The notes under the pieces were generated by a model. It was given only the letters and a program-made list of their open reading frames with translations. It made no database searches and was not told the origin of the DNA. The translations under genes were made by a program, and so were the position numbers. Of a stretch of DNA of 64,000 bases, positions 1 to 64,000 are shown piece by piece (within the stretch, counting starts at the first letter, position 1; every line of letters starts with the position of its first letter). Origin of the DNA: Alteraurantiacibacter aquimixticola (GTDB lineage Bacteria > Pseudomonadota > Alphaproteobacteria > Sphingomonadales > Sphingomonadaceae); assembly GCF_004965515.1 (NCBI RefSeq), contig NZ_SSHH01000004.1:340599-404598 (forward strand), read 5' to 3'.

Positions 1-29
1 GCGGCAATCCAGAGCAGTCTAGTGCCGCC

Positions 30-58
30 CTGGATTGCGTCGCTTCGCTCGCAATGAC
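30..58. repeat. REP-like palindromic repeat at the nadC 5' end
   Basis: A 29-bp element begins CTGGATTGC and ends GCAATGAC. Its inner arms ATTGCG (34-39) and CGCAAT (50-55) can pair. A 9-base GCAATCCAG at 4-12 is the exact reverse complement of 30-38, so a larger hairpin is also possible. The outer ends CTGGATT and AATGAC are the same as those of the repeats flanking the GIY-YIG gene near 9.2-9.55 kb. It resembles short dispersed palindromes that I recall from sphingomonad genomes; that is memory, not a search. Confidence 0.65.
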
Positions 59-940
59 GAACTGAGGGGCAGTACCATCTCCCAATTCACCCTCCCCGGC
101 TTCGATCTCGACCAATTCGTCCGCGCCACTCTGGACGAGGACTTGGGCGTCGGCCTGCCCGGCGGGGGGCATGACGTGACGGCGGAGAGCGTGATTCCCG
201 CCGACGCGCGCTTTACCGGCGTGATGGACAGCCGCGATGCGATCGTGGTCGCGGGCCTGCCGGTGGCGGTAGCTTTCTTCCGCGCGCTCGACCCCGAGAT
301 GGAGATCGAGGTGCTGGTGGAGGAGGGTGCCTCGGTGCAGCCGGGCGCCGACCTGATGCGCCTGTCCGGCAATGCCCGCGCCATGCTGACGGCGGAACGC
401 AGCGCGCTTAATACCGTGCAGCACCTCTCCGGCATCGCAACCATGACACGCGAATATGTCGATGCGATGGGCGAGACTGACTGCACGCTCCTGGATACCC
501 GCAAGACCATTCCCGGCCTGCGCATGCTGGAAAAATATGCCACACGCATGGGCGGCGCGCAGAACCACCGCATGGGACTGTGGGATGCGGCGATGATCAA
601 GGACAACCACGTCCTCGTCGCCGGCAATGTGGGCGAGGCGGTACGACGCGCGGTCGATGCAGGCGTGAAGGACATCATCTGCGAAGTCGACCGGATTGAG
701 CAGATCGAACCCGCGCTCGCCGCCGGGGCCAGCCACCTCCTGCTCGACAATATGGACCCCGCCACCTTGCGCGAGGCCGTGGCGCTGGTTGCCGGACGCG
801 TCCCGACCGAGGCTTCGGGCGGCATCAATCTCGACACCATCGCCGCCAAGGCCGCGACAGGCGTGAACTATGTCTCGGTCGGCCGTCTGACGCAAAGCGC
901 GCCTGCCGCCGATATCGGGCTGGACTTTACGCCCGCCTGA
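35..940 (+). CDS. nadC: Nicotinate-nucleotide pyrophosphorylase (carboxylating)
   Basis: Quinolinate phosphoribosyltransferase makes nicotinate mononucleotide from quinolinate and PRPP in NAD synthesis. The core is clearly recognisable: an N-terminal segment LPGFDLDQFV, the substrate-binding stretch TRKTIPGLR near residue 155, KDNH near residue 189, and EASGGI near the C-terminus. The family is normally about 280-290 residues. The frame opens with a TTG at 35 that lies inside a REP-like repeat, and the first 13 or so residues look repeat-derived. No ATG, GTG or TTG occurs between there and the conserved TLPGFDLDQF. A GAGGGGC Shine-Dalgarno-like run sits at 63-69, just before an ATC codon at 77. 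The true start is therefore uncertain. Confidence 0.9.
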   Translation: MRRFARNDELRGSTISQFTLPGFDLDQFVRATLDEDLGVGLPGGGHDVTAESVIPADARFTGVMDSRDAIVVAGLPVAVAFFRALDPEMEIEVLVEEGASVQPGADLMRLSGNARAMLTAERSALNTVQHLSGIATMTREYVDAMGETDCTLLDTRKTIPGLRMLEKYATRMGGAQNHRMGLWDAAMIKDNHVLVAGNVGEAVRRAVDAGVKDIICEVDRIEQIEPALAAGASHLLLDNMDPATLREAVALVAGRVPTEASGGINLDTIAAKAATGVNYVSVGRLTQSAPAADIGLDFTPA

Positions 941-983
941 GCCTCTGCCACTCTCCCGCGATCAACGGGAAGGGGGGACATTC

Positions 984-1394
984 ATGCGTCCGGATTCAAT
1001 CAGGAATTTCGACCGGCTCTATCTTGGCGCGGTGGCGCTGAGCATGGTCAGCTTCGTGCTCACCTATAGCCAGGTGACCGCGATGTTAGAGGCGGAACTG
1101 GCAGGGTCAGGCGCAGAGGATATCGGCGGTACCGCGCTGATCATCGGCATCGGGATCGGAACGCTGATTTCGCTGGGCCTGTGGTACCTCGTCTCACGCA
1201 TGCGGATCGAATTCATCAAGTGGATCCTGATACTCCTGCTCGTCTACAGCCTCGCCGGCGTGCCGCAATCGCTGGAAATGGGCTTCGGCCTGTCGACAGC
1301 ACTGGGGCTGGTCGGCCTTGCCATGCAGGCGGGCGCGATCTGGTTCCTCGGCCGACCCGATGCCAAGGCATGGTTCGCCGAAAAGCGCGGCTGA
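984..1394 (+). CDS. Small hypothetical membrane protein
   Basis: This 136-residue protein has four hydrophobic stretches (about residues 12-30, 47-67, 75-92 and 102-122), so it is probably a four-helix inner-membrane protein. I do not recognise a family with confidence. A strong ribosome-binding site (GAAGGGGGGA) precedes the ATG. Its end overlaps the start of the RNase T2 gene by 25 bp, so the two are probably cotranscribed. No catalytic or binding motif is visible. Confidence 0.75.
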   Translation: MRPDSIRNFDRLYLGAVALSMVSFVLTYSQVTAMLEAELAGSGAEDIGGTALIIGIGIGTLISLGLWYLVSRMRIEFIKWILILLLVYSLAGVPQSLEMGFGLSTALGLVGLAMQAGAIWFLGRPDAKAWFAEKRG

Positions 1395-2098
1395 GCGCAG
1401 CGCTGCTGCTGGCGTTCGCGGGAGCGGCACTGCCCGCAGCCGCGCTGGCGCAAGCCTATCAGTGCTCGCTTCCAGCCGCTCCCTCAGCGGTGCCAGCGAT
1501 CGAGCAGGACGGACCCACGCGGCTGATGCCCGTCAGCGGCTACACGCTCGCTTTATCGTGGAGCCCGGAATTTTGCCGCACACGCGGCGATAGCCCGCGC
1601 CATGCGCGCCAGTGCTCGGGCCGTGAGGGGCGCTTCGGCTTCATCGTCCACGGCTTGTGGCCGAACGGACGCGGCGAGAGCTGGCCGCAATGGTGCCCCA
1701 CGCGCATCGACCTCAACCCCGCCATGGTCCGCCGGAACATGTGCATGACCCCCGATACGCGGCTGCTGGCCCGGCAATGGGCCAAGCATGGCAGCTGCAT
1801 GGGAGTGCAGCCGCAAACCTGGCTGCGCGTCACGCGGGTGCTGTGGAATTCGCTGCGCTGGCCAGATTTCGACCGCCTCTCGCGCCGCGACGACCTGACC
1901 GCTGGCGATATTCGCACGGCCTTTACAGAGGCCAATCCGCATTGGGAGGTCGAACATATCGGCCTGCGGGTGAACTCGCGCGGCTGGCTGCAGGAAATGC
2001 GCCTTTGTTATGCGCGCGATTTCAAGCCCATGCGGTGTACCCCCGGCCGGTTCGGACCCGCTGGCGACGAAGAAGTCAAGATCTGGCGCGGGCTTTGA
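1370..2098 (+). CDS. Secreted ribonuclease T2 family protein
   Basis: RNase T2 enzymes cut RNA through a 2',3'-cyclic phosphate and act outside the cytoplasm. The start was chosen at an ATG giving a positively charged tip, a hydrophobic stretch and an Ala-rich signal-peptidase site near residue 28. The two family motifs are present: HGLWPN with the first catalytic His at residue 94, and KHGSC with the second at residue 140. The residue three before KHG is Gln (RQWAKHG), where many members have Glu. There are several Cys residues, as expected for a disulfide-bonded exported enzyme. The length of 242 residues is typical. It overlaps the upstream membrane-protein gene. Confidence 0.88.
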   Translation: MVRRKARLSAALLLAFAGAALPAAALAQAYQCSLPAAPSAVPAIEQDGPTRLMPVSGYTLALSWSPEFCRTRGDSPRHARQCSGREGRFGFIVHGLWPNGRGESWPQWCPTRIDLNPAMVRRNMCMTPDTRLLARQWAKHGSCMGVQPQTWLRVTRVLWNSLRWPDFDRLSRRDDLTAGDIRTAFTEANPHWEVEHIGLRVNSRGWLQEMRLCYARDFKPMRCTPGRFGPAGDEEVKIWRGL

Positions 2099-2244
2099 TC
2101 CGGTCGCGGCAATGGCATCGGGCTCAGTAACTAGGGAAAAGATCATTTTTTGCAGTGGCTTGAGAGTTAATTCTATTACAAGAACTCCTCAGTAAATTCC
2201 CTTATCGTTAATGGGGCGCTCGTCAGCGAAGGGATGTCTGGAAT

Positions 2245-3273
2245 ATGCACAGGCTGCGCAAGGCCCTGTCCGAGGGTACGGTACCGGTCCTCGAGGATCC
2301 GACCGCGACGAAGGACGTCGCTCGCCGACAGGGAAATGGGACGCTTTGCGGGACCACGATCCACCGGGCCGTGCGCCGGCAATATCACCAGCGTAACGAG
2401 GAACGCTATCCTACCGAGGACCTGACCGCCACGGCCAGCTGGCGCAGGGAAACCAGCGAGCTGCGCGTCATCAATCTCTCCTCCAATGGGCTGCAGGTCG
2501 AAACCGGCCGCCAAGCGGAGATCGGCGAAGCAATCGAGGTTGCACTGGGCGAGTGCGATCCGGTCGAAAGCTCCGTACGCTGGATAAAGGACGATCGCAT
2601 CGGGCTGGAATTCACCGCCGAAACCCGCCTGCTGACTGAGGCGGGCGTGGTCGAATATGTGCTGGAGAATATCTCCGAGATCCTCAGCAGTTCGGGCGAG
2701 CCGGTCGACCGCCGCGTGGGTGTGGAACGGCGCGGCCGTGCCATGCGCCATGGCCTGGCCTGGCTGGGCGCCTTCACCGCCAAGGGCGAGACCGCCGCCG
2801 TGCTGCTGCGCAATATCTCGCAGACCGGCGCCATGCTGCATCTCGACGATCCGATCGAACTCGCCAAGGGCGATGCCTGCACGCTCGACCTGGGCGAGGC
2901 TGGCATGCTGTCGGCCACGGTCAAATGGTCGGCTGGGGAAGAGATCGGCGTGAAGTTCGACGAGGAGTTCGACATCGCGCAGCTGGTCAACCACGCTGCC
3001 GCCGATGTCGGCCTGCTGACCGGAGAAGAGGAGGAGGCGGTAGTCGATCCGCGATCCGCTTACGCGCCCACTATCGATCAGGTCCTGCAGAAGAAGCCGT
3101 GGCAATCAAGTGGCCAGCCGTGCCGCCGCGACGTCACCCCGGACGGAGCCGGGGACGATGGCGAAGCACGGATCGGCCCGCCTTCGCTGCGGGAACTCTA
3201 CGACACCATGTATCCGAATGGCCGCCCTGATGCATCGCCGCTGGGCGAACAGCCCGGCAGCCTGGAAGCCTGA
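2245..3273 (+). CDS. Tandem PilZ-domain protein
   Basis: PilZ domains bind cyclic di-GMP. Two are visible. The first (about residues 45-125) has RNEER followed by NLSSNG. The second (about 155-245) has an Arg-rich VERRGR segment followed by NISQTG. Both match the RxxxR and (D/N)xSxxG pattern used for ligand binding, so both may be active. About 50 N-terminal and 90 C-terminal residues, the latter rich in Pro, Gly and Asp, belong to no domain I recognise. There is no signal peptide, so it should act in the cytoplasm. The gene stands alone on its strand, converging on tadA. The output it controls cannot be deduced. Confidence 0.85.
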   Translation: MHRLRKALSEGTVPVLEDPTATKDVARRQGNGTLCGTTIHRAVRRQYHQRNEERYPTEDLTATASWRRETSELRVINLSSNGLQVETGRQAEIGEAIEVALGECDPVESSVRWIKDDRIGLEFTAETRLLTEAGVVEYVLENISEILSSSGEPVDRRVGVERRGRAMRHGLAWLGAFTAKGETAAVLLRNISQTGAMLHLDDPIELAKGDACTLDLGEAGMLSATVKWSAGEEIGVKFDEEFDIAQLVNHAAADVGLLTGEEEEAVVDPRSAYAPTIDQVLQKKPWQSSGQPCRRDVTPDGAGDDGEARIGPPSLRELYDTMYPNGRPDASPLGEQPGSLEA

Positions 3274-3294
3274 GACACCTTTCGGCGGGCGGCA

Positions 3295-3750
3295 TCACCG
3301 CCTGGCCGTGAAGAATTCCTTCAGCAGCGCGCCCGCTTCGGCCTCACCCACGCCCGCAATCACTTCGGGCCGGTGCAGGCATTGCGCCTGCTCGAACACG
3401 CGCGCGCCATGTTCGACCGCGCCGCCCTTGGGATCGGACGCGCCATAAGTCAGCCGGGCAATGCGCGCATGACTGATAGCCCCCGCGCACATGGCACAGG
3501 GTTCCAGCGTCACATAGAGATCGCAGCCGGTCAGCCGCTCCGACCCCAAGGCACGCGCCGCCATGCGCAGCGCCACGATTTCGGCATGGGCGGTGGGATC
3601 GTGGTCGGTACGGGTGAGGTTGTGGCCCTCGCCGATGACCACGCCATCCTTCACCACCACCGCGCCCACCGGCACTTCGCCCGATTCGCCTGCCGTGCGG
3701 GCATGGGCCAGCGCCTGCAGCATGGGATCGGGAGTGGGCCAGCGGGTCAT
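3295..3750 (-). CDS. tadA: tRNA(adenine-34) deaminase
   Basis: TadA converts adenosine to inosine at the wobble position of tRNA-Arg. The zinc and catalytic motifs of the cytidine-deaminase fold are complete: H55-A-E57 and P-C85-xx-C88 (PCAMC). The start MTRWPTPDPM gives 151 residues, the usual size. A 12-residue upstream extension in frame is not conserved-looking and was not used. The gene converges with the PilZ gene, leaving 21 bp between the stop codons. Confidence 0.95.
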   Translation of the reverse strand: MTRWPTPDPMLQALAHARTAGESGEVPVGAVVVKDGVVIGEGHNLTRTDHDPTAHAEIVALRMAARALGSERLTGCDLYVTLEPCAMCAGAISHARIARLTYGASDPKGGAVEHGARVFEQAQCLHRPEVIAGVGEAEAGALLKEFFTARR

Positions 3751-3911
3751 GCGATTCTCGCTAGACTCTGACGGCAAAGGCGGCAATGGGCGGTTTCACA
3801 GCGCCTTTCGTGGGCGCCAGATGCTTGACGGGGGTGCGCGCCACCTGTATGCGCCCGCCTTCTTCCAGCATTAGCTGTAACCGATTCACACTCGAGACGA
3901 GAGTTTTCGCC

Positions 3912-4199
3912 ATGTCCCGCGTTTGCGAACTTACCGGCAAGAGCCGCCAGGTCGGCAACAATGTCAGCCACGCCAACAACAAGACCAAGCGTGTCTTCCT
4001 GCCCAACCTGCAGAAGGTCACGCTGATCAGCGAGAAGCTGGACCGCAGCTTCAAGTTCCGCGTTTCCACGCAGGGCCTGCGTTCGGTCGAGCACAATGGC
4101 GGCCTCGACAACTGGCTGCTGAAGACCAGCGATGCCAAGCTTTCGGACAATGCGCTGAAGGTGAAGCGTGAGCTGAAGAAGGCGATTGCCGCGGCCTGA
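3912..4199 (+). CDS. rpmB: 50S ribosomal protein L28
   Basis: The 95-residue product begins [10 protein letters not shown] and contains [12 protein letters not shown], which is diagnostic of the longer alphaproteobacterial L28. The start is the ATG directly before SRVCEL; an in-frame upstream extension has no L28 similarity. A GC-rich hairpin with a T run follows the stop, so this is probably a single-gene transcript. The first Cys of a possible zinc site is present, but no full CxxC pair is seen. Confidence 0.97.
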
Positions 4200-4224
4200 C
4201 CCGCGCACCATCGCTGGCCTTGAA

Positions 4225-4256
4225 GGGGCGCCCGCCGGATGGCGAGGCGCCCTTTT
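4225..4256 (+). terminator. Intrinsic terminator after rpmB
   Basis: Arms GGGCGCC (4226-4232) and GGCGCCC (4246-4252) enclose a second small hairpin and are followed by TTTT. It lies just past the rpmB stop and abuts the stop codon of the converging phytase-like gene. Confidence 0.75.
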
Positions 4257-5257
4257 CATTGCGCGTCAGGCGATTCGTCGCTTTCCGGTGTCCATTCCAG
4301 CCGCGCCAGCAGGCTGCGCTGAAAAGCGGAGCGATTGTCGTCCGCGATCAGCCAGATCGTCACGCTTTCCCCTTCGCCCGGCACGATTGCCATGCCCTCA
4401 TAATTCTCGCGCGGGAGCAGCGCGTCGAGATCGGCGACCACCTCGAGGTGCCACGCCTGTTCCGGATCGATCTTTGCGGGATCCGCCAGCGCCAGCCGCA
4501 CCGAGAAAGGCGGATAGGTCATCTCGACCTTGCGCAGCAGCACCAGCACGCGGCCATCGGGCAAGGCGCCCATATCGGTGGGCGAATAGCCTTCCGGCGC
4601 GGTAAAGCCGAACGCCAGGGCTTCGGCGCCTTCCACCGGATCGCCAGGATAAAGCAGGGCGACGCGCCCCTGCTCCGGCAGGACGATGAAGCGGCCATCG
4701 GCAAGGCGCACCATCGCTTCCGCCCCACTGTTCACGCTCCAGCCCCGCCATTCGGGAGGCTGGACGCCGCCTTCAAGCCGGCTTTCCGCATCATAGCGCA
4801 GCAAGCTGTGCGAGACTTCGAAGCCAAGCCAATAGGTGCCGGTGGCAGGATCGCGGGTCACCGATTCGATATCGGGGAATTTGCCGGCAAACTCGCCGCG
4901 ATCCCGGATATTGGCAAAGCGCGTGCCGAAATCGCTGCTGGTCCCGGGCGCCGGGAAGGTCAGCATCGAACCGCGATCGGAGAAGGCCCTCAACAGGTCC
5001 GGCCCCAGCGCCAGCAAAGCGGAATAACCGCCGAAATTCAGGTTCTCGCTGTCGAGCTCCCAAAGGCCGGTGCGCGTGAAACCGCCATTGGTGAGGGGAA
5101 GATCAGTGGCAGCCAAGGGACGAACGGTCATGCCCAGTTCGGCGGTTTCAGGCACATCGCTGCGCAGCAATGTGCCCGGCGCAAGTGCCAGCGCCAGCAG
5201 GCCGATGGCGAGCAAGCGGCTGCGTGCGCGCTTCGGTCGGTCAGCTGACGCAGTCAT
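4256..5257 (-). CDS. Exported esterase-like/phytase-like protein
   Basis: The 333-residue protein has an N-terminal hydrophobic helix (about residues 14-30) after a basic stretch, which is a signal peptide or anchor. The rest is beta-propeller-like, with repeated segments such as GGYSALLALG, AEAMVRLADGRF and DMGALPDGRVLVL. This matches the phytase-like esterase family (PF13449 as I recall it). The substrate is unknown, and phytase activity should not be assumed. It is the last gene of the xseA-DUF2093-M23 peptidase series, 12 bp behind the peptidase gene, which suggests an envelope role. Confidence 0.75.
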   Translation of the reverse strand: MTASADRPKRARSRLLAIGLLALALAPGTLLRSDVPETAELGMTVRPLAATDLPLTNGGFTRTGLWELDSENLNFGGYSALLALGPDLLRAFSDRGSMLTFPAPGTSSDFGTRFANIRDRGEFAGKFPDIESVTRDPATGTYWLGFEVSHSLLRYDAESRLEGGVQPPEWRGWSVNSGAEAMVRLADGRFIVLPEQGRVALLYPGDPVEGAEALAFGFTAPEGYSPTDMGALPDGRVLVLLRKVEMTYPPFSVRLALADPAKIDPEQAWHLEVVADLDALLPRENYEGMAIVPGEGESVTIWLIADDNRSAFQRSLLARLEWTPESDESPDAQ

Positions 5258-5269
5258 GCGCGATGATGC

Positions 5270-6211
5270 TCAGGGCATGGGCCCGGTGAAGAGCAGCGGG
5301 TCAAGCCGCGCATCGCGCCATTTGAGGCTCCAGTGAAGATGCGGCCCCGTGGCCCTGCCGGAAGAGCCGATGCGGCCGAGATACTGGCCCTGCTCCACCG
5401 CCTCGCCTTCCGAAACGGCGATTTCCGACAGATGCAGGAAGGCCGAATTGAGGCCCTGCCCATGATCGATGATGAGGAGATAGCCTTCAAGGCTGAAGGG
5501 CTGCGCCGTCGCCAGCGTCACCACACCTGCGGCGGGCGCGACGAAGGGGTTGCCGCTGCCGCCCGTGGCGATGTCGATCCCCGAATGATAACTGCCCGGC
5601 TCCCCGCGATAGATGCGCTGCGAGCCGAAGCGGCCCGAGATGCGCCCGCTGAGCGGCCAGATGAAGTCCTCGCTCCAGCCGCTAGCCGGCGCCTCTTGCG
5701 TACGCGCGGCATTGATCTGCGCGAGTTCGGGGCGGCGGCGTTCCATGAAAGCGGCGCTCGCCCCGCCGGGACTGCGCGCGACATTGACGCGTTCGATTTG
5801 CCAGTCGCGTGGAGCGACGGCGAGCGGGCTGACGATTTCGCGGCCATCTTCGAGCAAGGCGACAAGCTGCGCCTCCGGTCCCGCATCACGGTCGAAGGCG
5901 GCGAAGAAATAGCCGTCCTCGTCGAATGCCAGTTCCTGATCGCCCAGTCTTGCGGCTTCGGTACCGCCGGGGACCTGGCCGCGCAGCCAGCCGCCCTGGA
6001 TCAGCTCGCCATCATAGACGAAAGTGGTCGGGCCGACCGGCGTCGGCGTAGGAGTGGGCGTCGGTTCCGGCCTTGGCGCCTCGGCGATCTCCGGCTCTGC
6101 GATCGGCTGCACCGTTTCCACGCGCTCCGCCTCGGCCCCGTCATCGGGAACCACTGTGCAGGCGGCAAGCGAGAGAACGGCGGCAGAGGCCGCGAAGAGC
6201 ACCGGTTTCAC
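5270..6211 (-). CDS. M23-family peptidase lipoprotein
   Basis: M23 (lysostaphin-type) metallopeptidases cut peptidoglycan cross-links or act as amidase activators. The GTG start overlaps the stop of the DUF2093 gene (GTGA). It gives a lipoprotein signal ending in LSLAAC, so Cys14 or so would be lipidated. A PTPTPTPTPV linker follows. The C-terminal domain carries the zinc ligands HSGID (HxxxD) and HLHW (HxH), so it looks catalytically competent. The product has 313 residues. The reading frame extends upstream without similarity, and the coupled GTG is the better start. Confidence 0.88.
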   Translation of the reverse strand: MKPVLFAASAAVLSLAACTVVPDDGAEAERVETVQPIAEPEIAEAPRPEPTPTPTPTPVGPTTFVYDGELIQGGWLRGQVPGGTEAARLGDQELAFDEDGYFFAAFDRDAGPEAQLVALLEDGREIVSPLAVAPRDWQIERVNVARSPGGASAAFMERRRPELAQINAARTQEAPASGWSEDFIWPLSGRISGRFGSQRIYRGEPGSYHSGIDIATGGSGNPFVAPAAGVVTLATAQPFSLEGYLLIIDHGQGLNSAFLHLSEIAVSEGEAVEQGQYLGRIGSSGRATGPHLHWSLKWRDARLDPLLFTGPMP

Positions 6212-6411
6212 AGGTCCTCGAGCGCGCGCCGGGTGGAGATTTCCGCGCTGGCATAGGCTTCCTGCCGGTCCACGCTCCAATAGCGCAGCTCCTCCAGCAT
6301 GATCGCCTCGCCCGTGACGGCGCAGGCCACGTAATGGCCGGGCTTGACCACGCGAAAGCCGTTGGGCCCGTAAATCAGGGTGGCCGGGTTGTCCGAAGAT
6401 GACATCAACAT
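6208..6411 (-). CDS. DUF2093 domain protein
   Basis: This small protein has 67 residues. The segment FRVVKPGHYVACAVTG followed by LRYWSV is typical of DUF2093, a conserved alphaproteobacterial family of unknown function. The start may be the first ATG or the ATG two codons later (MSSSDN). It lies 27 bp after xseA and overlaps the M23 peptidase start, so it is in the same operon. No function can be given. Confidence 0.85.
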   Translation of the reverse strand: MLMSSSDNPATLIYGPNGFRVVKPGHYVACAVTGEAIMLEELRYWSVDRQEAYASAEISTRRALEDL

Positions 6412-6438
6412 GTGCGCGTCCCTATCAATGAAGCTTTC

Positions 6439-7878
6439 TCAAAGCAATTTGGGCTGGCCGGGTTCGGGCGGTTTCGGCTTGCGGGCGGCGGGCCTTTTCG
6501 CCCCCGCCGGAACCACGTCCAGCTCGCCATCGGCAAAACGGATAGCAAGCTGCGCCTTTCCCTGCGCTGAAGCGCGGCTGGTCACCGCCTTGCCCGCCTG
6601 GTCCAGCACCATCGCATAGCCGCGTGCGAGCGGCTTGTCGGGATGGAGCTGTTCGGCGAGCCGGGCGAGCGCATCGACGCGCTGCTGCCGTTCCGCAATC
6701 GGCCTTTGCACCAATGTGGGGACGAGGCGCACATTGGCAAGGCGGGACCGCCCATCGCGCAGGTTCCGCTGCAGCATGGCGGGCGCAAGGCGCAAGCGAG
6801 CAAGGCTTTCGCGCCCCCGCGCCGCCTTGTCGAGCAGGCCGCGCCGCAGTCTTTCGGACAGCTCGTCCAGCTTCTGCGCCTGCGGTTGCAGCAATTGCTC
6901 CGGCTTCGGCAGTCGCTGCGCCCGCGCTTCCAGCCGCTCGCGGCCGAGAGTGACAGGGCGCATCGCCGTCTTGCGCTGACGCAGGCCCAAATCGTCGAGA
7001 TAGTTGGCCAGTTCCGTGCGAACTGGCACCGCCATCTCCGCCGCAGCGGTGGGCGTGGGCGCGCGGCGGTCGGCGGCGAAGTCGCACAAGGTCGTGTCGG
7101 TCTCATGCCCCACGGCACTGATGACGGGGATGGGCGAATCGGCCACGGCGCGGACCACCACTTCCTCGTTGAAGGCCCACAGATCCTCGATCGAGCCGCC
7201 GCCACGCGCCACGATCAGCAGGTCGGGCCGCTCGCCCTCGCCCATCGCGCCGAATCCGCGCACGGCCGCCGCGACCTGCTCGGCCGCGCCCTGCCCCTGC
7301 ACCAGCACGGGCCAGACGAGCACATGGCTGGGAAAGCGATCGGCCAGCCGGTGGAGGATATCGCGGATCACCGCGCCGGTGGGAGAGGTCACGACGCCGA
7401 TGGCCTTCGGGATGAAAGGAAGGGCGCGCTTGCGCTCCGGCGCGAAGAGCCCCTCCGCCTCCAGCCGCTTGCGCGTCTTTTCAAGGAGGGCGAGGAGCGC
7501 GCCTTCGCCGGCGATCTCCATGCTTTCCATCACGATCTGGTATTTGGAGCGGCCGGGATAGGTGGTGATCTTGCCGGTCGCGACCACCTCGATCCCGTCT
7601 TCCGGCACGAAGGACAGGCGCTGCGTGGTGCCGCGCCACATGACGGCATCGATCACCGCCTTCTCGTCCTTCAGGCTGGCATAGAGGTGGCCGGAAGCCG
7701 CGCGCTTCACGCCCGAAAGCTCTCCGCGCAGCTTCACATAGCCGAAGCGATCCTCCACCGTTCGCTTCAAAGCCTGAGAAATCTCGGTGATCGTGAGCGC
7801 AGCGGAATTGTCCCCGGCGCTCTCCTTGGCTACCAGCCCCTCTCTTGCAGAATCGAAATCGGAATTGGAGCCGGGCAT
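6439..7878 (-). CDS. xseA: Exodeoxyribonuclease VII large subunit
   Basis: XseA with XseB degrades single-stranded DNA. The 479-residue product has the N-terminal OB fold ([21 protein letters not shown] and [12 protein letters not shown]), then the catalytic domain with [25 protein letters not shown] and [14 protein letters not shown]. The ATG at 7878 was chosen because it gives the usual short N-terminus and has AGAGGA upstream of it on the minus strand. This start overlaps the ATG of the divergent purD. The small subunit xseB is not in the window. Confidence 0.95.
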
Positions 7879-9160
7879 GAACATCCTCTTGCTGGGATCG
7901 GGTGGACGCGAACATGCGCTGAGCTGGAAGCTCGCGCAATCCCGCGTCATCGCGAAAGAGGGCGGAAAGCTGTTCGCATCCCCCGGAAATCCGGGCATCG
8001 CCGACCATGCCGAATGCTTCGACATGGATGTGACCGATCACGACCTCGTCACCGCCTTTTGCGAGCAAGAGCAGATCGGCCTCGTCGTGATCGGGCCGGA
8101 AGCGCCGCTGGTCGATGGCCTTGCCGACACTTTGCGCGGCGAAGGCGTATCCGTCTTCGGCCCCTCCAAGGCCGCCGCGCAGCTCGAAGGCAGCAAGGGC
8201 TTCACCAAGGATATGTGCGAGCGGGCGGGCATTCCCACCGCAGGTTACGTGCGCACCACCACGCTGGACGAGGCAAAGGCCGCGCTCGACAAGTTTGACG
8301 CGCCCTATGTGCTCAAGGCCGATGGCCTAGCCGCGGGCAAGGGCGTGGTGATCGCCGAGAACCGCGAAGATGCCGAGGCGGCGCTGGAAGACATGTTCGG
8401 CGGCCAGTTCGGCGATGCCGGGGCCGAAGTCGTGATCGAGGAGTTCATGCGCGGCGAGGAAGCGAGCTTCTTTGCGCTGACCGATGGCGCCTCCATCCTC
8501 GCTTTCGGCACCGCGCAGGATCACAAGCGCGTGGGCGAAGGCGATACCGGCCCCAATACCGGCGGCATGGGCGCCTACAGCCCCGCCACGATCATCACGC
8601 CGGAACTGCGCGCCGAGGTGATGCAGAAGATCATCACCCCCACCGTGCGGCAGATGGCCGATGACGGCATGCCCTATTCAGGCGTGCTCTATGCCGGGCT
8701 GATGCTGACCGATGAGGGGCCGAAGCTGGTCGAGTACAACTGCCGCTTCGGCGATCCCGAATGCCAGGTGCTGTTGATGCGGCTGGAGGAAGACCTCGCC
8801 GACTACATGCTCGCCTGCGCCACCAATGCGCTCGGCACGATGGAGCGCCCGCGCTTCTCCTCCGATACAGCGATGACCGTGGTGATGGCGGCCAAGGGCT
8901 ATCCGGGCACGCCTGAGAAAGGCGGCATGATCGACCTGAAGGATGCCGAGACTGATGGCGCGAAGGTCTTCCACGCGGGGACGTTGCTGGATGACGATAA
9001 CGTGCTGCGCGCGAATGGCGGACGAGTGCTGAACGTCACCGCGAAGGGCGCGGACGTGAAGGCCGCGCGCGATGCGGCATATGCGGCGGTGGAGAAGGTG
9101 GACTTCGCCAGCGGCTTTTACCGCAGCGATATCGGCTGGCGCGAGATTGGGCGGGGGTGA
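7877..9160 (+). CDS. purD: Phosphoribosylamine-glycine ligase
   Basis: PurD (GAR synthetase) catalyses the second step of purine synthesis. The start [19 protein letters not shown] is classic and is preceded by GGAG six bases upstream. The ATP-grasp domain shows [11 protein letters not shown] and [12 protein letters not shown]. At 427 residues it has the family's usual size. Its ATG and the ATG of xseA share the palindrome CATG, so each gene's ribosome-binding site lies in the other's first codons. A REP-like repeat follows 14 bp after the stop. Confidence 0.97.
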
Positions 9161-9174
9161 GGTTCACTCCCAAC

Positions 9175-9201
9175 GTCATTCCCGCGAAGGCGGGAATCCA
9201 G
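9175..9201 (+). repeat. Left 27-bp inverted repeat of the GIY-YIG unit
   Basis: The element contains ATTCCCGC (9178-9185), the loop GAAG and GCGGGAAT (9190-9197), an 8-bp perfect hairpin. It is flanked by GTC and CCAG. The whole 27-mer is an exact reverse complement of the copy at 9527-9553. Confidence 0.9.
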
Positions 9202-9214
9202 TAGCGATTTAGTT

Positions 9215-9526
9215 ATGCCGCGCGATTTCCAGCCAGCGGTCTACCTGCTCACTTCGCGACGCAATGGCACGCTCTATATCGGCGTGACTTCCAACCTGCT
9301 CCAGCGCATCGCCCAGCACCGCGAAGGAACTTTCGACGGTTTCGCCAAGCAGCATGGGTGCAGGATCTTGGTCTGGTACGAGAGCCACGCCACGATGGAG
9401 AGCGCGATCAGGCGCGAAAAGCAGTTAAAGAAATGGAACCGTGCCTGGAAGATGCGGCTCATTGAGGAAGCGAACAGGCCGTGGCGCGATTTGGCCGCGG
9501 ACTTTGGGTTCGAAGCCTTGCACTGA
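9215..9526 (+). CDS. GIY-YIG nuclease-domain protein between inverted repeats
   Basis: The 103-residue protein is essentially one GIY-YIG domain (UPF0213/YhbQ-like). It shows Y10 in VYLLTS, YIGVT at 21-25, the catalytic-type Arg31 in NLLQRIAQH, and the metal-binding-type Glu68 in RREKQLKKW. The family normally nicks or cleaves DNA. The gene fits exactly between two perfect 27-bp inverted palindromic repeats: the left one ends 13 bp before the ATG and the right one begins on the base after the stop. No strong Shine-Dalgarno sequence precedes the ATG. The arrangement suggests a nuclease that recognises or moves its own palindromes, but this is inference. Confidence 0.88.
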   Translation: MPRDFQPAVYLLTSRRNGTLYIGVTSNLLQRIAQHREGTFDGFAKQHGCRILVWYESHATMESAIRREKQLKKWNRAWKMRLIEEANRPWRDLAADFGFEALH

Positions 9527-9553
9527 CTGGATTCCCGCCTTCGCGGGAATGAC
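9527..9553 (-). repeat. Right 27-bp inverted repeat of the GIY-YIG unit
   Basis: This is the exact reverse complement of 9175-9201. The 8-bp stem ATTCCCGC (9531-9538) and GCGGGAAT (9543-9550) has the loop CTTC. It starts immediately after the TGA of the GIY-YIG gene. No obvious target duplication flanks the pair. Confidence 0.9.
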
Positions 9554-9727
9554 TTTGTACTACTTTCCTACAGCCCTAACTCCCCCCAGTCCGGCGCGCA
9601 TGACCCGGCACCCTGCCCTCCCCGCGCCACTTTCAGCAAGCGCGCATGGGACGGGCGGGTTTTTAGCCGCAGGACAGTGCTCCATGTGCTCCACCCCTTG
9701 AAAACAAAGGGGTTTTGCGAAGACCGG

Positions 9728-10723
9728 TCAGCCCAGTTTCTCGGCCATCAGCGCGGCGAGGTCTTCCTCGGCTCGCGCGCCGTAATGGCTGATGATCTCG
9801 GCCGCGGCGATGGAGCCCATGCGCAGGCAGGTGTCGAGCGGCTTCTGGCGGACGTATCCGGCCAGGAAGCCGGCGGCGAAGAGGTCGCCTGCGCCGGTGG
9901 TGTCGACCACCTCCTCGATGGGTTCGGCGGCCACTTCGGCGCGCTCCCCGCGATTGACGGCAACGGCGCCTTCCTCGCTACGGGTGACGACGAGCGTCGG
10001 CACCTTGGGGGTGAGCTGGGCGATACCGGCATCAAAGTCCTCCTCACCCGTGATCGCGGCGAGTTCCACCTTGTTGGCGAACAGGATATCGATCAGCCCG
10101 TCATCGATCAGCGCGCGGAAATCGTCGCCATGGCGATCGATCACGAAGGCATCGGACAGGGTGAAGGCAACCTTGCGGCCTGCATTCTTGGCCGTCTCGA
10201 TCGCGCGGCGCATGGCAGCGCGCGGCTCTTCCGGATCCCACAGATAGCCTTCGAGATAGAGGATCTGCGCGCCGCCGATCGCCTCCTCGTCCAGCGCATT
10301 GGCGGGCAGGAACTGCGATGCGCCGAGAAAGGTGTTCATCGTGCGCTGGCCATCGGGCGTGACGAAGATCAGGCAGCGCGCCGTGGGCGGATTGCCTGCG
10401 CGCGGGGCGGTATCGAAATCGATGCCGACGGCGCGGATGTCATGCGCGAAGACATTGCCCAGCTGGTCGTCCGCCACCTGGCCAACGAAAGCGCATTGCA
10501 TGCCGAGTGCGGACAGGCCTGCCAGCGTATTGGCCGCCGAACCGCCGCTGATCTCTCGCGCCGGGCCCATGGCGTCGTAAAGCTCCTGGGCCTGGTCAGT
10601 ATCGACCAGCGTCATCCCGCCCTTGAGCATGCCCAGCTCCTCGATCAGTTCGTCGGAGCAGGAGGACACTACATCGACAATGGCATTGCCGATGGCGATA
10701 ACATCATAGCGTGGTTCGGACAT
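9728..10723 (-). CDS. PfkB-family adenosine kinase
   Basis: This carbohydrate kinase of the ribokinase/PfkB family has 331 residues. It begins MSEPRYDVIAIGNAIVDVVS, has the Gly-rich GGSAANTLAGLSALG near residue 55, and the catalytic signature DTTGAGDLFAAGF near residue 280 with its Asp base. The best match I recall is alphaproteobacterial adenosine kinase, which makes AMP from adenosine; the substrate is not proven. A frame extension of about 96 codons upstream is unlike the family and was dropped. The gene is transcribed alone, with the EI24 gene divergent. Confidence 0.88.
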   Translation of the reverse strand: MSEPRYDVIAIGNAIVDVVSSCSDELIEELGMLKGGMTLVDTDQAQELYDAMGPAREISGGSAANTLAGLSALGMQCAFVGQVADDQLGNVFAHDIRAVGIDFDTAPRAGNPPTARCLIFVTPDGQRTMNTFLGASQFLPANALDEEAIGGAQILYLEGYLWDPEEPRAAMRRAIETAKNAGRKVAFTLSDAFVIDRHGDDFRALIDDGLIDILFANKVELAAITGEEDFDAGIAQLTPKVPTLVVTRSEEGAVAVNRGERAEVAAEPIEEVVDTTGAGDLFAAGFLAGYVRQKPLDTCLRMGSIAAAEIISHYGARAEEDLAALMAEKLG

Positions 10724-10796
10724 GTTAATCCCTGTGCGGTCATAGAAATAAGCAATCCGTTGACTTGGCCGCATGCCGGAGCAATCGCAAGGACGA

Positions 10797-11495
10797 ATGA
10801 GCGCCATCATCACCAGTTTCGCGCTTGCGATGGGCCAACTGGCCGATGGCAGAGTGCTGCGCATCCTGTTGAAGAGCGTGGCCGTGACGATCATCGCCTT
10901 CGTGGCGATGGCGGCGGCAGGCTGGTACGCGTTCGACGCGGCGCTTGCCTGGCTGGGGCTGGGCGATGCGCTGTTCGCGGGGGCGGGCGACCTCCGGCAG
11001 ATCGCCTCCATCCTGCTGGCGCTGACCGGCCTGTGGCTGGTCTGGCGCGTGGTCGCGATGGCGGTGATCCAATTCTATGCCGAGGACGTGGTCCATGCGG
11101 TGGAGGCGCGCCACTACCCGATGCAGGCAAGCGCGGCGCGCGAGCTGACGCGCGGCGAGCAGGTGAAGGCGGCGCTGGGCGCCGGGGCCCGCGCGCTCAT
11201 CGCCAATCTCGCCGCCCTGCCCTTCGCGCTGGCACTGCTCTTCACTGGCATCGGAACGGCGCTGCTGTTCTGGCTGGTCAATGCGCTGCTGATCGGGCGC
11301 GAGATGCAGGACATGGTGTGGCTGCGCCATGCGCATAATTGCCCGGATGGGCTGTGCCCTGTTTCCAAATTCGAGCGTTTCGCACTCGGCGGCGTGGTCG
11401 CCGCGCTGCTGGCGCTACCCTTTATCAACTTCCTCGCGCCAGTGCTGGGGGCAGCAGGCGCGACGCATCTGGTCCATCGGAAAGGTTCCTCCTGA
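10797..11495 (+). CDS. EI24/CysZ-like membrane protein
   Basis: This 232-residue protein has about four to five hydrophobic helices and matches the EI24 (PF07264) family, which includes the sulfate permease CysZ. The conserved cytosolic motif GREMQDMVWLRH near residue 175 supports this. The start follows AAGGACG; an ATG 24 bp upstream is possible. A substrate cannot be read from sequence. The next gene, a lipoprotein, begins one base after its stop, so they form an operon. Confidence 0.75.
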   Translation: MSAIITSFALAMGQLADGRVLRILLKSVAVTIIAFVAMAAAGWYAFDAALAWLGLGDALFAGAGDLRQIASILLALTGLWLVWRVVAMAVIQFYAEDVVHAVEARHYPMQASAARELTRGEQVKAALGAGARALIANLAALPFALALLFTGIGTALLFWLVNALLIGREMQDMVWLRHAHNCPDGLCPVSKFERFALGGVVAALLALPFINFLAPVLGAAGATHLVHRKGSS

Positions 11496-11496
11496 C

Positions 11497-11928
11497 ATGC
11501 GGCTGATATCCGCCCTCCTGCTCCCCCTCGCCCTCGCCGCCTGCGTCAGCCCGCCGCCCACCAGCGTGCCGCAAGCACCGCCGCCGCGCCCGCCCGCGCA
11601 GACGCAGCCCGTGCCTCCCAGCCAGCCCGCACCGCCGCCCGTGGCGGGCTTCCGCCAGCCGCAGATCATGCAGGGACCGGGCCTCGACGGGGTGATCCGG
11701 CGCGAGGCGGGCAATCTCGTCCGCCAGTTCGGTGACCCCCGGCTCGATGTCTCCGAAGGTGACATGCGCAAACTGCAATTCAGCGGCGAGGCCTGTGTGA
11801 TGGACATCTACCTCTACCCGCTGCAGCCGGGCGCGGAGCCGGTCGCCACCTGGATCGAGACGCGCCGCGCCAGCGACGGGGCAGAGGTCGACCGGCTGGC
11901 CTGCATGCAGGCGCTGAGGCGAGGTTGA
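11497..11928 (+). CDS. Proline-rich lipoprotein of unknown function
   Basis: The 143-residue product has a lipoprotein signal ending LALAAC, then a Pro-rich, Gln-rich linker (residues 18-50). A compact C-terminal domain contains GDPRLDVSEGD, QFSGEACVMDIYLYP and a final CMQAL. Two Cys residues in that domain could form a disulfide. Such small outer-membrane lipoproteins are common in Sphingomonadales, but I know no function. It lies directly after the EI24-like gene. Confidence 0.75.
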   Translation: MRLISALLLPLALAACVSPPPTSVPQAPPPRPPAQTQPVPPSQPAPPPVAGFRQPQIMQGPGLDGVIRREAGNLVRQFGDPRLDVSEGDMRKLQFSGEACVMDIYLYPLQPGAEPVATWIETRRASDGAEVDRLACMQALRRG

Positions 11929-12004
11929 AGGGCATAGGGTAACGCGAATTTAAGCCTATTACGGCATAGCAACCCCTCGAGAAAGTCAGGGGATTTTGCC
12001 GAAA

Positions 12005-12946
12005 ATGACTGCCCAGTTTGCCGATTTCACCCGCCAGGCCGCGGCCGACCGTGCCATTTCGGACGAGGAAGTATCCAAGCTGCGCCAGTCCGGCTGGGCG
12101 GACGGCCAGATCCTGCGCGAGGAAGCCGAGGCGATCTTCGCCCTGCAGCACGCGCTCGACGAGCCGACCGAGACCTGGAGCGACTTCTTCGTCGATGCCC
12201 TGCGCACCTATGTGCTCAACGGCAGCGAACCGCGCGGCTATGCGAGCGAGGAAGAAGCCGAGTGGCTGATCGCCATGGTGCAGGCGGACGGCAAGGTTTG
12301 CTCGCTGACCGAATTCGAGCTGCTGGTGCAGGTGATCGAACAGGGCAAGAACGTGCCCGAAAAGCTCAAGACCTACGTGCTGGAGACGGTCGAGCGCGAA
12401 GTTCTAACCGGGACGGGCCCGACGCGTTGCGGCGGCGAGTTGTCCGATGCGCATGTCACCGAAGCCGAAGCTTCCATCTTGCGCCGCGTGGTCTTCGGTG
12501 CGGCCAGCGATCGCCCGGCCGCCGTCAGCATGCGCGAGGCCGAACTGCTCTTCCGCCTGAAGGACGCCACGCTGGAGGCCGCCAACCACCCGGAATTCAA
12601 GCGCATCTTCGTGCAGGGCGTGGGCAATTACCTGATGGGTTTCGCCAGCCATTCCGCGCATGTCAGCCGTGAGCGCATGCTGGAGCTGGAAACCTTCATC
12701 GCCGACACCAAGCCCGATATCGGCCGCTTCATGGGCCAGATGTTCAAGGCCGCGCCGAATGCCTTCGCCATCGTCTTCGGCAAGAAGGACGAGGGTCCGA
12801 GCCGCGAGGAGCAAGTGGCCGAAGAGGCCGAAATCACGCCTTACGAGCAGGACTGGCTCGACGCGCAGATCGCCGCCAATGGCCAGATCGACGAATACGA
12901 CCAAGCGCTGCTGGAATTCATCGCCGAGGAAACCGGTGAAGCGTAA
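12005..12946 (+). CDS. Conserved hypothetical acidic protein
   Basis: This soluble, acidic 313-residue protein has no signal peptide or membrane segment. Internal repeats of a helical kind are suggested by SDEEVSKLRQSGW, SEEEAEWLIAMVQADGKV and SMREAELLF. I recall unnamed alphaproteobacterial relatives with WSDFFVDAL and EPRGY motifs, and the helices resemble TerB-like bundles only loosely. The ATG follows an AGGGGA ribosome-binding site; the frame also opens three codons earlier. It stands alone between a lipoprotein and the converging suf operon. Function unknown. Confidence 0.8.
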   Translation: MTAQFADFTRQAAADRAISDEEVSKLRQSGWADGQILREEAEAIFALQHALDEPTETWSDFFVDALRTYVLNGSEPRGYASEEEAEWLIAMVQADGKVCSLTEFELLVQVIEQGKNVPEKLKTYVLETVEREVLTGTGPTRCGGELSDAHVTEAEASILRRVVFGAASDRPAAVSMREAELLFRLKDATLEAANHPEFKRIFVQGVGNYLMGFASHSAHVSRERMLELETFIADTKPDIGRFMGQMFKAAPNAFAIVFGKKDEGPSREEQVAEEAEITPYEQDWLDAQIAANGQIDEYDQALLEFIAEETGEA

Positions 12947-12959
12947 CGATGCGCGACGC

Positions 12960-13421
12960 TCAGCCTAGCTGGGCGAAATCCTTCGCGATCAGCTCCTGCC
13001 AGCGCTTTTGCCGGTGGGTGTAGAAGAAGCGCGCGAATGCGGTGGCGATGGGCGTGAGAATGCCCGCCTCGATATCGACACGGTCGGTATAGCGCGTGCC
13101 CTCGCCCTCGGGCTCGACCACCATCATGTGGTCCCACTTGCTGATCGCACCGCCGCGCCCATTGTCGCGCAGCTTGTAGCCGCCCGGCTGTTCGCCTTGG
13201 TACTCGATACCGATCACCTGCTCGCCCACAGGCAGGAAACCGAAGGCACGCAAACCCGCAACATATTCGCGCTGTTCCCACTTCGCGGGAAAATCACCGC
13301 CCTTCGGCACGAAGCCCAGGATCGGGGAGGCCACGAATTGCAGCAATTGCGGGCGCTGGACCTGCTCCCACACCTTTTCGGGCGGAAGCGCGAAATGGCT
13401 GGAAACTTCGATCCGCGCCAT
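12960..13421 (-). CDS. SRPBCC-family (START-like) protein
   Basis: The 153-residue protein has the START-like lipid/aromatic-binding fold: MARIEVSSHFALPPEKVWEQV at the N-terminus, GGYKLRDNGRG and WDHMMVVEPEGEGTRYTDRV in the strands, and a long C-terminal helix. No ligand can be assigned. It is the last gene of the suf series, starting 5 bp after sufA, so it may be coexpressed with iron-sulfur assembly. Confidence 0.82.
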   Translation of the reverse strand: MARIEVSSHFALPPEKVWEQVQRPQLLQFVASPILGFVPKGGDFPAKWEQREYVAGLRAFGFLPVGEQVIGIEYQGEQPGGYKLRDNGRGGAISKWDHMMVVEPEGEGTRYTDRVDIEAGILTPIATAFARFFYTHRQKRWQELIAKDFAQLG

Positions 13422-13426
13422 TGGCC

Positions 13427-13789
13427 TCAGACCATGAAGCTTTCGCCGCAGCCGCAGGCACCCTTGGCATTGGGGTTTTCGAACACGAAACCGGCGGTGA
13501 AATCGTCCTCCACCCAGTCCATCGTGCTGCCGATTAGGTAGAGTACCGAGGCGCCGTCAATATAGAAGGTGCCGCCGGGCGTTTCGATCTTCTCGTCGAA
13601 CGCGTCTTCCTCGCTCACATAGTCGACCGAATAGGCGAGGCCCGAACAGCCGCGGCGCGGGGTGGAGAGCTTTACGCCGATCGCATCTGCGGGCGCCTTC
13701 GCCATCAGGTCGGCAATACGCTGTTCGGCGGCGGGCGTGAGGATCACGGCGGCCTTGGGCACGGGGCGTTTGCTGGTGGTATCGGTCAT
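13427..13789 (-). CDS. sufA: A-type iron-sulfur carrier SufA
   Basis: A-type carriers pass Fe-S clusters from the SufBCD scaffold to target proteins. The 120-residue product has the three conserved ligands Cys48 (RRGCSGLAY), Cys112 and Cys114 (GACGCG). The start MTDTTSKRPV was taken because it lies 2 bp after the sufT stop; the upstream frame is only a shadow of sufT. A second A-type protein, ErpA-like, is encoded near 40.9 kb. Confidence 0.94.
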   Translation of the reverse strand: MTDTTSKRPVPKAAVILTPAAEQRIADLMAKAPADAIGVKLSTPRRGCSGLAYSVDYVSEEDAFDEKIETPGGTFYIDGASVLYLIGSTMDWVEDDFTAGFVFENPNAKGACGCGESFMV

Positions 13790-13791
13790 GG

Positions 13792-14295
13792 TCAGAGCAT
13801 CCCGAGCTCGAGGCGCGCCTCGTCGCTCATCTTCGAAGGGTCCCAGGGCGGGTCCCAGGTCACGTTCACTTCGGCATCGCGCACACCGGGGATCGCGCCG
13901 ACGCGCATTTCGATTTCGCCGGGCATGGTCTCGGCCACCGGGCAATGCGGCGTGGTCAGCGTCATGGTAACGGCGACGTCCGCATCGTCCGACACCTCTA
14001 CACCGTAGATCAGGCCGAGATCGTAGATGTTCACCGGGATTTCAGGATCGTAGATATCCTTCAGCGCCTCGATCACCGCCTCGTAAAGCTCGCCGCCGGG
14101 CGCGCCCGCTGCCACGCCTTCGGGCTTCTTCTGCAGGAAGCCCTCGAGGTAATCGCGCTTGCGCTCCAGCTTCTCCGCCGCGCTTTCCTCCACATCGGAG
14201 ACCTTGGCGCGCGGGGGCTTCTCGACGCTCTCCACCAGTTCCGCATTGGGCGGCGGAGCGGCGACGAAATCGGTTGTGTCGTCTGGCTTGTCCAT
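13792..14295 (-). CDS. sufT: SufT/MIP18-like DUF59 Fe-S assembly factor
   Basis: The 167-residue protein has a charged, probably flexible N-terminal third and a C-terminal DUF59 domain. The domain shows DIYDPEIPVNIYDLGLIYGV, TMTLTTPHCPVAETM with the conserved Cys, and NVTWDPPW. Members help mature Fe-S proteins. Its ATG overlaps the sufS stop by one base (TGATG), and sufA follows 2 bp later. Confidence 0.93.
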   Translation of the reverse strand: MDKPDDTTDFVAAPPPNAELVESVEKPPRAKVSDVEESAAEKLERKRDYLEGFLQKKPEGVAAGAPGGELYEAVIEALKDIYDPEIPVNIYDLGLIYGVEVSDDADVAVTMTLTTPHCPVAETMPGEIEMRVGAIPGVRDAEVNVTWDPPWDPSKMSDEARLELGML

Positions 14296-15509
14296 CAGCC
14301 GAAGATCCTCTTGGTACGTTCGATGCCGCGAATGAGCGCGGCGACATCGGCCTCGTCGCTATAGAGGCCGAAACTGGCGCGTGCCGTGGCGGGCACGCCG
14401 AGATGGTCCATCAGGGGCTGGGCGCAATGGTGCCCGGCGCGGATGGCGACATTTTCCTCGTCCAATATGGTGCCGAGGTCGTGCGGATGAATACCGTCGA
14501 TCGCAAAACTGACGATGCCGGCGCTGTCTTCGGGTCCGAACAGCATCACATCGTTCATCGCGCCCAGCGCCGCGCGGGTTTGCGCCACCAGCGCGCTTTC
14601 ATGCGCGTGGATCGCCTCGAGCCCGATGGCGGAGACGTAATCGCAGGCGGCACCAAAGGCGACGGCCTCGGTGATCGCAGGCGTCCCGGCCTCGAAACGC
14701 TGCGGCGGCGGGGCATAGGTGGTCTTGGCGAACGTCACCTTGTCGATCATCGCGCCGCCACCCTGGTAAGGGGGCATGGCGTCGAGGATCTCGGCCCTCG
14801 CCCATAGTGCGCCGATCCCGGTCGGGCCATAGAGCTTGTGGGCGGAGAAGACGTAGAAGTCGCAACCCAGCACCGCGACATCGACCGGCAGGCGCGGCAC
14901 GGCCTGGCAGCCATCGATCAGGATCTTCGCGCCCACGCCATGCGCCAGTTCGGAGGCGCGCTCCACATCGAGCACCGAGCCGAGCACGTTGGAGACATGC
15001 GCCAGTGCGACCAGCCTGTGCTCGCTCGTCAACATGGAGGCCAGCGCGTCGAGGTCGATCCGACCATCATCGGTGAGCGGGCAGACATCGATATGCGCGC
15101 CCTTGCGCTCCGCCAGCATCTGCCACGGCACGATGTTGGAGTGATGCTCCAGCTGCGAGAGCATGATGCGGTCGCCCGCGCCTACATTCACTTCGCCCCA
15201 GGTCGCGGCGACGAGGTTGATCGCCTCGGTCGCGCCGCGCGTGAAGACGAGCTCTTCCTCTTTCCCGCCCACGAACGCAGCCACGCGGCGACGCGCCGCC
15301 TCATAGGCGAGCGTCATTTCCGCGCTGCGGGCATAGACGCCGCGATGCACGGTCGCGTAATCGGCGCCCAGCGCGCGCGTCATCGCATCGATCACCGCCT
15401 GCGGCTTTTGCGCCGTGGCGGCGGAATCGAGATAGTGCCAGGCATCGCCCGTCGAGGTGAGCAGGCCGGGATAATCGGCCTTGCGGGACATGGTCGCGGT
15501 TACGGACAT
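14295..15509 (-). CDS. sufS: Cysteine desulfurase SufS
   Basis: SufS removes sulfur from cysteine and supplies it to the SufBCD scaffold. The PLP-binding Lys225 lies in SAHKLYGPTG, and the persulfide Cys lies in AGHHCAQP near residue 360. The length of 404 residues is normal. Starts at 15509 (MSVTATMSRK) or 15491 (MSRKADY) are both possible; the first has a GGAC-type site upstream and overlaps the lipoprotein gene by 10 bp. No sufE gene is seen nearby. Confidence 0.95.
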   Translation of the reverse strand: MSVTATMSRKADYPGLLTSTGDAWHYLDSAATAQKPQAVIDAMTRALGADYATVHRGVYARSAEMTLAYEAARRRVAAFVGGKEEELVFTRGATEAINLVAATWGEVNVGAGDRIMLSQLEHHSNIVPWQMLAERKGAHIDVCPLTDDGRIDLDALASMLTSEHRLVALAHVSNVLGSVLDVERASELAHGVGAKILIDGCQAVPRLPVDVAVLGCDFYVFSAHKLYGPTGIGALWARAEILDAMPPYQGGGAMIDKVTFAKTTYAPPPQRFEAGTPAITEAVAFGAACDYVSAIGLEAIHAHESALVAQTRAALGAMNDVMLFGPEDSAGIVSFAIDGIHPHDLGTILDEENVAIRAGHHCAQPLMDHLGVPATARASFGLYSDEADVAALIRGIERTKRIFG

Positions 15510-15898
15510 AGGGCAGTCGTCCACTGGTCATTGCCGCTGCGATAGCAACGCTGGCGCAGGCCCGCCTCGGTGACCCGATAGCCGCCCGCCGCTTCCTCGA
15601 TCACCACGCGCCACTGCATCGCACGCACCGAATCGTCCTCCAGCCCCTCGGCGGAGAACAGCAGCATTTGCGATCCGCGCGCGCCGGGATAGTCGCTGAC
15701 CTCACGCTCGGAAGGCGAATTGCGCCCGGTACCGGCGAGGTAATGCGCGATCACCGCGTCACCATCGGCGAAAGCCTCGCCCGGCGCGGCGAGCGGGGCG
15801 AAGGCCGCAGCGGGCACGAAACCCGTCTGCACCGTCTCCCGCGCAGTGCAGGAGGCGAGCACCAACGCCGCAAGGGCAAGGGCGGAGGCGCGGGTCAT
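15500..15898 (-). CDS. Small lipoprotein within the suf operon
   Basis: The 132-residue product has a lipobox LVLASC, so it should be anchored to a membrane. Its remainder contains FADGDAVIAHYLAGTGRN, RAMQWRVVIEEAAGGYRV and two Cys near the end. I do not recognise a family. Its ATG overlaps the sufD stop (ATGA) and its end overlaps sufS, so it is translated with the suf genes. A role in iron-sulfur assembly is not obvious for an envelope protein. Confidence 0.78.
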   Translation of the reverse strand: MTRASALALAALVLASCTARETVQTGFVPAAAFAPLAAPGEAFADGDAVIAHYLAGTGRNSPSEREVSDYPGARGSQMLLFSAEGLEDDSVRAMQWRVVIEEAAGGYRVTEAGLRQRCYRSGNDQWTTALCP

Positions 15899-16647
15899 GC
15901 CGCTGCCCCGTCTTCCAGCACTTGCAGCGCGGCATCGAACAGCCGCTCCTGTTCCGCATCGCCCTCCAGCGCCGCTAGCGCATCGGCAATAAAAGCGCGG
16001 ATCAGCAGCTTCTTGGCCACATCGGGCGAAAGGCCGCGGCTGGCCATGTAGAAGCGCGCATTTTCGTCCATCTGGCCGATCGCCGCACCATGGGCGCATT
16101 TCACGTCATCGGCATAGATTTCCAGCTCGGGCCGGGCATTGGCCGATGCGCCCTTTTCCAGCAGCAGGCCCTTGAAGTCCTGCGCGGCATCGGTGCGCTG
16201 GCCCTCGCGGCCGACATCTATGCGGCCGAGGAAGTTGCCCGTCGCCTGACCCCAATGGACGGAGCGCACGACCTGGTTGGACGTCGCTTCCGCAGCGCCA
16301 TGCGCCGTGCGGGTGACGAATTCGCGCACCGCATCGCCGCCGCCAATCGTCACGCCGCCAAATTCGAAATGCGCGCCCTCGGCCAGCGCGATCTCGACTT
16401 CGACGCGGGTGTAGTCGCTGCCTGCGATCACCACGAACAGCTCCGCCCGTGCGCCCTTGGCAACATCGAGGCGGATGCGGTGCAATTCCGGCGCATCACC
16501 GCCCACGACCATGCAATGGCGCTGCGTCTCGCCCGCGCCGATGCGGACCTCTTTCCAATTGTCGAGCGCGTCAGGCGCGAACTGCGCCAAGGCGTCGAAA
16601 TCGGCATAGCGCCATTCCTCGTCGCGAATGGTGGGAAGTGCGCTCAT
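15895..16647 (-). CDS. sufD: Fe-S scaffold protein SufD
   Basis: SufD forms the SufBC2D complex. The 250-residue product is much shorter than the E. coli protein (about 420) and lacks most of the N-terminal helical domain, as is common in alphaproteobacteria. The beta-helix core is visible with TSNQVVRSVHWGQATGNFLG, followed by the conserved C-terminal part ARPELEIYADDVKCAHGAAIGQMD and SRGLSPDVAKKLLI. It overlaps sufC by 4 bp. Confidence 0.93.
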   Translation of the reverse strand: MSALPTIRDEEWRYADFDALAQFAPDALDNWKEVRIGAGETQRHCMVVGGDAPELHRIRLDVAKGARAELFVVIAGSDYTRVEVEIALAEGAHFEFGGVTIGGGDAVREFVTRTAHGAAEATSNQVVRSVHWGQATGNFLGRIDVGREGQRTDAAQDFKGLLLEKGASANARPELEIYADDVKCAHGAAIGQMDENARFYMASRGLSPDVAKKLLIRAFIADALAALEGDAEQERLFDAALQVLEDGAAA

Positions 16648-17399
16648 GCCGCTACCGCCTCATAGCCTTCCTCTTCCAGCTGCAGCGCGAGGTCCGCGCC
16701 GCCGGTTTTGACCACGCGGCCGGCCACGAGAACGTGGACGAAGTCGGGTTGCACGTAGTCGAGCAGGCGCTGGTAGTGGGTGATCAGCAGCACGCCCTTT
16801 TCAGGCTTGCGCATGATCGCGTTGATCCCGTCGCCCACGGTGCGCAAGGCATCGATGTCGAGGCCGCTATCGGTCTCATCCAGCACGGCGAGCTTCGGAT
16901 CGAGGATGCCCATCTGCACCATCTCGTTGCGCTTCTTCTCGCCGCCGGAGAAGCCGACATTCACATTGCGCTTGAGCATTTCCATGTCGAGCTTGAGCAG
17001 CGCGGCCTTTTCCTTCGCCAGCTTGAGGAAATCGCCGCCCGAAAGCGGTTCTTCCCCGCGCGCCTTGCGCTGCGAGTTCAATGCCTCGCGCAGGAACTGG
17101 ACGTTGGAGACGCCGGGAATTTCGACCGGGTACTGGAAGCCGAGGAAGAAGCCCGCCGCGGCGCGCTCATGCGGGTCCATGGCGAGCAGGTCTTCACCCA
17201 TGAAGGTCACCGAACCCTCGGTCACTTCGTAACCCGGACGGCCGCCCAGCACATAGGCGAGCGTGGACTTGCCCGCGCCATTGGGGCCCATGATCGCATG
17301 GATCTCGCCCGCGCCCACTTCCAGCGTGACGCCTTTGAGGATCTTCTTTGCCCCAGAGTCACTGGAGACTTCGGCGTGGAGGTTTTCGATTTTCAGCAT
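16644..17399 (-). CDS. sufC: SUF ATPase SufC
   Basis: SufC is an ABC-type ATPase that drives cluster building in SufBC2D. The 251-residue product has Walker A GPNGAGKST, the signature-like NVGFSGGEKKR, Walker B LAVLDETDSGLDI and the switch His in LLITHY. It starts 3 bp after the DUF559 gene, which interrupts the usual sufB-sufC adjacency. Confidence 0.97.
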   Translation of the reverse strand: MLKIENLHAEVSSDSGAKKILKGVTLEVGAGEIHAIMGPNGAGKSTLAYVLGGRPGYEVTEGSVTFMGEDLLAMDPHERAAAGFFLGFQYPVEIPGVSNVQFLREALNSQRKARGEEPLSGGDFLKLAKEKAALLKLDMEMLKRNVNVGFSGGEKKRNEMVQMGILDPKLAVLDETDSGLDIDALRTVGDGINAIMRKPEKGVLLITHYQRLLDYVQPDFVHVLVAGRVVKTGGADLALQLEEEGYEAVAA

Positions 17400-17402
17400 G
17401 TC

Positions 17403-17912
17403 TTACTTCCTGTCGCGGGCCACACGGCCTCGCCTCATATCTTCACCGTGCTTGCGGCGTGCTTCACCCTTGTCGGCGATGCGCATGCGCATGCCGGCGG
17501 TGATGCGCGCGAGCACTTCGTCCATATTCTCGAGGATATCGGCAGCCTTGATCCGCATCACGCGGATGCCGACCGATTCCAGGCTCTTGTCGCGGCGGCG
17601 GGTGATCGCGGGATCGTCCCCCTCCTCGTCGATGGCGATGGCCATGCCGAGGACGTGGCAGTTGAAATCGACGATTGCCGATCCGACCACCGCGTGCCGC
17701 TTGAACGTATAGGGGCCGAGCGCCGCCTTGGCGAAACGATCCGCCAGCGCCTTGTGCGCCTCGGACGGATGCCGCCGCATCTCGCGCGCCTGCTCATGCA
17801 GCACGTCGAGCCGCTTCTCCGAAATTTCCCACCCGCGGCCCTTCTTCTTGAGCGCGGGGGCTTCGGCGTCGCCGGAAGCTTCGGGGAGCTTGAGGGTTTT
17901 ACGGTCGGTCAT
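17403..17912 (-). CDS. DUF559-type endonuclease-like protein in the suf operon
   Basis: The 169-residue protein carries the DUF559 (Vsr/restriction-endonuclease-like) region: RRHPSEAHKALADRF, then YTFKRHAVVGSAIVDFNC and AIAIDEEG, and a late VMRIKAADIL. The Asp and Glu positions fit the PD-(D/E)xK-like fold, but activity is unproven. A Lys/Arg-rich tail follows. It lies between sufB and sufC with overlaps of 4 bp or gaps of 3 bp, so it is translated as part of the operon. An accidental passenger and an Fe-S-linked role are both possible. Confidence 0.8.
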   Translation of the reverse strand: MTDRKTLKLPEASGDAEAPALKKKGRGWEISEKRLDVLHEQAREMRRHPSEAHKALADRFAKAALGPYTFKRHAVVGSAIVDFNCHVLGMAIAIDEEGDDPAITRRRDKSLESVGIRVMRIKAADILENMDEVLARITAGMRMRIADKGEARRKHGEDMRRGRVARDRK

Positions 17913-18291
17913 GGCTGGGCCTCGATAGCGGCATGATTCGCAATGCGGCGATCCAACAATTTCCGCATCGCCACACCAAGTCCGGCAGCACCGATTGCTG
18001 GGATAAGGTGCGATCTTACGAGGCCTGAAAGGACATCGAGCTCACTCGTAGTCACGCCTTCGACAGCCAGAGCGCGAATTTCCATTCCCGCAATCATGAC
18101 TATTGAGGCTCCGCCGAGAGCGGCGATCCAAACCAGTAGAGAGCGCCATGATCTTCCATGGATCACGCCTGCAGCGAGTGGCAGAGCTACATAAGTCACG
18201 ACCCATCCCGCCAACACGTAGGGATGAGGTCCAGCGGGTTGGAGCCCTTCAAATCTCTCGGCGGCCAAATTTGCCGCCACAAGGAAATCCA

Positions 18292-18292
<1 letters not shown>
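17909..18292 (-). CDS. Small hypothetical membrane protein in the suf operon
   Basis: The 127-residue product has three likely membrane helices (about residues 26-44, 50-68 and 95-112). No family is recognised. Its ATG overlaps the sufB stop by one base, and its stop overlaps the DUF559 gene (ATGA). A GTG one codon earlier is another possible start. Its base composition looks slightly less GC-rich than the suf genes around it, which could mean later insertion into the operon. Confidence 0.75.
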
Positions 18293-19778
<1,486 letters not shown>

Positions 19779-19782
<4 letters not shown>

Positions 19783-20213
19783 GCGGGGATCTGGTCTTTC
19801 ACGGAATCGGGAAGGCGGGCGAGTTGCGGCAGCTTCACGTTGTCGAGCGCACTGCGCAGGGTTGTGTTGACGATGCTCCAATGCGGGCGGACGGTGCATT
19901 TGGCTTCCAGCCCGCAATCATGCTTGCCGTCCTCGACGCAAGCCGTCAGCGCGATAGGGCCTTCCACCGCCTCGACGATATCGGCAAGGCTGATGGCGGC
20001 CGCCGGGCGCGCCAGCTGGATGCCGCCACCTGCGCCGCGCATGCTCTTGAGCAGGCCCGCGCGTGACAGCGTGCTGACCAGCTTTTGCACCGTCGGCAGC
20101 GGCAGGCCGGTCTCTTCCGCCAGTTCACCGGCGGAGACTCGCGCGAATCCGCAGTGGCGCGCGGCGGCGCACATGGTGACGACGGCGTAATCTGCCATGC
20201 TGGACAGGCGCAT
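19779..20213 (-). CDS. Rrf2-family Fe-S regulator of the suf operon (SufR/IscR-like)
   Basis: Rrf2-family proteins sense Fe-S status and control Fe-S assembly genes. The 144-residue product has an N-terminal winged helix ([24 protein letters not shown]) and three Cys ligands, C92, C100 and C106, the count expected for a cluster-binding member. It is the first gene of the suf operon and overlaps sufB by 4 bp. A 7-bp inverted repeat 20 bp upstream of its start is a likely operator, suggesting autoregulation. Confidence 0.92.
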
Positions 20214-20232
20214 GAGGGTCCACCTGATTGCT

Positions 20233-20255
20233 AATCGGAGTGATTCGTTCCGATT
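20233..20255. promoter_or_regulatory. Candidate operator of the suf regulator
   Basis: AATCGGA (20233-20239) and TCCGATT (20249-20255) form a perfect 7-bp inverted repeat with a 9-base spacer. It begins 20 bp upstream of the Rrf2 gene ATG, on the promoter side. Dyad operators of about this size are usual for Rrf2 proteins; the exact binding consensus for this clade is not known to me. Confidence 0.5.
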
Positions 20256-20326
20256 TCACCTAGTGACGGAATTCCGCGGTTTCAACGCCTCATCGCCTGT
20301 TGCGAGTCGTTAGCAGGAATGCGGAC

Positions 20327-20363
20327 AAAAAAGGGGCGGCCCCAGCAAGTGAGGCCGCCCTTT
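20327..20363 (-). terminator. Orphan intrinsic terminator upstream of pyrD
   Basis: Stem GGGCGGCC (20334-20341) with GGCCGCCC (20353-20360). Read on the minus strand the stem is followed by six T (A run at 20327-20332). No minus-strand gene is known between it and pyrD, so it may end a small RNA. The plus-strand reading has only TTT. Confidence 0.6.
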
Positions 20364-20589
20364 AAGTCGAGAACCCGTCGCGTCAACGCGTCGAGCCCTT
20401 CGGGTCGCAGAAGTGTAGCTATCAGAGTCGTGGGGAATTGGTTTGTAAGGAAACGACACCGCGTTGCAGAAATCGTGAAAATTCAGCTTTCAAGGTCGAT
20501 AGTGCCGCTTTTGACCTAGTGTTCGCCGATGGTCGTGGGCTGGACAACATCGAATCGACAGGCAGGCCGCGCTTTGCCATAGGCGCGCC

Positions 20590-21642
20590 ATGCTCTACCG
20601 CCTGCTTCGTCCCGCCATTTTCGCCATCGATCCGGAGCGGGCGCATCGCCTGACCATCGCCGCGCTGAAACTGCGACCCAAGCCGCACAAGCATTCGGCG
20701 GGCGGTCCGCTGGCGACAGAGGTGGCGGGCCTCCACTTTCCCAACCCGCTCGGCATGGCCGCCGGCTTCGACAAGGATGGCGAGGTGCCCGATGCGCTGC
20801 TAGCCATGGGCTTCGGCTTTGCCGAGGTCGGATCGATCACTCCGCGCCCGCAGGAGGGCAATCCCAAGCCACGCCTGTTCCGCCTGGTGGAGGACCGCGC
20901 GGTGATCAATCGCATGGGGTTCAACAATGGCGGCGGCGAGGCGGCCGCGGAGCGCTTGGCGGAGCGGCTGTGGCGCGGCGGGATCGTGGGCATCAATATC
21001 GGCGCCAACAAGGATTCGGCCGATCGCGTGCAGGATTATGCCGCGATGACCAACCTCATGGCTCCGCTGGCAAGCTATCTCACCGTCAACATTTCCAGCC
21101 CCAACACGCCCGGCCTGCGCGCGCTACAGGATGAAGGCGCGCTTACCGGCTTGCTCGATGCAGTCATGTCGGTGCGCGAGGTGAGTGCGGCGATGCATGG
21201 CGGTCATCGCCCGCCGGTCTTCCTGAAAGTCGCCCCCGATCTCGAGCCCGCCGATGTCGACGCGATATCGCGCATCGCGATGGACAAGCAGTTGGGCGGG
21301 CTGATTGTCTCCAACACCACTATCGCCCGCCCTCCCTTGAAGTCCGAACATGCGGGCGAAGCAGGAGGCCTCTCCGGGGCGCCGCTCAAAGGCCCCGCGC
21401 TCGAACGTCTGCGCGATTTCCGCAAGGCAACCGGCGGCGCCCTCCCGCTGGTCGGCGTGGGCGGGATCGCCACGGCGGAAGATGCGTGGGAGCGGATCCG
21501 CGCCGGCGCATCCCTGGTGCAGCTCTATTCCGCCATGGTCTATCGCGGGCCAGGCATCGCGAAGGAGATTACGCGCGGGCTGGAAGCGCTGATGAAGCGC
21601 GATGGCTTCAGCTCGATTGCAGAGGCGGTGGGAAGCGAATAG
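20590..21642 (+). CDS. pyrD: Dihydroorotate dehydrogenase (quinone), class 2
   Basis: PyrD oxidises dihydroorotate to orotate and passes electrons to quinone at the inner membrane. The 350-residue product has the class 2 N-terminal helix (MLYRLLRPAIFAIDPERAH), then NPLGMAAGFDKDGE, INRMGFNNGG, NISSPNTPGLR with the catalytic-type Ser, and the FMN-site GVGGI. The family size is normal. ggt follows 10 bp after the stop. Confidence 0.97.
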   Translation: MLYRLLRPAIFAIDPERAHRLTIAALKLRPKPHKHSAGGPLATEVAGLHFPNPLGMAAGFDKDGEVPDALLAMGFGFAEVGSITPRPQEGNPKPRLFRLVEDRAVINRMGFNNGGGEAAAERLAERLWRGGIVGINIGANKDSADRVQDYAAMTNLMAPLASYLTVNISSPNTPGLRALQDEGALTGLLDAVMSVREVSAAMHGGHRPPVFLKVAPDLEPADVDAISRIAMDKQLGGLIVSNTTIARPPLKSEHAGEAGGLSGAPLKGPALERLRDFRKATGGALPLVGVGGIATAEDAWERIRAGASLVQLYSAMVYRGPGIAKEITRGLEALMKRDGFSSIAEAVGSE

Positions 21643-21652
21643 GCTCGCACCC

Positions 21653-23356
21653 ATGCTCCGCCATATCCTGCTCGCGCTATCCGCGCCGCTCGCCCTTTCC
21701 GCATGTACCACGATCGAAGCTGCCGCGCCGCAGGCAGCGCTGTCACAAGGTGTCGTCAGCGCCGCCGATCCGCGCGCGGCCGAGGCCGGGGCCGCGATGT
21801 TGCGCCAGGGCGGCACTGCTACCGATGCGGCCATCGCCACCATGCTGGCGCTGACCGTGGTCGAACCGCAAAGCTCGGGAATTGGCGGCGGCGGTTTCTA
21901 CCTGCGCGGAACGCCCGAAGGCGAGGTGGTGACGCTGGATGGACGCGAGAAAGCACCCGCTGCGGCAACTCCAGAGTGGTTCCTCGACGAAGACGGCGCA
22001 CCCCTGCCCTTCCCGCGCGCCGTGCTGACCGGCCTCTCCATCGGCGTTCCGGGCAATATCGCCCTCGCCGCCGAAGCGCATGACCGATACGGCAAGCTGG
22101 GATGGGAGCAGCTGTTCCAACCCGCCATCGCCCTGGCGCGTGACGGGTGGGAGATCACGCCGCGCTTCGTCGAATTCCTGCAATTCGCGCAGAACCGCGC
22201 CGGGCTGACCGATTCGGGACGCGCGCTGTTCTACGATGCGCAAGGCAACCCGCTGCCCGCCGGGACGGTGGTGCGCAACCCGACGCTCGCCGCGACATTG
22301 GAGCATATCGCAGCGGCGGGGCCTGAAGCCTTCTACAATGGCGAGTGGGCCGAAGGCATGGCCGCAACCATCGCCGAAGCGACACCCCGCGACGGACGGA
22401 TGACCGCCGTCGATATCGCAGACTACAGCGCCGTGTGGCGGCAGTCCCCCTGCGGCACCTATCGCGAATACCGGATCTGCGGGATGGGCCCGCCTTCGTC
22501 CGGCGCGACCACCGTCTTTGCCGTGCTGAAGCAGCTCGAGGGCTTCGACCTCGGCGTGTTGGGCCCCGATTCGCCTGTCGCATGGCACCTCTTCGCCGAG
22601 AGCCAGCGCCTCGCCTATGCCGATCGCGAGATCTACCTCGCCGACAATGATTTCCTGCATGTCCCCGTCGCCGGACTGATGGACGATGACTACCTCCGCC
22701 AGCGCGGTGCACTGATCTCCGCCAATGCACGCATGGCCAATGTCGAGGCCGGAACACCGCCCGGCGCACGCGCAATCATGGGCGACGGGGCGGAGCCGGT
22801 CGAAAGCGGCACCAGCCATTTCGTCGCGGTGGACGCATGGGGCACTGCCGTGTCCTATACTTCCACGATCGAAGGGCCCTTTGGATCCGGCCATATGTAT
22901 GGCGGCTTCTATCTCAACAATGAGCTGACCGATTTCAGCTTCGTGCCCGAACGAGACGGACTGCGGGTGGCGAACCGGGTGCAGGGCAGCAAGCGCCCGC
23001 GCAGCTCGATGGCGCCGACGCTGGTCTATGGGCCGGACGGAGAACTGGTGCTGGCCATCGGCGCGGCCGGAGGCGGGACGATTCCCGTGCAGGTGGCAAA
23101 AGCGCTGATGGGCGTGATCGATTTCGGACTGCCGGTCGAACAGGCGATTGCGCTGCCCGGTCTCTATTCGCCCGGCGACACGATCGCGGTGGAGGAGGAT
23201 TCGCCGCTCCTGGCCATGCGCGCCGATTGGGAAGCGTTGGGTCACACGGTGACCGCGCGACGCATGCCGTTCAAGGCCAATGCCGCGCAGCTGGTAGGCG
23301 GCATATGGGTCGGGGCCGCCGATCCGCGCAGCGAAGGCGCGGCGGCTACACCCTGA
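21653..23356 (+). CDS. ggt: Gamma-glutamyltransferase (glutathione hydrolase)
   Basis: GGT cleaves the gamma-glutamyl bond of glutathione outside the cytoplasm, after cutting itself at a conserved Thr. The 567-residue product has a lipoprotein signal ending LALSAC, then GGTATDAAIATMLALTVVEP and SSGIGGGGF. The cleavage/nucleophile Thr is probably T387 in ESGTSHF, followed by FGSG and a C-terminal GAAGGGTIP. The start just after pyrD gives the lipobox; an in-frame upstream ATG gives no signal. Confidence 0.94.
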   Translation: MLRHILLALSAPLALSACTTIEAAAPQAALSQGVVSAADPRAAEAGAAMLRQGGTATDAAIATMLALTVVEPQSSGIGGGGFYLRGTPEGEVVTLDGREKAPAAATPEWFLDEDGAPLPFPRAVLTGLSIGVPGNIALAAEAHDRYGKLGWEQLFQPAIALARDGWEITPRFVEFLQFAQNRAGLTDSGRALFYDAQGNPLPAGTVVRNPTLAATLEHIAAAGPEAFYNGEWAEGMAATIAEATPRDGRMTAVDIADYSAVWRQSPCGTYREYRICGMGPPSSGATTVFAVLKQLEGFDLGVLGPDSPVAWHLFAESQRLAYADREIYLADNDFLHVPVAGLMDDDYLRQRGALISANARMANVEAGTPPGARAIMGDGAEPVESGTSHFVAVDAWGTAVSYTSTIEGPFGSGHMYGGFYLNNELTDFSFVPERDGLRVANRVQGSKRPRSSMAPTLVYGPDGELVLAIGAAGGGTIPVQVAKALMGVIDFGLPVEQAIALPGLYSPGDTIAVEEDSPLLAMRADWEALGHTVTARRMPFKANAAQLVGGIWVGAADPRSEGAAATP

Positions 23357-23450
23357 TCTTGCCCGCAAAGCCCCCCGCGCCTAGGTATTGCCCCAAGATA
23401 CATGCCCGGCACGAACCGGGCACAGGTCATATCATGGGAGTTCACCAGCC

Positions 23451-25250
23451 TTGCAGCTGCAGGATATCGAGAATGCCCGGAGCCTGGTAGGTCTGTTCCT
23501 CCAGCGCGCCGACGAGCAGGGCGACAAGCCCTTCCTGACCGCCAAGATCGGCGGGACATGGACGCCGGTGAGCTATGCCGAGGCGGCGCGTCAGGTGTGC
23601 CTGCTGTCCGAAAAGCTGGTGGCGATGGGGCTGAACCCCGGCGACCGGGTGATGCTCGTTTCCGAGAACCGCCCCGAATGGGTGATCGCCGACCTTGCCA
23701 TCATGGCCGCAGGCTGCATCACCACCCCTGCCTATACCACCAATACCGAAGGCGATCATTGCCACATCCTCGACGATAGCGGCACGCGCGCCGTCGTCGT
23801 CTCCAACAGCAAGTTGGCGCAAACGCTGTTCGCAGCCATGTGGCGTGCGGGCCGCGCCGAACACGTGATCGCCATAGAGGGCATATCCAACGCCCAATCG
23901 GGCCGGTTCACCATCCACCAGTGGAAGGACCAGGTGACAGGCGATGCCGAGGCGGCACGCGCCGCGGTCGAGCAGCGCATCGCAGGCGTCACGCGCGACG
24001 ATATCGCCTGCATCATCTATACCAGCGGCACCAGCGGGAGCCCGCGCGGCGTGATGCTGCACCATGGCGCCATCCTGCATAATTGCATCGCCGCTGCCGA
24101 ACTGCTGGAAAATGATTTTGGCTGGGAGGAGGAGCGCTTCCTCTCCTTCCTGCCGATGAGCCACGCGCTGGAGCACACGGCGGGCGTCTACCTGCCCATG
24201 GGCCTCGGCGCCGATATCTGGTTCGCCGAAGGGCTCGACAAGCTGTCCTCCAATCTGGAGGAAGCGCAGCCCACTTTCATGATCGTGGTCCCGCGCCTGT
24301 TCGAACTGCTGCGCGGCAAGATCATCAAGGCGGTGGAGAAGCAGGGCGGCGCGGCGGGCTACCTGCTCGACAAGGCCATCGCCATGGGTGAGCGGCAGAT
24401 TGCCGGGAAGAGGTCGCTTAAGGACATTCCCACCGGCCTGATGCTCAACTTCACGCTGCGGCCCAAGATCCGCAAGAGTTTCGGCGGGCGGATCAAGGCG
24501 CTGGTTTCGGGCGGCGCACCGCTCAATCCCGAAGTCGGCGGCTTTTTCCAGGCGATGGGGCTGGTGATGCTGCAGGGCTATGGCCAGACCGAGACCGCAC
24601 CGGTCGTCGCCTGCAACCATCCCTCCGCCGGCATTCGCCTGAACACGGTCGGGCCGCCCCTGCGCGGTGTCGAAGTGAAGATCGCCGATGATGGCGAGAT
24701 CCTGGTGCGCGGCGAATGCGTGATGAAGGGTTATTGGCAGAACCCGGAGGCGACCAAGGCGGCTTTGCCCGATGATTGGCTGCACACCGGCGATATCGGC
24801 CATTTCGACGAGTCTGGCCGCATTGTCATCACCGATCGCAAGAAGGACATCATCGTCAACGACAAGGGCGACAATATCGCCCCGCAAAAGCTCGAAGGCA
24901 TGCTGACGCTGCAGCCGGAAATCATGCAGGCGATGGTGAGCGGCGACAAGCGCCCCTACATGGTCGGCCTGATCGTGCCCGATGCCGAATGGATGAAGTC
25001 ATGGGCGCGCGAGAACGGCCATAACGGCACGTCGGCCGAGGAGTTGCGCGCCCTTCCAGAGCTGCAGAAGGCCATCAAGGCCGCGATCGACCGGACGAAC
25101 AAGGATCTCTCAGTGATCGAGAAGGTGCGCAAGTTCACCCTGGCCGACGAGCCCTTCACGGTTGAGAACGACCAGATGACGCCGACGCTGAAAATCCGCC
25201 GGCCCTTCATTCGCGAGAAGTACCAGGAGCGGCTGGACGCGCTCTATTGA
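23451..25250 (+). CDS. Long-chain-fatty-acid-CoA ligase (AMP-forming)
   Basis: This acyl-adenylate enzyme activates fatty acids to acyl-CoA. The AMP-binding motif YTSGTSGSPRGV, then GYGQTETAP, the YWQNPEAT region, and WLHTGDIGHFDESGRIVITDRKKD mark the family, as does a C-terminal catalytic Lys in TLKIRRP. No ATG lies near the conserved start: TTG at 23451 (MQLQDIENARSLV) with GGGAG 11 bases upstream is preferred, and TTG at 23388 is the other option. About 599 residues, as in FadD-like FAA1 types. It converges with an unknown gene. Confidence 0.9.
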   Translation: MQLQDIENARSLVGLFLQRADEQGDKPFLTAKIGGTWTPVSYAEAARQVCLLSEKLVAMGLNPGDRVMLVSENRPEWVIADLAIMAAGCITTPAYTTNTEGDHCHILDDSGTRAVVVSNSKLAQTLFAAMWRAGRAEHVIAIEGISNAQSGRFTIHQWKDQVTGDAEAARAAVEQRIAGVTRDDIACIIYTSGTSGSPRGVMLHHGAILHNCIAAAELLENDFGWEEERFLSFLPMSHALEHTAGVYLPMGLGADIWFAEGLDKLSSNLEEAQPTFMIVVPRLFELLRGKIIKAVEKQGGAAGYLLDKAIAMGERQIAGKRSLKDIPTGLMLNFTLRPKIRKSFGGRIKALVSGGAPLNPEVGGFFQAMGLVMLQGYGQTETAPVVACNHPSAGIRLNTVGPPLRGVEVKIADDGEILVRGECVMKGYWQNPEATKAALPDDWLHTGDIGHFDESGRIVITDRKKDIIVNDKGDNIAPQKLEGMLTLQPEIMQAMVSGDKRPYMVGLIVPDAEWMKSWARENGHNGTSAEELRALPELQKAIKAAIDRTNKDLSVIEKVRKFTLADEPFTVENDQMTPTLKIRRPFIREKYQERLDALY

Positions 25251-25257
25251 GCGCGAC

Positions 25258-25800
25258 TCAGGCCGTTTCGTCCTCGTTTTCGTCCTCGATCCGCTCGGGA
25301 TAGAAGGCCGCTTCGCGCATGGACCAGCCGGGTGCGGTGGCCGCGGCTTCGCTAAGGCTCTGGAGCAGGGTCTTGCGCGTGTCGGGGCGAATTTGCGGCA
25401 GAGCGGCTGCGGCAACGAATGCCGCAGGCAGGTAGGGACGCGCTTCGGCGCCCAGCAGCCGCTCGTAAAGAAAACGATAGGCCGAAAAGCTCTCGATCAT
25501 TTCATGCGCGAGGTCTTGCGCGGAAATGCGGGTCAGGGTGCCGATGAAGTCGGCAACACCATCCATGGCCGCAACATCGGGAACCTTGCTGCGCAGCACG
25601 CGCAATTCGCGATAGGCGAGGTATTGCGCACGGATCGAGGAATAGTCGCCGCCCTCGCTCGATGCCCACGACTTGAAGGCGTCACCCCGGCCCATGAACA
25701 CGTCGAGGCTGCGTGTGATGAACGCCTGCTCATCCGCAGAGAAGCCCGCGAATTCGCGCATTTCGGAAATGCTGAGCGATGACGTCTTCGTATTGGCCAT
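25258..25800 (-). CDS. Hypothetical protein behind a CtrA-like half-site
   Basis: The 180-residue protein is mostly helical and soluble, with no signal peptide. Segments such as FSADEQAFITRSLDVFMGRGDAF and LAYRELRVLRSKVPDV stand out. I recognise no family. Its last bases carry an acidic EDENEDETA tail. A TTAACCAT sequence (minus strand, 25842-25849) lies about 42 bp upstream of the ATG and matches a CtrA half-site. The gene converges with the acyl-CoA ligase gene. Confidence 0.75.
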   Translation of the reverse strand: MANTKTSSLSISEMREFAGFSADEQAFITRSLDVFMGRGDAFKSWASSEGGDYSSIRAQYLAYRELRVLRSKVPDVAAMDGVADFIGTLTRISAQDLAHEMIESFSAYRFLYERLLGAEARPYLPAAFVAAAALPQIRPDTRKTLLQSLSEAAATAPGWSMREAAFYPERIEDENEDETA

Positions 25801-25841
25801 GAGTCGGGGCTCCTGCGTGTTGCAGGCATGATTCGCCCAAC

Positions 25842-25849
25842 ATGGTTAA
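25842..25849 (-). promoter_or_regulatory. CtrA half-site-like motif
   Basis: TTAACCAT on the minus strand, 42 bp upstream of the hypothetical gene that starts at 25800. The motif matches the known half-site of the alphaproteobacterial cell-cycle regulator CtrA. An 8-mer can occur by chance, and no second half-site at N7 spacing is present. Confidence 0.3.
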
Positions 25850-25899
25850 CATTCCGTTTGGACGAGCGGGTTGAAGGCACTAAACGGCCGGCGCAGACG

Positions 25900-25988
25900 G
25901 CCGCAAGGGCGAACGCCCGCCCGCAGCGGGGGCAGCTTGCCTGCCCGTCTAGCGAGGACCGCGCGCCCGGATGGGCGTGCGGCAAACA
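25900..25988 (+). repeat. Structured repeat, copy 1
   Basis: Three hairpins can be drawn on the plus strand: GGGC-GAAC-GCCC (25907-25918), GGGCAG/CTGCCC (25930-25946), and a 10-bp stem CCGCGCGCCC/GGGCGTGCGG (25959-25982) with loop GGAT and one G-T pair. The last 30 bases (25953-25982) are identical to 42151-42180. The first 27 bases match 42081-42107 at 25 positions. It lies between the thiG 3' end and the hypothetical gene starting at 25800. Confidence 0.8.
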
Positions 25989-25998
25989 AGAATGCCCC

Positions 25999-26805
25999 TC
26001 AGATCAACCCGGCGAGCGGGCTGCTGGGATCGGCATATTTGCGCGTCTTCATCCGGCCGGCGAGGTAGGCGTCACGCCCGGCCAGCACCGCATGCTTCAT
26101 CGCGCGCGCCATGCGGATCGGATCCTGCGCTTCGGCAATGGCGGTGTTCATCAGCACGCCGTCGCAGCCCAGCTCCATCGCCTCGGCCGCTTCCGACGCG
26201 GTACCCACGCCCGCATCGACCAGCACCGGAACGCCCGCCCCTTCGACGATCAGGCGGATGGTCACCTTGTTCTGGATGCCGAGGCCCGATCCGATCGGCG
26301 CGCCGAGCGGCATGACGGCGACCGCACCAGCCTCTTCCAGCTGCTTGGCGGCGATGGGATCGTCCACGCAATAGACCATCGGCTTGAAGCCTTCATTGGC
26401 CAGCACCTCGGTCGCCTTCAGCGTTTCGCGCATATCGGGATAGAGCGTGCGCGCCTCGCCCAGCACTTCCAGCTTCACCAGGTCCCAGCCGCCCGCCTCG
26501 CGCGCCAGGCGCAGCGTGCGGATCGCCTCGTCCGCGGTGAAGCAGCCAGCGGTATTGGGCAAATAGGTGATCTTCTTGGGATCGATATAGTCCATCAGCA
26601 CCGGCTGGCTGGGGTCGGAGATATTGACCCGGCGCACGGCCACGGTGACGATCTGTGCCCCGCTCGCTTCCACGGCGGCGGCGTTCTGGGCAAAGTCCTT
26701 GTACTTGCCCGTGCCGACGATCAGGCGCGAGGTGAAGCGCTGTCCGGCAACTTCCCAGCTGTCATCGGGCGCGGAATCGGTGGTGATGGTGGGCATTTCG
26801 GTCAT
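25999..26805 (-). CDS. thiG: Thiazole synthase
   Basis: ThiG forms the thiazole ring of thiamine using sulfur carried by ThiS. The 268-residue product has [37 protein letters not shown], and late [27 protein letters not shown], all typical. The start MTEMPTI was chosen over a longer frame that lacks similarity. It follows thiS by 57 bp on the same strand. No TPP riboswitch is visible upstream of the pair. Confidence 0.96.
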
Positions 26806-26862
26806 GGGCTGCGCGGTAAAGCTGTGCGCCGATGCGCGCAAGGGCACCGAAAAGGCTGGTGG

Positions 26863-27072
26863 TCAGCCGCCGCCGACGAAATGGACGATCTCCAGCACGT
26901 CGCCATCACCCAGCGGCACATCCTCCAGCGTCGAGCGGGGGGCGATCACGCCATTATGTTCGACCGCGACCTTTTCCGGCTTGAGGCCCAGCTCTCGCAC
27001 GAGGTCGGCAATGGTCGCAGCCTCGCTGCGGCGCAGCTGGTCATTGACGGTGATGGATTTGGCAGCGCTCAT
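26863..27072 (-). CDS. thiS: Sulfur carrier protein ThiS
   Basis: This 69-residue ubiquitin-like protein ends in HFVGGG, so the C-terminal Gly-Gly needed for thiocarboxylate formation is present. TLEDVPLGDGDVLEIVHFVGGG is typical of ThiS. It lies 19 bp after the MerC-like gene and upstream of thiG, so all three may share a transcript. thiF, thiO and thiE are not in the window. Confidence 0.94.
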   Translation of the reverse strand: MSAAKSITVNDQLRRSEAATIADLVRELGLKPEKVAVEHNGVIAPRSTLEDVPLGDGDVLEIVHFVGGG

Positions 27073-27091
27073 GATGCGCGGGAGATAGGGC

Positions 27092-27472
27092 TTATGCCGG
27101 CTTGCGCAAGTTCAGGATGTGTCCGGCGGCGACGAGGATCACGCCGATGATCGTCAGCACCGCCTCCTCATAGCCGTGCCCCACTGCCAGCGCGCCGCCC
27201 ATGAAGGACAGCCCCGTCATCGCCACCACGAACGGCGCGGCGCGGCGGTGGCGGATAGCGCCAAGGCCGATCGCCACGCCGGCAACGATCGTCGCCATCA
27301 GCAAGCCGAATTTGTGGATCGCGGGATCGAGCAGGAATGTGGCGCCCGCACCCATGCCCGCCACCAGCACCAGGCCCAGCACGCAGTGGACGAGGCAGAG
27401 GCAGGACAACAGCACGCCGACACGGTCAATCCGGTCGCGAATCCGGGTGAGGATCGAATCCATGCGGCCCAT
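27092..27472 (-). CDS. MerC-domain membrane protein
   Basis: The protein has 126 residues and four membrane helices. The first contains the Cys pair pattern CLCLVHC (near residue 25), which marks the MerC family of mercuric-ion transporters and relatives. In bacteria without mer operons such genes are often linked to zinc control. Starts at 27472 (MGRMDS) or 27463 (MDSILT) are possible. A 17-bp Zur-box-like sequence lies 3 or 12 bases upstream. Its neighbours are thiS-thiG and a divergent ctaA. Confidence 0.82.
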   Translation of the reverse strand: MGRMDSILTRIRDRIDRVGVLLSCLCLVHCVLGLVLVAGMGAGATFLLDPAIHKFGLLMATIVAGVAIGLGAIRHRRAAPFVVAMTGLSFMGGALAVGHGYEEAVLTIIGVILVAAGHILNLRKPA

Positions 27473-27474
27473 GT

Positions 27475-27491
27475 ATGTAACTGTATAACAT
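27475..27491. promoter_or_regulatory. Zur-box-like operator of the MerC gene
   Basis: The sequence is ATGTAACT-G-TATAACAT. Its right half is identical to half of the Zur consensus (ATGTTATA-N-TATAACAT as I recall it), and the left half matches 5 of 8. It lies immediately upstream of the MerC-like gene in the divergent region shared with ctaA. Confidence 0.45.
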
Positions 27492-27569
27492 TGCGCAAGC
27501 GGAATTGCGTTGAAATGCGGGCGAAAAGCAGTCTTGCGATTTAGCTGTTGCAGGAGCACATCGGCGCGC

Positions 27570-28634
27570 ATGAGCGCCGCAGCAGATACAATCGAGCCCG
27601 AGGGCAGCCCCTCTTCGCAGATTCGCCCGGTGGCGCTGGCGCGCTGGCTGTTCGCCGTCGCCGCGCTCGTCACGCTGATCGTGGCGGTGGGCGGGATCAC
27701 GCGCCTCACCGAATCCGGCCTCTCGATCACCGAGTGGAAGCCGGTGACCGGCGCGCTTCCGCCGCTGACCGAGGCGCATTGGCAGACCGAGTTCGAAGCC
27801 TACCAGCAGATCGGCGAGTACCAGCAGGTCGCCGGGCCGCAGGGCATGACGCTGGAGCAATACAAGTTCATCTATTTCTGGGAGTGGTTCCACCGGCTGA
27901 TCGGCCGCGTTATCGGCCTCGTCTTTGCCGTGCCGCTGGCATGGTTCTGGCTGAAGGGCGCGATTCCGCCCGGATACAAGCCGCGGCTACTCGCCCTCCT
28001 GGCGCTGGGCGGGCTGCAGGGCGCGTTCGGCTGGTTCATGGTCCGCTCGGGCCTCAATACAGAGATGACCGACGTTTCGCATTTCTGGCTCTCCATCCAT
28101 TTGCTGACCGCGCTCTTCACGCTCGCCGGCCTTATCTGGACAGCACGCGACCTGCTCGTGCTCGACAAGGATTCCGGAGCGAAGCCCACGAGACTGACCG
28201 GACTGTCACTGCTGACGGCGATCATCCTGTTCATCCAGTTGCTGCTGGGCGCATGGGTGGCAGGTCTCAATGCCGGCCTAGCGTCGGACAGCTGGCCATT
28301 GATGCAGGGGCGCCTGTTCCCGGAGATCGGCTGGAACAACGGCTTCTTGTGGACGCTGACGCACGACCCATTCCTCCTCCACTGGCTGCACCGCTGGTGG
28401 GCGTGGGTCGCGGTCGCCGCACTGATCGTGATGGCGCGTGCGCTGAAAAAGGCGGGTGACCGTCCTGCTTCGATCTACATCCACTCGGCTTTCGGCATCC
28501 AGATCCTGCTCGGCATCGCCACCGTGATGACAATGGTGGAACTGTGGATCGCCGTCGCGCACCAGCTCGTCGGCGCGCTGCTGGTCGCCGCCACTGCATG
28601 GGGCGCGCACCGGCTGGGGCAGCGCGGCACATGA
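27570..28634 (+). CDS. ctaA: Heme A synthase (CtaA/COX15)
   Basis: This integral membrane enzyme converts heme O to heme A for cytochrome oxidase. The 354-residue product has eight hydrophobic segments and the family signatures GGITRLTESGLSITEWKPV, EWFHRLIGRVIG and LLHWLHRWWAW, holding the conserved heme-ligand His residues. The start MSAAADT was chosen by similarity. The gene overlaps cutA by 4 bp. Confidence 0.96.
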   Translation: MSAAADTIEPEGSPSSQIRPVALARWLFAVAALVTLIVAVGGITRLTESGLSITEWKPVTGALPPLTEAHWQTEFEAYQQIGEYQQVAGPQGMTLEQYKFIYFWEWFHRLIGRVIGLVFAVPLAWFWLKGAIPPGYKPRLLALLALGGLQGAFGWFMVRSGLNTEMTDVSHFWLSIHLLTALFTLAGLIWTARDLLVLDKDSGAKPTRLTGLSLLTAIILFIQLLLGAWVAGLNAGLASDSWPLMQGRLFPEIGWNNGFLWTLTHDPFLLHWLHRWWAWVAVAALIVMARALKKAGDRPASIYIHSAFGIQILLGIATVMTMVELWIAVAHQLVGALLVAATAWGAHRLGQRGT

Positions 28635-28942
28635 GCAAGGCGGCGCTCGCCTGGTGCCCGTTCCCGAACGAAGCGGAGGCGCGCGCGGTCGCCACACATC
28701 TGCTCGACGAGAAGCTGATCGCCTGTGCCAACATCCTGCCCGGCATGGTCTCGCTCTATGAATGGGAAGGCGAGCGGGGCGAGTCGAACGAGGTCGGCGT
28801 GCTGTTCAAGACCAGCGCGCAGCTGCGCGATTCCTTGGCCAAACGCCTGACGCAATTACATTCCTATGCAAGCCCGGCGATTATGCTATGGGACGTTGAG
28901 GCCGCACCGGAAACTACCGCAGAGTGGCTAGGGGGGTTGTAA
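28631..28942 (+). CDS. cutA: Divalent-cation tolerance protein CutA
   Basis: CutA is a small trimeric protein linked to copper tolerance. The 103-residue product has the family core CPFPNEAEARAVATHLLDEKLIACANILPG and LYEWEGE, and ends with TAEWLGGL. The ATG overlaps the ctaA stop (ATGA), so the two are translationally coupled, which fits a shared link to copper and cytochrome oxidase, though that is inference. Confidence 0.94.
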   Translation: MSKAALAWCPFPNEAEARAVATHLLDEKLIACANILPGMVSLYEWEGERGESNEVGVLFKTSAQLRDSLAKRLTQLHSYASPAIMLWDVEAAPETTAEWLGGL

Positions 28943-28958
28943 ACGGGAGCGCAAGTGA

Positions 28959-29690
28959 ATGCATCTGGCTGATCGACGCCAAATGCTGCAAATGGCCTTG
29001 GGGGCAGCGATAATGCCGATCATCGGCACACGTGGCGGGTACGCCGCGGCCCTTCCGTCTGCGGGTCCCATCGCGCCGCCGTCGTGCCGCATGATCTATC
29101 GCCGCACACTCGATCGCGCTTTGCCCGGTGGCAGCGACAGCTTTGTCGTTACCCGCGACTTCGCCGTCACTTTCCAGGCAAGGGGCGATCAGGGTTTCGA
29201 GATTGTGGGCAAGCAGGTCGGCGCCAGCGTCTCCGTGCCGGAGAATATCGCGCATCTGGGCGAGCTCGAACGCCAACGGGTCGAGCACGGGATTTTCCCG
29301 CTTTATCTCGATGCCAGCGGCCATATCATCGACGGCGACGATCCCTATCCCAGCGCGATGATCGATGCCGCGCTGGCGGATGCGCAGCGCCGCTTCGCCG
29401 ATCGCGGTGACGAGGTCGGGCTGCTTCTCGATGCCCTGCACTCGGCCGGCGAACACATGATCGCGGAACTGCCGCGCGACCTGTTCGCGCCCAGCGAGGA
29501 CATGCGTGAAAATCGCAATGAAGTGACCCTGCCCTGGGGCGACCGGGGCGAGGTCATGACCCGGTTCGAGGCACGCCGCGATCCGGAGACGCGGCTGATG
29601 CGCACCGCCCACCGCGAAGTACGCACCTTGCTGGCAGGGGAAGAGCGCCGCAGTGCCGAAGCTTGGGAGCTGTTTCCCGCCCAGGATTGA
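28959..29690 (+). CDS. Exported hypothetical protein
   Basis: The 243-residue product opens with DRRQMLQMALGAAIMPIIG, a twin-Arg-like N-terminus followed by a hydrophobic stretch and an Ala-rich cleavage region, so export is likely, possibly by Tat. The rest is a mixed domain with SDSFVVTRDFAVTF and MIDAALADAQRRFADRGDEV. I recognise no family. It begins 16 bp after cutA, so it may be in the same operon. Confidence 0.75.
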   Translation: MHLADRRQMLQMALGAAIMPIIGTRGGYAAALPSAGPIAPPSCRMIYRRTLDRALPGGSDSFVVTRDFAVTFQARGDQGFEIVGKQVGASVSVPENIAHLGELERQRVEHGIFPLYLDASGHIIDGDDPYPSAMIDAALADAQRRFADRGDEVGLLLDALHSAGEHMIAELPRDLFAPSEDMRENRNEVTLPWGDRGEVMTRFEARRDPETRLMRTAHREVRTLLAGEERRSAEAWELFPAQD

Positions 29691-29731
29691 GTGCGGTATT
29701 ATTTTACCTCCTCGCAAAGCCGCATGAACGC

Positions 29732-29759
29732 TTGACTTGAGGCCTCTTCCAAGACAAAT
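29732..29759 (+). promoter_or_regulatory. Candidate promoter of rplM-rpsI
   Basis: A TTGACT hexamer at 29732-29737 is followed after 16 bases by ACAAAT. The -35-like part is good and the -10 part is weak. It lies about 80 bp before the rplM ATG, after the exported hypothetical gene ends, where a ribosomal promoter is expected. Confidence 0.35.
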
Positions 29760-29840
29760 GGCGCGCCTTCGCAAGGCCCATCCGGCGATTCCGGACGGGC
29801 GGCGCGGCGAACCATTCGCGAGACAAGGAATTATAAGGCC

Positions 29841-30320
29841 ATGAAGGCGCTTTCGAAGCAGACCCGGTCGATCAAGCCGGCCGAGGTCGAAAAGAAGTGG
29901 CACATCATCGATGCCGAGGGGCTGATTGTCGGCCGCCTCGCCACGATCGTCGCCAACATCCTGCGCGGCAAGCACAAGCCGAGCTTCACTCCGCATGTCG
30001 ATTGCGGCGACCATGTCGTCATCATCAATGCCGACAAGGTGAAGTTCACCGGCAACAAGCTGGGCCAGAAGACCTATTACAAGCACACCGGCCATCCGGG
30101 CGGCATCAAGGGCATCACTGCCGGCAAGGTGCTGGAAAGCCGCTTCCCCGAGCGCGTGCTGGAAAAGGCCGTGGAGCGCATGATCCCGCGCGGTCCGCTG
30201 GGCCGCCAGCAGATGAGGGCTCTGCACCTCTATAACGGCACCGAGCATCCGCATGACGGCCAGAAGCCCGAAGTGCTCGACGTTGCCTCCATGAACCGCA
30301 AGAACAAGGCTGCCCAGTAA
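29841..30320 (+). CDS. rplM: 50S ribosomal protein L13
   Basis: The 159-residue product contains [58 protein letters not shown] and [19 protein letters not shown], all standard L13 features. The stop overlaps the rpsI start by one base (TAATG), the usual bacterial rplM-rpsI pair. It is preceded by AAGGAATTATAAGG with a good ribosome-binding site. Confidence 0.98.
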
Positions 30321-30829
30321 TGGCTGACGAAAACAACTCCGTCTCCGACCTGTCGGAACTGAAGGATATCGCTGGCGACGCTCCGGCCGCCACCGAAGCC
30401 GCAACCCCCGCCGCTCCCCTGCGTGAGCAGGAACTGGACGCGCAGGGCCGCGCTTATGCCACCGGCCGCCGCAAGGACGCCGTGGCCCGCGTATGGCTGA
30501 AGCCCGGCACCGGCAAGATCACCGTCAACGGCAAGGACCAGGAAGTGTATTTCGCACGTCCGACGCTGCGCCTGGTGATCAACCAGCCTTTCGACATCAC
30601 CGAGCGTGAAGGCCAGTATGACATCGTCGCCACCGTCAAGGGCGGCGGCCTGTCCGGCCAGGCCGGCGCGGTGAAGCACGGCATCAGCCAGGCGCTGACC
30701 AAGTACGAGCCTGCCCTGCGCAGCACCGTCAAGGCAGCCGGCTTTCTCACCCGCGACAGCCGCGTGGTGGAGCGCAAGAAGTACGGCCGCGCCAAGGCCC
30801 GCCGCAGCTTCCAGTTCTCGAAGCGCTAA
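30320..30829 (+). CDS. rpsI: 30S ribosomal protein S9
   Basis: The C-terminal 130 residues are normal S9, with [20 protein letters not shown] and the basic tail [13 protein letters not shown], whose last residues reach the P site. An acidic, Ala-rich N-terminal extension of about 40 residues ([18 protein letters not shown]) precedes it, a known alphaproteobacterial feature. The gene is followed by a strong terminator. Confidence 0.98.
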
Positions 30830-30852
30830 GGCCCAACGGTCTACCGAACACG

Positions 30853-30887
30853 AAAAGGGCGGCCTTCACGGGCCGCCCTTTTTCTTT
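30853..30887. terminator. Bidirectional terminator between rpsI and the DivK-like gene
   Basis: Stem GGGCGGCC (30857-30864) with GGCCGCCC (30871-30878) is followed by TTTTTCTTT on the plus strand and preceded by AAAA, giving TTTT on the minus strand. It serves rpsI and the converging response-regulator gene. Confidence 0.85.
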
Positions 30888-30908
30888 GCGCGATCTGCCC
30901 GGTGCCGG

Positions 30909-31283
30909 TCAGTGTGCCCGTTCGATCAGGCCTTCCACCGCGCCGACGAGCTTGTCCACCGAGACCGGCTTGGCGAGATAGGCGCGTGCGCCCGCTTCTA
31001 TGATGCGCTGTTCCTCGCCCTTGCCGGCAAAGGCGGTGATGGCGACGATCGGTATACCCTTGGTCTCTTCCTGGCGCTGCAGCCTGCGGATCAGCCGCAG
31101 GCCGGAAATGTGCGGCAGCTGGATATCCATGGTGATGAGATCCGGCGCGAACCGGTCGACCTCGTCCAGCACGGCCGCACCGTCGGACACCATCTGCACC
31201 TCGAACCCGCGCGCGCCCAGAACCTCATGATAGAACATGCGGTTGAGCAAGTCGTCTTCAACAACAAGAATTCGGGTCGCCAT
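30909..31283 (-). CDS. divK: Single-domain response regulator, DivK-like
   Basis: The 124-residue protein is only a receiver domain with no output domain. The phosphoacceptor is D53 in TMDIQLP, the acidic pair is EDD near residue 10, and the conserved Thr and Lys are in ITAF and AKPVS. The sequence MDIQLPHISGLRLIRRL and ARAYLAKPVSVDKL resembles DivK of Caulobacter, which works in cell-cycle signalling upstream of CtrA. The identity as the true DivK orthologue is likely but not proven. Confidence 0.85.
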   Translation of the reverse strand: MATRILVVEDDLLNRMFYHEVLGARGFEVQMVSDGAAVLDEVDRFAPDLITMDIQLPHISGLRLIRRLQRQEETKGIPIVAITAFAGKGEEQRIIEAGARAYLAKPVSVDKLVGAVEGLIERAH

Positions 31284-31351
31284 TGCGAATAAATACGCTT
31301 GCGGCGATTTGGTGCCAATAAATCGTGTAAATAGTCGATAAAGCGGGCTTT

Positions 31352-32209
31352 TCAGTCGACGGGCGGATCAGTTCGGGGAACATGGCCCACCGGGGCGACC
31401 GGTTCTCCCGGTTCGCGGGGCGGCATTGCGTCCTCCGGAACTTCGTCGATCATCATCTCGCGGCTCGCCACACCTTCGAGGTTGCGCACCCGCACAGACA
31501 GCTCCTCGCCATTCCAATGCAGCTCGTTGAAGCTGGCGGGTGTGGAACGGATGCGGTGGGACAAGGTTCCCGCGCCGATCATGCGCACCGGGCCATTGGG
31601 CGTCGCCTCCATGATGTCGAAAGCATCGTGCACATGACCGCTCAGCACGCCGAGCACATTGCGCTGCGCCAGTTCCGCGAGCGCATGGCTGCCATTGCGC
31701 GTCAGCGCGGTACCATGCGTCCCCGCCTCGCGCAGCGGATGGTGCGCCGTCACCAGAACGCGGGCGGTGGAGGGCAGCGAATCGATCTGCGCCAGGCAAT
31801 CGTCCAGCGCGTCCTTCGTGATCCAGCCTTTCGACCAGTTGAGGCGCGGCTGGGCGGGGACATTGGTGTTCAGCGGCACCAGCGCCAGTCCGTCGACCTG
31901 CAGCCGCCGCTCCACCAGGTCGCGAAACGCCTCGAACCGGGCAAGCGGGTTCAAATAGCGCTGGGGCAAGTGATAGCCGGGAAGGTCGTGATTGCCCGGC
32001 TCGATCGTGACCGGCACGGGCAGCGAACGAATCCACTTCTCCGCCGCCGCAAATTCGTGCCGCCGCGCGCGCATGGTGAGATCGCCGGTGATCGCCACCG
32101 CATCGGGTTTCCGCGCCAGGATTTCCTGCCGCACCCAATCGAGCGCGCGGTTGTCCTCGATCCCGAAATGGATGTCGCTGAGGTGGAACAGGGTCAGCTT
32201 GTTGGCCAT
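31352..32209 (-). CDS. Calcineurin-like metallophosphoesterase
   Basis: The 285-residue protein has the complete metal site: DIHFG, TGDLT, PGNHDLPGY, AHHPL and SGHVHD. The family cleaves phosphate mono- or diesters, and the order resembles cyclic-nucleotide phosphodiesterases of the CpdA/Icc type, but the substrate cannot be told. It has no signal peptide. A small membrane-protein gene lies upstream on the same strand. Confidence 0.9.
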   Translation of the reverse strand: MANKLTLFHLSDIHFGIEDNRALDWVRQEILARKPDAVAITGDLTMRARRHEFAAAEKWIRSLPVPVTIEPGNHDLPGYHLPQRYLNPLARFEAFRDLVERRLQVDGLALVPLNTNVPAQPRLNWSKGWITKDALDDCLAQIDSLPSTARVLVTAHHPLREAGTHGTALTRNGSHALAELAQRNVLGVLSGHVHDAFDIMEATPNGPVRMIGAGTLSHRIRSTPASFNELHWNGEELSVRVRNLEGVASREMMIDEVPEDAMPPREPGEPVAPVGHVPRTDPPVD

Positions 32210-32257
32210 GTGGCGATGTCGCTAGCAGATCGGCGCGGGCATTCCCACGCCCCTGTT

Positions 32258-32524
32258 TCAGATCCTGTTGGTCAGGATCACCCAGGCGGACACACCATTG
32301 CCGATCGAATAGAGCGCATAGGCCCAGCCCCAGCCGGTATGGCCATTGGCGACGACCAGCAGCGCCACCAGCAGGATCACGAATTCCAGTGCCAGCGTGA
32401 CTTCCGGCCGCATCACCCCTCCGCGCCCCAGGAACTGGCGCACCAGCGGATGCCCGCTCGCCAGCACCGCCCGGTGACAGGCGAAATTGGCGATGCCGAG
32501 CAGGAAGACGATTGCGATAGCCAT
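32258..32524 (-). CDS. Small hypothetical membrane protein
   Basis: The 88-residue product has two or three hydrophobic segments (about residues 1-15, 42-60 and 65-83). It contains FACHRAVLASGHPLVRQFL and GWGWAYALYSIGNGVSAWV. No family is recognised. It is 48 bp upstream of the phosphoesterase gene on the same strand. Confidence 0.72.
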   Translation of the reverse strand: MAIAIVFLLGIANFACHRAVLASGHPLVRQFLGRGGVMRPEVTLALEFVILLVALLVVANGHTGWGWAYALYSIGNGVSAWVILTNRI

Positions 32525-32764
32525 GGTCCGATCCTTCTGCCTGCAACGGCCAGCGGGTGCAAATTGCCGTTCGTGGAGCGCTCTCGGCGCTTCGTCGGCA
32601 GCAGGAATCCCCCGTCGATAATTGCCAGCCCCAAATCGATGCGCGCGCGCCGCGAATCACGCATCGGCCTACCAATGGTCATGCGCCGCGGCCGTTTCCA
32701 GTCCCACCGGCTGCGGCGCGACCCCCTTCAGCAAGGGAGGTAACCACGAGGAAGGAGAAGGGTT

Positions 32765-33073
32765 ATGATGAAGACGATTTCCATGGCGCTGGCCAGTGCC
32801 GCGCTGCTTGCCGCCCCCGCTGTGTCCGCCGCAGAAGGCGAACAGCGCACCACCGGCGTCGAATATTCGGATCTCGACCTGACGAGCGAAGCCGGCCGCA
32901 AGGAACTCGACCGCCGGATCGACGAAGCCGCGCGGGAAGTGTGCGGCGTCGATGAAATACGCGTCGGTACGCGTCTGCCGTCGCGCGAAGCGCGCGATTG
33001 CTATCGCGACGCCAAGCGCCAGCTGGACCGCCATGTTGCGCAGCTTGTACAGCAGGAGGCCCGCGGCGGCTGA
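32765..33073 (+). CDS. UrcA family protein
   Basis: The 102-residue secreted protein has an Ala-rich signal peptide cut near residue 23, then VEYSDLDLTSEAGRKELDRRIDEAAREVCG. This YxDLDL..GRxxLxRRI pattern and two Cys are typical of the UrcA family of Sphingomonadales and Caulobacterales, whose function is unknown. The ATG is preceded by GGAGAAGGG. A strong terminator follows, so it is a one-gene transcript. Confidence 0.88.
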   Translation: MMKTISMALASAALLAAPAVSAAEGEQRTTGVEYSDLDLTSEAGRKELDRRIDEAAREVCGVDEIRVGTRLPSREARDCYRDAKRQLDRHVAQLVQQEARGG

Positions 33074-33104
33074 CTGACAGTTTAACGATAAACCCCCCGA
33101 AACT

Positions 33105-33135
33105 GGGCGTCCGGATTATCCGGGCGCCCTTTTTG
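33105..33135 (+). terminator. Intrinsic terminator after the UrcA-family gene
   Basis: Arms GGGCGTCCGGAT and ATCCGGGCGCCC (one T-G pair) are followed by TTTTT. It lies about 32 bp past the stop, in the convergent space before the LytTR gene. Confidence 0.85.
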
Positions 33136-33168
33136 CATGGGGATTGGAGGGGAAACCCCGCGGCTGGC

Positions 33169-33909
33169 CTAGCGCCCTGCCATGGCCTTCACCTTGCGCA
33201 GATAGGTACGGCCGATGCGCAGGTCTTCCCCGCTTTCAAGCTCGACGCTCCACACGCCCAGCCCTTCATGCCGCAGCCCCTTGATCACATCCTTCCTGAG
33301 GATGGTCGAGCGGTGGATGCGGATAAACCTGTCAGGGTCGAGCCTGGCTTCGAGCCCGGCGATGGTCTGCAGCAGCAGGTAACTCGTTTCCCCGACATGC
33401 AGGCGAACATAATCGCGCTCGGCATCGATGCGGCTTACTTCGGCGGCATCGACCCGCAGCAGTTCGGACCGGTTGGGGACCCAGAATTCGCTCAGCCATT
33501 GCGTTTCCGCGCCACCGGACGTGTCGCGCCGGGCGAGCGCGCGGCCTATCGCGCGTTCCAGCCGTTCGGATGCGACCGGCTTCAGCACATAGTCGACTGC
33601 GTCGATATCGAAGGCTTCCACCGCGAAATTCTCATGCGCGGTGACGAATATCACCGCGGGCGGCGCTTCCGCCTTGCCCAATTCGCGGGCAACGGAAAGG
33701 CCATCCATGCCCGGCATGGTCATGTCGAGCAGAAGCACGTCGGGCTTCAGCTTTTCGGACAGGCGCAGCGCCGATTGGCCATCGGTCGCGGTACCGACCA
33801 CGGACAGGCCGTCCAGCTCGGCGCACAATACCTGCATGCGCTCGATCGCCAGCGGCTCGTCATCGACGATCAATGTGCGCAAAGTCGCCGCACCCCCCGC
33901 TTCGCTCAT
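33169..33909 (-). CDS. LytTR-family response regulator
   Basis: The 246-residue regulator has an N-terminal receiver with the phosphoacceptor D62 (LLLDMTMPGMDG) and the Lys in YVLKPVAS. It has a C-terminal LytTR DNA-binding domain with IDAERDYVRLH, RFIRIHRSTI and RTYLRKVKAM. Its ATG overlaps the stop of the upstream histidine kinase gene (ATGA), so the two form a two-component pair. Target genes are unknown. Confidence 0.94.
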   Translation of the reverse strand: MSEAGGAATLRTLIVDDEPLAIERMQVLCAELDGLSVVGTATDGQSALRLSEKLKPDVLLLDMTMPGMDGLSVARELGKAEAPPAVIFVTAHENFAVEAFDIDAVDYVLKPVASERLERAIGRALARRDTSGGAETQWLSEFWVPNRSELLRVDAAEVSRIDAERDYVRLHVGETSYLLLQTIAGLEARLDPDRFIRIHRSTILRKDVIKGLRHEGLGVWSVELESGEDLRIGRTYLRKVKAMAGR

Positions 33910-35105
33910 TCAGCTGCCTCCTGCCTGCGATGGCCGCGCTGGATCGGCAGGCGCAAATGGGTGGCATAGCCTTCGGGTACGCGGCCCGAGACCAGGCTGG
34001 CCTCGTCACCGAAGCGCGCTTCCAGCCGCTCGCGCACATTGGCAAGGCCGATGCCGTAGCCGGGGCGCGGATCGCCATTTTCGGTCGACCCGTCGCCATT
34101 ATCGGCCACCGTCACCACCAGCCGGCCATATTCCTCGCGTGCGGACAGCGTGATGACCACCTGCCCGGTTGTCGGCGCCACTGCGTGCTTCACAGAATTT
34201 TCCACCAGCGGCTGCAGGATCATGCCGGGTACCAGGCAATCCTCCAGCTCGCGCGGGATATTGTATTCGGCGCGCAACCGGAGGGGGAAGCGCACCGCCT
34301 CGATATCGAGATAGAGTTTCTGCAGCGCGATTTCCTCCGCCAGCGGCAGGTCCGCCGTGGGATCGTCGGCCAGGCTGCGGCGATAGAAGGTGCTGATCAT
34401 CTGGATCATGCGCTCGGCCGCCTGCGTCTTGCCGGTCAGAACCAGCGCCGAGAGCGAATTGAGCGTATTGAACAGGAAATGCGGATTGACCTGGTAGCGC
34501 AGGCTCCTGAGCTCCGCCGCCTTGGCCGCATTGCGGAACTGCTGTTCGCGCCGTTCCGCCCCGCGGGCCTTTTCCCCGGTCAGCAGCGCGAGATAGAGCG
34601 CGCACCAGGCCAGCAGCATGAAATAGCGGCTGAAAGTGAGCTCGGTCACCTGCTCCCGGCTGGAGGAGGAGAACATCGCGGCGAGGCTGGAACGAATGTC
34701 CACTCCGGTCTCTTCGGATTCGATCCCCTGGCTCTGGACGAAGTCCTGCAGCAGCTTTTCATCCAGCGCCGCCTGGACGTCGGCGAAGATCAGCCAGTTG
34801 ACCTGCGCGATCAGCAATGCCGCGGGCAGGGCGAAGACCAGCGCGGCGGTGATCTTGGCCCAGAGCGGGCGCGCGTCGAAAGCACGCAGCACCAGCCACA
34901 GCGCGAGCGTGACAACCGCGCCCATCAGGCTGGACAGGGCGCGCAGGCCCAGCAAATCGCCCGCCATGTGCAGGTTCAGCAGCTCTGCCCGCAACGTCAT
35001 CAGGATCAGATAGGCGGCCCACAGGCCGACCACCGATGCCAGCACCGTGCTGAACGGAACGCGCGCGACCAGTTCTTCAGGTTTATCCCTGTTCATGGGC
35101 GCCAT
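33906..35105 (-). CDS. LytS/YehU-type sensor histidine kinase
   Basis: The 399-residue membrane kinase has four to five hydrophobic helices in its first 180 residues. The His_kinase (PF06580) box YQVNPHFLFNTLNSL has the phosphorylated H209, and a HATPase region follows with VENSVKHAV, DNGDGS and GYGIGLANVRERL. No extracellular sensor domain of a known type is seen; the loop around residues 105-155 may serve. It is coupled to the LytTR regulator. Confidence 0.93.
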   Translation of the reverse strand: MAPMNRDKPEELVARVPFSTVLASVVGLWAAYLILMTLRAELLNLHMAGDLLGLRALSSLMGAVVTLALWLVLRAFDARPLWAKITAALVFALPAALLIAQVNWLIFADVQAALDEKLLQDFVQSQGIESEETGVDIRSSLAAMFSSSSREQVTELTFSRYFMLLAWCALYLALLTGEKARGAERREQQFRNAAKAAELRSLRYQVNPHFLFNTLNSLSALVLTGKTQAAERMIQMISTFYRRSLADDPTADLPLAEEIALQKLYLDIEAVRFPLRLRAEYNIPRELEDCLVPGMILQPLVENSVKHAVAPTTGQVVITLSAREEYGRLVVTVADNGDGSTENGDPRPGYGIGLANVRERLEARFGDEASLVSGRVPEGYATHLRLPIQRGHRRQEAAE

Positions 35106-35188
35106 TTACGCCTTGCGGACCCCGAAAGGCCAGCCCCCTGTCATATTCCGGTCGAACGGCGTGTGCGCTTGGTCGATCCGGGGCAGCC

Positions 35189-36706
35189 CTAGAGCAGGTG
35201 CTCCTCGGCGATCTTGCGCTTCCAGTGCAGCGGGGCGAGCGTGTGGACATTGTTGCCCTCGGCATCGACGGCCACCGTTACCGGCATGTCCTTCACGGTG
35301 AATTCGTAGATCGCTTCCATGCCAAGATCCTCGAAAGCGACAACTTTCGATTCCTTGATCGCCCGCGCGACGAGATAGGCCGCGCCGCCCGTCGCCATCA
35401 GATATGCGACCTTGAAGCGGCTGATCACATCCACCGCATCCGCGCCGCGCTCGGCCTTGCCGATCATCGCGAGCAGGCCTTGGTCGAGCATCATCTCGGT
35501 AAACTTGTCCATCCGGGTGGCGGTGGTGGGGCCGGCGGGGCCGACAACCTCACCCATCACCGGATCGACGGGGCCGACATAATAGATCGCGCGGCCCTTG
35601 AAGCTGACGGGCAGCTCTTCGCCCTTGTCGAGCATGTCCTGGATACGCTTATGCGCCGCATCGCGGCCGGTCAGCATCTTGCCGTTGAGCAGCAGCCGGT
35701 CGCCCATCTTCCAGCTCGCCACGACTTCGGGCGTGAGATTGTCGAGATCGACGCGCTTGGCCTCAACATCGGGCTGCCACTGGACGTCGGGCCACTGGTC
35801 GAGGTCGGGCGCGGGGATATAGCTGGGGCCGGAACCGTCGAGCGTGAAATGCGCATGGCGCGTGGCGGCGCAATTGGGGATCATCGCCACCGGCTTGCCC
35901 GCCGCATGGCAGGGCGCGTCGAGGATTTTCACGTCGAGCACGGTGGAAAGGCCGCCCAGCCCCTGCGCGCCGACGCCCATGGCATTGACCGCATCGAAGA
36001 TATCGATCCGCAGCTGCTCGATGTCGCTTTGCGCGCCGCGCTGCTTCAGCTGCGCCATGTCGATCGGCTCCATCAGGCTGAGCTTGGCGAGCTTCATGCA
36101 ATGTTCCGCCGTGCCGCCGATGCCGATGCCGAGCATGCCCGGCGGGCACCAGCCCGCGCCCATGGATGGGATCTGTTCCAGCACCCAGTCGACGATATTG
36201 TCGCTGGGGTTCATCATCTTGAACTTGCTCTTGTTTTCGCTGCCGCCGCCCTTGGCCGCTACATCGATCGCGACCGTGTTGCCCGGCACCATCTCGACCG
36301 AGAGCACGCTTGGCGTATTGTCGCGCGTATTGCGGCGGGTGAAAGCGGGATCGGCAAGGATCGAGGCGCGTAGCTTGTTGTCCGGATGGTTGTAGGCGCG
36401 GCGCACACCCTCATCGACCACGTCCTGCAGGCTCATCTTCGAATCGAGCCGGCAATCCTGACCCCATTTGACGAAGACGTTGACGATGCCGGTGTCCTGG
36501 CAGATCGGCCGGTGCCCCTCTGCGCACATGCGGCTGTTGGTCAGGATCTGCGCGATGGCATCCTTCGCCGCCGGGCCCTGCTCCGCCTCATAGGCCTCGC
36601 CCAGCGCCTTGATGTAATCCATCGGGTGGTAATAGGAGATATATTGCAGCGCATCGGCCACGCTTTCGATGAGGTCTTCTTCACGAATGAGGGTAACGTC
36701 GTTCAT
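35189..36706 (-). CDS. Fumarate hydratase class I (Fe-S)
   Basis: Class I fumarase interconverts fumarate and malate using an oxygen-sensitive 4Fe-4S cluster, which ties it to the suf system upstream. The 505-residue product has CAEGHRPICQDTG with one cluster-type Cys, CPPGMLGIGIGGTAEHCM and the C-terminal beta part GPAGPTTATRMDKF. The start MNDVTLIREEDL gives the normal size; the longer frame is spurious. AGGAG lies upstream. Confidence 0.96.
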   Translation of the reverse strand: MNDVTLIREEDLIESVADALQYISYYHPMDYIKALGEAYEAEQGPAAKDAIAQILTNSRMCAEGHRPICQDTGIVNVFVKWGQDCRLDSKMSLQDVVDEGVRRAYNHPDNKLRASILADPAFTRRNTRDNTPSVLSVEMVPGNTVAIDVAAKGGGSENKSKFKMMNPSDNIVDWVLEQIPSMGAGWCPPGMLGIGIGGTAEHCMKLAKLSLMEPIDMAQLKQRGAQSDIEQLRIDIFDAVNAMGVGAQGLGGLSTVLDVKILDAPCHAAGKPVAMIPNCAATRHAHFTLDGSGPSYIPAPDLDQWPDVQWQPDVEAKRVDLDNLTPEVVASWKMGDRLLLNGKMLTGRDAAHKRIQDMLDKGEELPVSFKGRAIYYVGPVDPVMGEVVGPAGPTTATRMDKFTEMMLDQGLLAMIGKAERGADAVDVISRFKVAYLMATGGAAYLVARAIKESKVVAFEDLGMEAIYEFTVKDMPVTVAVDAEGNNVHTLAPLHWKRKIAEEHLL

Positions 36707-36851
36707 CGAAGCGGATCTCCTGCTGATACAATTTCTGACACGCCGGGCGTGCTGCACCTGCTAAGGACGCAAAAGCAGGCCAAAGCCCTTGGACTTGTGC
36801 CCTCATACGCCTAAGGCTCGCCCCGGCAAGAGTGACGAGAGACGAAAGATA

Positions 36852-37460
36852 GTGACCCTTCTCGATTCCCCCACCAAGGATGAGGCCTTCGCCACAGCGC
36901 GCAAGGCAATGATCGACAGCCAGCTGCGCACCAGCGGGGTGACCGATCCGGTCGTCGTTGGCCGCATGCGCGAAGTGAAGCGCGAGGAATTCGTGCCCGA
37001 AAGTGCCAAGGGCGTCGCCTATATGGACCGCGCCGTGCCGCTGGGCGATGGCAAGTACCTCGCCGCACCGATCGTGCAGGGCATGCTGCTGCAGGAAGCC
37101 AAGCCCGGTCTCGACGAGAGCGCGATCGTGGTCGATGGCGGCAGCGGCTACCTCGCCGAATTGCTGCGCCCGCTGGTCGCCTCGCTCAAGGTGATGAGCG
37201 TGGAGGAAGCGCTGGCCCCGGCACGCGGCGGCAAGAAGGTGGACCTGATCATCGTCGACGGCGCGATCGAGCAGCTGCCCGATTCGCTCGCCAAGCGTCT
37301 GGCCGACGATGGCCGTATCGTCACCGGCATGGTGCATGACGGCGTGACCAGCATCGCGCGCGGCCGCAAGTCGAGCAAGCAGGTGGTGTTCATGCCGCTG
37401 GGTGAAGTAGGCATTCCGCGCCTTTCCGCTTTCGACAAGCCGAAGGGCTGGAGCTTCTGA
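36852..37460 (+). CDS. PCMT-like protein with degenerate methyltransferase motif
   Basis: The 202-residue product is like protein-L-isoaspartate O-methyltransferase in its first part (RKAMIDSQLRTSGVTDPVVVGRM, REEFVPESAKGVAYMDRAVPLGDGKYLAAP). The SAM-binding loop, usually GxGSGY, reads DGGSGYLAELL, and the middle domain is short, so the enzyme may be inactive or altered. The GTG start follows GACGAAAG. It lies directly before tolC (2 bp), an arrangement I recall in related genomes. Confidence 0.8.
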   Translation: MTLLDSPTKDEAFATARKAMIDSQLRTSGVTDPVVVGRMREVKREEFVPESAKGVAYMDRAVPLGDGKYLAAPIVQGMLLQEAKPGLDESAIVVDGGSGYLAELLRPLVASLKVMSVEEALAPARGGKKVDLIIVDGAIEQLPDSLAKRLADDGRIVTGMVHDGVTSIARGRKSSKQVVFMPLGEVGIPRLSAFDKPKGWSF

Positions 37461-37462
37461 GC

Positions 37463-38923
37463 ATGCGGCCTGTCATGCGTTCCCTCAGCCTGAAAACGGC
37501 GCTGCTGACCTGCGCCTGCATGATCGCGGCCCCGGCTTCGGCGGAAACGCTGAAGGACGCGCTGTGGCAGGCCTATACCTCCAATCCACAGCTCGAAGCC
37601 GCGCGGGCGCAATTGCGCGCCACGGACGAGAATGTGCCGATCCAGCGCTCCAGCGGCCTGCCCTCGCTGACAACGTCATCGACGCTGACCGAATTCCTCA
37701 AGAGCTCCTCCACCAGCTTCACCTCGCCGGAGCGCCAGCTTTCGGCCAATGTGGACCTGGGCGTGCCGATCTATTCTGGCGGCAGCGTGCGCAACGGTAT
37801 TCGCGCGGCGGAAAACCGCGTGGAAGCGGGACGGGCGGATTTGCGTGGCAGCGAAAGCGCGCTCTTCAGCCAGGTTGTCGCCGCCTATATGGATGTGATC
37901 CGCAACGAGGCGGTGGTCGGCCTGTCCTCCAACAATGTGGACGTGCTGGTCATCAACCTCGAAGCGACGACCGACCGTTTCGAGATCGGCGACCTTACCC
38001 GCACCGACGTGGCGCAATCGGCCAGCCGCCTTGCCCTTGCCCGCAGCGACTTCCGCAGCGCGCAGGCCAACCTCGTATCCGCGCGGGAGAACTACATCGC
38101 GCTGGTCGGCTCCGCACCGGACGATCTGCAGCCCCCGCCGCCGCTCCCCGGCCTCCCCACCAGCCCGGATGATGCGGTCAATGTGGCGCTGGAGTACAAT
38201 CCGGACCTGATCGCCGCGCGCGAGCGTGCGGAAGCGTCTGGCTATGAGATCGAAGTTGCCGGGGCAGGACGCCAGCCGCGACTGGAGGCTTTTGCCAGCG
38301 GCGGATACCAGAATTACCTGGGTACGCTGGACTCGATCCCCGGCACAGCCTCAGCCTCGCAGACCAGCACTTCGGCACAGGCAGGCCTGCGCCTCTCGCT
38401 GCCGATCTTCCAGGGCGGCCGCGTCTCCGCGCAGCAGCGGCAGGCGCAGGCGCAAAGCTCCGCCGCGCTGGAACAGGTAATCGGGACCGAGCGCAATGTC
38501 ATCGCGCAGGTGCGCGCCGCCTATTCCAGCTGGCGCGCTGCCAATGCCATCATCGCCTCCACGCAGGCGGCAGTCGATGCCGCGGAGCTGAGCCTCGAAG
38601 GCGTGCGGGCGGAGAACTCGATCGGCAATCGCCAGATCCTCGACGTCCTGAATGCCGAGCAGGAATTGCTCGCCGCGCGCGTGCAATTGGTGACCGCACG
38701 CCGCAACGAATATGTCGCGGGCTTCACGCTGCTTGCCGCCATGGGCCGCGCCGAAGCGCGCGACCTCGGGCTCGACAGCGAGGGCCCGCTTTACGATCCG
38801 GTGGCCAATTACGACCGCTCGCGCGATATCCTGCTCGACTGGCAGAGCGATCCCGATCCTGTGGCAACCTCCACCCGCACCGTTGACATCCCGGCGCAGG
38901 ATGGCGAGGTTTCGCCTGACTGA
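37463..38923 (+). CDS. tolC: TolC-family outer membrane efflux protein
   Basis: The 486-residue protein has a signal peptide ending in APASAE and the usual two TolC repeats. LKDALWQAYTSNPQLEAARAQL begins the first repeat and AVNVALEYNPDLIAARERAEAS the second. It forms outer-membrane channels for type I secretion and drug efflux. The start is 2 bp after the PCMT-like gene. No inner-membrane partners are nearby. A C-terminal tail of about 45 residues is Asp- and Pro-rich. Confidence 0.93.
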   Translation: MRPVMRSLSLKTALLTCACMIAAPASAETLKDALWQAYTSNPQLEAARAQLRATDENVPIQRSSGLPSLTTSSTLTEFLKSSSTSFTSPERQLSANVDLGVPIYSGGSVRNGIRAAENRVEAGRADLRGSESALFSQVVAAYMDVIRNEAVVGLSSNNVDVLVINLEATTDRFEIGDLTRTDVAQSASRLALARSDFRSAQANLVSARENYIALVGSAPDDLQPPPPLPGLPTSPDDAVNVALEYNPDLIAARERAEASGYEIEVAGAGRQPRLEAFASGGYQNYLGTLDSIPGTASASQTSTSAQAGLRLSLPIFQGGRVSAQQRQAQAQSSAALEQVIGTERNVIAQVRAAYSSWRAANAIIASTQAAVDAAELSLEGVRAENSIGNRQILDVLNAEQELLAARVQLVTARRNEYVAGFTLLAAMGRAEARDLGLDSEGPLYDPVANYDRSRDILLDWQSDPDPVATSTRTVDIPAQDGEVSPD

Positions 38924-38950
38924 TTTCGGCTGCGGCCTTTCGGGGGACTG

Positions 38951-39430
38951 ATGATGCGTCAGGAAGGTGAACCTTCGGTCGAGGAAATCCTCGAATCGAT
39001 CAAGAAAGTGATGGCACGCGATGCCGACAGGATCGTTGCCGGCGCGCGTGAGCCAGCTGGGGAAGGGCTGATCGCCCAACCGGGGGCCGATCCTAACGAG
39101 AATGAGGATGTGCTGGACCTCGATACCGTCGCCCCGGAAACCTCGGAAGCCGCCCAGGCTCCGGGAAAACCCGCAAGCGATGAACTAGCCGAGGGGCTGA
39201 CCAACACTGTCGCTGCCGATTCCATGCGCCAGTCGCTGGCCGCGCTGGCAATGCTCTCCGAACCTTCCGCAAAGCCGCAGATCGTGCGTTCGGGCGAAAC
39301 CTCGCTCGAAGACATGGTGCGCGACCTGCTGCGCCCGCTGATGGCGCAATGGCTCGATGCCCATTTGCCAGAAATCGTTGAGCGGCTGGTGAAGGAAGAG
39401 ATCACCCGGATCGCGGGCAAGAAGCGCTGA
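38951..39430 (+). CDS. popZ: PopZ/DUF2497-type protein
   Basis: The 159-residue acidic protein starts [20 protein letters not shown], the hallmark N-terminal helix of PopZ (DUF2497). It ends with [37 protein letters not shown], the conserved C-terminal helices used for polymerisation. The acidic, disordered middle is shorter than in Caulobacter. PopZ anchors the centromere parS-ParB complex at the pole, which fits with parABS about 15 kb away. Start ATG at 38951 or 38954. Confidence 0.88.
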
Positions 39431-39470
39431 GCACTTGCGGGCCGGGCGGGGCACATTACCTCCACCGGCA

Positions 39471-39851
39471 ATGAGCAAGGCTGATCCTGCAGACATTGCG
39501 AAAGCAGAACGCGCGCTGGCCAAGATCGGCGGCGAGGCGATCGAACGTCATATCCTCCTGTGCGGCATCTCCGAGAAGCAGCAGTGCTGCCGTCGTGAGG
39601 AAGGGGAGCGCAGCTGGAAATTCCTCAAGAAGCGGCTGAAGGAGCTGGGGCTGGCAGGAGCGGGCGGCGTCCAGCGGACCAAGGCCGATTGCCTGCAGAT
39701 CTGCGAAGCGGGGCCTGTCGCAGTCGTCTGGCCCGATGGCGTCTGGTACCATTCCTGCACTGAGGATGTGCTGGAAAAGATCATCCAGCAGCATCTGATC
39801 GGCGGGAAGCCGGTGGAGGCGTACCGGCTCTATCCTTCAGAGGGCGGCTGA
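39471..39851 (+). CDS. (2Fe-2S) ferredoxin-like protein
   Basis: The 126-residue protein has the thioredoxin-like 2Fe-2S ferredoxin fold: [14 protein letters not shown] near residue 20, then [23 protein letters not shown] with two Cys four apart. These match the four cluster ligands (CxnC and CxxxC). Its redox partner is unknown. It begins 40 bp after popZ. Confidence 0.88.
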
Positions 39852-40036
39852 GGCTTTCCTACATGAGGAGGGGCGGGCGAGAGTAGCTGCGGCTCTTTCA
39901 CATGTCCGATCGCAACGCGTTTTCCCTTTCGGGAAGTGTCAACTTCGCGCTTTGCCGTTATTGCACCTGTTTTCAGATATATAGATCGGTTTGAGCGAGG
40001 TCACAGACTGTCAATTTTGTCAACTTCGCTGCCGCT

Positions 40037-40327
40037 TCACTCTTCGAGTTCGTCGAGCGAATTCTCCACCGCCTCGTCATGCCCGGTGCCGCTGGATAGG
40101 AACACCAGCCCCATCAGCGCGCTCATCAGCAGCATGGCAATCCCGATGCCCAGTGCGGTAGCGATGAAGAAATGGACCGAAACCATGCCCATTTCCCTGT
40201 ACAGCAGTGTCAGGGCGATAATGACCACGCCCACCGTCAGCGCGAACATGAAGCGCATCAGCCGCCGATAGCGGGCCCAGGCATGGGCCGCCGTCGCGGG
40301 ATCGTCGAGCGGGGATTTCCGTACCAT
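40037..40327 (-). CDS. Small hypothetical membrane protein
   Basis: The 96-residue product has two hydrophobic helices (about residues 26-43 and 52-74) and an acidic tail GHDEAVENSLDELEE. No family is recognised. The start at the second Met (MVRKSPLD) was preferred; a Met five codons earlier is possible. It is divergent from the CBS-domain gene. Confidence 0.7.
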   Translation of the reverse strand: MVRKSPLDDPATAAHAWARYRRLMRFMFALTVGVVIIALTLLYREMGMVSVHFFIATALGIGIAMLLMSALMGLVFLSSGTGHDEAVENSLDELEE

Positions 40328-40441
40328 GCGCGTTTCATGCACCTCTCATCCCGGTGATGCAACGGGGCTGGAAGTCCCCATTTGCCCGGACTCGGCAGGT
40401 CATGGCATGATGCGTCCCTTCACGCGAATTGGAGAGAGCGC

Positions 40442-40870
40442 ATGTCAATTGCCCGGATAATCGAAGGCCGCCAGCAGGATATCGTCAGCTGCACCGCGGA
40501 TGACAGCGTGCGCGATGTCGCCGCATTGCTGGCCGAACGGCGCATCGGCGCACTGCCTGTGATGGATGGGGAGAACGTGGCGGGCATCTTCTCCGAACGC
40601 GACTTGCTCTATTGCGTCGCGCGCGAGGGCGAGGCGGTGCTGTCGCGCTCGGTCGGCGAGGTGATGACGGCGCCCGCGATATCCATCGATCCGGGGCAGA
40701 GCGTGTTGCGCGCCCTCTCGCTGATGACCCGGCGGCGCATCCGCCACCTGCCGGTGGTCGAGAATGGCAAGCTGCTCGGCTTCGTCTCGATCGGTGACCT
40801 GGTGAAGTACCGCATGGACCAGATCGAGGAAGAGGCGGAACAGATGCGCGAATATATCGCGCAGTCCTGA
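40442..40870 (+). CDS. Tandem CBS-domain protein
   Basis: The 142-residue protein consists of two CBS domains. The first has [36 protein letters not shown], and the second has [38 protein letters not shown] pairs bind adenosine nucleotides as regulatory modules. No effector domain is fused, so its partner is unknown. The ATG follows GGAGAG. It is upstream of erpA with a 44-bp gap. Confidence 0.9.
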
Positions 40871-40914
40871 ACGCCTCTCTTGAGCGGCGCCCCTCCGCAC
40901 ACTACATCGCGTCC

Positions 40915-41244
40915 ATGGCCGAAACGCTCACCCTGACCGCCGCCGCTGCAGAGCGCGTGGGACTGATTGCCCGGAAACAGGGCAAGCCCGCCGTGCTGCG
41001 CCTGTCAGTCGAGGGCGGGGGCTGCTCCGGCTTCCAGTACAAGTTCGACCTCGACGATGCGCCGGAGGCTGACGACATGGTCAGCGAGACCGATGGTGTG
41101 AAGCTGGTGGTCGATCCGGTCAGCCTGGACCTTGTGGCCGGAAGCACGGTCGATTTCGTCGAATCCCTGGGCGGTGCGGCATTTCGGGTCGAAAACCCTC
41201 AGGCCGCCGCCGGTTGCGGTTGCGGTTCCAGCTTTGGCATCTAA
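40915..41244 (+). CDS. erpA: Iron-sulfur insertion protein ErpA-like
   Basis: The 109-residue A-type carrier has the three ligands Cys37 (GGGCSGF), Cys101 and Cys103 (AGCGCGSS). It delivers clusters to target proteins and is distinct from SufA, encoded in the suf operon; ErpA identity rests on position and sequence shape. The xthA gene follows 24 bp later. Confidence 0.93.
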
Positions 41245-41268
41245 AGTCCGCCCAAAGGGACGGACATT

Positions 41269-42042
41269 GTGCGTATAGCCTCATTCAACATCAACGGTAT
41301 CAAGGCGCGCCTGCCGCGCCTGCTCGAATGGCTGGAGGAAACCCGGCCCACGGTCGCCTGCCTGCAGGAAATCAAGACCATGGACGAAGGCTTCCCGGCC
41401 GAGGAGTTCGAGAAGATCGGCTATCACGCCATCTGGCACGGGCAGAAGAGCTTCAACGGCGTGGCGATCCTTGCCGACGGGGTGAAGCCTGAAGAGAAGC
41501 AGCGCGGCCTGCCCGGCGACGATAGCGACGAGCAATCGCGCTACCTCGAGGCCGAGGTGAACGGCGTGCGCATCTGCAACCTTTATCTTCCCAACGGCAA
41601 TCCGCAGCCGGGGCCCAAATTCGATTACAAGCTGGCGTGGATGGAGCGGCTGCGCAATAGGATCGCCGGACACCTCGCTGCAGAGATCCCCACGGTCGTC
41701 CTCGGCGACTTCAACGTCATTCCAGAGGACAAGGACGTCTGGGCGGTAAAGACGATGCAGGACGATGCGCTGATGCAGCCTGAATCGCGCGATGCCTATG
41801 CACGGCTGCTCAATGACGGGTGGACCGATGCGCTTGGCACGCTCAACCCGCGCGGCGGAGTATGGACGTACTGGGATTACCAGGCAGGCGCTTGGCAGCG
41901 CGACCACGGCTTCCGCATCGACCACCTGCTACTCTCACCCGATTGCGCGGACCGGCTGGCGGCAGCCGGCGTCGACAAGGACCATCGCGGCCGAGAGAAG
42001 GCCAGCGACCACGCGCCCGTGTGGGTAGAACTACGCGACTAG
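41269..42042 (+). CDS. xthA: Exodeoxyribonuclease III
   Basis: XthA is an AP endonuclease and 3'-5' exonuclease for base-excision repair. The 257-residue product has the family motifs ASFNINGIKAR, LQEIK with the metal-binding Glu, LGDFNV and SDHAPV with the catalytic His near the C-terminus. It starts with GTG after an AAAGGGACGG ribosome-binding site. A structured repeat lies 38 bp past the stop. Confidence 0.95.
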   Translation: MRIASFNINGIKARLPRLLEWLEETRPTVACLQEIKTMDEGFPAEEFEKIGYHAIWHGQKSFNGVAILADGVKPEEKQRGLPGDDSDEQSRYLEAEVNGVRICNLYLPNGNPQPGPKFDYKLAWMERLRNRIAGHLAAEIPTVVLGDFNVIPEDKDVWAVKTMQDDALMQPESRDAYARLLNDGWTDALGTLNPRGGVWTYWDYQAGAWQRDHGFRIDHLLLSPDCADRLAAAGVDKDHRGREKASDHAPVWVELRD

Positions 42043-42080
42043 CAACCGCGCTCTACGCGCAAGACGGCTGACGCCAGCCA

Positions 42081-42190
42081 GCCGCAAGGCCGAACGGCCG
42101 CCCGCAGGTGCCCCGCACCCTGAGCTTGTCGAAGGGGAAGGGAATAGCGCCGAGGACCGCGCGCCCGGATGGGCGTGCGGAAGTCAAACA
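42081..42190 (+). repeat. Structured repeat, copy 2
   Basis: It contains GGCC-GAAC-GGCC (42088-42099), a GGTGC-CCC-GCACC hairpin (42107-42119), and the 10-bp stem with GGAT loop that is identical to copy 1 in the 30 bases 42151-42180. The first hairpin differs from copy 1 by a compensatory G-C to C-G change. The middle part carries a separate element (42116-42138). It is located between the convergent xthA and cell-wall hydrolase genes. Confidence 0.8.
42116..42138 (+). repeat. Common dispersed palindrome nested in repeat copy 2
   Basis: The segment CACCCTGAGCTTGTCGAAGG resembles a widespread short alphaproteobacterial repeat that I recall. It sits in the middle of copy 2, where copy 1 has the GGGCAG/CTGCCC hairpin, which suggests an insertion or replacement. 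Confidence 0.55.
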
Positions 42191-42194
42191 CCAA

Positions 42195-42878
42195 TCACCT
42201 ATAAAAAATATGACTATCGATGCGCGCCACGCTCGCCTTGGCGCGGGCCCAGCGCGGGCTCACATGCGTAGCGTGGAAATAGAGCGAATCCGCCGCTTCG
42301 CTGTCCCACAGCTCCTGATGCGCGATGCGCGCGATTGCCTTGGCGCGGCGCCATGCCTGCGAGGAGGCGTTGGGAGTGGGGATGCGTCCGGCGCGCACGA
42401 AGGAGAACTGCGCGCGCTGGGTGACGACCGAACAATAGTCATTCGGGAACAGACGTGATTCCGAACGGTTGATGACCACGCGGGCTACGGCCAGCTGGCC
42501 GGCCAGCGGCTCGCCGCGCGATTCGAAATAAACGGCCTGGGCAAGGCAGCGAAGCTCGGTCGACATTTCCTCTGCGGAAGAAACGGTGCTCACCAGCTCG
42601 CGCAGGGAGGTGGAAGCCTGGGGTTCGACGACCGGCTCTTCGGGCGCTTCGGGAATTTCCTGCACCACGGCGCTGGAAACGAAGCGCACCGGGGCGGCTT
42701 CGACATCAGCAGCTTGTGCATCTTCGGATGCACCTTGGGCCAATGGGGTGACCGTTTCGAGCGCTACGGGCTCTGCCTGGTCCTGGGCAACGGCGCCGGT
42801 CATGCCGGTGCCAAGAAGTGCTGCAAACATGACAGCGACCGAGGCAAGGGCCCCGGCCCGGTAGAACTTGCGGTTCAT
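42195..42878 (-). CDS. Cell wall hydrolase, SleB/Hydrolase_2 type
   Basis: The 227-residue protein has a signal-anchor or signal peptide (residues 9-31), an acidic, Pro/Glu-rich linker, and a Hydrolase_2 domain (PF07486) with LAQAVYFESRGEPLAGQLAVARVVINR, including the family's first catalytic-type Glu. Its YFHATHVSPRWARAK end is also typical. It probably cuts cortex-like or ordinary peptidoglycan in the periplasm. Confidence 0.88.
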   Translation of the reverse strand: MNRKFYRAGALASVAVMFAALLGTGMTGAVAQDQAEPVALETVTPLAQGASEDAQAADVEAAPVRFVSSAVVQEIPEAPEEPVVEPQASTSLRELVSTVSSAEEMSTELRCLAQAVYFESRGEPLAGQLAVARVVINRSESRLFPNDYCSVVTQRAQFSFVRAGRIPTPNASSQAWRRAKAIARIAHQELWDSEAADSLYFHATHVSPRWARAKASVARIDSHIFYR

Positions 42879-43081
42879 GTAACCTGTAACTCAAGGCGGT
42901 GGGAAACCCGTCGCAGGTCAGCGATCGCGAGTTGTCAGCAACAACTCGTAAATGCCGCGATCCCATCAAAGGACCTGCCGGTTGCCCCCCGTCTGCGCGC
43001 CCCAGCCACCGGTGTGATTACCGGCCGGAAGAGGCCAACGCTCTGGAAGTCGCGGGCCAAATAGCGACCCGAGTCACGAAG

Positions 43082-43426
43082 TCAACCTGTGGTTCCCTGG
43101 TTTCCGATGAAACGTTCTGCATTGGCGATATCCAGCTCGACCAGCCAGACATCGCTATCCTGGCGTTTGCGCCGGTCGCAGTATTCGCTGAATTCCATCG
43201 GATTTTCAGGGTCTTGAGTCTTGGAAAGCGTCCATTTCCTGGTGCCGTCAAGCTGCGGCATTCGCTCATAGAGACGCGAATTTGTGCCGTTTTCGCAACA
43301 GATCACCAGGATTGTCCCGGCATCGCGTTCACCCTTTGCCAGCACGGTGGCGAAGCCGCCTTCAGCCTGCACCGCGCGGAGCAGACCACTCACTTCGATA
43401 TGCGCGGGGAGCCTCGCCTCTTCCAC
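43082..43426 (-). CDS. DUF1491 family protein
   Basis: The 114-residue cytoplasmic protein has LPAHIEVSGLLRAVQAEGGFATVLAKGERDAGTILVI, the DUF1491 core, and a later FSEYCDRRKRQDSDVWLVELD. The family is found in alphaproteobacteria and its role is unknown. It starts 2 bp after the thioesterase-like gene, so they share an operon with ptsN. Confidence 0.85.
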   Translation of the reverse strand: MEEARLPAHIEVSGLLRAVQAEGGFATVLAKGERDAGTILVICCENGTNSRLYERMPQLDGTRKWTLSKTQDPENPMEFSEYCDRRKRQDSDVWLVELDIANAERFIGNQGTTG

Positions 43427-43428
43427 GA

Positions 43429-43911
43429 TCAGTCCTGCGGCCGGTATCCGGGAAGCCCGGAAAGCGCGATATGCGAGCGCATGAATGTGCCTGTCCCACG
43501 GCCGATTTCATCGCCTTCTGCATCGACCAGGCTTGCTTCGGCCACGAAAACGCGGCGCTTGCCGCTGATCCAGCGGCCGCGCGCCTCGACCGGGCCGGAG
43601 CGCACCGGCTTGGTGAAATGGAGATTGAAGCCTGTCGTCAGCAGGAAACGGTCGGTGACCAGCGAATTCGCGGCATAAAAGGCCGCATCGTCGAGCATCT
43701 TGAAGTAGATCGTGCCATGCGCCGCGCCGGCGGCATGGTGCAGCGCCTTGTCCACCTCGAAACGGATGACCGATTGCCCCTCACCGGGAATTTCCAGGCG
43801 CGAGCGGAACAGCGCATTGATCGGCGCGGAGGCATAGAGCGCTTCGAGCGCGCGGAAATGCGCTGCCGCGCCGCTGGCGGCAGGATCAGGCGACGGACCG
43901 GTCCGAGACAT
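43429..43911 (-). CDS. PaaI-like hotdog-fold thioesterase
   Basis: The 160-residue protein has the 4HBT hotdog fold: HHAAGAAHGTIYFKMLDDAAFYAANSLV, with the loop-helix that normally carries the catalytic Asp, followed by strands FNLHFTKPV and RRVFVAEASLVD. It probably hydrolyses an acyl-CoA, but the substrate is unknown. Its start overlaps the ptsN 3' end by 26 bp, an unusually long overlap. Confidence 0.85.
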   Translation of the reverse strand: MSRTGPSPDPAASGAAAHFRALEALYASAPINALFRSRLEIPGEGQSVIRFEVDKALHHAAGAAHGTIYFKMLDDAAFYAANSLVTDRFLLTTGFNLHFTKPVRSGPVEARGRWISGKRRVFVAEASLVDAEGDEIGRGTGTFMRSHIALSGLPGYRPQD

Positions 43912-44347
43912 TGGTCAAGAGGGCGTAGATCGCCTCCACATCGGGTGCATCGGCCAGCGCATCGCGCATGTTCTCATCGCGCATCAGCCGCGAAATGGAG
44001 GCCAGTGCATGCAGATGGGCAGCGCCGCTGTTCTCGGGCGAGAGCAGGCCGAATACCAGATCCACCGGAAGCCCGTCCGCAGCATCGAAATCCGCCGCAT
44101 GTTCAAGCTTCAGCAGCGCTGCGACCGGACGCTGGATTCCCGGAATGCGCGCATGCGGAATGGCCACGCCGCGGCCGAAACCGGTGCTGCCAAGCTTCTC
44201 GCGCTCATCAAGATATTCGAGGACGGTTTCCGCCTCGATATCACAGGCTTGAGCGAAGAGAGAGCTCAGTTGGGCCAGAATGTCCTGTTTGCTCCTGACG
44301 TCGACGATCGCGACCGAATCAGGCTGGAGCGCAAAAAGAGAATCCAT
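43886..44347 (-). CDS. ptsN: Nitrogen PTS enzyme IIA (PtsN)
   Basis: EIIA-Ntr is phosphorylated by the nitrogen PTS and regulates metabolism and potassium uptake. The phosphorylated His is H65 in GVAIPHARIPG. The 153-residue length and GLLSPENSGAAHLHALASISRLM match. It follows hpf, the usual hpf-ptsN pairing, although rpoN is absent here. Confidence 0.93.
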   Translation of the reverse strand: MDSLFALQPDSVAIVDVRSKQDILAQLSSLFAQACDIEAETVLEYLDEREKLGSTGFGRGVAIPHARIPGIQRPVAALLKLEHAADFDAADGLPVDLVFGLLSPENSGAAHLHALASISRLMRDENMRDALADAPDVEAIYALLTNVSDRSVA

Positions 44348-44472
44348 GTCCGAAAGACTTCACATTATTCATAGCATTGCCACCCCTGCAGGAATGACAT
44401 TGATATTTCCCAAAAATCCGCTGGTTCTTTCAGAGAACGCGGGACGTCTGCGAGCTGTTCCCGCACGCCTGC

Positions 44473-45039
44473 TCAGGACGGTTCGACCCAACCGATCGAC
44501 CCATCGGAGCGGCGATAAACCATATTATGCCGCCCGGTTCCAGCATTTTTGAAGAACAGCGCATTGGTATGCCTGAGATCGAGCAGCATCACCGCGTCCG
44601 AAACACTGGCCTCGGGAATGTCGATCCGCGTTTCGGCAATGACGGGAGGCGCCTCTGCCGGCAGTTCCTCGACCTCGGGCTCCTCGGGAGCGAAGATGGT
44701 ATAGGCTGCCTCTTCCTCCTTCATCGCATGGGCCGCCTGTTCGTGACGGTCCTTCAACCGGCGCTTGTAGCGGCGCAGCTGCTTCTCGATCTTGTCGGCA
44801 GCCTGTTCGAAGGCGAGGTGAACGTCATGCGCCTCGGCATGGGCCTTCAGGATCAGCCCGTGATTCACATGGAGGACGATGTCGCAACCGAAGGCATTGG
44901 TGGGCGCCTTGCCGAAAGTGACGGTGGAGGAAAGCGCCCGGCTGAAATACTTGTCGACGATACCTTCAAGGCGCTCTGCGGCATGTTCCTGCAAGGCTGC
45001 GCCGGTGTCCAATTGGTGACCGGAAACGCGGATGTCCAT
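44473..45039 (-). CDS. hpf: Ribosome hibernation promoting factor, long form
   Basis: The 188-residue protein has the N-terminal S30AE domain (MDIRVSGHQLDTGAALQEHAAERL, then KAHAEAHDVHLAFEQAADKIEKQLRRYKRRLKD) and a C-terminal dimerisation domain ending NALFFKNAGTGRHNMVYRRSDGSIGW. Long HPF forms 100S ribosomes in stationary phase. The start has an AAGGAG site five to ten bases upstream; the longer frame was not used. Confidence 0.95.
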   Translation of the reverse strand: MDIRVSGHQLDTGAALQEHAAERLEGIVDKYFSRALSSTVTFGKAPTNAFGCDIVLHVNHGLILKAHAEAHDVHLAFEQAADKIEKQLRRYKRRLKDRHEQAAHAMKEEEAAYTIFAPEEPEVEELPAEAPPVIAETRIDIPEASVSDAVMLLDLRHTNALFFKNAGTGRHNMVYRRSDGSIGWVEPS

Positions 45040-45094
45040 GTGGGGGGTACTCCTTCTGTACTTGGCACCTTTGGATATAGGTCCCGATTGGGAC

Positions 45095-45778
45095 TTAATT
45101 AAGCCAGAGCGGTGAATCCAGCGATTCCAGAAAGGCCTTGTGCCGCGCAAGTTCCTCGGCGCTGGGCGCATGGGCGCGCGGTTGGCGGAACTGCCCCGTT
45201 TTCGGGACGAACTGGCGGATCTCGGTGACTGCCACTTCCACCTCTGCCGCCAACTCCAGCCCGATCTGCCGTCCGCCCGTCAGCTCGACATAGACCTGCG
45301 CCAGCAATTCGGCGTCGAGCAAGGCGCCGTGCTTCACGCGGTGGCTTCGATCGACGCCATAGCGGGTGCACAACGCATCGAGCGAATGCTTGGCGCCGGG
45401 ATGGCGGCGGCGAGCGATCGCCAGCGTATCGATCATGCGGTCCATGCCGATTTCCGCCAGGCCGCAGGCGGACAGCTCGAAATTGAGGAAGCCGAAGTCG
45501 AATTGCGCATTATGCGCCACCAGCGGCGCATCGCCGATGAATTCGAGCAGATCGCCCACCGTGTCCTTGAACAGCGGCTTGTCGGCAAGGAAGGCGGCGG
45601 AAAGGCCGTGCACGCGCTCCGCCTCCATCGGCATGTCGCGCTCCGGATTGTAATAGGCATGGTAGCTGCGCCCGGTGGCGACGCGATTGACCATCTCGAC
45701 GCAGCCCATTTCGACCAGCCTGTCCCCCGAATGGGGATCGAGGCCGGTGGTTTCGGTATCGAAGATGATCTCGCGCAT
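45095..45778 (-). CDS. dnaQ: DNA polymerase III epsilon subunit
   Basis: The 227-residue proofreading 3'-5' exonuclease has ExoI FDTETTGLDP, ExoII LVAHNAQFDFGFLN and ExoIII in the KHGALLDAEL region with the catalytic His. It is part of the origin-proximal ppsR-maf-aroE-coaE-dnaQ series, 26 bp after coaE. A 30-residue C-terminal tail probably binds the polymerase subunit. Confidence 0.95.
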   Translation of the reverse strand: MREIIFDTETTGLDPHSGDRLVEMGCVEMVNRVATGRSYHAYYNPERDMPMEAERVHGLSAAFLADKPLFKDTVGDLLEFIGDAPLVAHNAQFDFGFLNFELSACGLAEIGMDRMIDTLAIARRRHPGAKHSLDALCTRYGVDRSHRVKHGALLDAELLAQVYVELTGGRQIGLELAAEVEVAVTEIRQFVPKTGQFRQPRAHAPSAEELARHKAFLESLDSPLWLN

Positions 45779-45804
45779 GGCCGGACTATCGGATGCCCGA
45801 CGCC

Positions 45805-46404
45805 TCAGCGCAACTGGGCTTTGAGCTTGTCCACCAGCTCTTCCACCTGCCGCCGGGTTTCATCGAGCGGCAGGCCGGTATCGATCACGAAATGCGCGCG
45901 GGCGCGCTTTTCGCCATCGGGCATTTGCAGGGCGAGGATATCGGCGAACTTCGCCTCGGTCATGTCGGGCCGGGCGAGGACGCGGGCACGCTGGACTTCG
46001 GCCGGGGCGGAGACGACCACGACCTTGTCGATCCCCTCGATGTCGGTCTTTTCGAACAATAGCGGGATGTCGAACAGGACCATTGGTGCATGGGCGTTGT
46101 TGCGCAGGAAATCTTCGCGCAATTCGCGCACGGCGGGATGGACGATGCTTTCCAGCCGGGCGAGAGCGGCGGGGTCGCCGAAGACTTGCGCGCCGAGCTT
46201 CTGCCGCTCCACGCCTTCGGGCCCGGTCGATCCGGGAAAGGCCTCTTCTATCGCAGGCAGAAGTTCCCCGCCTGGTCCCTGCATCCGGCGCACCTCGGCA
46301 TCGGCATCGAAGACCGGCACGCCCAGATCGGCGAACATCGCGGCGACCGTGCTCTTGCCCATGCCGATCGAGCCGGTGAGGCCGAGGATGAGCGGCTTGC
46401 TCAT
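45805..46404 (-). CDS. coaE: Dephospho-CoA kinase
   Basis: The last step of coenzyme A synthesis. The 199-residue product has the P-loop LTGSIGMGKSTVAAMF, PVFDADAEVRRM and FDIPLLFEKTDIEGIDKVVVV. The ATG overlaps the aroE stop (ATGA). Confidence 0.96.
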   Translation of the reverse strand: MSKPLILGLTGSIGMGKSTVAAMFADLGVPVFDADAEVRRMQGPGGELLPAIEEAFPGSTGPEGVERQKLGAQVFGDPAALARLESIVHPAVRELREDFLRNNAHAPMVLFDIPLLFEKTDIEGIDKVVVVSAPAEVQRARVLARPDMTEAKFADILALQMPDGEKRARAHFVIDTGLPLDETRRQVEELVDKLKAQLR

Positions 46405-47258
46405 GTCGTAAGGATCTTGCGCAGTTCCGCGTCGTCGTCGCGGGGCGGTGCGGCCCCAAAGAACTTTGCGAAAGCGATGGCCGCCTGGCCGATCAGCATG
46501 GAGAGGCCGTCCACCGTCGCGAAGCCCGCTTCACGCGCGGCCTTCAGCAGCGGCGTCTCCAGTGGCTGGGTCACGATATCATAGACTACGCTGCCCGGCG
46601 GCACGTGACTGAGGTCGAAAGCGAGTGGCGGCTGGCCTGCCATGCCGAGCGGGCTGGCATTGACGACAAGGTCGAAACACCCTGCGCGATCATCGAAAGC
46701 GAAGTCGGTCGGATCGGCAAAATGGGTGAGATCGACCGCATGGTGCTCGCCCTCTGGCGCCAGCTCGTCGAGCAAGGCCTGCGCCTTCACAGGATTGCGC
46801 CCGGCGAGCACGAGCGTGAGGCCCTCGCCGGCGAGCGCTGCCACGATCGCCCGCGCCGCACCGCCTGTGCCGAGGACGCGTGCCATGCGGAAATAGTGAT
46901 CCCTTGCCAGCTCCTGACGCAGCGGTTCCAGGAATCCGTCGGCATCGGTATTGGTGCCGGTGAGCGTCCCGTCCTCGCCGCGCAAGATCGTGTTCACCGC
47001 GCCGATCCGTTCGGCCACGGGATCGAGCCGGTCGAGCAGCGACATCACCGCCTGCTTGTGCGGCATGGTGACATTGCAGCCGCGCCAGTTCGCATCCTTG
47101 CGACGCTCGGCAAGGTAATCGGCAAGGCCTTCGGGAGTGACGTGGCAGGCGCGATAGTTGGCATCGAGGCCGAGCTTGCCGATCCAGTAATTGTGGATCG
47201 CCGGGCTTTTCGACTGCTTGATCGGATCGCCGATCACTTCCGCGTATGGCTGGCTCAC
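46401..47258 (-). CDS. aroE: Shikimate dehydrogenase
   Basis: AroE reduces 3-dehydroshikimate with NADPH in aromatic amino acid synthesis. The 285-residue product begins [23 protein letters not shown] with a GTG start that overlaps the maf stop (GTGA). The catalytic-type Lys is in NVTMPHK, and the NADP loop is [10 protein letters not shown] large in-frame extension upstream is only the antiphase of maf. Confidence 0.95.
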
Positions 47259-47836
47259 GAGGGCAGCTCCCCCTGATCGCGTAGCGCGCCCAGTACATGG
47301 AGCAGCGGCATGCCGAGAACGGTGAAATGATCGCCTTCTATCCGGTCGAACAATTGCACGCCCAGCGCCTCTATCCGGAACACCCCGACGCAATAGCCAA
47401 CCTCGGGCCATTCGGCATCGAGATAGGAGGCGATGAACTCCTCGGACAATTCGCGCAGGTGGAGGCGGGCGAGCGCCGCATGGCTCCACACGATTTCGCC
47501 ACCCCGGGCGAGGGCGGCGGCGGAATGCAGCTGCATCGCCTTGCCGGAGAAGAACCGCAGATGTTCGGCCGCATTCTCGCGGCTGGCAGGTTTGTCGAAA
47601 CGCTTGCCGTCGACGACGACGAGGGAATCGCTGCCCAGCACCAGCCGTTCCTTCTCCGGCACGGCAAGCGCCTTGGCCCAGGCGAGGGCGAGGGCGACCT
47701 CGTCCGGCGGCGCATCACCTAGCCCTTCCTCGATCGCGCGCTCGTCCACATCGGCAGGCATGGCTTCGAAGGCCACACCCGCATCGGTCAGCATCGCCTT
47801 GCGCGAAGCGGACTTGGAAGCGAGGACAATGGTCAT
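47255..47836 (-). CDS. maf: Maf-like nucleoside triphosphate pyrophosphatase
   Basis: Maf proteins hydrolyse non-standard or canonical nucleotides and are linked to septum inhibition. The 193-residue product begins [19 protein letters not shown] and contains [18 protein letters not shown], both family signatures. Its ATG overlaps the ppsR stop (ATGA). Confidence 0.94.
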
Positions 47837-48678
47837 ATCGGCTTGGGGCCCACGCGCGGCGGGCGTTCGCGCGCCTCGCGTTCCTGGTGCAGCTTGATCA
47901 CCGCGGCCGCCGTCTCCTCGATCGAGCGGCGGGTGACGTCGATCACCGGCCAGCCATTATCGGCGAACATGCGGCGGGCGAAGGCGACTTCCTTTTCCAC
48001 CTTCTCCTCATCGACATAGGAGGTCTCCGTCTTCTCGTTGAGCGCGAGCAGGCGATTGCGGCGGATCTGGATCAGCCGCTTGGGCGCGGTGGTCAGGCCC
48101 ACGACCAGGGGGTGGCGCAATTCGAACAGCGAAGGCGGAGGCGGGCTTTCCACCACCAGCGGGATATTGGCGACCTTGAAACCGCGATTGGCGAGGTAGA
48201 TGCTGGTCGGCGTCTTCGATGTGCGCGAAACGCCAGCAAGGACGATGTCCGCCGCCTCCCAATTGTCCCAGCCCACGCCGTCATCATGGGCGATGGTGAA
48301 CTGGATCGCATCGACGCGGTTGAAATAGGCCTCGTCCATCACGTGGCGCGCGCCGGTACGGGCATGGGCTTCCTGTCCCAGCCGGTCCTCCAGTGCATGG
48401 GTAACGACGTCGAGCGCGGCGACATGCGGCAGGCCCAGCGCGCGGCACCTTTCTTCCAGACGCGCACGCACTTCGGGATTGGCGAGGGTGAAGAGAACGA
48501 GGCCGGGATTGGCCTTGAACTCCTCCATGATGCGGTCGAGATGCTGCTTGGAGCGCACCATTGGCCAGAAATGGCGCGTGACATCGGGATCGTCGAATTG
48601 CGCAAGCGCCGCCTTCGCGATCATCTCGAGCGTTTCGCCGGTCGAGTCCGAGAGTAGATGGAGGTGCAGCCGGGCCAT
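47833..48678 (-). CDS. ppsR: Pyruvate, phosphate dikinase/PEP synthase regulatory protein (DUF299)
   Basis: DUF299 proteins are bifunctional kinase/pyrophosphorylases that control PEP synthase or PPDK. The 281-residue product has [40 protein letters not shown] (P-loop-like) and [15 protein letters not shown]. It is the orthologue of the RP001-type gene that borders the origin in Caulobacter and Rickettsia. The ATG overlaps a DnaA-box-like sequence. A Met six codons upstream is possible. Confidence 0.93.
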
Positions 48679-48979
48679 GTGGACAAGTCCCGGCATAAAC
48701 CACGGGACGGATCGGCGGACAAGCACGGGATGCAATTCCACCCCCACTAACAGGTGATTCCAACGCAGCTTTCTGGACAGGCTGGAGCGGATTTGAACAG
48801 GCTGTGGATTGTGCGCAGAGATTCCGATTGACGACGCAAGGCTGCAGAGTCGCATTGCCACTGCCCCCTGTTCAATCCGGGAGAAATCGGGCAAGGGCGC
48901 GCAATCCCCGAAATCCACAGGGCCAACAGAGTCCTGAATCCTATATATAATATATATATTTTATTGTTTGGACCTCTCG
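48679..48979. other. Probable chromosomal replication origin (oriC)
   Basis: The 301-bp gap lies between divergent ppsR and hemE, the position of Cori in Caulobacter. It has three DnaA-box-like 9-mers: TGTGGACAA (48678-48686, one mismatch), TGTGGATTG (48803-48811) and AAATCCACA (48911-48919, opposite orientation), the latter two with two mismatches. Five GANTC sites lie at 48756, 48820, 48847, 48929 and 48936. A 24-bp all-A/T tract (48942-48965) would be the unwinding element. An 8-bp direct repeat ACAGGCTG recurs at 20-bp spacing (48777 and 48797). I saw no TTAA-N7-TTAA CtrA site. Confidence 0.8.
48942..48965. other. A/T-only tract next to oriC (candidate unwinding element)
   Basis: Twenty-four consecutive A/T bases in a region of about 60-65% GC. 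It ends 14 bp before the hemE start codon and could also serve as a hemE promoter region. Confidence 0.65.
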
Positions 48980-50014
48980 ATGCCCGGACTCCTTCTCGAC
49001 ACTTTGCGCGGTAAACAGGCTGACAGGCGGCCGGTCTGGCTCATGCGCCAGGCAGGCCGTTACCTTCCCGAATATCGCGCGCTCAGGGCGGAAAAAGGCG
49101 GCTTTCTCGAGCTCGTCTATGACAGCGAGGCGGCTAGCGAGATCACCTTGCAGCCGATCCGACGCTTCGGTTTTGACGGGGCGATCCTGTTCTCCGATAT
49201 CCTGATCGTGCCGCATGCGCTGGGGCAGGACCTGAAGTTCCTTGCTGGTGAAGGACCGCATCTCTCGCCGCGGCTGGTCGATGCGGCACTGGAAAGCCTG
49301 ACGCCAGCCCCGCATCGCTACGAGCCCGTGTGGGAGACCGTGAGGCTCACGCGCGCCGCTCTGGCTACCCTGGCCCCGGAAACCACCATGCTGGGCTTCA
49401 TCGGCTCTCCCTGGACCGTGGCGACCTATATGGTGGCGGGAGAGGGGAGCAAGGATCACCATTTGGCGCGGACCATGGCCTATCGCGATCCGGAAGGCTT
49501 TGCAGCCATTGTGGATGCGATCGTCGAAAGCTCGATCCATTACCTGTCCGGCCAGATCGAGGCGGGTGCGGAAGCGGTGCAGCTGTTTGACAGCTGGTCG
49601 GGCAGCCTTGCGCCCAAGCAGTTCGAGCGCTGGGTGGTCGAACCCACCGTGCGCATCGTCGATGCCATCCGGGCGAAACACCCCGACGTCCCGATCATCG
49701 GCTTTCCGAAAGGAGCGGGCGGCAAGCTGCCTGCCTATGCGCGTGAGACCGGCGTCGATGCGGTCGGCGTGGACGAGACGGTCGACCCGCGCTGGATCCA
49801 CGCACAATTGCCGCCCGACATGCCGGTGCAGGGCAATCTCGATCCGCTGCTGCTTATCGCTGGCGGGGCGCAGCTGGAGGAGGGTGCGCGCGAAGTGCTT
49901 TCCGCCTTTGCCGATCGGCCGCATGTCTTCAATCTCGGCCACGGGATCGACAAGACCACGCCGATCGCCCATGTCGAACGCCTGCTCGAAATCGTTCGCG
50001 GCGATGTGGGGTGA
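48980..50014 (+). CDS. hemE: Uroporphyrinogen decarboxylase
   Basis: HemE makes coproporphyrinogen III. The 344-residue product has RPVWLMRQAGRYLPEYR, AILFSDILIVPHALGQ and IGFPKGAG, all characteristic. The ATG (MPGLLLDTLRGK) was preferred over an in-frame TTG 12 bases upstream. hemJ follows after 31 bp. This is the first gene rightward from the likely origin. Confidence 0.97.
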   Translation: MPGLLLDTLRGKQADRRPVWLMRQAGRYLPEYRALRAEKGGFLELVYDSEAASEITLQPIRRFGFDGAILFSDILIVPHALGQDLKFLAGEGPHLSPRLVDAALESLTPAPHRYEPVWETVRLTRAALATLAPETTMLGFIGSPWTVATYMVAGEGSKDHHLARTMAYRDPEGFAAIVDAIVESSIHYLSGQIEAGAEAVQLFDSWSGSLAPKQFERWVVEPTVRIVDAIRAKHPDVPIIGFPKGAGGKLPAYARETGVDAVGVDETVDPRWIHAQLPPDMPVQGNLDPLLLIAGGAQLEEGAREVLSAFADRPHVFNLGHGIDKTTPIAHVERLLEIVRGDVG

Positions 50015-50045
50015 CACACGCGGCGCGAGATCCTAAATCGGGCCC

Positions 50046-50489
50046 ATGCAGGACGTGCTTTCCATGACCTATCTCTGGCTCAAGGCCGGCCACATCATTT
50101 TCGTGATTTTCTGGATGGCGGGGCTGTTCATGCTGCCGCGCTATTTCGTCTATCACCAGGAAGCGGCCGAGGGTTCGCCCGAGGAAGCGCAATGGATCGA
50201 TCGCGAGCGCAAGCTGCTGAAGATCATCCTGCTGCCCTCGATCATCGTGGTCTGGGTTCTCGGTCTCGCGCTGGCCTATACGCTGAGCCTGTGGAGCGCG
50301 GGCTGGCTGCATGCCAAGATGATGCTGGTGCTGCTGCTTTCCGCCTATCACGGTTACCTGGCGAGCTATCACAAGAAGCTGGCGCGTGGGGAACGGCGCC
50401 TGTCGGGCAAGCAGTTGCGCCTGTTCAACGAAGTGCCCGGCATTGCCGCGGCGGTCATTGTCATTCTGGTGATCGTTCGCCCGTTCTGA
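50046..50489 (+). CDS. hemJ: Protoporphyrinogen oxidase HemJ
   Basis: HemJ (UPF0093) oxidises protoporphyrinogen IX. The 147-residue product has four membrane helices, LWLKAGHIIFVIFWMAGLFMLPRYFVYH with the conserved His, WLHAKMMLVLLLSAYHGYL, and a C-terminal RLFNEVPGI. Either this ATG or the one six codons later (MTYLWLKAG) may be used. Placement behind hemE fits a heme pathway cluster. Confidence 0.9.
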   Translation: MQDVLSMTYLWLKAGHIIFVIFWMAGLFMLPRYFVYHQEAAEGSPEEAQWIDRERKLLKIILLPSIIVVWVLGLALAYTLSLWSAGWLHAKMMLVLLLSAYHGYLASYHKKLARGERRLSGKQLRLFNEVPGIAAAVIVILVIVRPF

Positions 50490-50663
50490 GCCTGTCGCAC
50501 CATGCGGCTCGATTCACCGAAAGCGAATTGACGCTTCGGCGCGAAACGCATATTCGCGCAAACCTCTCCGGCTGAGGTCGCCATTCCGAGCGACCGGGTC
50601 TGCTTTCTCCAAGCCCATATTGGCCTGCCGGCTTCCACATAACGCACTACGGAATATCCGATC

Positions 50664-51920
50664 ATGCATCTCAAAGAACTGAAACAGCGGACGCCGGCGG
50701 AACTCGTCGCCATGGCCGAGGAATATGAGGTTGAAGGCGCGTCCACCATGCGCCGGCAGGACCTGATGTTCGCCATTCTCAAGGAAGTTGCCGAAGACGG
50801 CGAGGAAATCCTCGGTATCGGCACGATCGAAGTACTGTCCGACGGCTTCGGCTTCCTGCGCAGCCCCGAAGCGAACTATCTCGCCGGTCCCGACGATATT
50901 TACGTCTCGCCCAACCAGGTCCGCAAATGGGGCCTGCGCACCGGCGATACGGTAGAAGGTGAAATCCGCGCGCCCAAGGATGGCGAACGCTACTTCGCGC
51001 TGACCAAGCTGCTGAAGGTCAATTTCGATGATCCCGATGCGGTGCGCCACCGCACCAATTTCGACAACCTCACGCCGCTCTATCCCGATGAGCGGCTGAA
51101 CCTCGACACGATCGATCCCACGGTGAAGGACAAGTCTGCCCGCGTGATCGACCTGATCGCGCCGCAGGGCAAGGGCCAGCGCGCGCTGATCGTCGCCCCG
51201 CCGCGTACCGGTAAGACGGTGCTGCTGCAGAACATCGCCAAGGCGATCACGGACAACCATCCGGAAGTCTTCCTGCTGGTCCTGCTGGTGGATGAGCGTC
51301 CGGAAGAAGTCACCGACATGCAGCGTTCGGTGAAGGGTGAGGTGATTTCCTCGACCTTCGACGAACCCGCCCAGCGCCACGTGCAAGTCGCTGAAATGGT
51401 TATCGAAAAGGCCAAGCGCCTGGTCGAGCACAAGCATGACGTGGTGATCCTGCTGGACTCGATCACCCGCCTCGGCCGTGCCTACAACACCGTGGTGCCC
51501 AGCTCGGGCAAGGTGCTGACCGGCGGTGTCGACGCCAACGCCCTGCAGCGCCCCAAGCGCTTCTTCGGTGCTGCGCGTAATATCGAGGAAGGCGGCTCGC
51601 TTTCCATCATCGCCACCGCGCTGATCGATACCGGCAGCCGCATGGACGAGGTGATCTTCGAAGAGTTCAAGGGCACGGGCAACTCCGAAATTGTGCTCGA
51701 CCGCAAGGTTGCCGACAAGCGCATCTTCCCGGCTCTGGATGTGGGCAAGTCCGGCACCCGCAAGGAAGAGCTGCTGGTCGACAAGGAAGCGCTCTCCAAG
51801 ATGTGGGTCCTGCGCCGTATCCTGATGCAGATGGGCACGGTGGATTCGATGGAATTCCTGCTCGACAAGATGAAGGATTCCAAGACCAACGAGGACTTCT
51901 TCGCTACGATGAACCAGTAG
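50664..51920 (+). CDS. rho: Transcription termination factor Rho
   Basis: The 418-residue hexameric helicase has the N-terminal RNA-binding domain ([19 protein letters not shown]), Walker [12 protein letters not shown], and the motor-domain [28 protein letters not shown] and [11 protein letters not shown]. The 174-bp leader upstream has no gene and may hold autoregulatory rut sequence, which cannot be judged by eye. A terminator follows. Confidence 0.98.
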
Positions 51921-51946
51921 GTTCCGGGCGCACCGCGAAAATGGGG

Positions 51947-51969
51947 AAGGGGGCTGGGGCCCCCTTTTT
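51947..51969 (+). terminator. Intrinsic terminator after rho
   Basis: GGGGGC (51949-51954) pairs with GCCCCC (51959-51964) around TGGG, followed by TTTTT. Confidence 0.75.
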
Positions 51970-52065
51970 CATGGGCAACTCTGGAAAATGACCGCCGTCT
52001 TGCCCATATAGGACACTCACGGCATGATGTGCCGTTCCAGCGGCGCTCAGCGAAAGGCACGTGGC

Positions 52066-52338
52066 ATGAAAGTGAACATCGAGATCGACTGCTCGCCCGA
52101 AGAGGCGCGCCGCTTCATGGGCCTGCCCGATGTCGAGAAGGCCAATGCCGTCTATGTCGATGCGATCGCCAGTGCGATGAAGGGCGTCTCCAATGCCGAC
52201 CAGTTGCAGGAATATGCCCAGCAGCTTGCGCCCATGGGGCAGATGGGGTTGAAAATCTTCCAGTCCTTCGTGGAAGGCGCCACGCGCGGTTCTTCCGGGG
52301 GTTCTGGCACTACAACAAAGCGCAAGAGCGACAGCTAA
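52066..52338 (+). CDS. DUF6489 family protein
   Basis: The 90-residue protein begins MKVNIEIDCSPEEARRFMGLPDVEKAN, which matches a conserved alphaproteobacterial family. It ends in a Gly/Ser/Lys-rich tail. It has no catalytic motif and no signal peptide. The family name is from memory. It lies between rho and mnmE. Confidence 0.85.
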   Translation: MKVNIEIDCSPEEARRFMGLPDVEKANAVYVDAIASAMKGVSNADQLQEYAQQLAPMGQMGLKIFQSFVEGATRGSSGGSGTTTKRKSDS

Positions 52339-52347
52339 AATCACGAG

Positions 52348-53622
52348 ATGAATACGATATTTGCCCTTTCCAGCGGTGCGCCGCCGGCGGGGATAGCTGT
52401 GATTCGCATAACTGGCCCTGATGCCGGGGAAGCCTTACGAAAGCTCGCTGGGAAGTTGCCGGAACCGCGCAAGGCAACACGCGCGTGGCTCAGCGATGAG
52501 GCGGGCAATCATCTAGACGATGGATTGGTGCTGTGGTTTCCCGGCCCGGCCTCGGTTACGGGTGAAGACCTGGCGGAACTTCACCTTCATGGCGGCCGGG
52601 CGGTGGTCGCTGCGGTGGAAGGGGCGCTCGCAGCGATTCCCGGATTGCGCAAGGCGCAGGCAGGCGAGTTTACGCGGCGCGCCTTTGCCAATGGCCGCAT
52701 CGACCTTGCCGAGGCGGAGGGCCTTGCCGACCTCCTCTCCGCCGAGACCGAGCTGCAACGCCGCGCGGCCATCGCCAATGCCAGTGGTGCGATTTCCGCG
52801 AAGGTCGAAGGATGGCGCGAGGAACTGCTCCGCCTGTCCGCCCAGATCGAAGCCGTGCTCGATTTCGATGACGAGGACGACGTTGATGGCTTGCCGGGCG
52901 ATTTCGCTGCCAGCCTCGCCACACTTGCGGGCGAGTTGCGAAGTGCATTGGCGATCCCCTCGGCAGAACCCCTGCGTGAAGGTTTTCGTGTGGCGCTGGC
53001 CGGACCGCCCAATGCGGGCAAGTCGACCTTGTTCAATGCCCTTCTCGAAAGTGAGGCGGCAATCACCGCCGAAGTTGCAGGCACGACGCGCGATATCCTC
53101 GTGCGACCGGTGGCGATCTCCGGCGTGCCGTTCACCTTTGTCGACATGGCTGGCCTGCGCGATGAAAGCGGCGACGTGATCGAAGCTATCGGAATCGAAC
53201 GGGCGCGTGAGGAAATCGCGCGGGCCGATCTCGTCCTGTGGCTTGGTTCGGAAGGGGAGGGCCCGGAAGAGGCCTGGGAGGTCGATGCGCAATGCGATCG
53301 ACAGGACCGGATGGCCAAGCGCGGTCCCGACTTCACCATTTCGGCCGTGACCGGAGAAGGTGTGGCTGGATTGAAAGCGGCGATGGTTGAGCATGCGATG
53401 TCGCATATTCCCAAGCCGGGCGACCTTGCACTCAATCGAAGGCAGAGAGATCTGGTTTCCGCCGCGGCAGATATGCTGGAGCAGGCGCGCGACCAGACCG
53501 ATCCGCTGATCGTTGCCGAGCATTTGCGCCAGGCGCGGCTGTCCTTCGACGCCTTGCTTGGTCGGACCGCGACCGAAGACGTGCTCGATGCGTTGTTTGG
53601 AAGGTTCTGCATCGGAAAATAG
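52348..53622 (+). CDS. mnmE: tRNA uridine-5-carboxymethylaminomethyl GTPase MnmE
   Basis: MnmE with MnmG modifies wobble uridine. The 424-residue product has the folate-binding N-domain ([17 protein letters not shown]), G1 [16 protein letters not shown]2 AGTTRD and G3 DMAGLRDE (Met where Thr is common), and the C-terminal CIGK with its catalytic Cys. The G4 base-recognition motif, normally NKxD, reads AQCD (residues 314-317), a notable loss of Asn and Lys. A parS site follows the stop by 5 bp. Confidence 0.93.
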
Positions 53623-53626
53623 GCGA

Positions 53627-53642
53627 TGTTTCACGTGAAACA
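53627..53642. other. parS centromere site 1
   Basis: TGTTTCACGTGAAACA, a perfect 16-bp palindrome identical to the canonical chromosomal parS. It lies in the mnmE-mnmG gap. Confidence 0.93.
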
Positions 53643-53699
53643 CGCGAGCGTGTCACGCGGGCTTTGACCTCGATGGCGAGCGCCTATATCGGCATCGCG

Positions 53700-55562
53700 A
53701 TGGATCACTTCGATATCCTTGTCGTCGGCGGAGGCCATGCGGGCTGCGAGGCTGCGTCCGTCGCGGCGCGCATGGGTGTGCGCACCGGCCTGGTGACCTT
53801 CGATGCTGACGCGGTCGGGGCGATGAGCTGCAATCCGGCGATCGGCGGCTTGGGCAAGGGTCACCTCGTTCGAGAGGTCGACGCTTTTGATGGCCTGATC
53901 GGGCGCGCGGCGGATGCGGGCGCTATTCACTACCGCATGCTCAATCGCTCCAAGGGTAGCGCCGTACAGGGCCCCCGTGTGCAAGCGGACCGCAAGCTGT
54001 TCAAGGCGGCGGTGCAGGCGATGATCGCGCGGCAGGACAATCTTTCGGTCATCGAGGGGGAAGCGGCCGAGTTACTCTTGGGCGGTGGACGTGTCAGCGG
54101 TCTGAAGCTTGGTGACGGGACGCAGATCGAAGCACGGGCCGTGATCCTCTGTACCGGCACTTTCCTTGGCGGCACGCTCTTCCGCGGCGAGGAGCGGATG
54201 GTCGGCGGGCGGATCGGTGAAAGCTCGGCGCAGGTCCTCGCGCAGCAGTTGCGCGAGGCAGACTTGCCGATGGCACGGTTGAAGACCGGCACGCCACCGC
54301 GTCTCGATGGCCGGACGATCGATTGGGCGCGTTTGGCGGAGCAGCCTTCCGATGCCGATTTCTGGACCATGTCACCGCTCACACGCGAGCGTGCCAATCC
54401 GCAGGTCTTCTGCGCGATCACCCGTACCAATGCTGCGAGCCATGCGATCATCGCTGACAATCTCCATCGCTCGCCGCTCTTCACCGGCGCGATCGATGCG
54501 GCGGGGCCGCGCTATTGCCCCTCGATCGAGGACAAGATCCACCGCTTTGCCGATCGGGATGGGCACCAGGTTTTCCTCGAGCCGGAGGGGCTGGACACGC
54601 ATCTTGTCTACCCCAACGGTATCAGCACCTCGCTGCCTACGGACGTCCAGCTCGCCATGCTGCGGACGATGGAGGGGTTGGAGCAGGTGGCGATGGAAGT
54701 CCCTGGCTATGCGGTCGAGTATGACCACATCGACCCGCGTGCGCTGGGACAGGACCTGCAGCTGAGAGCCATGCCTGGCCTCTATTGCGCTGGCCAGATC
54801 AACGGTACGACGGGGTATGAGGAGGCTGCAGCCCAAGGCCTGATCGCGGGGATGCATGCGGCGGCGGCGGTCCGCGGCACGCAGCCCGCGCCGCTTGATC
54901 GCGCGAATAGCTATATGGCCGTGATGGTCGACGATCTGACCCTGCATGGGGTGAGCGAGCCCTATCGCATGCTCACCGCGCGGGCCGAATACCGTCTGCG
55001 CCTGCGGGCCAACAATGCCGCTACGCGCCTGACGCCATTCGCCATTGAGGCTGGGTGCGTCGGAGTGGCGCGGCAGCACTGGTTCCGTGAGCGCGAAATG
55101 GCTCGCGATGTATGGATGGAAGCGCTCGATCAGCCTGTCACCGCGCGCGAGCTGCAGAGGGCAGGTGTTTCGGCGAAGACCGACGCTGGCCGCAAGACGC
55201 TGGGTGAGTGGCTCCGATTTCCTGACATCCACCTTGAGGCCCTGTCGGAGTTCCTGCCTGGCGGGTGCGATCCCGCTACGCCATTGGCGCAGGAGCTGGC
55301 AGAGGATGCGGCCTATGCGCCCTATCTCGAGCGGCAGGATAGCGAGTTGCGCGATCTGCGGGCGAGCGAGAGCGTCTGGCTGGGCGCGGAGTTCCCTTAT
55401 GCCGAGGTTCCTGGCTTGTCGAACGAAATGGTTGAGCGGTTCTCCTCCGCGAGGCCTGCCAATCTCGCCACAGCGGCCCGGGTGCGCGGGGTTACGCCGG
55501 CAGCACTTGCGGCCGTGCTCGTGCATGCCCGGCGCCGTACAGAGAAAGACCATGCTGCATGA
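53700..55562 (+). CDS. mnmG: tRNA uridine-5-carboxymethylaminomethyl modification enzyme MnmG
   Basis: MnmG is the FAD partner of MnmE. The 620-residue protein starts [26 protein letters not shown] and contains [34 protein letters not shown] and [17 protein letters not shown]. The start was placed here by similarity; a Met twelve codons earlier is possible. It overlaps rsmG by 4 bp. Confidence 0.97.
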
Positions 55563-56185
55563 TCGCGACTGAAGAGGAAGCACGCGCCTTTTGCGCGGGG
55601 CTGTGCGATGCAGATGCCATTGCACGGCTGGAGCGTTTCATCGTCATGCTTGCCGAGGAAAACGAGCGCCAGAACCTGATTTCGGGGAAGAGCCTCGAAT
55701 TCGTATGGCAGCGCCACATCGCCGATAGCCTGCAGCTCTTGACCCATGTTCCACGTGAAACATCGCCTTGGCTCGATTTGGGCAGCGGGGCGGGGATGCC
55801 CGGCCTTGTCCTCGCCATTGCACGACCCGATCTCGAGATGCATCTGGTCGAATCGAGGAAGAAGCGGGTGGTCTGGCTGCAGTCGGTAATCGATCATTTC
55901 GGGCTCAAGAATTGCACCGTTCATGGCTCCCGGCTCGAAAGTGTGGAAACCTCTCCAATGCGAGTTATCACGGCGAGAGCCTTCGCTCCCCTTGGTAAAC
56001 TCCTCAGTTTATCCGCCCGGTTTTCCACACAGGAGACCGTCTGGTTGTTGCCCAAAGGGCGTTCGGCAGGTCAAGAATTGTCTGAACAACCCGAATCGGT
56101 ACGTTCAATGTTCCACGTGGAACAATCTGCCACGGATCCGCAGGCTGGAATCGTGGTCGGGCAAGGGAGGCCACCAATCCGATGA
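55559..56185 (+). CDS. rsmG: 16S rRNA (guanine-527-N7)-methyltransferase
   Basis: RsmG methylates 16S rRNA. The 208-residue product has [54 protein letters not shown] and [15 protein letters not shown]. Two parS-type palindromes lie in its coding sequence, at 55747 and 56109. It overlaps parA by 4 bp. Confidence 0.96.
55747..55762. other. parS-type site 2 within rsmG
   Basis: TGTTCCACGTGAAACA differs from canonical parS at one position. It lies inside rsmG and is probably read through by ParB spreading. Confidence 0.85.
56109..56124. other. parS-type site 3 within rsmG
   Basis: TGTTCCACGTGGAACA is a perfect palindrome and matches alphaproteobacterial parS variants. It lies near the 3' end of rsmG, 58 bp before parA. 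Confidence 0.85.
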
Positions 56186-56958
56186 TCTGTATCGCCATAG
56201 CCAATCAGAAGGGTGGGGTGGGCAAGACGACCACCGCTATCAACATCGCAACGGCCATGGCGGCCACGGGTTGGAAGACCCTGCTGGTCGACCTCGATCC
56301 GCAGGGCAATGCCTCGACGGGTCTGGGGCTTCCCGCCGCACATCGCGAAATGTCGAGCTATGACCTGCTGGTCGACCAGGTTCCGCTGGGGGACTGCGTG
56401 GTCCCCTCGCGCATTCGCGGGCTCGATGTGGTCCCGGCGACGGTTGACCTGAGCGGGGCGGAAGTCGAGCTCGTCAATGTCGAGGATCGCACAAATCGCT
56501 TGCGCAAGATCCTCGCCGATCATCACGATCATGACGTATGCTTTATCGATTGCCCGCCGTCGCTCGGCCTGCTGACGCTCAATGCGCTTTGCGCCGCCGA
56601 CACGCTGATGGTGCCGTTGCAGTGCGAGTTCTTCGCGCTAGAGGGCCTCAGCCAGCTTCTGCAGACCGTTGAGCAAGTGCAGCAGCGCTTCAATCCCGAC
56701 CTCGGCATTGTTGGCATCGTCCTCACCATGTTCGATCGCCGCAATCGGCTGACCGACCAGGTGTCGGAGGATGTGCGCGAATGCCTTGGCAATCTCGTTT
56801 TCGATGCGGTTATCCCGCGCAATGTGCGCCTTTCTGAGGCTCCGAGCCATGGCTTGCCCGCGCTGGTCTATGACCATGCCTGTCCGGGCAGCCGCGCCTA
56901 TATGGCGCTCGCTCGTGAGCTGATTGGGCGCCTGCCACAAGAAAGGGTCGCCGCATGA
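56182..56958 (+). CDS. parA: Chromosome partitioning ATPase ParA
   Basis: ParA drives segregation of the origin region together with ParB. The 258-residue product has the deviant Walker A KGGVGKTTTAIN near residue 11, DLDPQGNASTGLG, IDCPPSLGLLTLNAL and a C-terminal helix. It overlaps both rsmG (4 bp) and parB (4 bp). Confidence 0.97.
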   Translation: MICIAIANQKGGVGKTTTAINIATAMAATGWKTLLVDLDPQGNASTGLGLPAAHREMSSYDLLVDQVPLGDCVVPSRIRGLDVVPATVDLSGAEVELVNVEDRTNRLRKILADHHDHDVCFIDCPPSLGLLTLNALCAADTLMVPLQCEFFALEGLSQLLQTVEQVQQRFNPDLGIVGIVLTMFDRRNRLTDQVSEDVRECLGNLVFDAVIPRNVRLSEAPSHGLPALVYDHACPGSRAYMALARELIGRLPQERVAA

Positions 56959-57932
56959 GCGCCGAAGATACTACCGAAACCAACGATCAGGCAAAGCCCG
57001 CCACAGTTCCCCGCCGCAAGCTCGGCAAGGGGCTGGGTGCCCTGCTCGGCGAAACCCGCCGGGAGGAACCGCTGGCGGCCCCCGTACACGGCGGTGCGCC
57101 GGCGAATGGCGGATCGCCGCAGGCTGTGCGTGGCGAAGGCCTGGCAATGCTCGCCGTAGCCCTGATCAAGCCGCATCCGGACCAGCCCCGTCGTCACTTC
57201 GACGAGGATGCGCTGGAAGAACTGGCAGCCTCCATCGCCGCGCGTGGCGTGATCCAGCCCGTGATCGTTCGCCCCATCGGCAATGGCCGCTATCAGCTGG
57301 TGGCCGGTGAGCGCCGCTGGCGGGCTGCGCAAAAGGCGCAACTCCATGAAATTCCCGCGATAATTCGCGACCTGGAAGAGCGCGACGTGATGGCGCTGGC
57401 GCTGATCGAGAATATCCAGCGCGAAGACCTTAATCCGGTCGAGGAAGCGCGCGCCTATCAGCGCCTGGCCGAGCTGGAAGAGATGACGCAGGCGGAAATC
57501 GCCCGCCTGGTGGAAAAATCGCGTAGCCATGTGGCGAACCTCCAGCGGCTGCTGACACTGCCTGAGGCCGTGCTCGACCATGTCGAGGCTGGGCGGCTCG
57601 ATATGGGCCATGTGCGCGCGTTGGTCGGCCGGGAGAACGCCGCGGAGCTGGCCGAGCAGGCCATCGCGAAGAAGCTGTCAGTGCGCGAGGTCGAAAAGCT
57701 GGCGCGTGCGGGCGAGGGCAGTGCTGCCCGCCGGCGCACGGCGCGCGAACCGCGCGATCCGGCGCAGGACGCCGATATCGCCGCAGTCGAGAACCATCTC
57801 GAGGAATTCCTCGGCCTGCCGGTGAAGATTGCCACCGATACCGATCCGCGCTCAGGCTCGGTGACGATCAAGTATCGGACGCTGGACCAGCTGGACCTGA
57901 TCTGCGGACGGCTGACTGGCGGCGGGATCTGA
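56955..57932 (+). CDS. parB: Chromosome partitioning protein ParB
   Basis: ParB binds parS, loads CTP and spreads on DNA. The 325-residue product begins with KLGKGLGALLGE, the ParA-interacting N-terminus. It has the CTP/spreading box VAGERRWRAAQKA, ENIQREDLNPVEEARAY, an HTH with VEKSRSHVANLQRLL, and a C-terminal dimerisation domain. A Gly/Ala-rich linker lies near residue 50. Confidence 0.97.
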   Translation: MSAEDTTETNDQAKPATVPRRKLGKGLGALLGETRREEPLAAPVHGGAPANGGSPQAVRGEGLAMLAVALIKPHPDQPRRHFDEDALEELAASIAARGVIQPVIVRPIGNGRYQLVAGERRWRAAQKAQLHEIPAIIRDLEERDVMALALIENIQREDLNPVEEARAYQRLAELEEMTQAEIARLVEKSRSHVANLQRLLTLPEAVLDHVEAGRLDMGHVRALVGRENAAELAEQAIAKKLSVREVEKLARAGEGSAARRRTAREPRDPAQDADIAAVENHLEEFLGLPVKIATDTDPRSGSVTIKYRTLDQLDLICGRLTGGGI

Positions 57933-58000
57933 TCGCGCAGAAGGGCGCAAAGTTGCGCCGCGCGACTTCGGCTTCGCCTTAAATGTCTAAATTCAGGTAG

Positions 58001-58525
58001 TTACAAACCAGGCGCTGGCGTCCCCGCCATCGGCGCCATGACTTGCGTTGGTACACCGTAACCACGCTCGTAATTGAGCAAATAGGCCTCACAATAGTCG
58101 ATGCCATGGCTCTCGTCGGGACTGGATACCCTGTCCTCAGCGGAATAGCGGCGACGCGGGCCGGGGCGCAACGTGCGGCATTGGCTCAGCCATTCGGCAC
58201 GTTGCGCCGGGGAATAGCCAAGGACCGGCGTCCGGGCGGGAGTAGCCGCATCGGGACCCACGCTCGCATATTCGAGTGAAGCGGGGGCATCGCTGGCTTC
58301 GTCGCCAACCGGCCCGATTGCGGCATCGACATCGACAGGTTCGAAGACCGTTTCCTCTCCCACCGTGTAGCTCGCACCGGCCTGGGCTTCGCCTTCCCAG
58401 CCATCGTCCTGCTGCTCGGCGACGCCGGCATAGCGATCGTCGATCGGTGCGGACTGGCCCACGGCGGGCAGGGCGAGCGCGCCGAGTGCGGCGGTAGCGG
58501 CTAGAATGGCAGGATATTTCGGCAA
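58001..58525 (-). CDS. Secreted hypothetical protein
   Basis: The 174-residue product has a signal peptide cut near residue 25. The rest is acidic and low-complexity, with no known domain. C-terminal Cys residues in AEWLSQCRTLRPGP and GIDYCEAYLLNYERGYG could form a disulfide. I recognise no family with confidence. Confidence 0.72.
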   Translation of the reverse strand: MPKYPAILAATAALGALALPAVGQSAPIDDRYAGVAEQQDDGWEGEAQAGASYTVGEETVFEPVDVDAAIGPVGDEASDAPASLEYASVGPDAATPARTPVLGYSPAQRAEWLSQCRTLRPGPRRRYSAEDRVSSPDESHGIDYCEAYLLNYERGYGVPTQVMAPMAGTPAPGL

Positions 58526-58663
58526 GGCAGGTCCCCAATCTGGCTAGGCGGGCGGCGAGTCACTGCGCACCTTTACGCCATATTTACTATGGGCCTGCGT
58601 GGTTTTCCCAAGCGCCGTACAATCCCTGTCCCGAAACGGGGCGCTGGACGGGTATGCGGCCGG

Positions 58664-59158
58664 TCAGATCCGCTCTGCAAGCAGCGTTGCTAGTGCCTCG
58701 ATCCCCTCGGCATCTTGCGTATCGAAGCGGGCAGGCGAAGGGCTGTCGCAATCGATCACGGCGATCACATTTCCGTCGCGCTTGACCGGCACCACCAGCT
58801 CCGACTGTGTCGCACCGTCGCAGGCGATATGGCCGGGAAAGGCGTGCACATCGGGGACCAGCTGCGTTTCGCCTGTGGTGGCAGCTGTGCCGCACACGCC
58901 CTTGCCCATGGCGATACGGATACAGGCGGGTCGCCCGGCAAAGGGGCCGAGTACGAGTTCCGCCTCCTCTCCCGTGCCGGTGGCGCGGTAGAAGCCGGTC
59001 CAGTTCACATCGGGAAGGAATTCCCACAGCAACGCCGCGACATTGGCCATATTGGCTACGCTGTCCGTCTCGCCGGCGGTCAAGGCATCGGCGGCGGAGA
59101 GCAGCTCGCGATAGAGCTCGGGCTTGGGCAGGTCCTGGGCGGTGCGGAAATCGAACAT
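58664..59158 (-). CDS. msrC: Free methionine-(R)-sulfoxide reductase (GAF type)
   Basis: The 164-residue protein is a single GAF domain. Its three Cys residues, C79, C89 and C113, have the same spacing (10 and 24) as the catalytic Cys of E. coli fRMsr as I recall it. NWTGFY, GPFAGRPACIRI and FDTQDAEGIEAL also match. It reduces free methionine-R-sulfoxide. The MFDF start was preferred over one three codons earlier. Confidence 0.9.
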   Translation of the reverse strand: MFDFRTAQDLPKPELYRELLSAADALTAGETDSVANMANVAALLWEFLPDVNWTGFYRATGTGEEAELVLGPFAGRPACIRIAMGKGVCGTAATTGETQLVPDVHAFPGHIACDGATQSELVVPVKRDGNVIAVIDCDSPSPARFDTQDAEGIEALATLLAERI

Positions 59159-59219
59159 GGCACCCATCTAGCGCGCAAAGCGATTGCCGCAAGTCGCGCC
59201 AGCGCCTAGTCTCAAGCCC

Positions 59220-60686
59220 ATGCATATTATCAAGAAGATCGTCATCGCCCTGCTGGTGTTCCTGGTGATCGTGGGCGTCGTGTTGTGGTGGCTCGCGCGC
59301 CCCGTCCCGGCGGAATATTCGCTGGAAGAGACGACCGGGACCGATCCCGTGCTGGCCGATCCCGATCCGCAGCTGATCCCCACCGTGGGCATTGCCGAAC
59401 CGATCGGCTGGGGTGAGGGTGAGCTCCCCGCCGCTGCCGAGGGGCTGGAGGTGAACGCCTTCGCCACCGATCTTGACCATCCGCGCGTTATCTACACCAT
59501 GCCCAATGGCGATGTGCTCGTAACGCTGACCAACGCGCCCGATCGCCCGGTCGCAGGCGGCTGGCTGACCAACCTCGTCGCCGATTACCTGTTCAGCTCG
59601 GCAGGGGCGGGGATGGAATCCCCCAACCAGCTGGTCCTGCTGCGCGATGGTGATGGCGATGGCGTTGCCGAGGAGCGGCATGTTCTGCGCGACGACCTGG
59701 ATTCGCCCTCGGGGATAGCTTGGAACGACGGCCAGCTCTACATTGCCAATCACGACGCGGTGCTGCGCTTCTCCTACGAGGAAGGCGCGACCACGGTTTC
59801 CGGCGAAGGCGAGAAGCTGGCCGACCTGCCGCCTGCGGGCAATCACTGGATGCGCAATATCGCGCTCAATCCCGACGGCACGCTGCTCTATGTCGCGGTC
59901 GGTTCCGCCTCCAATATCGGCGAGGCCGGGCTGGAGATCGAGCAGGGCCGCGCGGCGATCCATGAGCTGAATGTCGAGAACGGCTTTGCTCGGCTGTGGG
60001 GGCAGGGGTTGCGCAATCCGAATGGTCTCGCCTGGAACCCGTGGAGCGGCGAGCTCTGGACCACGGTGAATGAGCGCGACATGCTCGGCAGCGATCTCGT
60101 GCCCGATTACCTGACCAATGTGCCGCTGGGCGTGCATTACGGCTGGCCCTGGGTCTATTACGGCGATGTTTTCGACGACCGCGTCAAGCATCCGCTGCCG
60201 CAATTCCTCACCGAATATACCCGTACGCCCGAATATGCGATGGGCGCGCATGTCGCGGCGCTGGGGCTGGTGTTCACGCAGGAAGGCGCGCGCATGGGCC
60301 CGAATTTCGCACGAGGCGCGTTTGTCGCGCGGCATGGTTCGTGGAACCGCTCGCCGCCCGCCGGTTACGACGTGGTGTTCATTGCTTTCGATGAGCGCGG
60401 CAATCCGCAGGGCAAGCCGGTGCCGGTTCTGCAGAGCTTCCTGACCGAGGATGGCAAGACGCATGGCCGGCCGACCTGGGTGGCCTGGGATCGCACCGGC
60501 GCGCTGCTGGTGAGCGACGATACCGGCAACACGATCTGGCGCGTGGTCAATCCCGATGCCGAGGCGAGCGGGGCACAGGTTCGCAATAGGGGCGAACGCC
60601 TGCCGCCGCAGCTTGAACTGCGTGGCGATCCTGCGCGCGCTTTCGAAGACCCGCCGGCCGACCTGCTGATGCCCGGCGGGATGTAA
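59220..60686 (+). CDS. PQQ-dependent sugar/sorbosone dehydrogenase-like protein
   Basis: The 488-residue protein has an N-terminal membrane anchor (residues 7-24) and a six-bladed beta-propeller of the soluble glucose/L-sorbosone dehydrogenase family. Motifs include LDSPSGIAWNDGQLYIANHD, GLRNPNGLAWNPWSGELWTTVNERD and HYGWPWVYYGDV. The C-terminal RHGSWNRSPPAGYDVVFI and GRPTWVAWDRTGALLVSDD are typical. It is probably exposed to the periplasm; the substrate is unknown. Confidence 0.87.
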   Translation: MHIIKKIVIALLVFLVIVGVVLWWLARPVPAEYSLEETTGTDPVLADPDPQLIPTVGIAEPIGWGEGELPAAAEGLEVNAFATDLDHPRVIYTMPNGDVLVTLTNAPDRPVAGGWLTNLVADYLFSSAGAGMESPNQLVLLRDGDGDGVAEERHVLRDDLDSPSGIAWNDGQLYIANHDAVLRFSYEEGATTVSGEGEKLADLPPAGNHWMRNIALNPDGTLLYVAVGSASNIGEAGLEIEQGRAAIHELNVENGFARLWGQGLRNPNGLAWNPWSGELWTTVNERDMLGSDLVPDYLTNVPLGVHYGWPWVYYGDVFDDRVKHPLPQFLTEYTRTPEYAMGAHVAALGLVFTQEGARMGPNFARGAFVARHGSWNRSPPAGYDVVFIAFDERGNPQGKPVPVLQSFLTEDGKTHGRPTWVAWDRTGALLVSDDTGNTIWRVVNPDAEASGAQVRNRGERLPPQLELRGDPARAFEDPPADLLMPGGM

Positions 60687-60692
60687 GCGCCG

Positions 60693-61517
60693 CTAGTCCA
60701 GCCGCTTTCCCGCGCGTCCGGACAGTTCGGTGATGAAATGCCATGCGGTGCGCCCCGATCGCGCGCCGCGCCTCTTGGCCCATTCGAGCGCCTCGGCTTC
60801 GTCGAACGATAGGCCGAATGCCTCGGCATAACCTCTTGCAATCGCTAGATATTCGTCCTGCGAACAGACATGGAAGCCGAGCGAGAGGCCGAACCGGTCG
60901 GCCAGCGCGAGGTTGTCATCCACCGCATCGCGCGGATTGAGGGGGTCGTCCTGCTCCGCCCCGTGACGCGCGACAATGGCGCGGCGGTTGGAGGTGACGG
61001 CGAGGCGCACATTGGCGGGGCGCGCTTCGACGCCGCCGTCGAGCCAGCTGCGCAAATGGCGCGGGCCGACCGAATCCCCCTCGGCAAAGCCCAGATCGTC
61101 GATGAAGACGAGGAAGTTGCGCTCGACCTCCGCCAGCCGGGCGAACAATGCGGAGAGCGAGGGCAGGGCATCGGTGGTCACCTGCACCATGGCGATCTTG
61201 CCGCCCTGTTCCTGCGCCGAGCGAACCGCCGCACGCAGCAGGGCGGACTTGCCCATGCCTCTTGCGCCCCACAGCAGCATGTCATGCGCCGCGTGCCCCT
61301 CTGCCAGCCGCGCGACATTGGCGGTGATCGCCTGCTTCTGCCGGTCGATCCCCTTGAGCAGGTCAAGCGGCGGCGCCTCGATCGCGCCGATCGCGCGTGC
61401 GCTGCCGTCCCAGACATAGGCAGGGGCGGACAGCCAGTCGGTCGGCTCCGCATGCGCCGGGGCCAGACGGTCCAGCGCGGTGGCGATACGTTGCAGCAGG
61501 TCTCGGGTCTCGCTCAT
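60693..61517 (-). CDS. DUF815 AAA-type ATPase
   Basis: The 274-residue protein has Walker A LLWGARGMGKSALL, a Walker B-like FLVFIDDLGF, sensor-like RLAVTSNRR and the DUF815 signature DRFGLSLGFHVCSQDEYL. The family is conserved in bacteria without a defined role. It has no signal peptide and converges with the sorbosone dehydrogenase-like gene. Confidence 0.9.
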   Translation of the reverse strand: MSETRDLLQRIATALDRLAPAHAEPTDWLSAPAYVWDGSARAIGAIEAPPLDLLKGIDRQKQAITANVARLAEGHAAHDMLLWGARGMGKSALLRAAVRSAQEQGGKIAMVQVTTDALPSLSALFARLAEVERNFLVFIDDLGFAEGDSVGPRHLRSWLDGGVEARPANVRLAVTSNRRAIVARHGAEQDDPLNPRDAVDDNLALADRFGLSLGFHVCSQDEYLAIARGYAEAFGLSFDEAEALEWAKRRGARSGRTAWHFITELSGRAGKRLD

Positions 61518-61653
61518 CCTGCCTGCCTCGCCCGAGCGCTACCCCTGCGTCAAGTCGATTGCACTCACCGGCGAAAACCGACACTATGCGCGCCTTCCCC
61601 CCGTTGAGGAGGTGGCCGCAAGGCGCCGGGGGCAACACATGGGAGGGAATGAC

Positions 61654-63027
61654 ATGAAGCAGGGTTTCCTGCGGCATATAGCCGCGCTCGCCATCGCCGC
61701 TACCGGACTGGCGCTCGCCGCCCCGATGGCGGCGGCACCCACGGTCTATCCGACCGGCACCACCATCTACGATCCCGACAAGGCGCAGAACGGCTACACC
61801 GTGCTGTCGATTCTCGGCACGCCCGCGGTGATCGTGATCGACATGAACGGCCGCGTGGTGAAGCGCTGGGACGGGTTCAACGTCTCCTCTGGCGGCCCCG
61901 CGCGCATATTGCCGGGCGGGATCGCGGTGGCACCCACCGGCGTCTTCCCCCGCCACCAGGAATCGCTTGCGCTGATCGCGCATGATTTCGACGGGCAGGA
62001 GGTCTGGCGCTGGGACCGCTCCGAACGGATCATGCTGGAGGATGAGGAGGTGTGGAGCGGCCGCCAGCACCATGACTGGCAGCTCGCCAATTTCCCCGCC
62101 GGTTACTACTCGCCCGGCACCACGCCCACGCTCACCGGCACGCGCAAGCTGCTGCTGACGCATACGAGCCTATCGAACGAGGCGATTGCCGATATCGTGC
62201 TCGAGGATGACCGCATCATCGAACTCGATGCCGAGGATAATATCGTCTGGGACTGGCGCGCGTCGGACCATGTGGACGAGCTGGGCTTCACCGTCGCCAT
62301 GCGCAACGCGATCCGGCGGCTGGGCACGCGCGATGCCTTCGACTGGTTCCACGTCAATTCGGCGACCTGGCTCGGCCCCAATCGCTGGTATGATGCAGGC
62401 GATGAGCGTTTCCACCCCGACAATGTGATCATTTCCAGCCGGCAGGCGAATGTGATCGCGATCATCGGGCGCGACGGCTCTATCGTGTGGCGCATCGGGC
62501 CGGACTTCAGCGCAAGCCTGGCCGAACAGGCGATCGGGCAGATCATCGGCCAGCACCATGCGCATTTCATCCCGAAGGGCCTGCCGGGCGCGGGCAATTT
62601 GCTCGTCTTCGACAATGGCGGGTCGGCGGGATATGGCGATCCGACCGCAGTCTCCCCCACCGGCAATGCGGTGATGCAGCGCCCCACCAGCCGCGTGCTG
62701 GAAATCGATCCGGTCACGCTGGAAGTGGTGTGGACCTATGCCGGTGCCAATTTCTACAGCTTCAATATCAGCGGTGCGCAAAGGCTGCAGAACGGCAATA
62801 CGCTGATCACCGAGGGCGCGCCGGGCCGCGTGTTCGAAGTGACCAGCGAGGGCGATATCGTGTGGGAATATATGAACGGGCCGAGCGAGGGATATGGCGG
62901 ACTCAACGCCGTCTATCGCGCCTATCGCCTGCCCTATGACTGGATCCCGCAGCTGGACCGGCCGGAGGAAGTGGCGATCGCACGGCCCGAACCGGGGAGC
63001 TTCCATGTTCCCGGCACCGTGCAATAG
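61654..63027 (+). CDS. Exported arylsulfotransferase (ASST)-like protein
   Basis: The 457-residue protein has a signal peptide ending near APMAAA, then a repeated beta-propeller core with HHDWQLANFPAGYY, FDWFHVNSATWLGPNRWYD, QHHAHFIPKGLPGAGNLLVFDNGG and LQNGNTLITEGAPGRVFEV. These His-rich loops match arylsulfotransferase (PF05935) and related families. Sulfate transfer is not proven. The ATG follows GGGAGGGAATG. Confidence 0.82.
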   Translation: MKQGFLRHIAALAIAATGLALAAPMAAAPTVYPTGTTIYDPDKAQNGYTVLSILGTPAVIVIDMNGRVVKRWDGFNVSSGGPARILPGGIAVAPTGVFPRHQESLALIAHDFDGQEVWRWDRSERIMLEDEEVWSGRQHHDWQLANFPAGYYSPGTTPTLTGTRKLLLTHTSLSNEAIADIVLEDDRIIELDAEDNIVWDWRASDHVDELGFTVAMRNAIRRLGTRDAFDWFHVNSATWLGPNRWYDAGDERFHPDNVIISSRQANVIAIIGRDGSIVWRIGPDFSASLAEQAIGQIIGQHHAHFIPKGLPGAGNLLVFDNGGSAGYGDPTAVSPTGNAVMQRPTSRVLEIDPVTLEVVWTYAGANFYSFNISGAQRLQNGNTLITEGAPGRVFEVTSEGDIVWEYMNGPSEGYGGLNAVYRAYRLPYDWIPQLDRPEEVAIARPEPGSFHVPGTVQ

Positions 63028-63064
63028 GCTTGGCAAGGCGCGGGCTGCGCTATAGCGCTCGCGC

Positions 63065-63994
63065 ATGACCACGATCCTTCCTGGCAATAAGGGCGGCATC
63101 GCCCAGGCCGTCGCGCTGCTGCGCGAAGGGAGGCTCGTCGCCCTGCCGACGGAGACGGTCTATGGCCTTGCCGCACGCGCCGACAGCGAGGAGGCGGTGG
63201 CCGCGATCTATCGCGCCAAGGGGCGGCCCAGCTTCAACCCGCTGATCGTGCATGTCTCCGGCTTGGAGATGGCACAAAAGCTGGCGGTGATCGACGAGCG
63301 GGCGGAGCGGTTGGCCGATATCCTCTGGCCCGGTCCACTCACGCTGGTGCTGCCGTTGAAGGACGAAGCGCCTGTCGCCCCTGCCGTGACGGCGGGCCTG
63401 CCGACCATCGCCTTGCGCATGCCCGCCCATCCGCTGGCGCGCGCGGTGATCGCCCAGCTCGACCTGCCGCTGGCTGCCCCGTCAGCCAATCGCAGCATGG
63501 GGGTGAGCCCGACACGGCCCGAACATGTCGCAGGGTCGCTGGGCGAGGGCGTCGATGCGATCCTCGATGGCGGGGAATGCGAGCGGGGACTGGAATCGAC
63601 CATTGTCGCCCTGCGCGAAACCGGCGGGTGGAACCTGTTGCGCGAAGGCCCTGTCACGCGGGAGGAGCTGTGCGACCTCATCGGCACGCCTGCGGACGAG
63701 GATGTCGACCGGATCGAGGCGCCGGGCCAGATGGTGCGGCATTATTCGCCGGGAAAGCCCGTGCGGCTGGATGCCAGCGAGGGTGCGGAGGATGAATTCC
63801 TGATCGGCTTCGGCGCTATTGCGGGCGATTGCTCGCTGTCGGAAGGCGGAGACCTCGCGCAGGCTGCCGCGCGTCTCTACGCCTGCCTGCACCTTGCCGC
63901 AGCTTCACCCAAACCGCGCATCGCCGTTGCCCCGATACTGCCTGAAGGCATCGGCGCGGCGATCAACGACCGCCTGCGCCGCGCCGCGGCCTAG
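63065..63994 (+). CDS. L-threonylcarbamoyladenylate synthase (Sua5/TsaC)
   Basis: This enzyme makes threonylcarbamoyl-AMP for tRNA t6A modification. The 309-residue product has the YrdC core LPTETVYGLAARADSEEAV, AKGRPSFNPLIVHV, WPGPLTLVLPL and SAPSANRSMGVSPT, plus the extra Sua5 C-terminal domain beyond residue 200. The Sua5-type length distinguishes it from short TsaC. It ends 6 bp before the window edge. Confidence 0.94.
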   Translation: MTTILPGNKGGIAQAVALLREGRLVALPTETVYGLAARADSEEAVAAIYRAKGRPSFNPLIVHVSGLEMAQKLAVIDERAERLADILWPGPLTLVLPLKDEAPVAPAVTAGLPTIALRMPAHPLARAVIAQLDLPLAAPSANRSMGVSPTRPEHVAGSLGEGVDAILDGGECERGLESTIVALRETGGWNLLREGPVTREELCDLIGTPADEDVDRIEAPGQMVRHYSPGKPVRLDASEGAEDEFLIGFGAIAGDCSLSEGGDLAQAAARLYACLHLAAASPKPRIAVAPILPEGIGAAINDRLRRAAA

Positions 63995-64000
63995 CCCTAT

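Follow-up and report, generated by a model that had tools for sequence, protein, structure and literature searches.

The window analysed here, a stretch of 64,000 nucleotides from a contig of Alteraurantiacibacter aquimixticola, contains on its forward strand at 9215-9526 a small gene, located from the open reading frame list and by Pfam, which encodes a single-domain GIY-YIG nuclease of 103 amino acids. The gene stands between two perfect, inverted 27-bp repeats, each forming an 8-bp hairpin. The left palindrome, which we designate class A (dRS3/CGTC-1), occupies 9174-9201 on the forward strand (27-bp repeat, 9175-9201) and reads CGTC-ATTCCCGC-GAAG-GCGGGAAT-CCAG in full, i.e., a CGTC tag, the 8-bp stem ATTCCCGC, a GAAG loop and a CCAG tail facing the gene. 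The right palindrome (9527-9553, reverse strand) is of the same class in inverted orientation and carries the tag AGTC, not CGTC. Thirteen base pairs separate the left repeat from the ATG, and the right repeat follows the TGA directly, its first base being one past the stop codon. Gene, repeats and spacing had been claimed in a preliminary description of the DNA made from its letters alone, and the coordinates and folds agree with it. With 97% identity, the inverted match between the flanks extends to 32 nt (9171-9202 and 9526-9557).

As single-stranded DNA, both palindromes fold into an 8-bp stem with a 4-nt loop, at -8.9 kcal/mol on the left and -8.7 kcal/mol on the right (z-scores -5.2 and -4.7), and 0 of 200 shuffles folded equally well. 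A third palindrome of the same design but of another class, class B (GTCATTGCGAG...CAATCCAG), lies outside the unit at the edge of the window (31-58, reverse strand) and folds more weakly (z -2.1). The observation in the preliminary description that the outer bases CTGGATT and AATGAC are shared with this repeat (given there as 30-58) holds. A motif scan of the whole window returned these three repeats (31-58, 9175-9200, 9528-9553), against an average of 0 in 20 mononucleotide-shuffled windows.

In Pfam, the protein matched a single family, PF01541 (E=7.5e-18; 65 bits, cut-off 22.6), covering residues 8-80, and no NCBIfam family matched at E ≤ 0.001. Residues Y10, Y21, G23, R31, H35, E68 and N87 are near-invariant (99-100% across 124 aligned proteins). 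Among them, Y10, Y21, R31, E68 and N87 fit the Tyr, Tyr, Arg, Glu, Asn pattern of the GIY-YIG superfamily, and we take these five to be the catalytic residues. The AlphaFold2 model is confident (pLDDT 94.7), and the solved structures that it matches first are 1zg2 (Foldseek E 9.5e-4), 1ywl and 1yd6. UPF0213/YhbQ-like proteins and the GIY-YIG domain of UvrC have the same fold, but their structures are only 25-27% identical to the window protein over the aligned region, and we know of no palindrome-linked turn, as discussed below, that has been described for them. The position of the gene, which is intergenic and framed by palindromes and whose neighbours differ in the loci examined, is not that of a homing endonuclease of a group I intron or intein.

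By design and sequence, the window palindromes are CGTC-tagged REPs, and the window version is the dRS3 repeat of Neisseria. In the accessible text of the survey by Di Nocera, De Gregorio and Rocco (2013, PMC3733652), CGTC-tagged REPs have a CGTC tag (with TGTC and CCTC as variants), an 8-9 bp stem that almost always starts with AT, a loop of 4-5 and a tail that is mostly CCA; head-to-head dimers predominate, the distribution is biased towards Alphaproteobacteria, and CGTC-1 of Neisseria is dRS3. The neisserial dRS3 pattern is given as ATTCCC(N8)GGGAAT in what is available of PMC3898611, and the core of the window repeat fits it. The window repeats resemble this description in tag, lengths of stem and loop, CCA tail and head-to-head dimers, bar the AGTC tag of the right copy. 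Copies are many: the core ATTCCCGCNNNNGCGGGAAT occurs 19 times in the genome (3.43 Mb in five contigs), 18 times exactly and once with one mismatch, and 0 times when reversed as a control. The accessible text states that CGTC REPs “apparently lack a dedicated transposase”, that transposase genes near such repeats are few and fortuitous, and nowhere in it does the term GIY-YIG occur (PMC3733652); here, in contrast, the classes examined adjoin GIY-YIG genes.

Outside the window, framed GIY-YIG genes, for which the preliminary description had proposed to search related genomes, were found in quantity, with palindrome sequences that differ between loci. We compiled 129 loci, five from the genome itself, 109 from 199 sampled genomes of the family and 15 from named genomes; the 109 come from among the matches listed, 29 given directly and 80 picked mostly from the top with their flanks unseen. 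Framing was scored as the best local match between the 200 nt upstream and the reverse complement of the 200 nt downstream, with a threshold of at least 14. An inverted pair framed 99/129 loci vs 1/126 offset controls and 5/645 shuffles before near-duplicates were removed, and 96/125 non-redundant loci vs 1/122 offset controls afterwards, so that 29 of the 125 are without such a pair under this score. Left out of the non-redundant set were L055, which duplicates L027, the near-identical proteins of L123 and L066, and L069, a 47-aa fragment. L027, in the family genome G104, and L055, in Parerythrobacter lacustris, are one locus at 100% identity, an agreement that puts the window's family close to that genus. 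The offset and shuffle controls rule out chance symmetry. A flank-swap control, whose 95% point only 19/45 loci exceeded, was set aside because the loci share palindrome classes, which inflates the control.

The hairpins themselves give a similar picture. Stems with a score of at least 8 were present in 138/258 near flanks vs 20/252 offset flanks, and the tag-stem-tail motif in 161/258 flanks (82 upstream and 79 downstream of 129 genes) vs 1/234 offset windows. Palindrome sequences vary from locus to locus, mostly within one design of GTC tag, stem, loop and CCA tail, and framed examples also exist in other proteobacteria and in Nonlabens. Both sides carried the motif at 66/129 loci and neither side at 34, as counted with a motif finder that tolerates a mismatch in the stem and includes the end of the gene; it replaced a stricter one, which had given 50 (36 inverted) and 36, respectively. 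Among the 66 two-sided loci, 56 are inverted and 10 direct, and in 63 the left and right classes agree (shuffled mean 12.7, maximum 23). Palindromes scattered through genomes combined with gene flanks that are never inverted had been named in the preliminary description as an outcome that would speak against a self-mobilising nuclease; scatter occurs, and the flanks are inverted.

A GIY-YIG profile search of the window's own genome returned five small genes, besides a long open frame that we read as UvrC. Four repeat classes adjoin the five small genes, one class per gene: dRS3 at the window gene, GTCATTGCGAG at L008, CATGCCAGC/CATCCCAGC at L009 and the CTGAGCTTGTCGAAG type at L006 and L007. 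The framing score was passed by the window gene (30), L007 (29) and L009 (16). L008 (12) is flanked left and right by class B repeats that do not make a clean inverted pair. L006 (8) falls below the threshold because its open frame extends beyond the right repeat; its domain is surrounded by inverted arms of 41 nt (83%).

Palindrome class goes with the protein, above all with one short segment. In 73/95 loci, the class is shared with the closest protein neighbour that differs by over 10% (shuffled mean 16.2, maximum 31). Residues 75 and 73 hold the most class information among all alignment columns. Together with residue 74 they occupy the turn that links helices 61-73 and 76-86 in the AlphaFold2 model, and in the window protein, where this putative palindrome-reading turn is Lys-Trp-Asn, its codons lie at 9431-9439 (forward strand). 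Scored first on the data in which it was discovered, with class labels assigned here and protein relatedness controlled in part, the code gives equal classes in 150/171 pairs of proteins that are less than 65% identical and agree at residues 73-75, vs 354/3668 pairs with differing residues. The column pair 73/75 ranks first of the 4,898 pairs tested, each common to at least 100 protein pairs (0.86, baseline 0.13), and residues 73-75 rank first of 96 adjacent triplets common to at least 40 protein pairs (0.86; next 0.52, median 0.18). L055, L069, L006, L007, L059 and unclassed loci are omitted from these residue statistics, and L123 also from the two rankings. KWN, KWR and KWE turns go with CCCGC stems, KWK with CCTGC (9/10), AGS with ATTGCG, and RWH and NWH with CTGAAC (19/20).

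Of 20 further loci held out from this analysis, 12 encode a turn seen before, and eight of these have a palindrome of the predicted class by the gene, including those of Neisseria gonorrhoeae, Azospirillum and Aeromonas. The matches are of class A (L191, L206, L207, L241), class B (L202 and L194, the latter assigned by a 13-nt match only), class F (L193) and class E (L197). L209 and L198 turned out to be of another class, each prediction having come from a single earlier locus; a framing pair was not found at L196 and L208; dRS3 repeats begin 177 nt downstream of L208. For the turns outside the code, the CTGAGC type stands at one of two GWS genes, no palindrome was found at the two KWP genes, and four rhizobial RWY homologues (L240, L242, L243, L244) share the palindrome ATCCTCGGG(CTTGA)CCCGAGGAT, possibly a new class. 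The gonococcal homologue is 67-68% identical to the window protein, has the KWN turn and lies among 16 dRS3 repeats within 3.3 kb; the closest ones are 7 nt downstream of the stop codon and about 110 nt upstream of the start codon. At the level of sequence, a partnership between nuclease and palindrome is thus demonstrated by their positions, by the agreement of classes and by the linkage of residues 73/75 to palindrome class.

The unit of palindrome, gene and palindrome (9174-9553, forward strand) also looks mobile when genomes are aligned. Between the window unit and the unit L191 of a congener, which sit at different genomic places, homology is confined to 9174-9553 of the window, at 77% (1439-1818 of L005 against L191). 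In a count covering loci with inward-facing palindromes, 127/239 directed gene-spanning alignments, from 24/39 queries, end no more than 8 nt from both outer palindrome ends; of the remainder, 38 extend beyond the left palindrome and 26 beyond the right one by over 100 nt, as inherited loci do, and still others terminate before reaching the palindrome ends. Next to purD, the gene is missing from all 39 other loci, 36 of which are informative since L154, L187 and L189 hold less than 200 nt past purD; comparison of the purD-adenosine kinase intervals, which the preliminary description had advocated, is thereby in line with insertion in the window genome. A match to adenosine kinase is present in the fetched stretch after purD in 11/39 loci. 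In the nearest relative (purD 90%), seven bases lie between the purD stop and the point where homology resumes, and the resumed stretch starts nine bases after the right palindrome in the window genome. In Azospirillum lipoferum, a relative is located between sufB and sufC, and between L006 and its congeneric counterpart L190 the GIY-YIG gene is inverted within collinear flanks. A phage origin was considered and dropped, with no match in 50,697 phage records.

The palindromes also occur away from the gene. In the genome, an exact class A core marks 15 gene-less sites, 12 of them inverted doublets and three single; the doublets have their tags outside and tails inside, with starts 29-64 bp apart. 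As in the CGTC superfamily, head-to-head dimers thus predominate. In ten of the 12 doublets, the partner arm carries paired changes that keep the stem (ATCCCC/GGGGAT, ACCCCC/GGGGGT), and of the other two, one has a one-sided stem change and one a change in the tail only. Doublets consisting of two other arms would be missed, because the sites were found by the exact ATTCCC core; a looser pattern added two single matches without a partner, C2:567047 and C2:270688 (two mismatches). Doublets are often unequal, ATTCCC/GGGAAT being combined with ATCCCC/GGGGAT and both stems paired (L001-L003, L011 at 4748, L013, L015-L017).

This arrangement recalls the RAYT/REPIN systems, in which likewise one enzyme gene lies between inverted, tagged palindromes that occur elsewhere as scattered inverted doublets, and in which one genome may hold several sets of enzyme and palindrome. 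RAYTs are HUH tyrosine transposases acting on GTAG-tagged repeats, and their cleavage and recombination activities were demonstrated in vitro (PMC8266576, in the part accessible). The window system departs from them in both respects: its tag is CGTC and its sole domain GIY-YIG rather than HUH (Y1), with GIY-YIG also ranked first in the fold search. It is therefore a system that works like RAYT/REPIN yet stands outside RAYT membership, by enzyme class and by tag. The analogy with a different chemistry had been drawn in the preliminary description and gains support from framing, class matching, residues 73/75, unit-limited homology and the purD site.

We read the window unit as a GIY-YIG counterpart of RAYT/REPIN, whose nuclease would recognise its own hairpins, probably in single-stranded DNA, the folded hairpin being the substrate in RAYT/REPIN and by analogy the likely one here. 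On the evidence assembled above, 9174-9553 is probably a minimal mobile unit, a GIY-YIG gene placed between inverted copies of its own recognition hairpin, a CGTC REP of the dRS3 type. In such a unit, the nuclease would bind the folded hairpin once the DNA becomes single-stranded, on the lagging strand or during repair or transformation; the turn at 73-75 would read the stem near the loop, and the conserved fold the common GTC/CCA ends. Cleavage would take place beside the hairpin, and two cuts at inverted hairpins could release or expose the segment between them, be it the gene or the spacer of a doublet, which host repair or the enzyme itself might then place elsewhere. The gene-bearing unit would be the autonomous form of the element, and doublets its REPIN-like, non-autonomous form. 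The insertion step is the weakest link of this mechanism. GIY-YIG enzymes hydrolyse DNA and we know of no strand transfer by them, so integration would need a host route or a further activity. A more far-reaching version, in which CGTC REPs at large are traces of a GIY-YIG class of transposons whose enzymes excise and insert hairpin-bounded single-stranded segments chosen through residues 73 and 75, is put forward tentatively and appears rather unlikely to hold in full. To our knowledge, a re-addressable, transposase-like GIY-YIG system of this kind would be the first.

The gonococcal homologue in its array of 16 dRS3 repeats (67-68% identity, KWN turn) suits a second explanation, namely that the gene is not mobile and its product serves the host by cutting repeats in incoming or exposed single-stranded DNA, which would limit or shape transformation and recombination. 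The palindromes would then be genomic addresses, and the framing would stem from selection or from local deposition of repeats. A precedent is Ssn of Neisseria and relatives, a small, single-strand-specific GIY-YIG nuclease with a single domain like the window protein and probably of the same family, in which case the kind of enzyme is not new. Work on Ssn from 2025 (Nature Communications) reportedly showed that it cleaves single-stranded DNA at a repeat and influences transformation. A host-serving role of this kind is a serious possibility, to which we give somewhat less than even chances: homology limited to the unit looks like a mobile element, the insertion beside purD was seen in the window genome only, and one genome holds several paralogues with different palindromes. 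The two roles are compatible, as a mobile unit can be co-opted.

Copy numbers and repeat positions across genomes bear on a further explanation, in which another enzyme (a host HUH transposase, or a phage integrase as at neisserial dRS3) or recombination moves the repeats and the GIY-YIG gene is a passenger. In favour of the main reading, the class A core was present in 75/138 family genomes with a detected protein vs 11/61 without (Fisher 1.2e-6). Genomes from which a class A unit was fetched hold a median of 11 copies (15/19 with at least 5), and those from which only other classes were fetched a median of one (10/52 with at least 5). Some genomes, however, hold many copies while the protein was undetected at E ≤ 1e-5 (G177 36, G032 13, G018 9, G136 7, G015 6); since these five have 6-36 copies, the repeats can persist beyond the gene or rely on some other factor, as a passenger gene would lead one to expect. 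Doublets of several classes at the same sites point the same way. They occur inside glyS, in frame in the window genome, and at the glyQ-glyS junction, where 22/30 congeneric loci (40 genomes searched, the window's included) have no insert (35 nt), which also speaks for a mobile unit, and eight carry one: class A in two, class C in one, the CTGAGC type in four and another doublet in one. Across congeners, different classes are thus found both in the glyS interior and at the junction (L011 at about 3480 and 4748; L210-L239), suggesting hot spots in common or replacement. Relative to the empty form L225, the insert of L215 is flanked by 12-nt direct repeats, TGAGCGACTTCC, which resemble a target duplication, but selection for keeping the stop and start codons may explain them. 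Moreover, dRS3 is an integration target of a filamentous phage according to the accessible text of PMC3898611. We nevertheless consider a passenger gene improbable: palindrome class would then not track residues 73/75, nor would framing be expected at 96/125 loci with examples as far afield as other proteobacteria and Nonlabens, and links between CGTC repeats and transposase genes are few and fortuitous in the available part of PMC3733652.

That the palindromes act as transcription terminators or mRNA hairpins, with a regulatory or chance symmetry, is strongly disfavoured and in our estimate very improbable: hairpins of this kind are intergenic and could act in RNA, and the right repeat follows the stop directly, but only three T's (TTTG) and no long T-run come after the tag of the right hairpin, the two sides share their class at 63/66 loci with inverted pairs at 1/122 offset controls, and doublets occur without any gene.

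Within the literature searched, the reading as a mobile unit and the two-residue code both seem new. Among the papers listed in a search whose coverage of subscription titles was small, none connected GIY-YIG enzymes with REP or dRS3 repeats, and the terms GIY, nuclease and transposase are absent from the accessible text of RepRanger (2025, PMC12306157). For the CGTC superfamily, dRS3 included, the 2013 survey, as far as its text is available, left the spreading enzyme open (PMC3733652), and the GIY-YIG nuclease is a candidate for it. What is offered here is a minimal 380-bp unit together with a two-residue rule for hairpin choice. If the reading is true, a RAYT/REPIN-like lifestyle has been reached by a second chemistry, and with this rule single-strand nucleases could be paired with hairpin targets.

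Two minor observations remain. In the plasmid collection, NZ_CP119140.1 and NZ_AP026896.1 are chromosome-sized (2.2 and 4.9 Mb) yet filed as plasmids. At position 42120, the window contains a CTGAGCTTGTCGAAG motif, the core of the class that adjoins the GIY-YIG genes L006 and L007.
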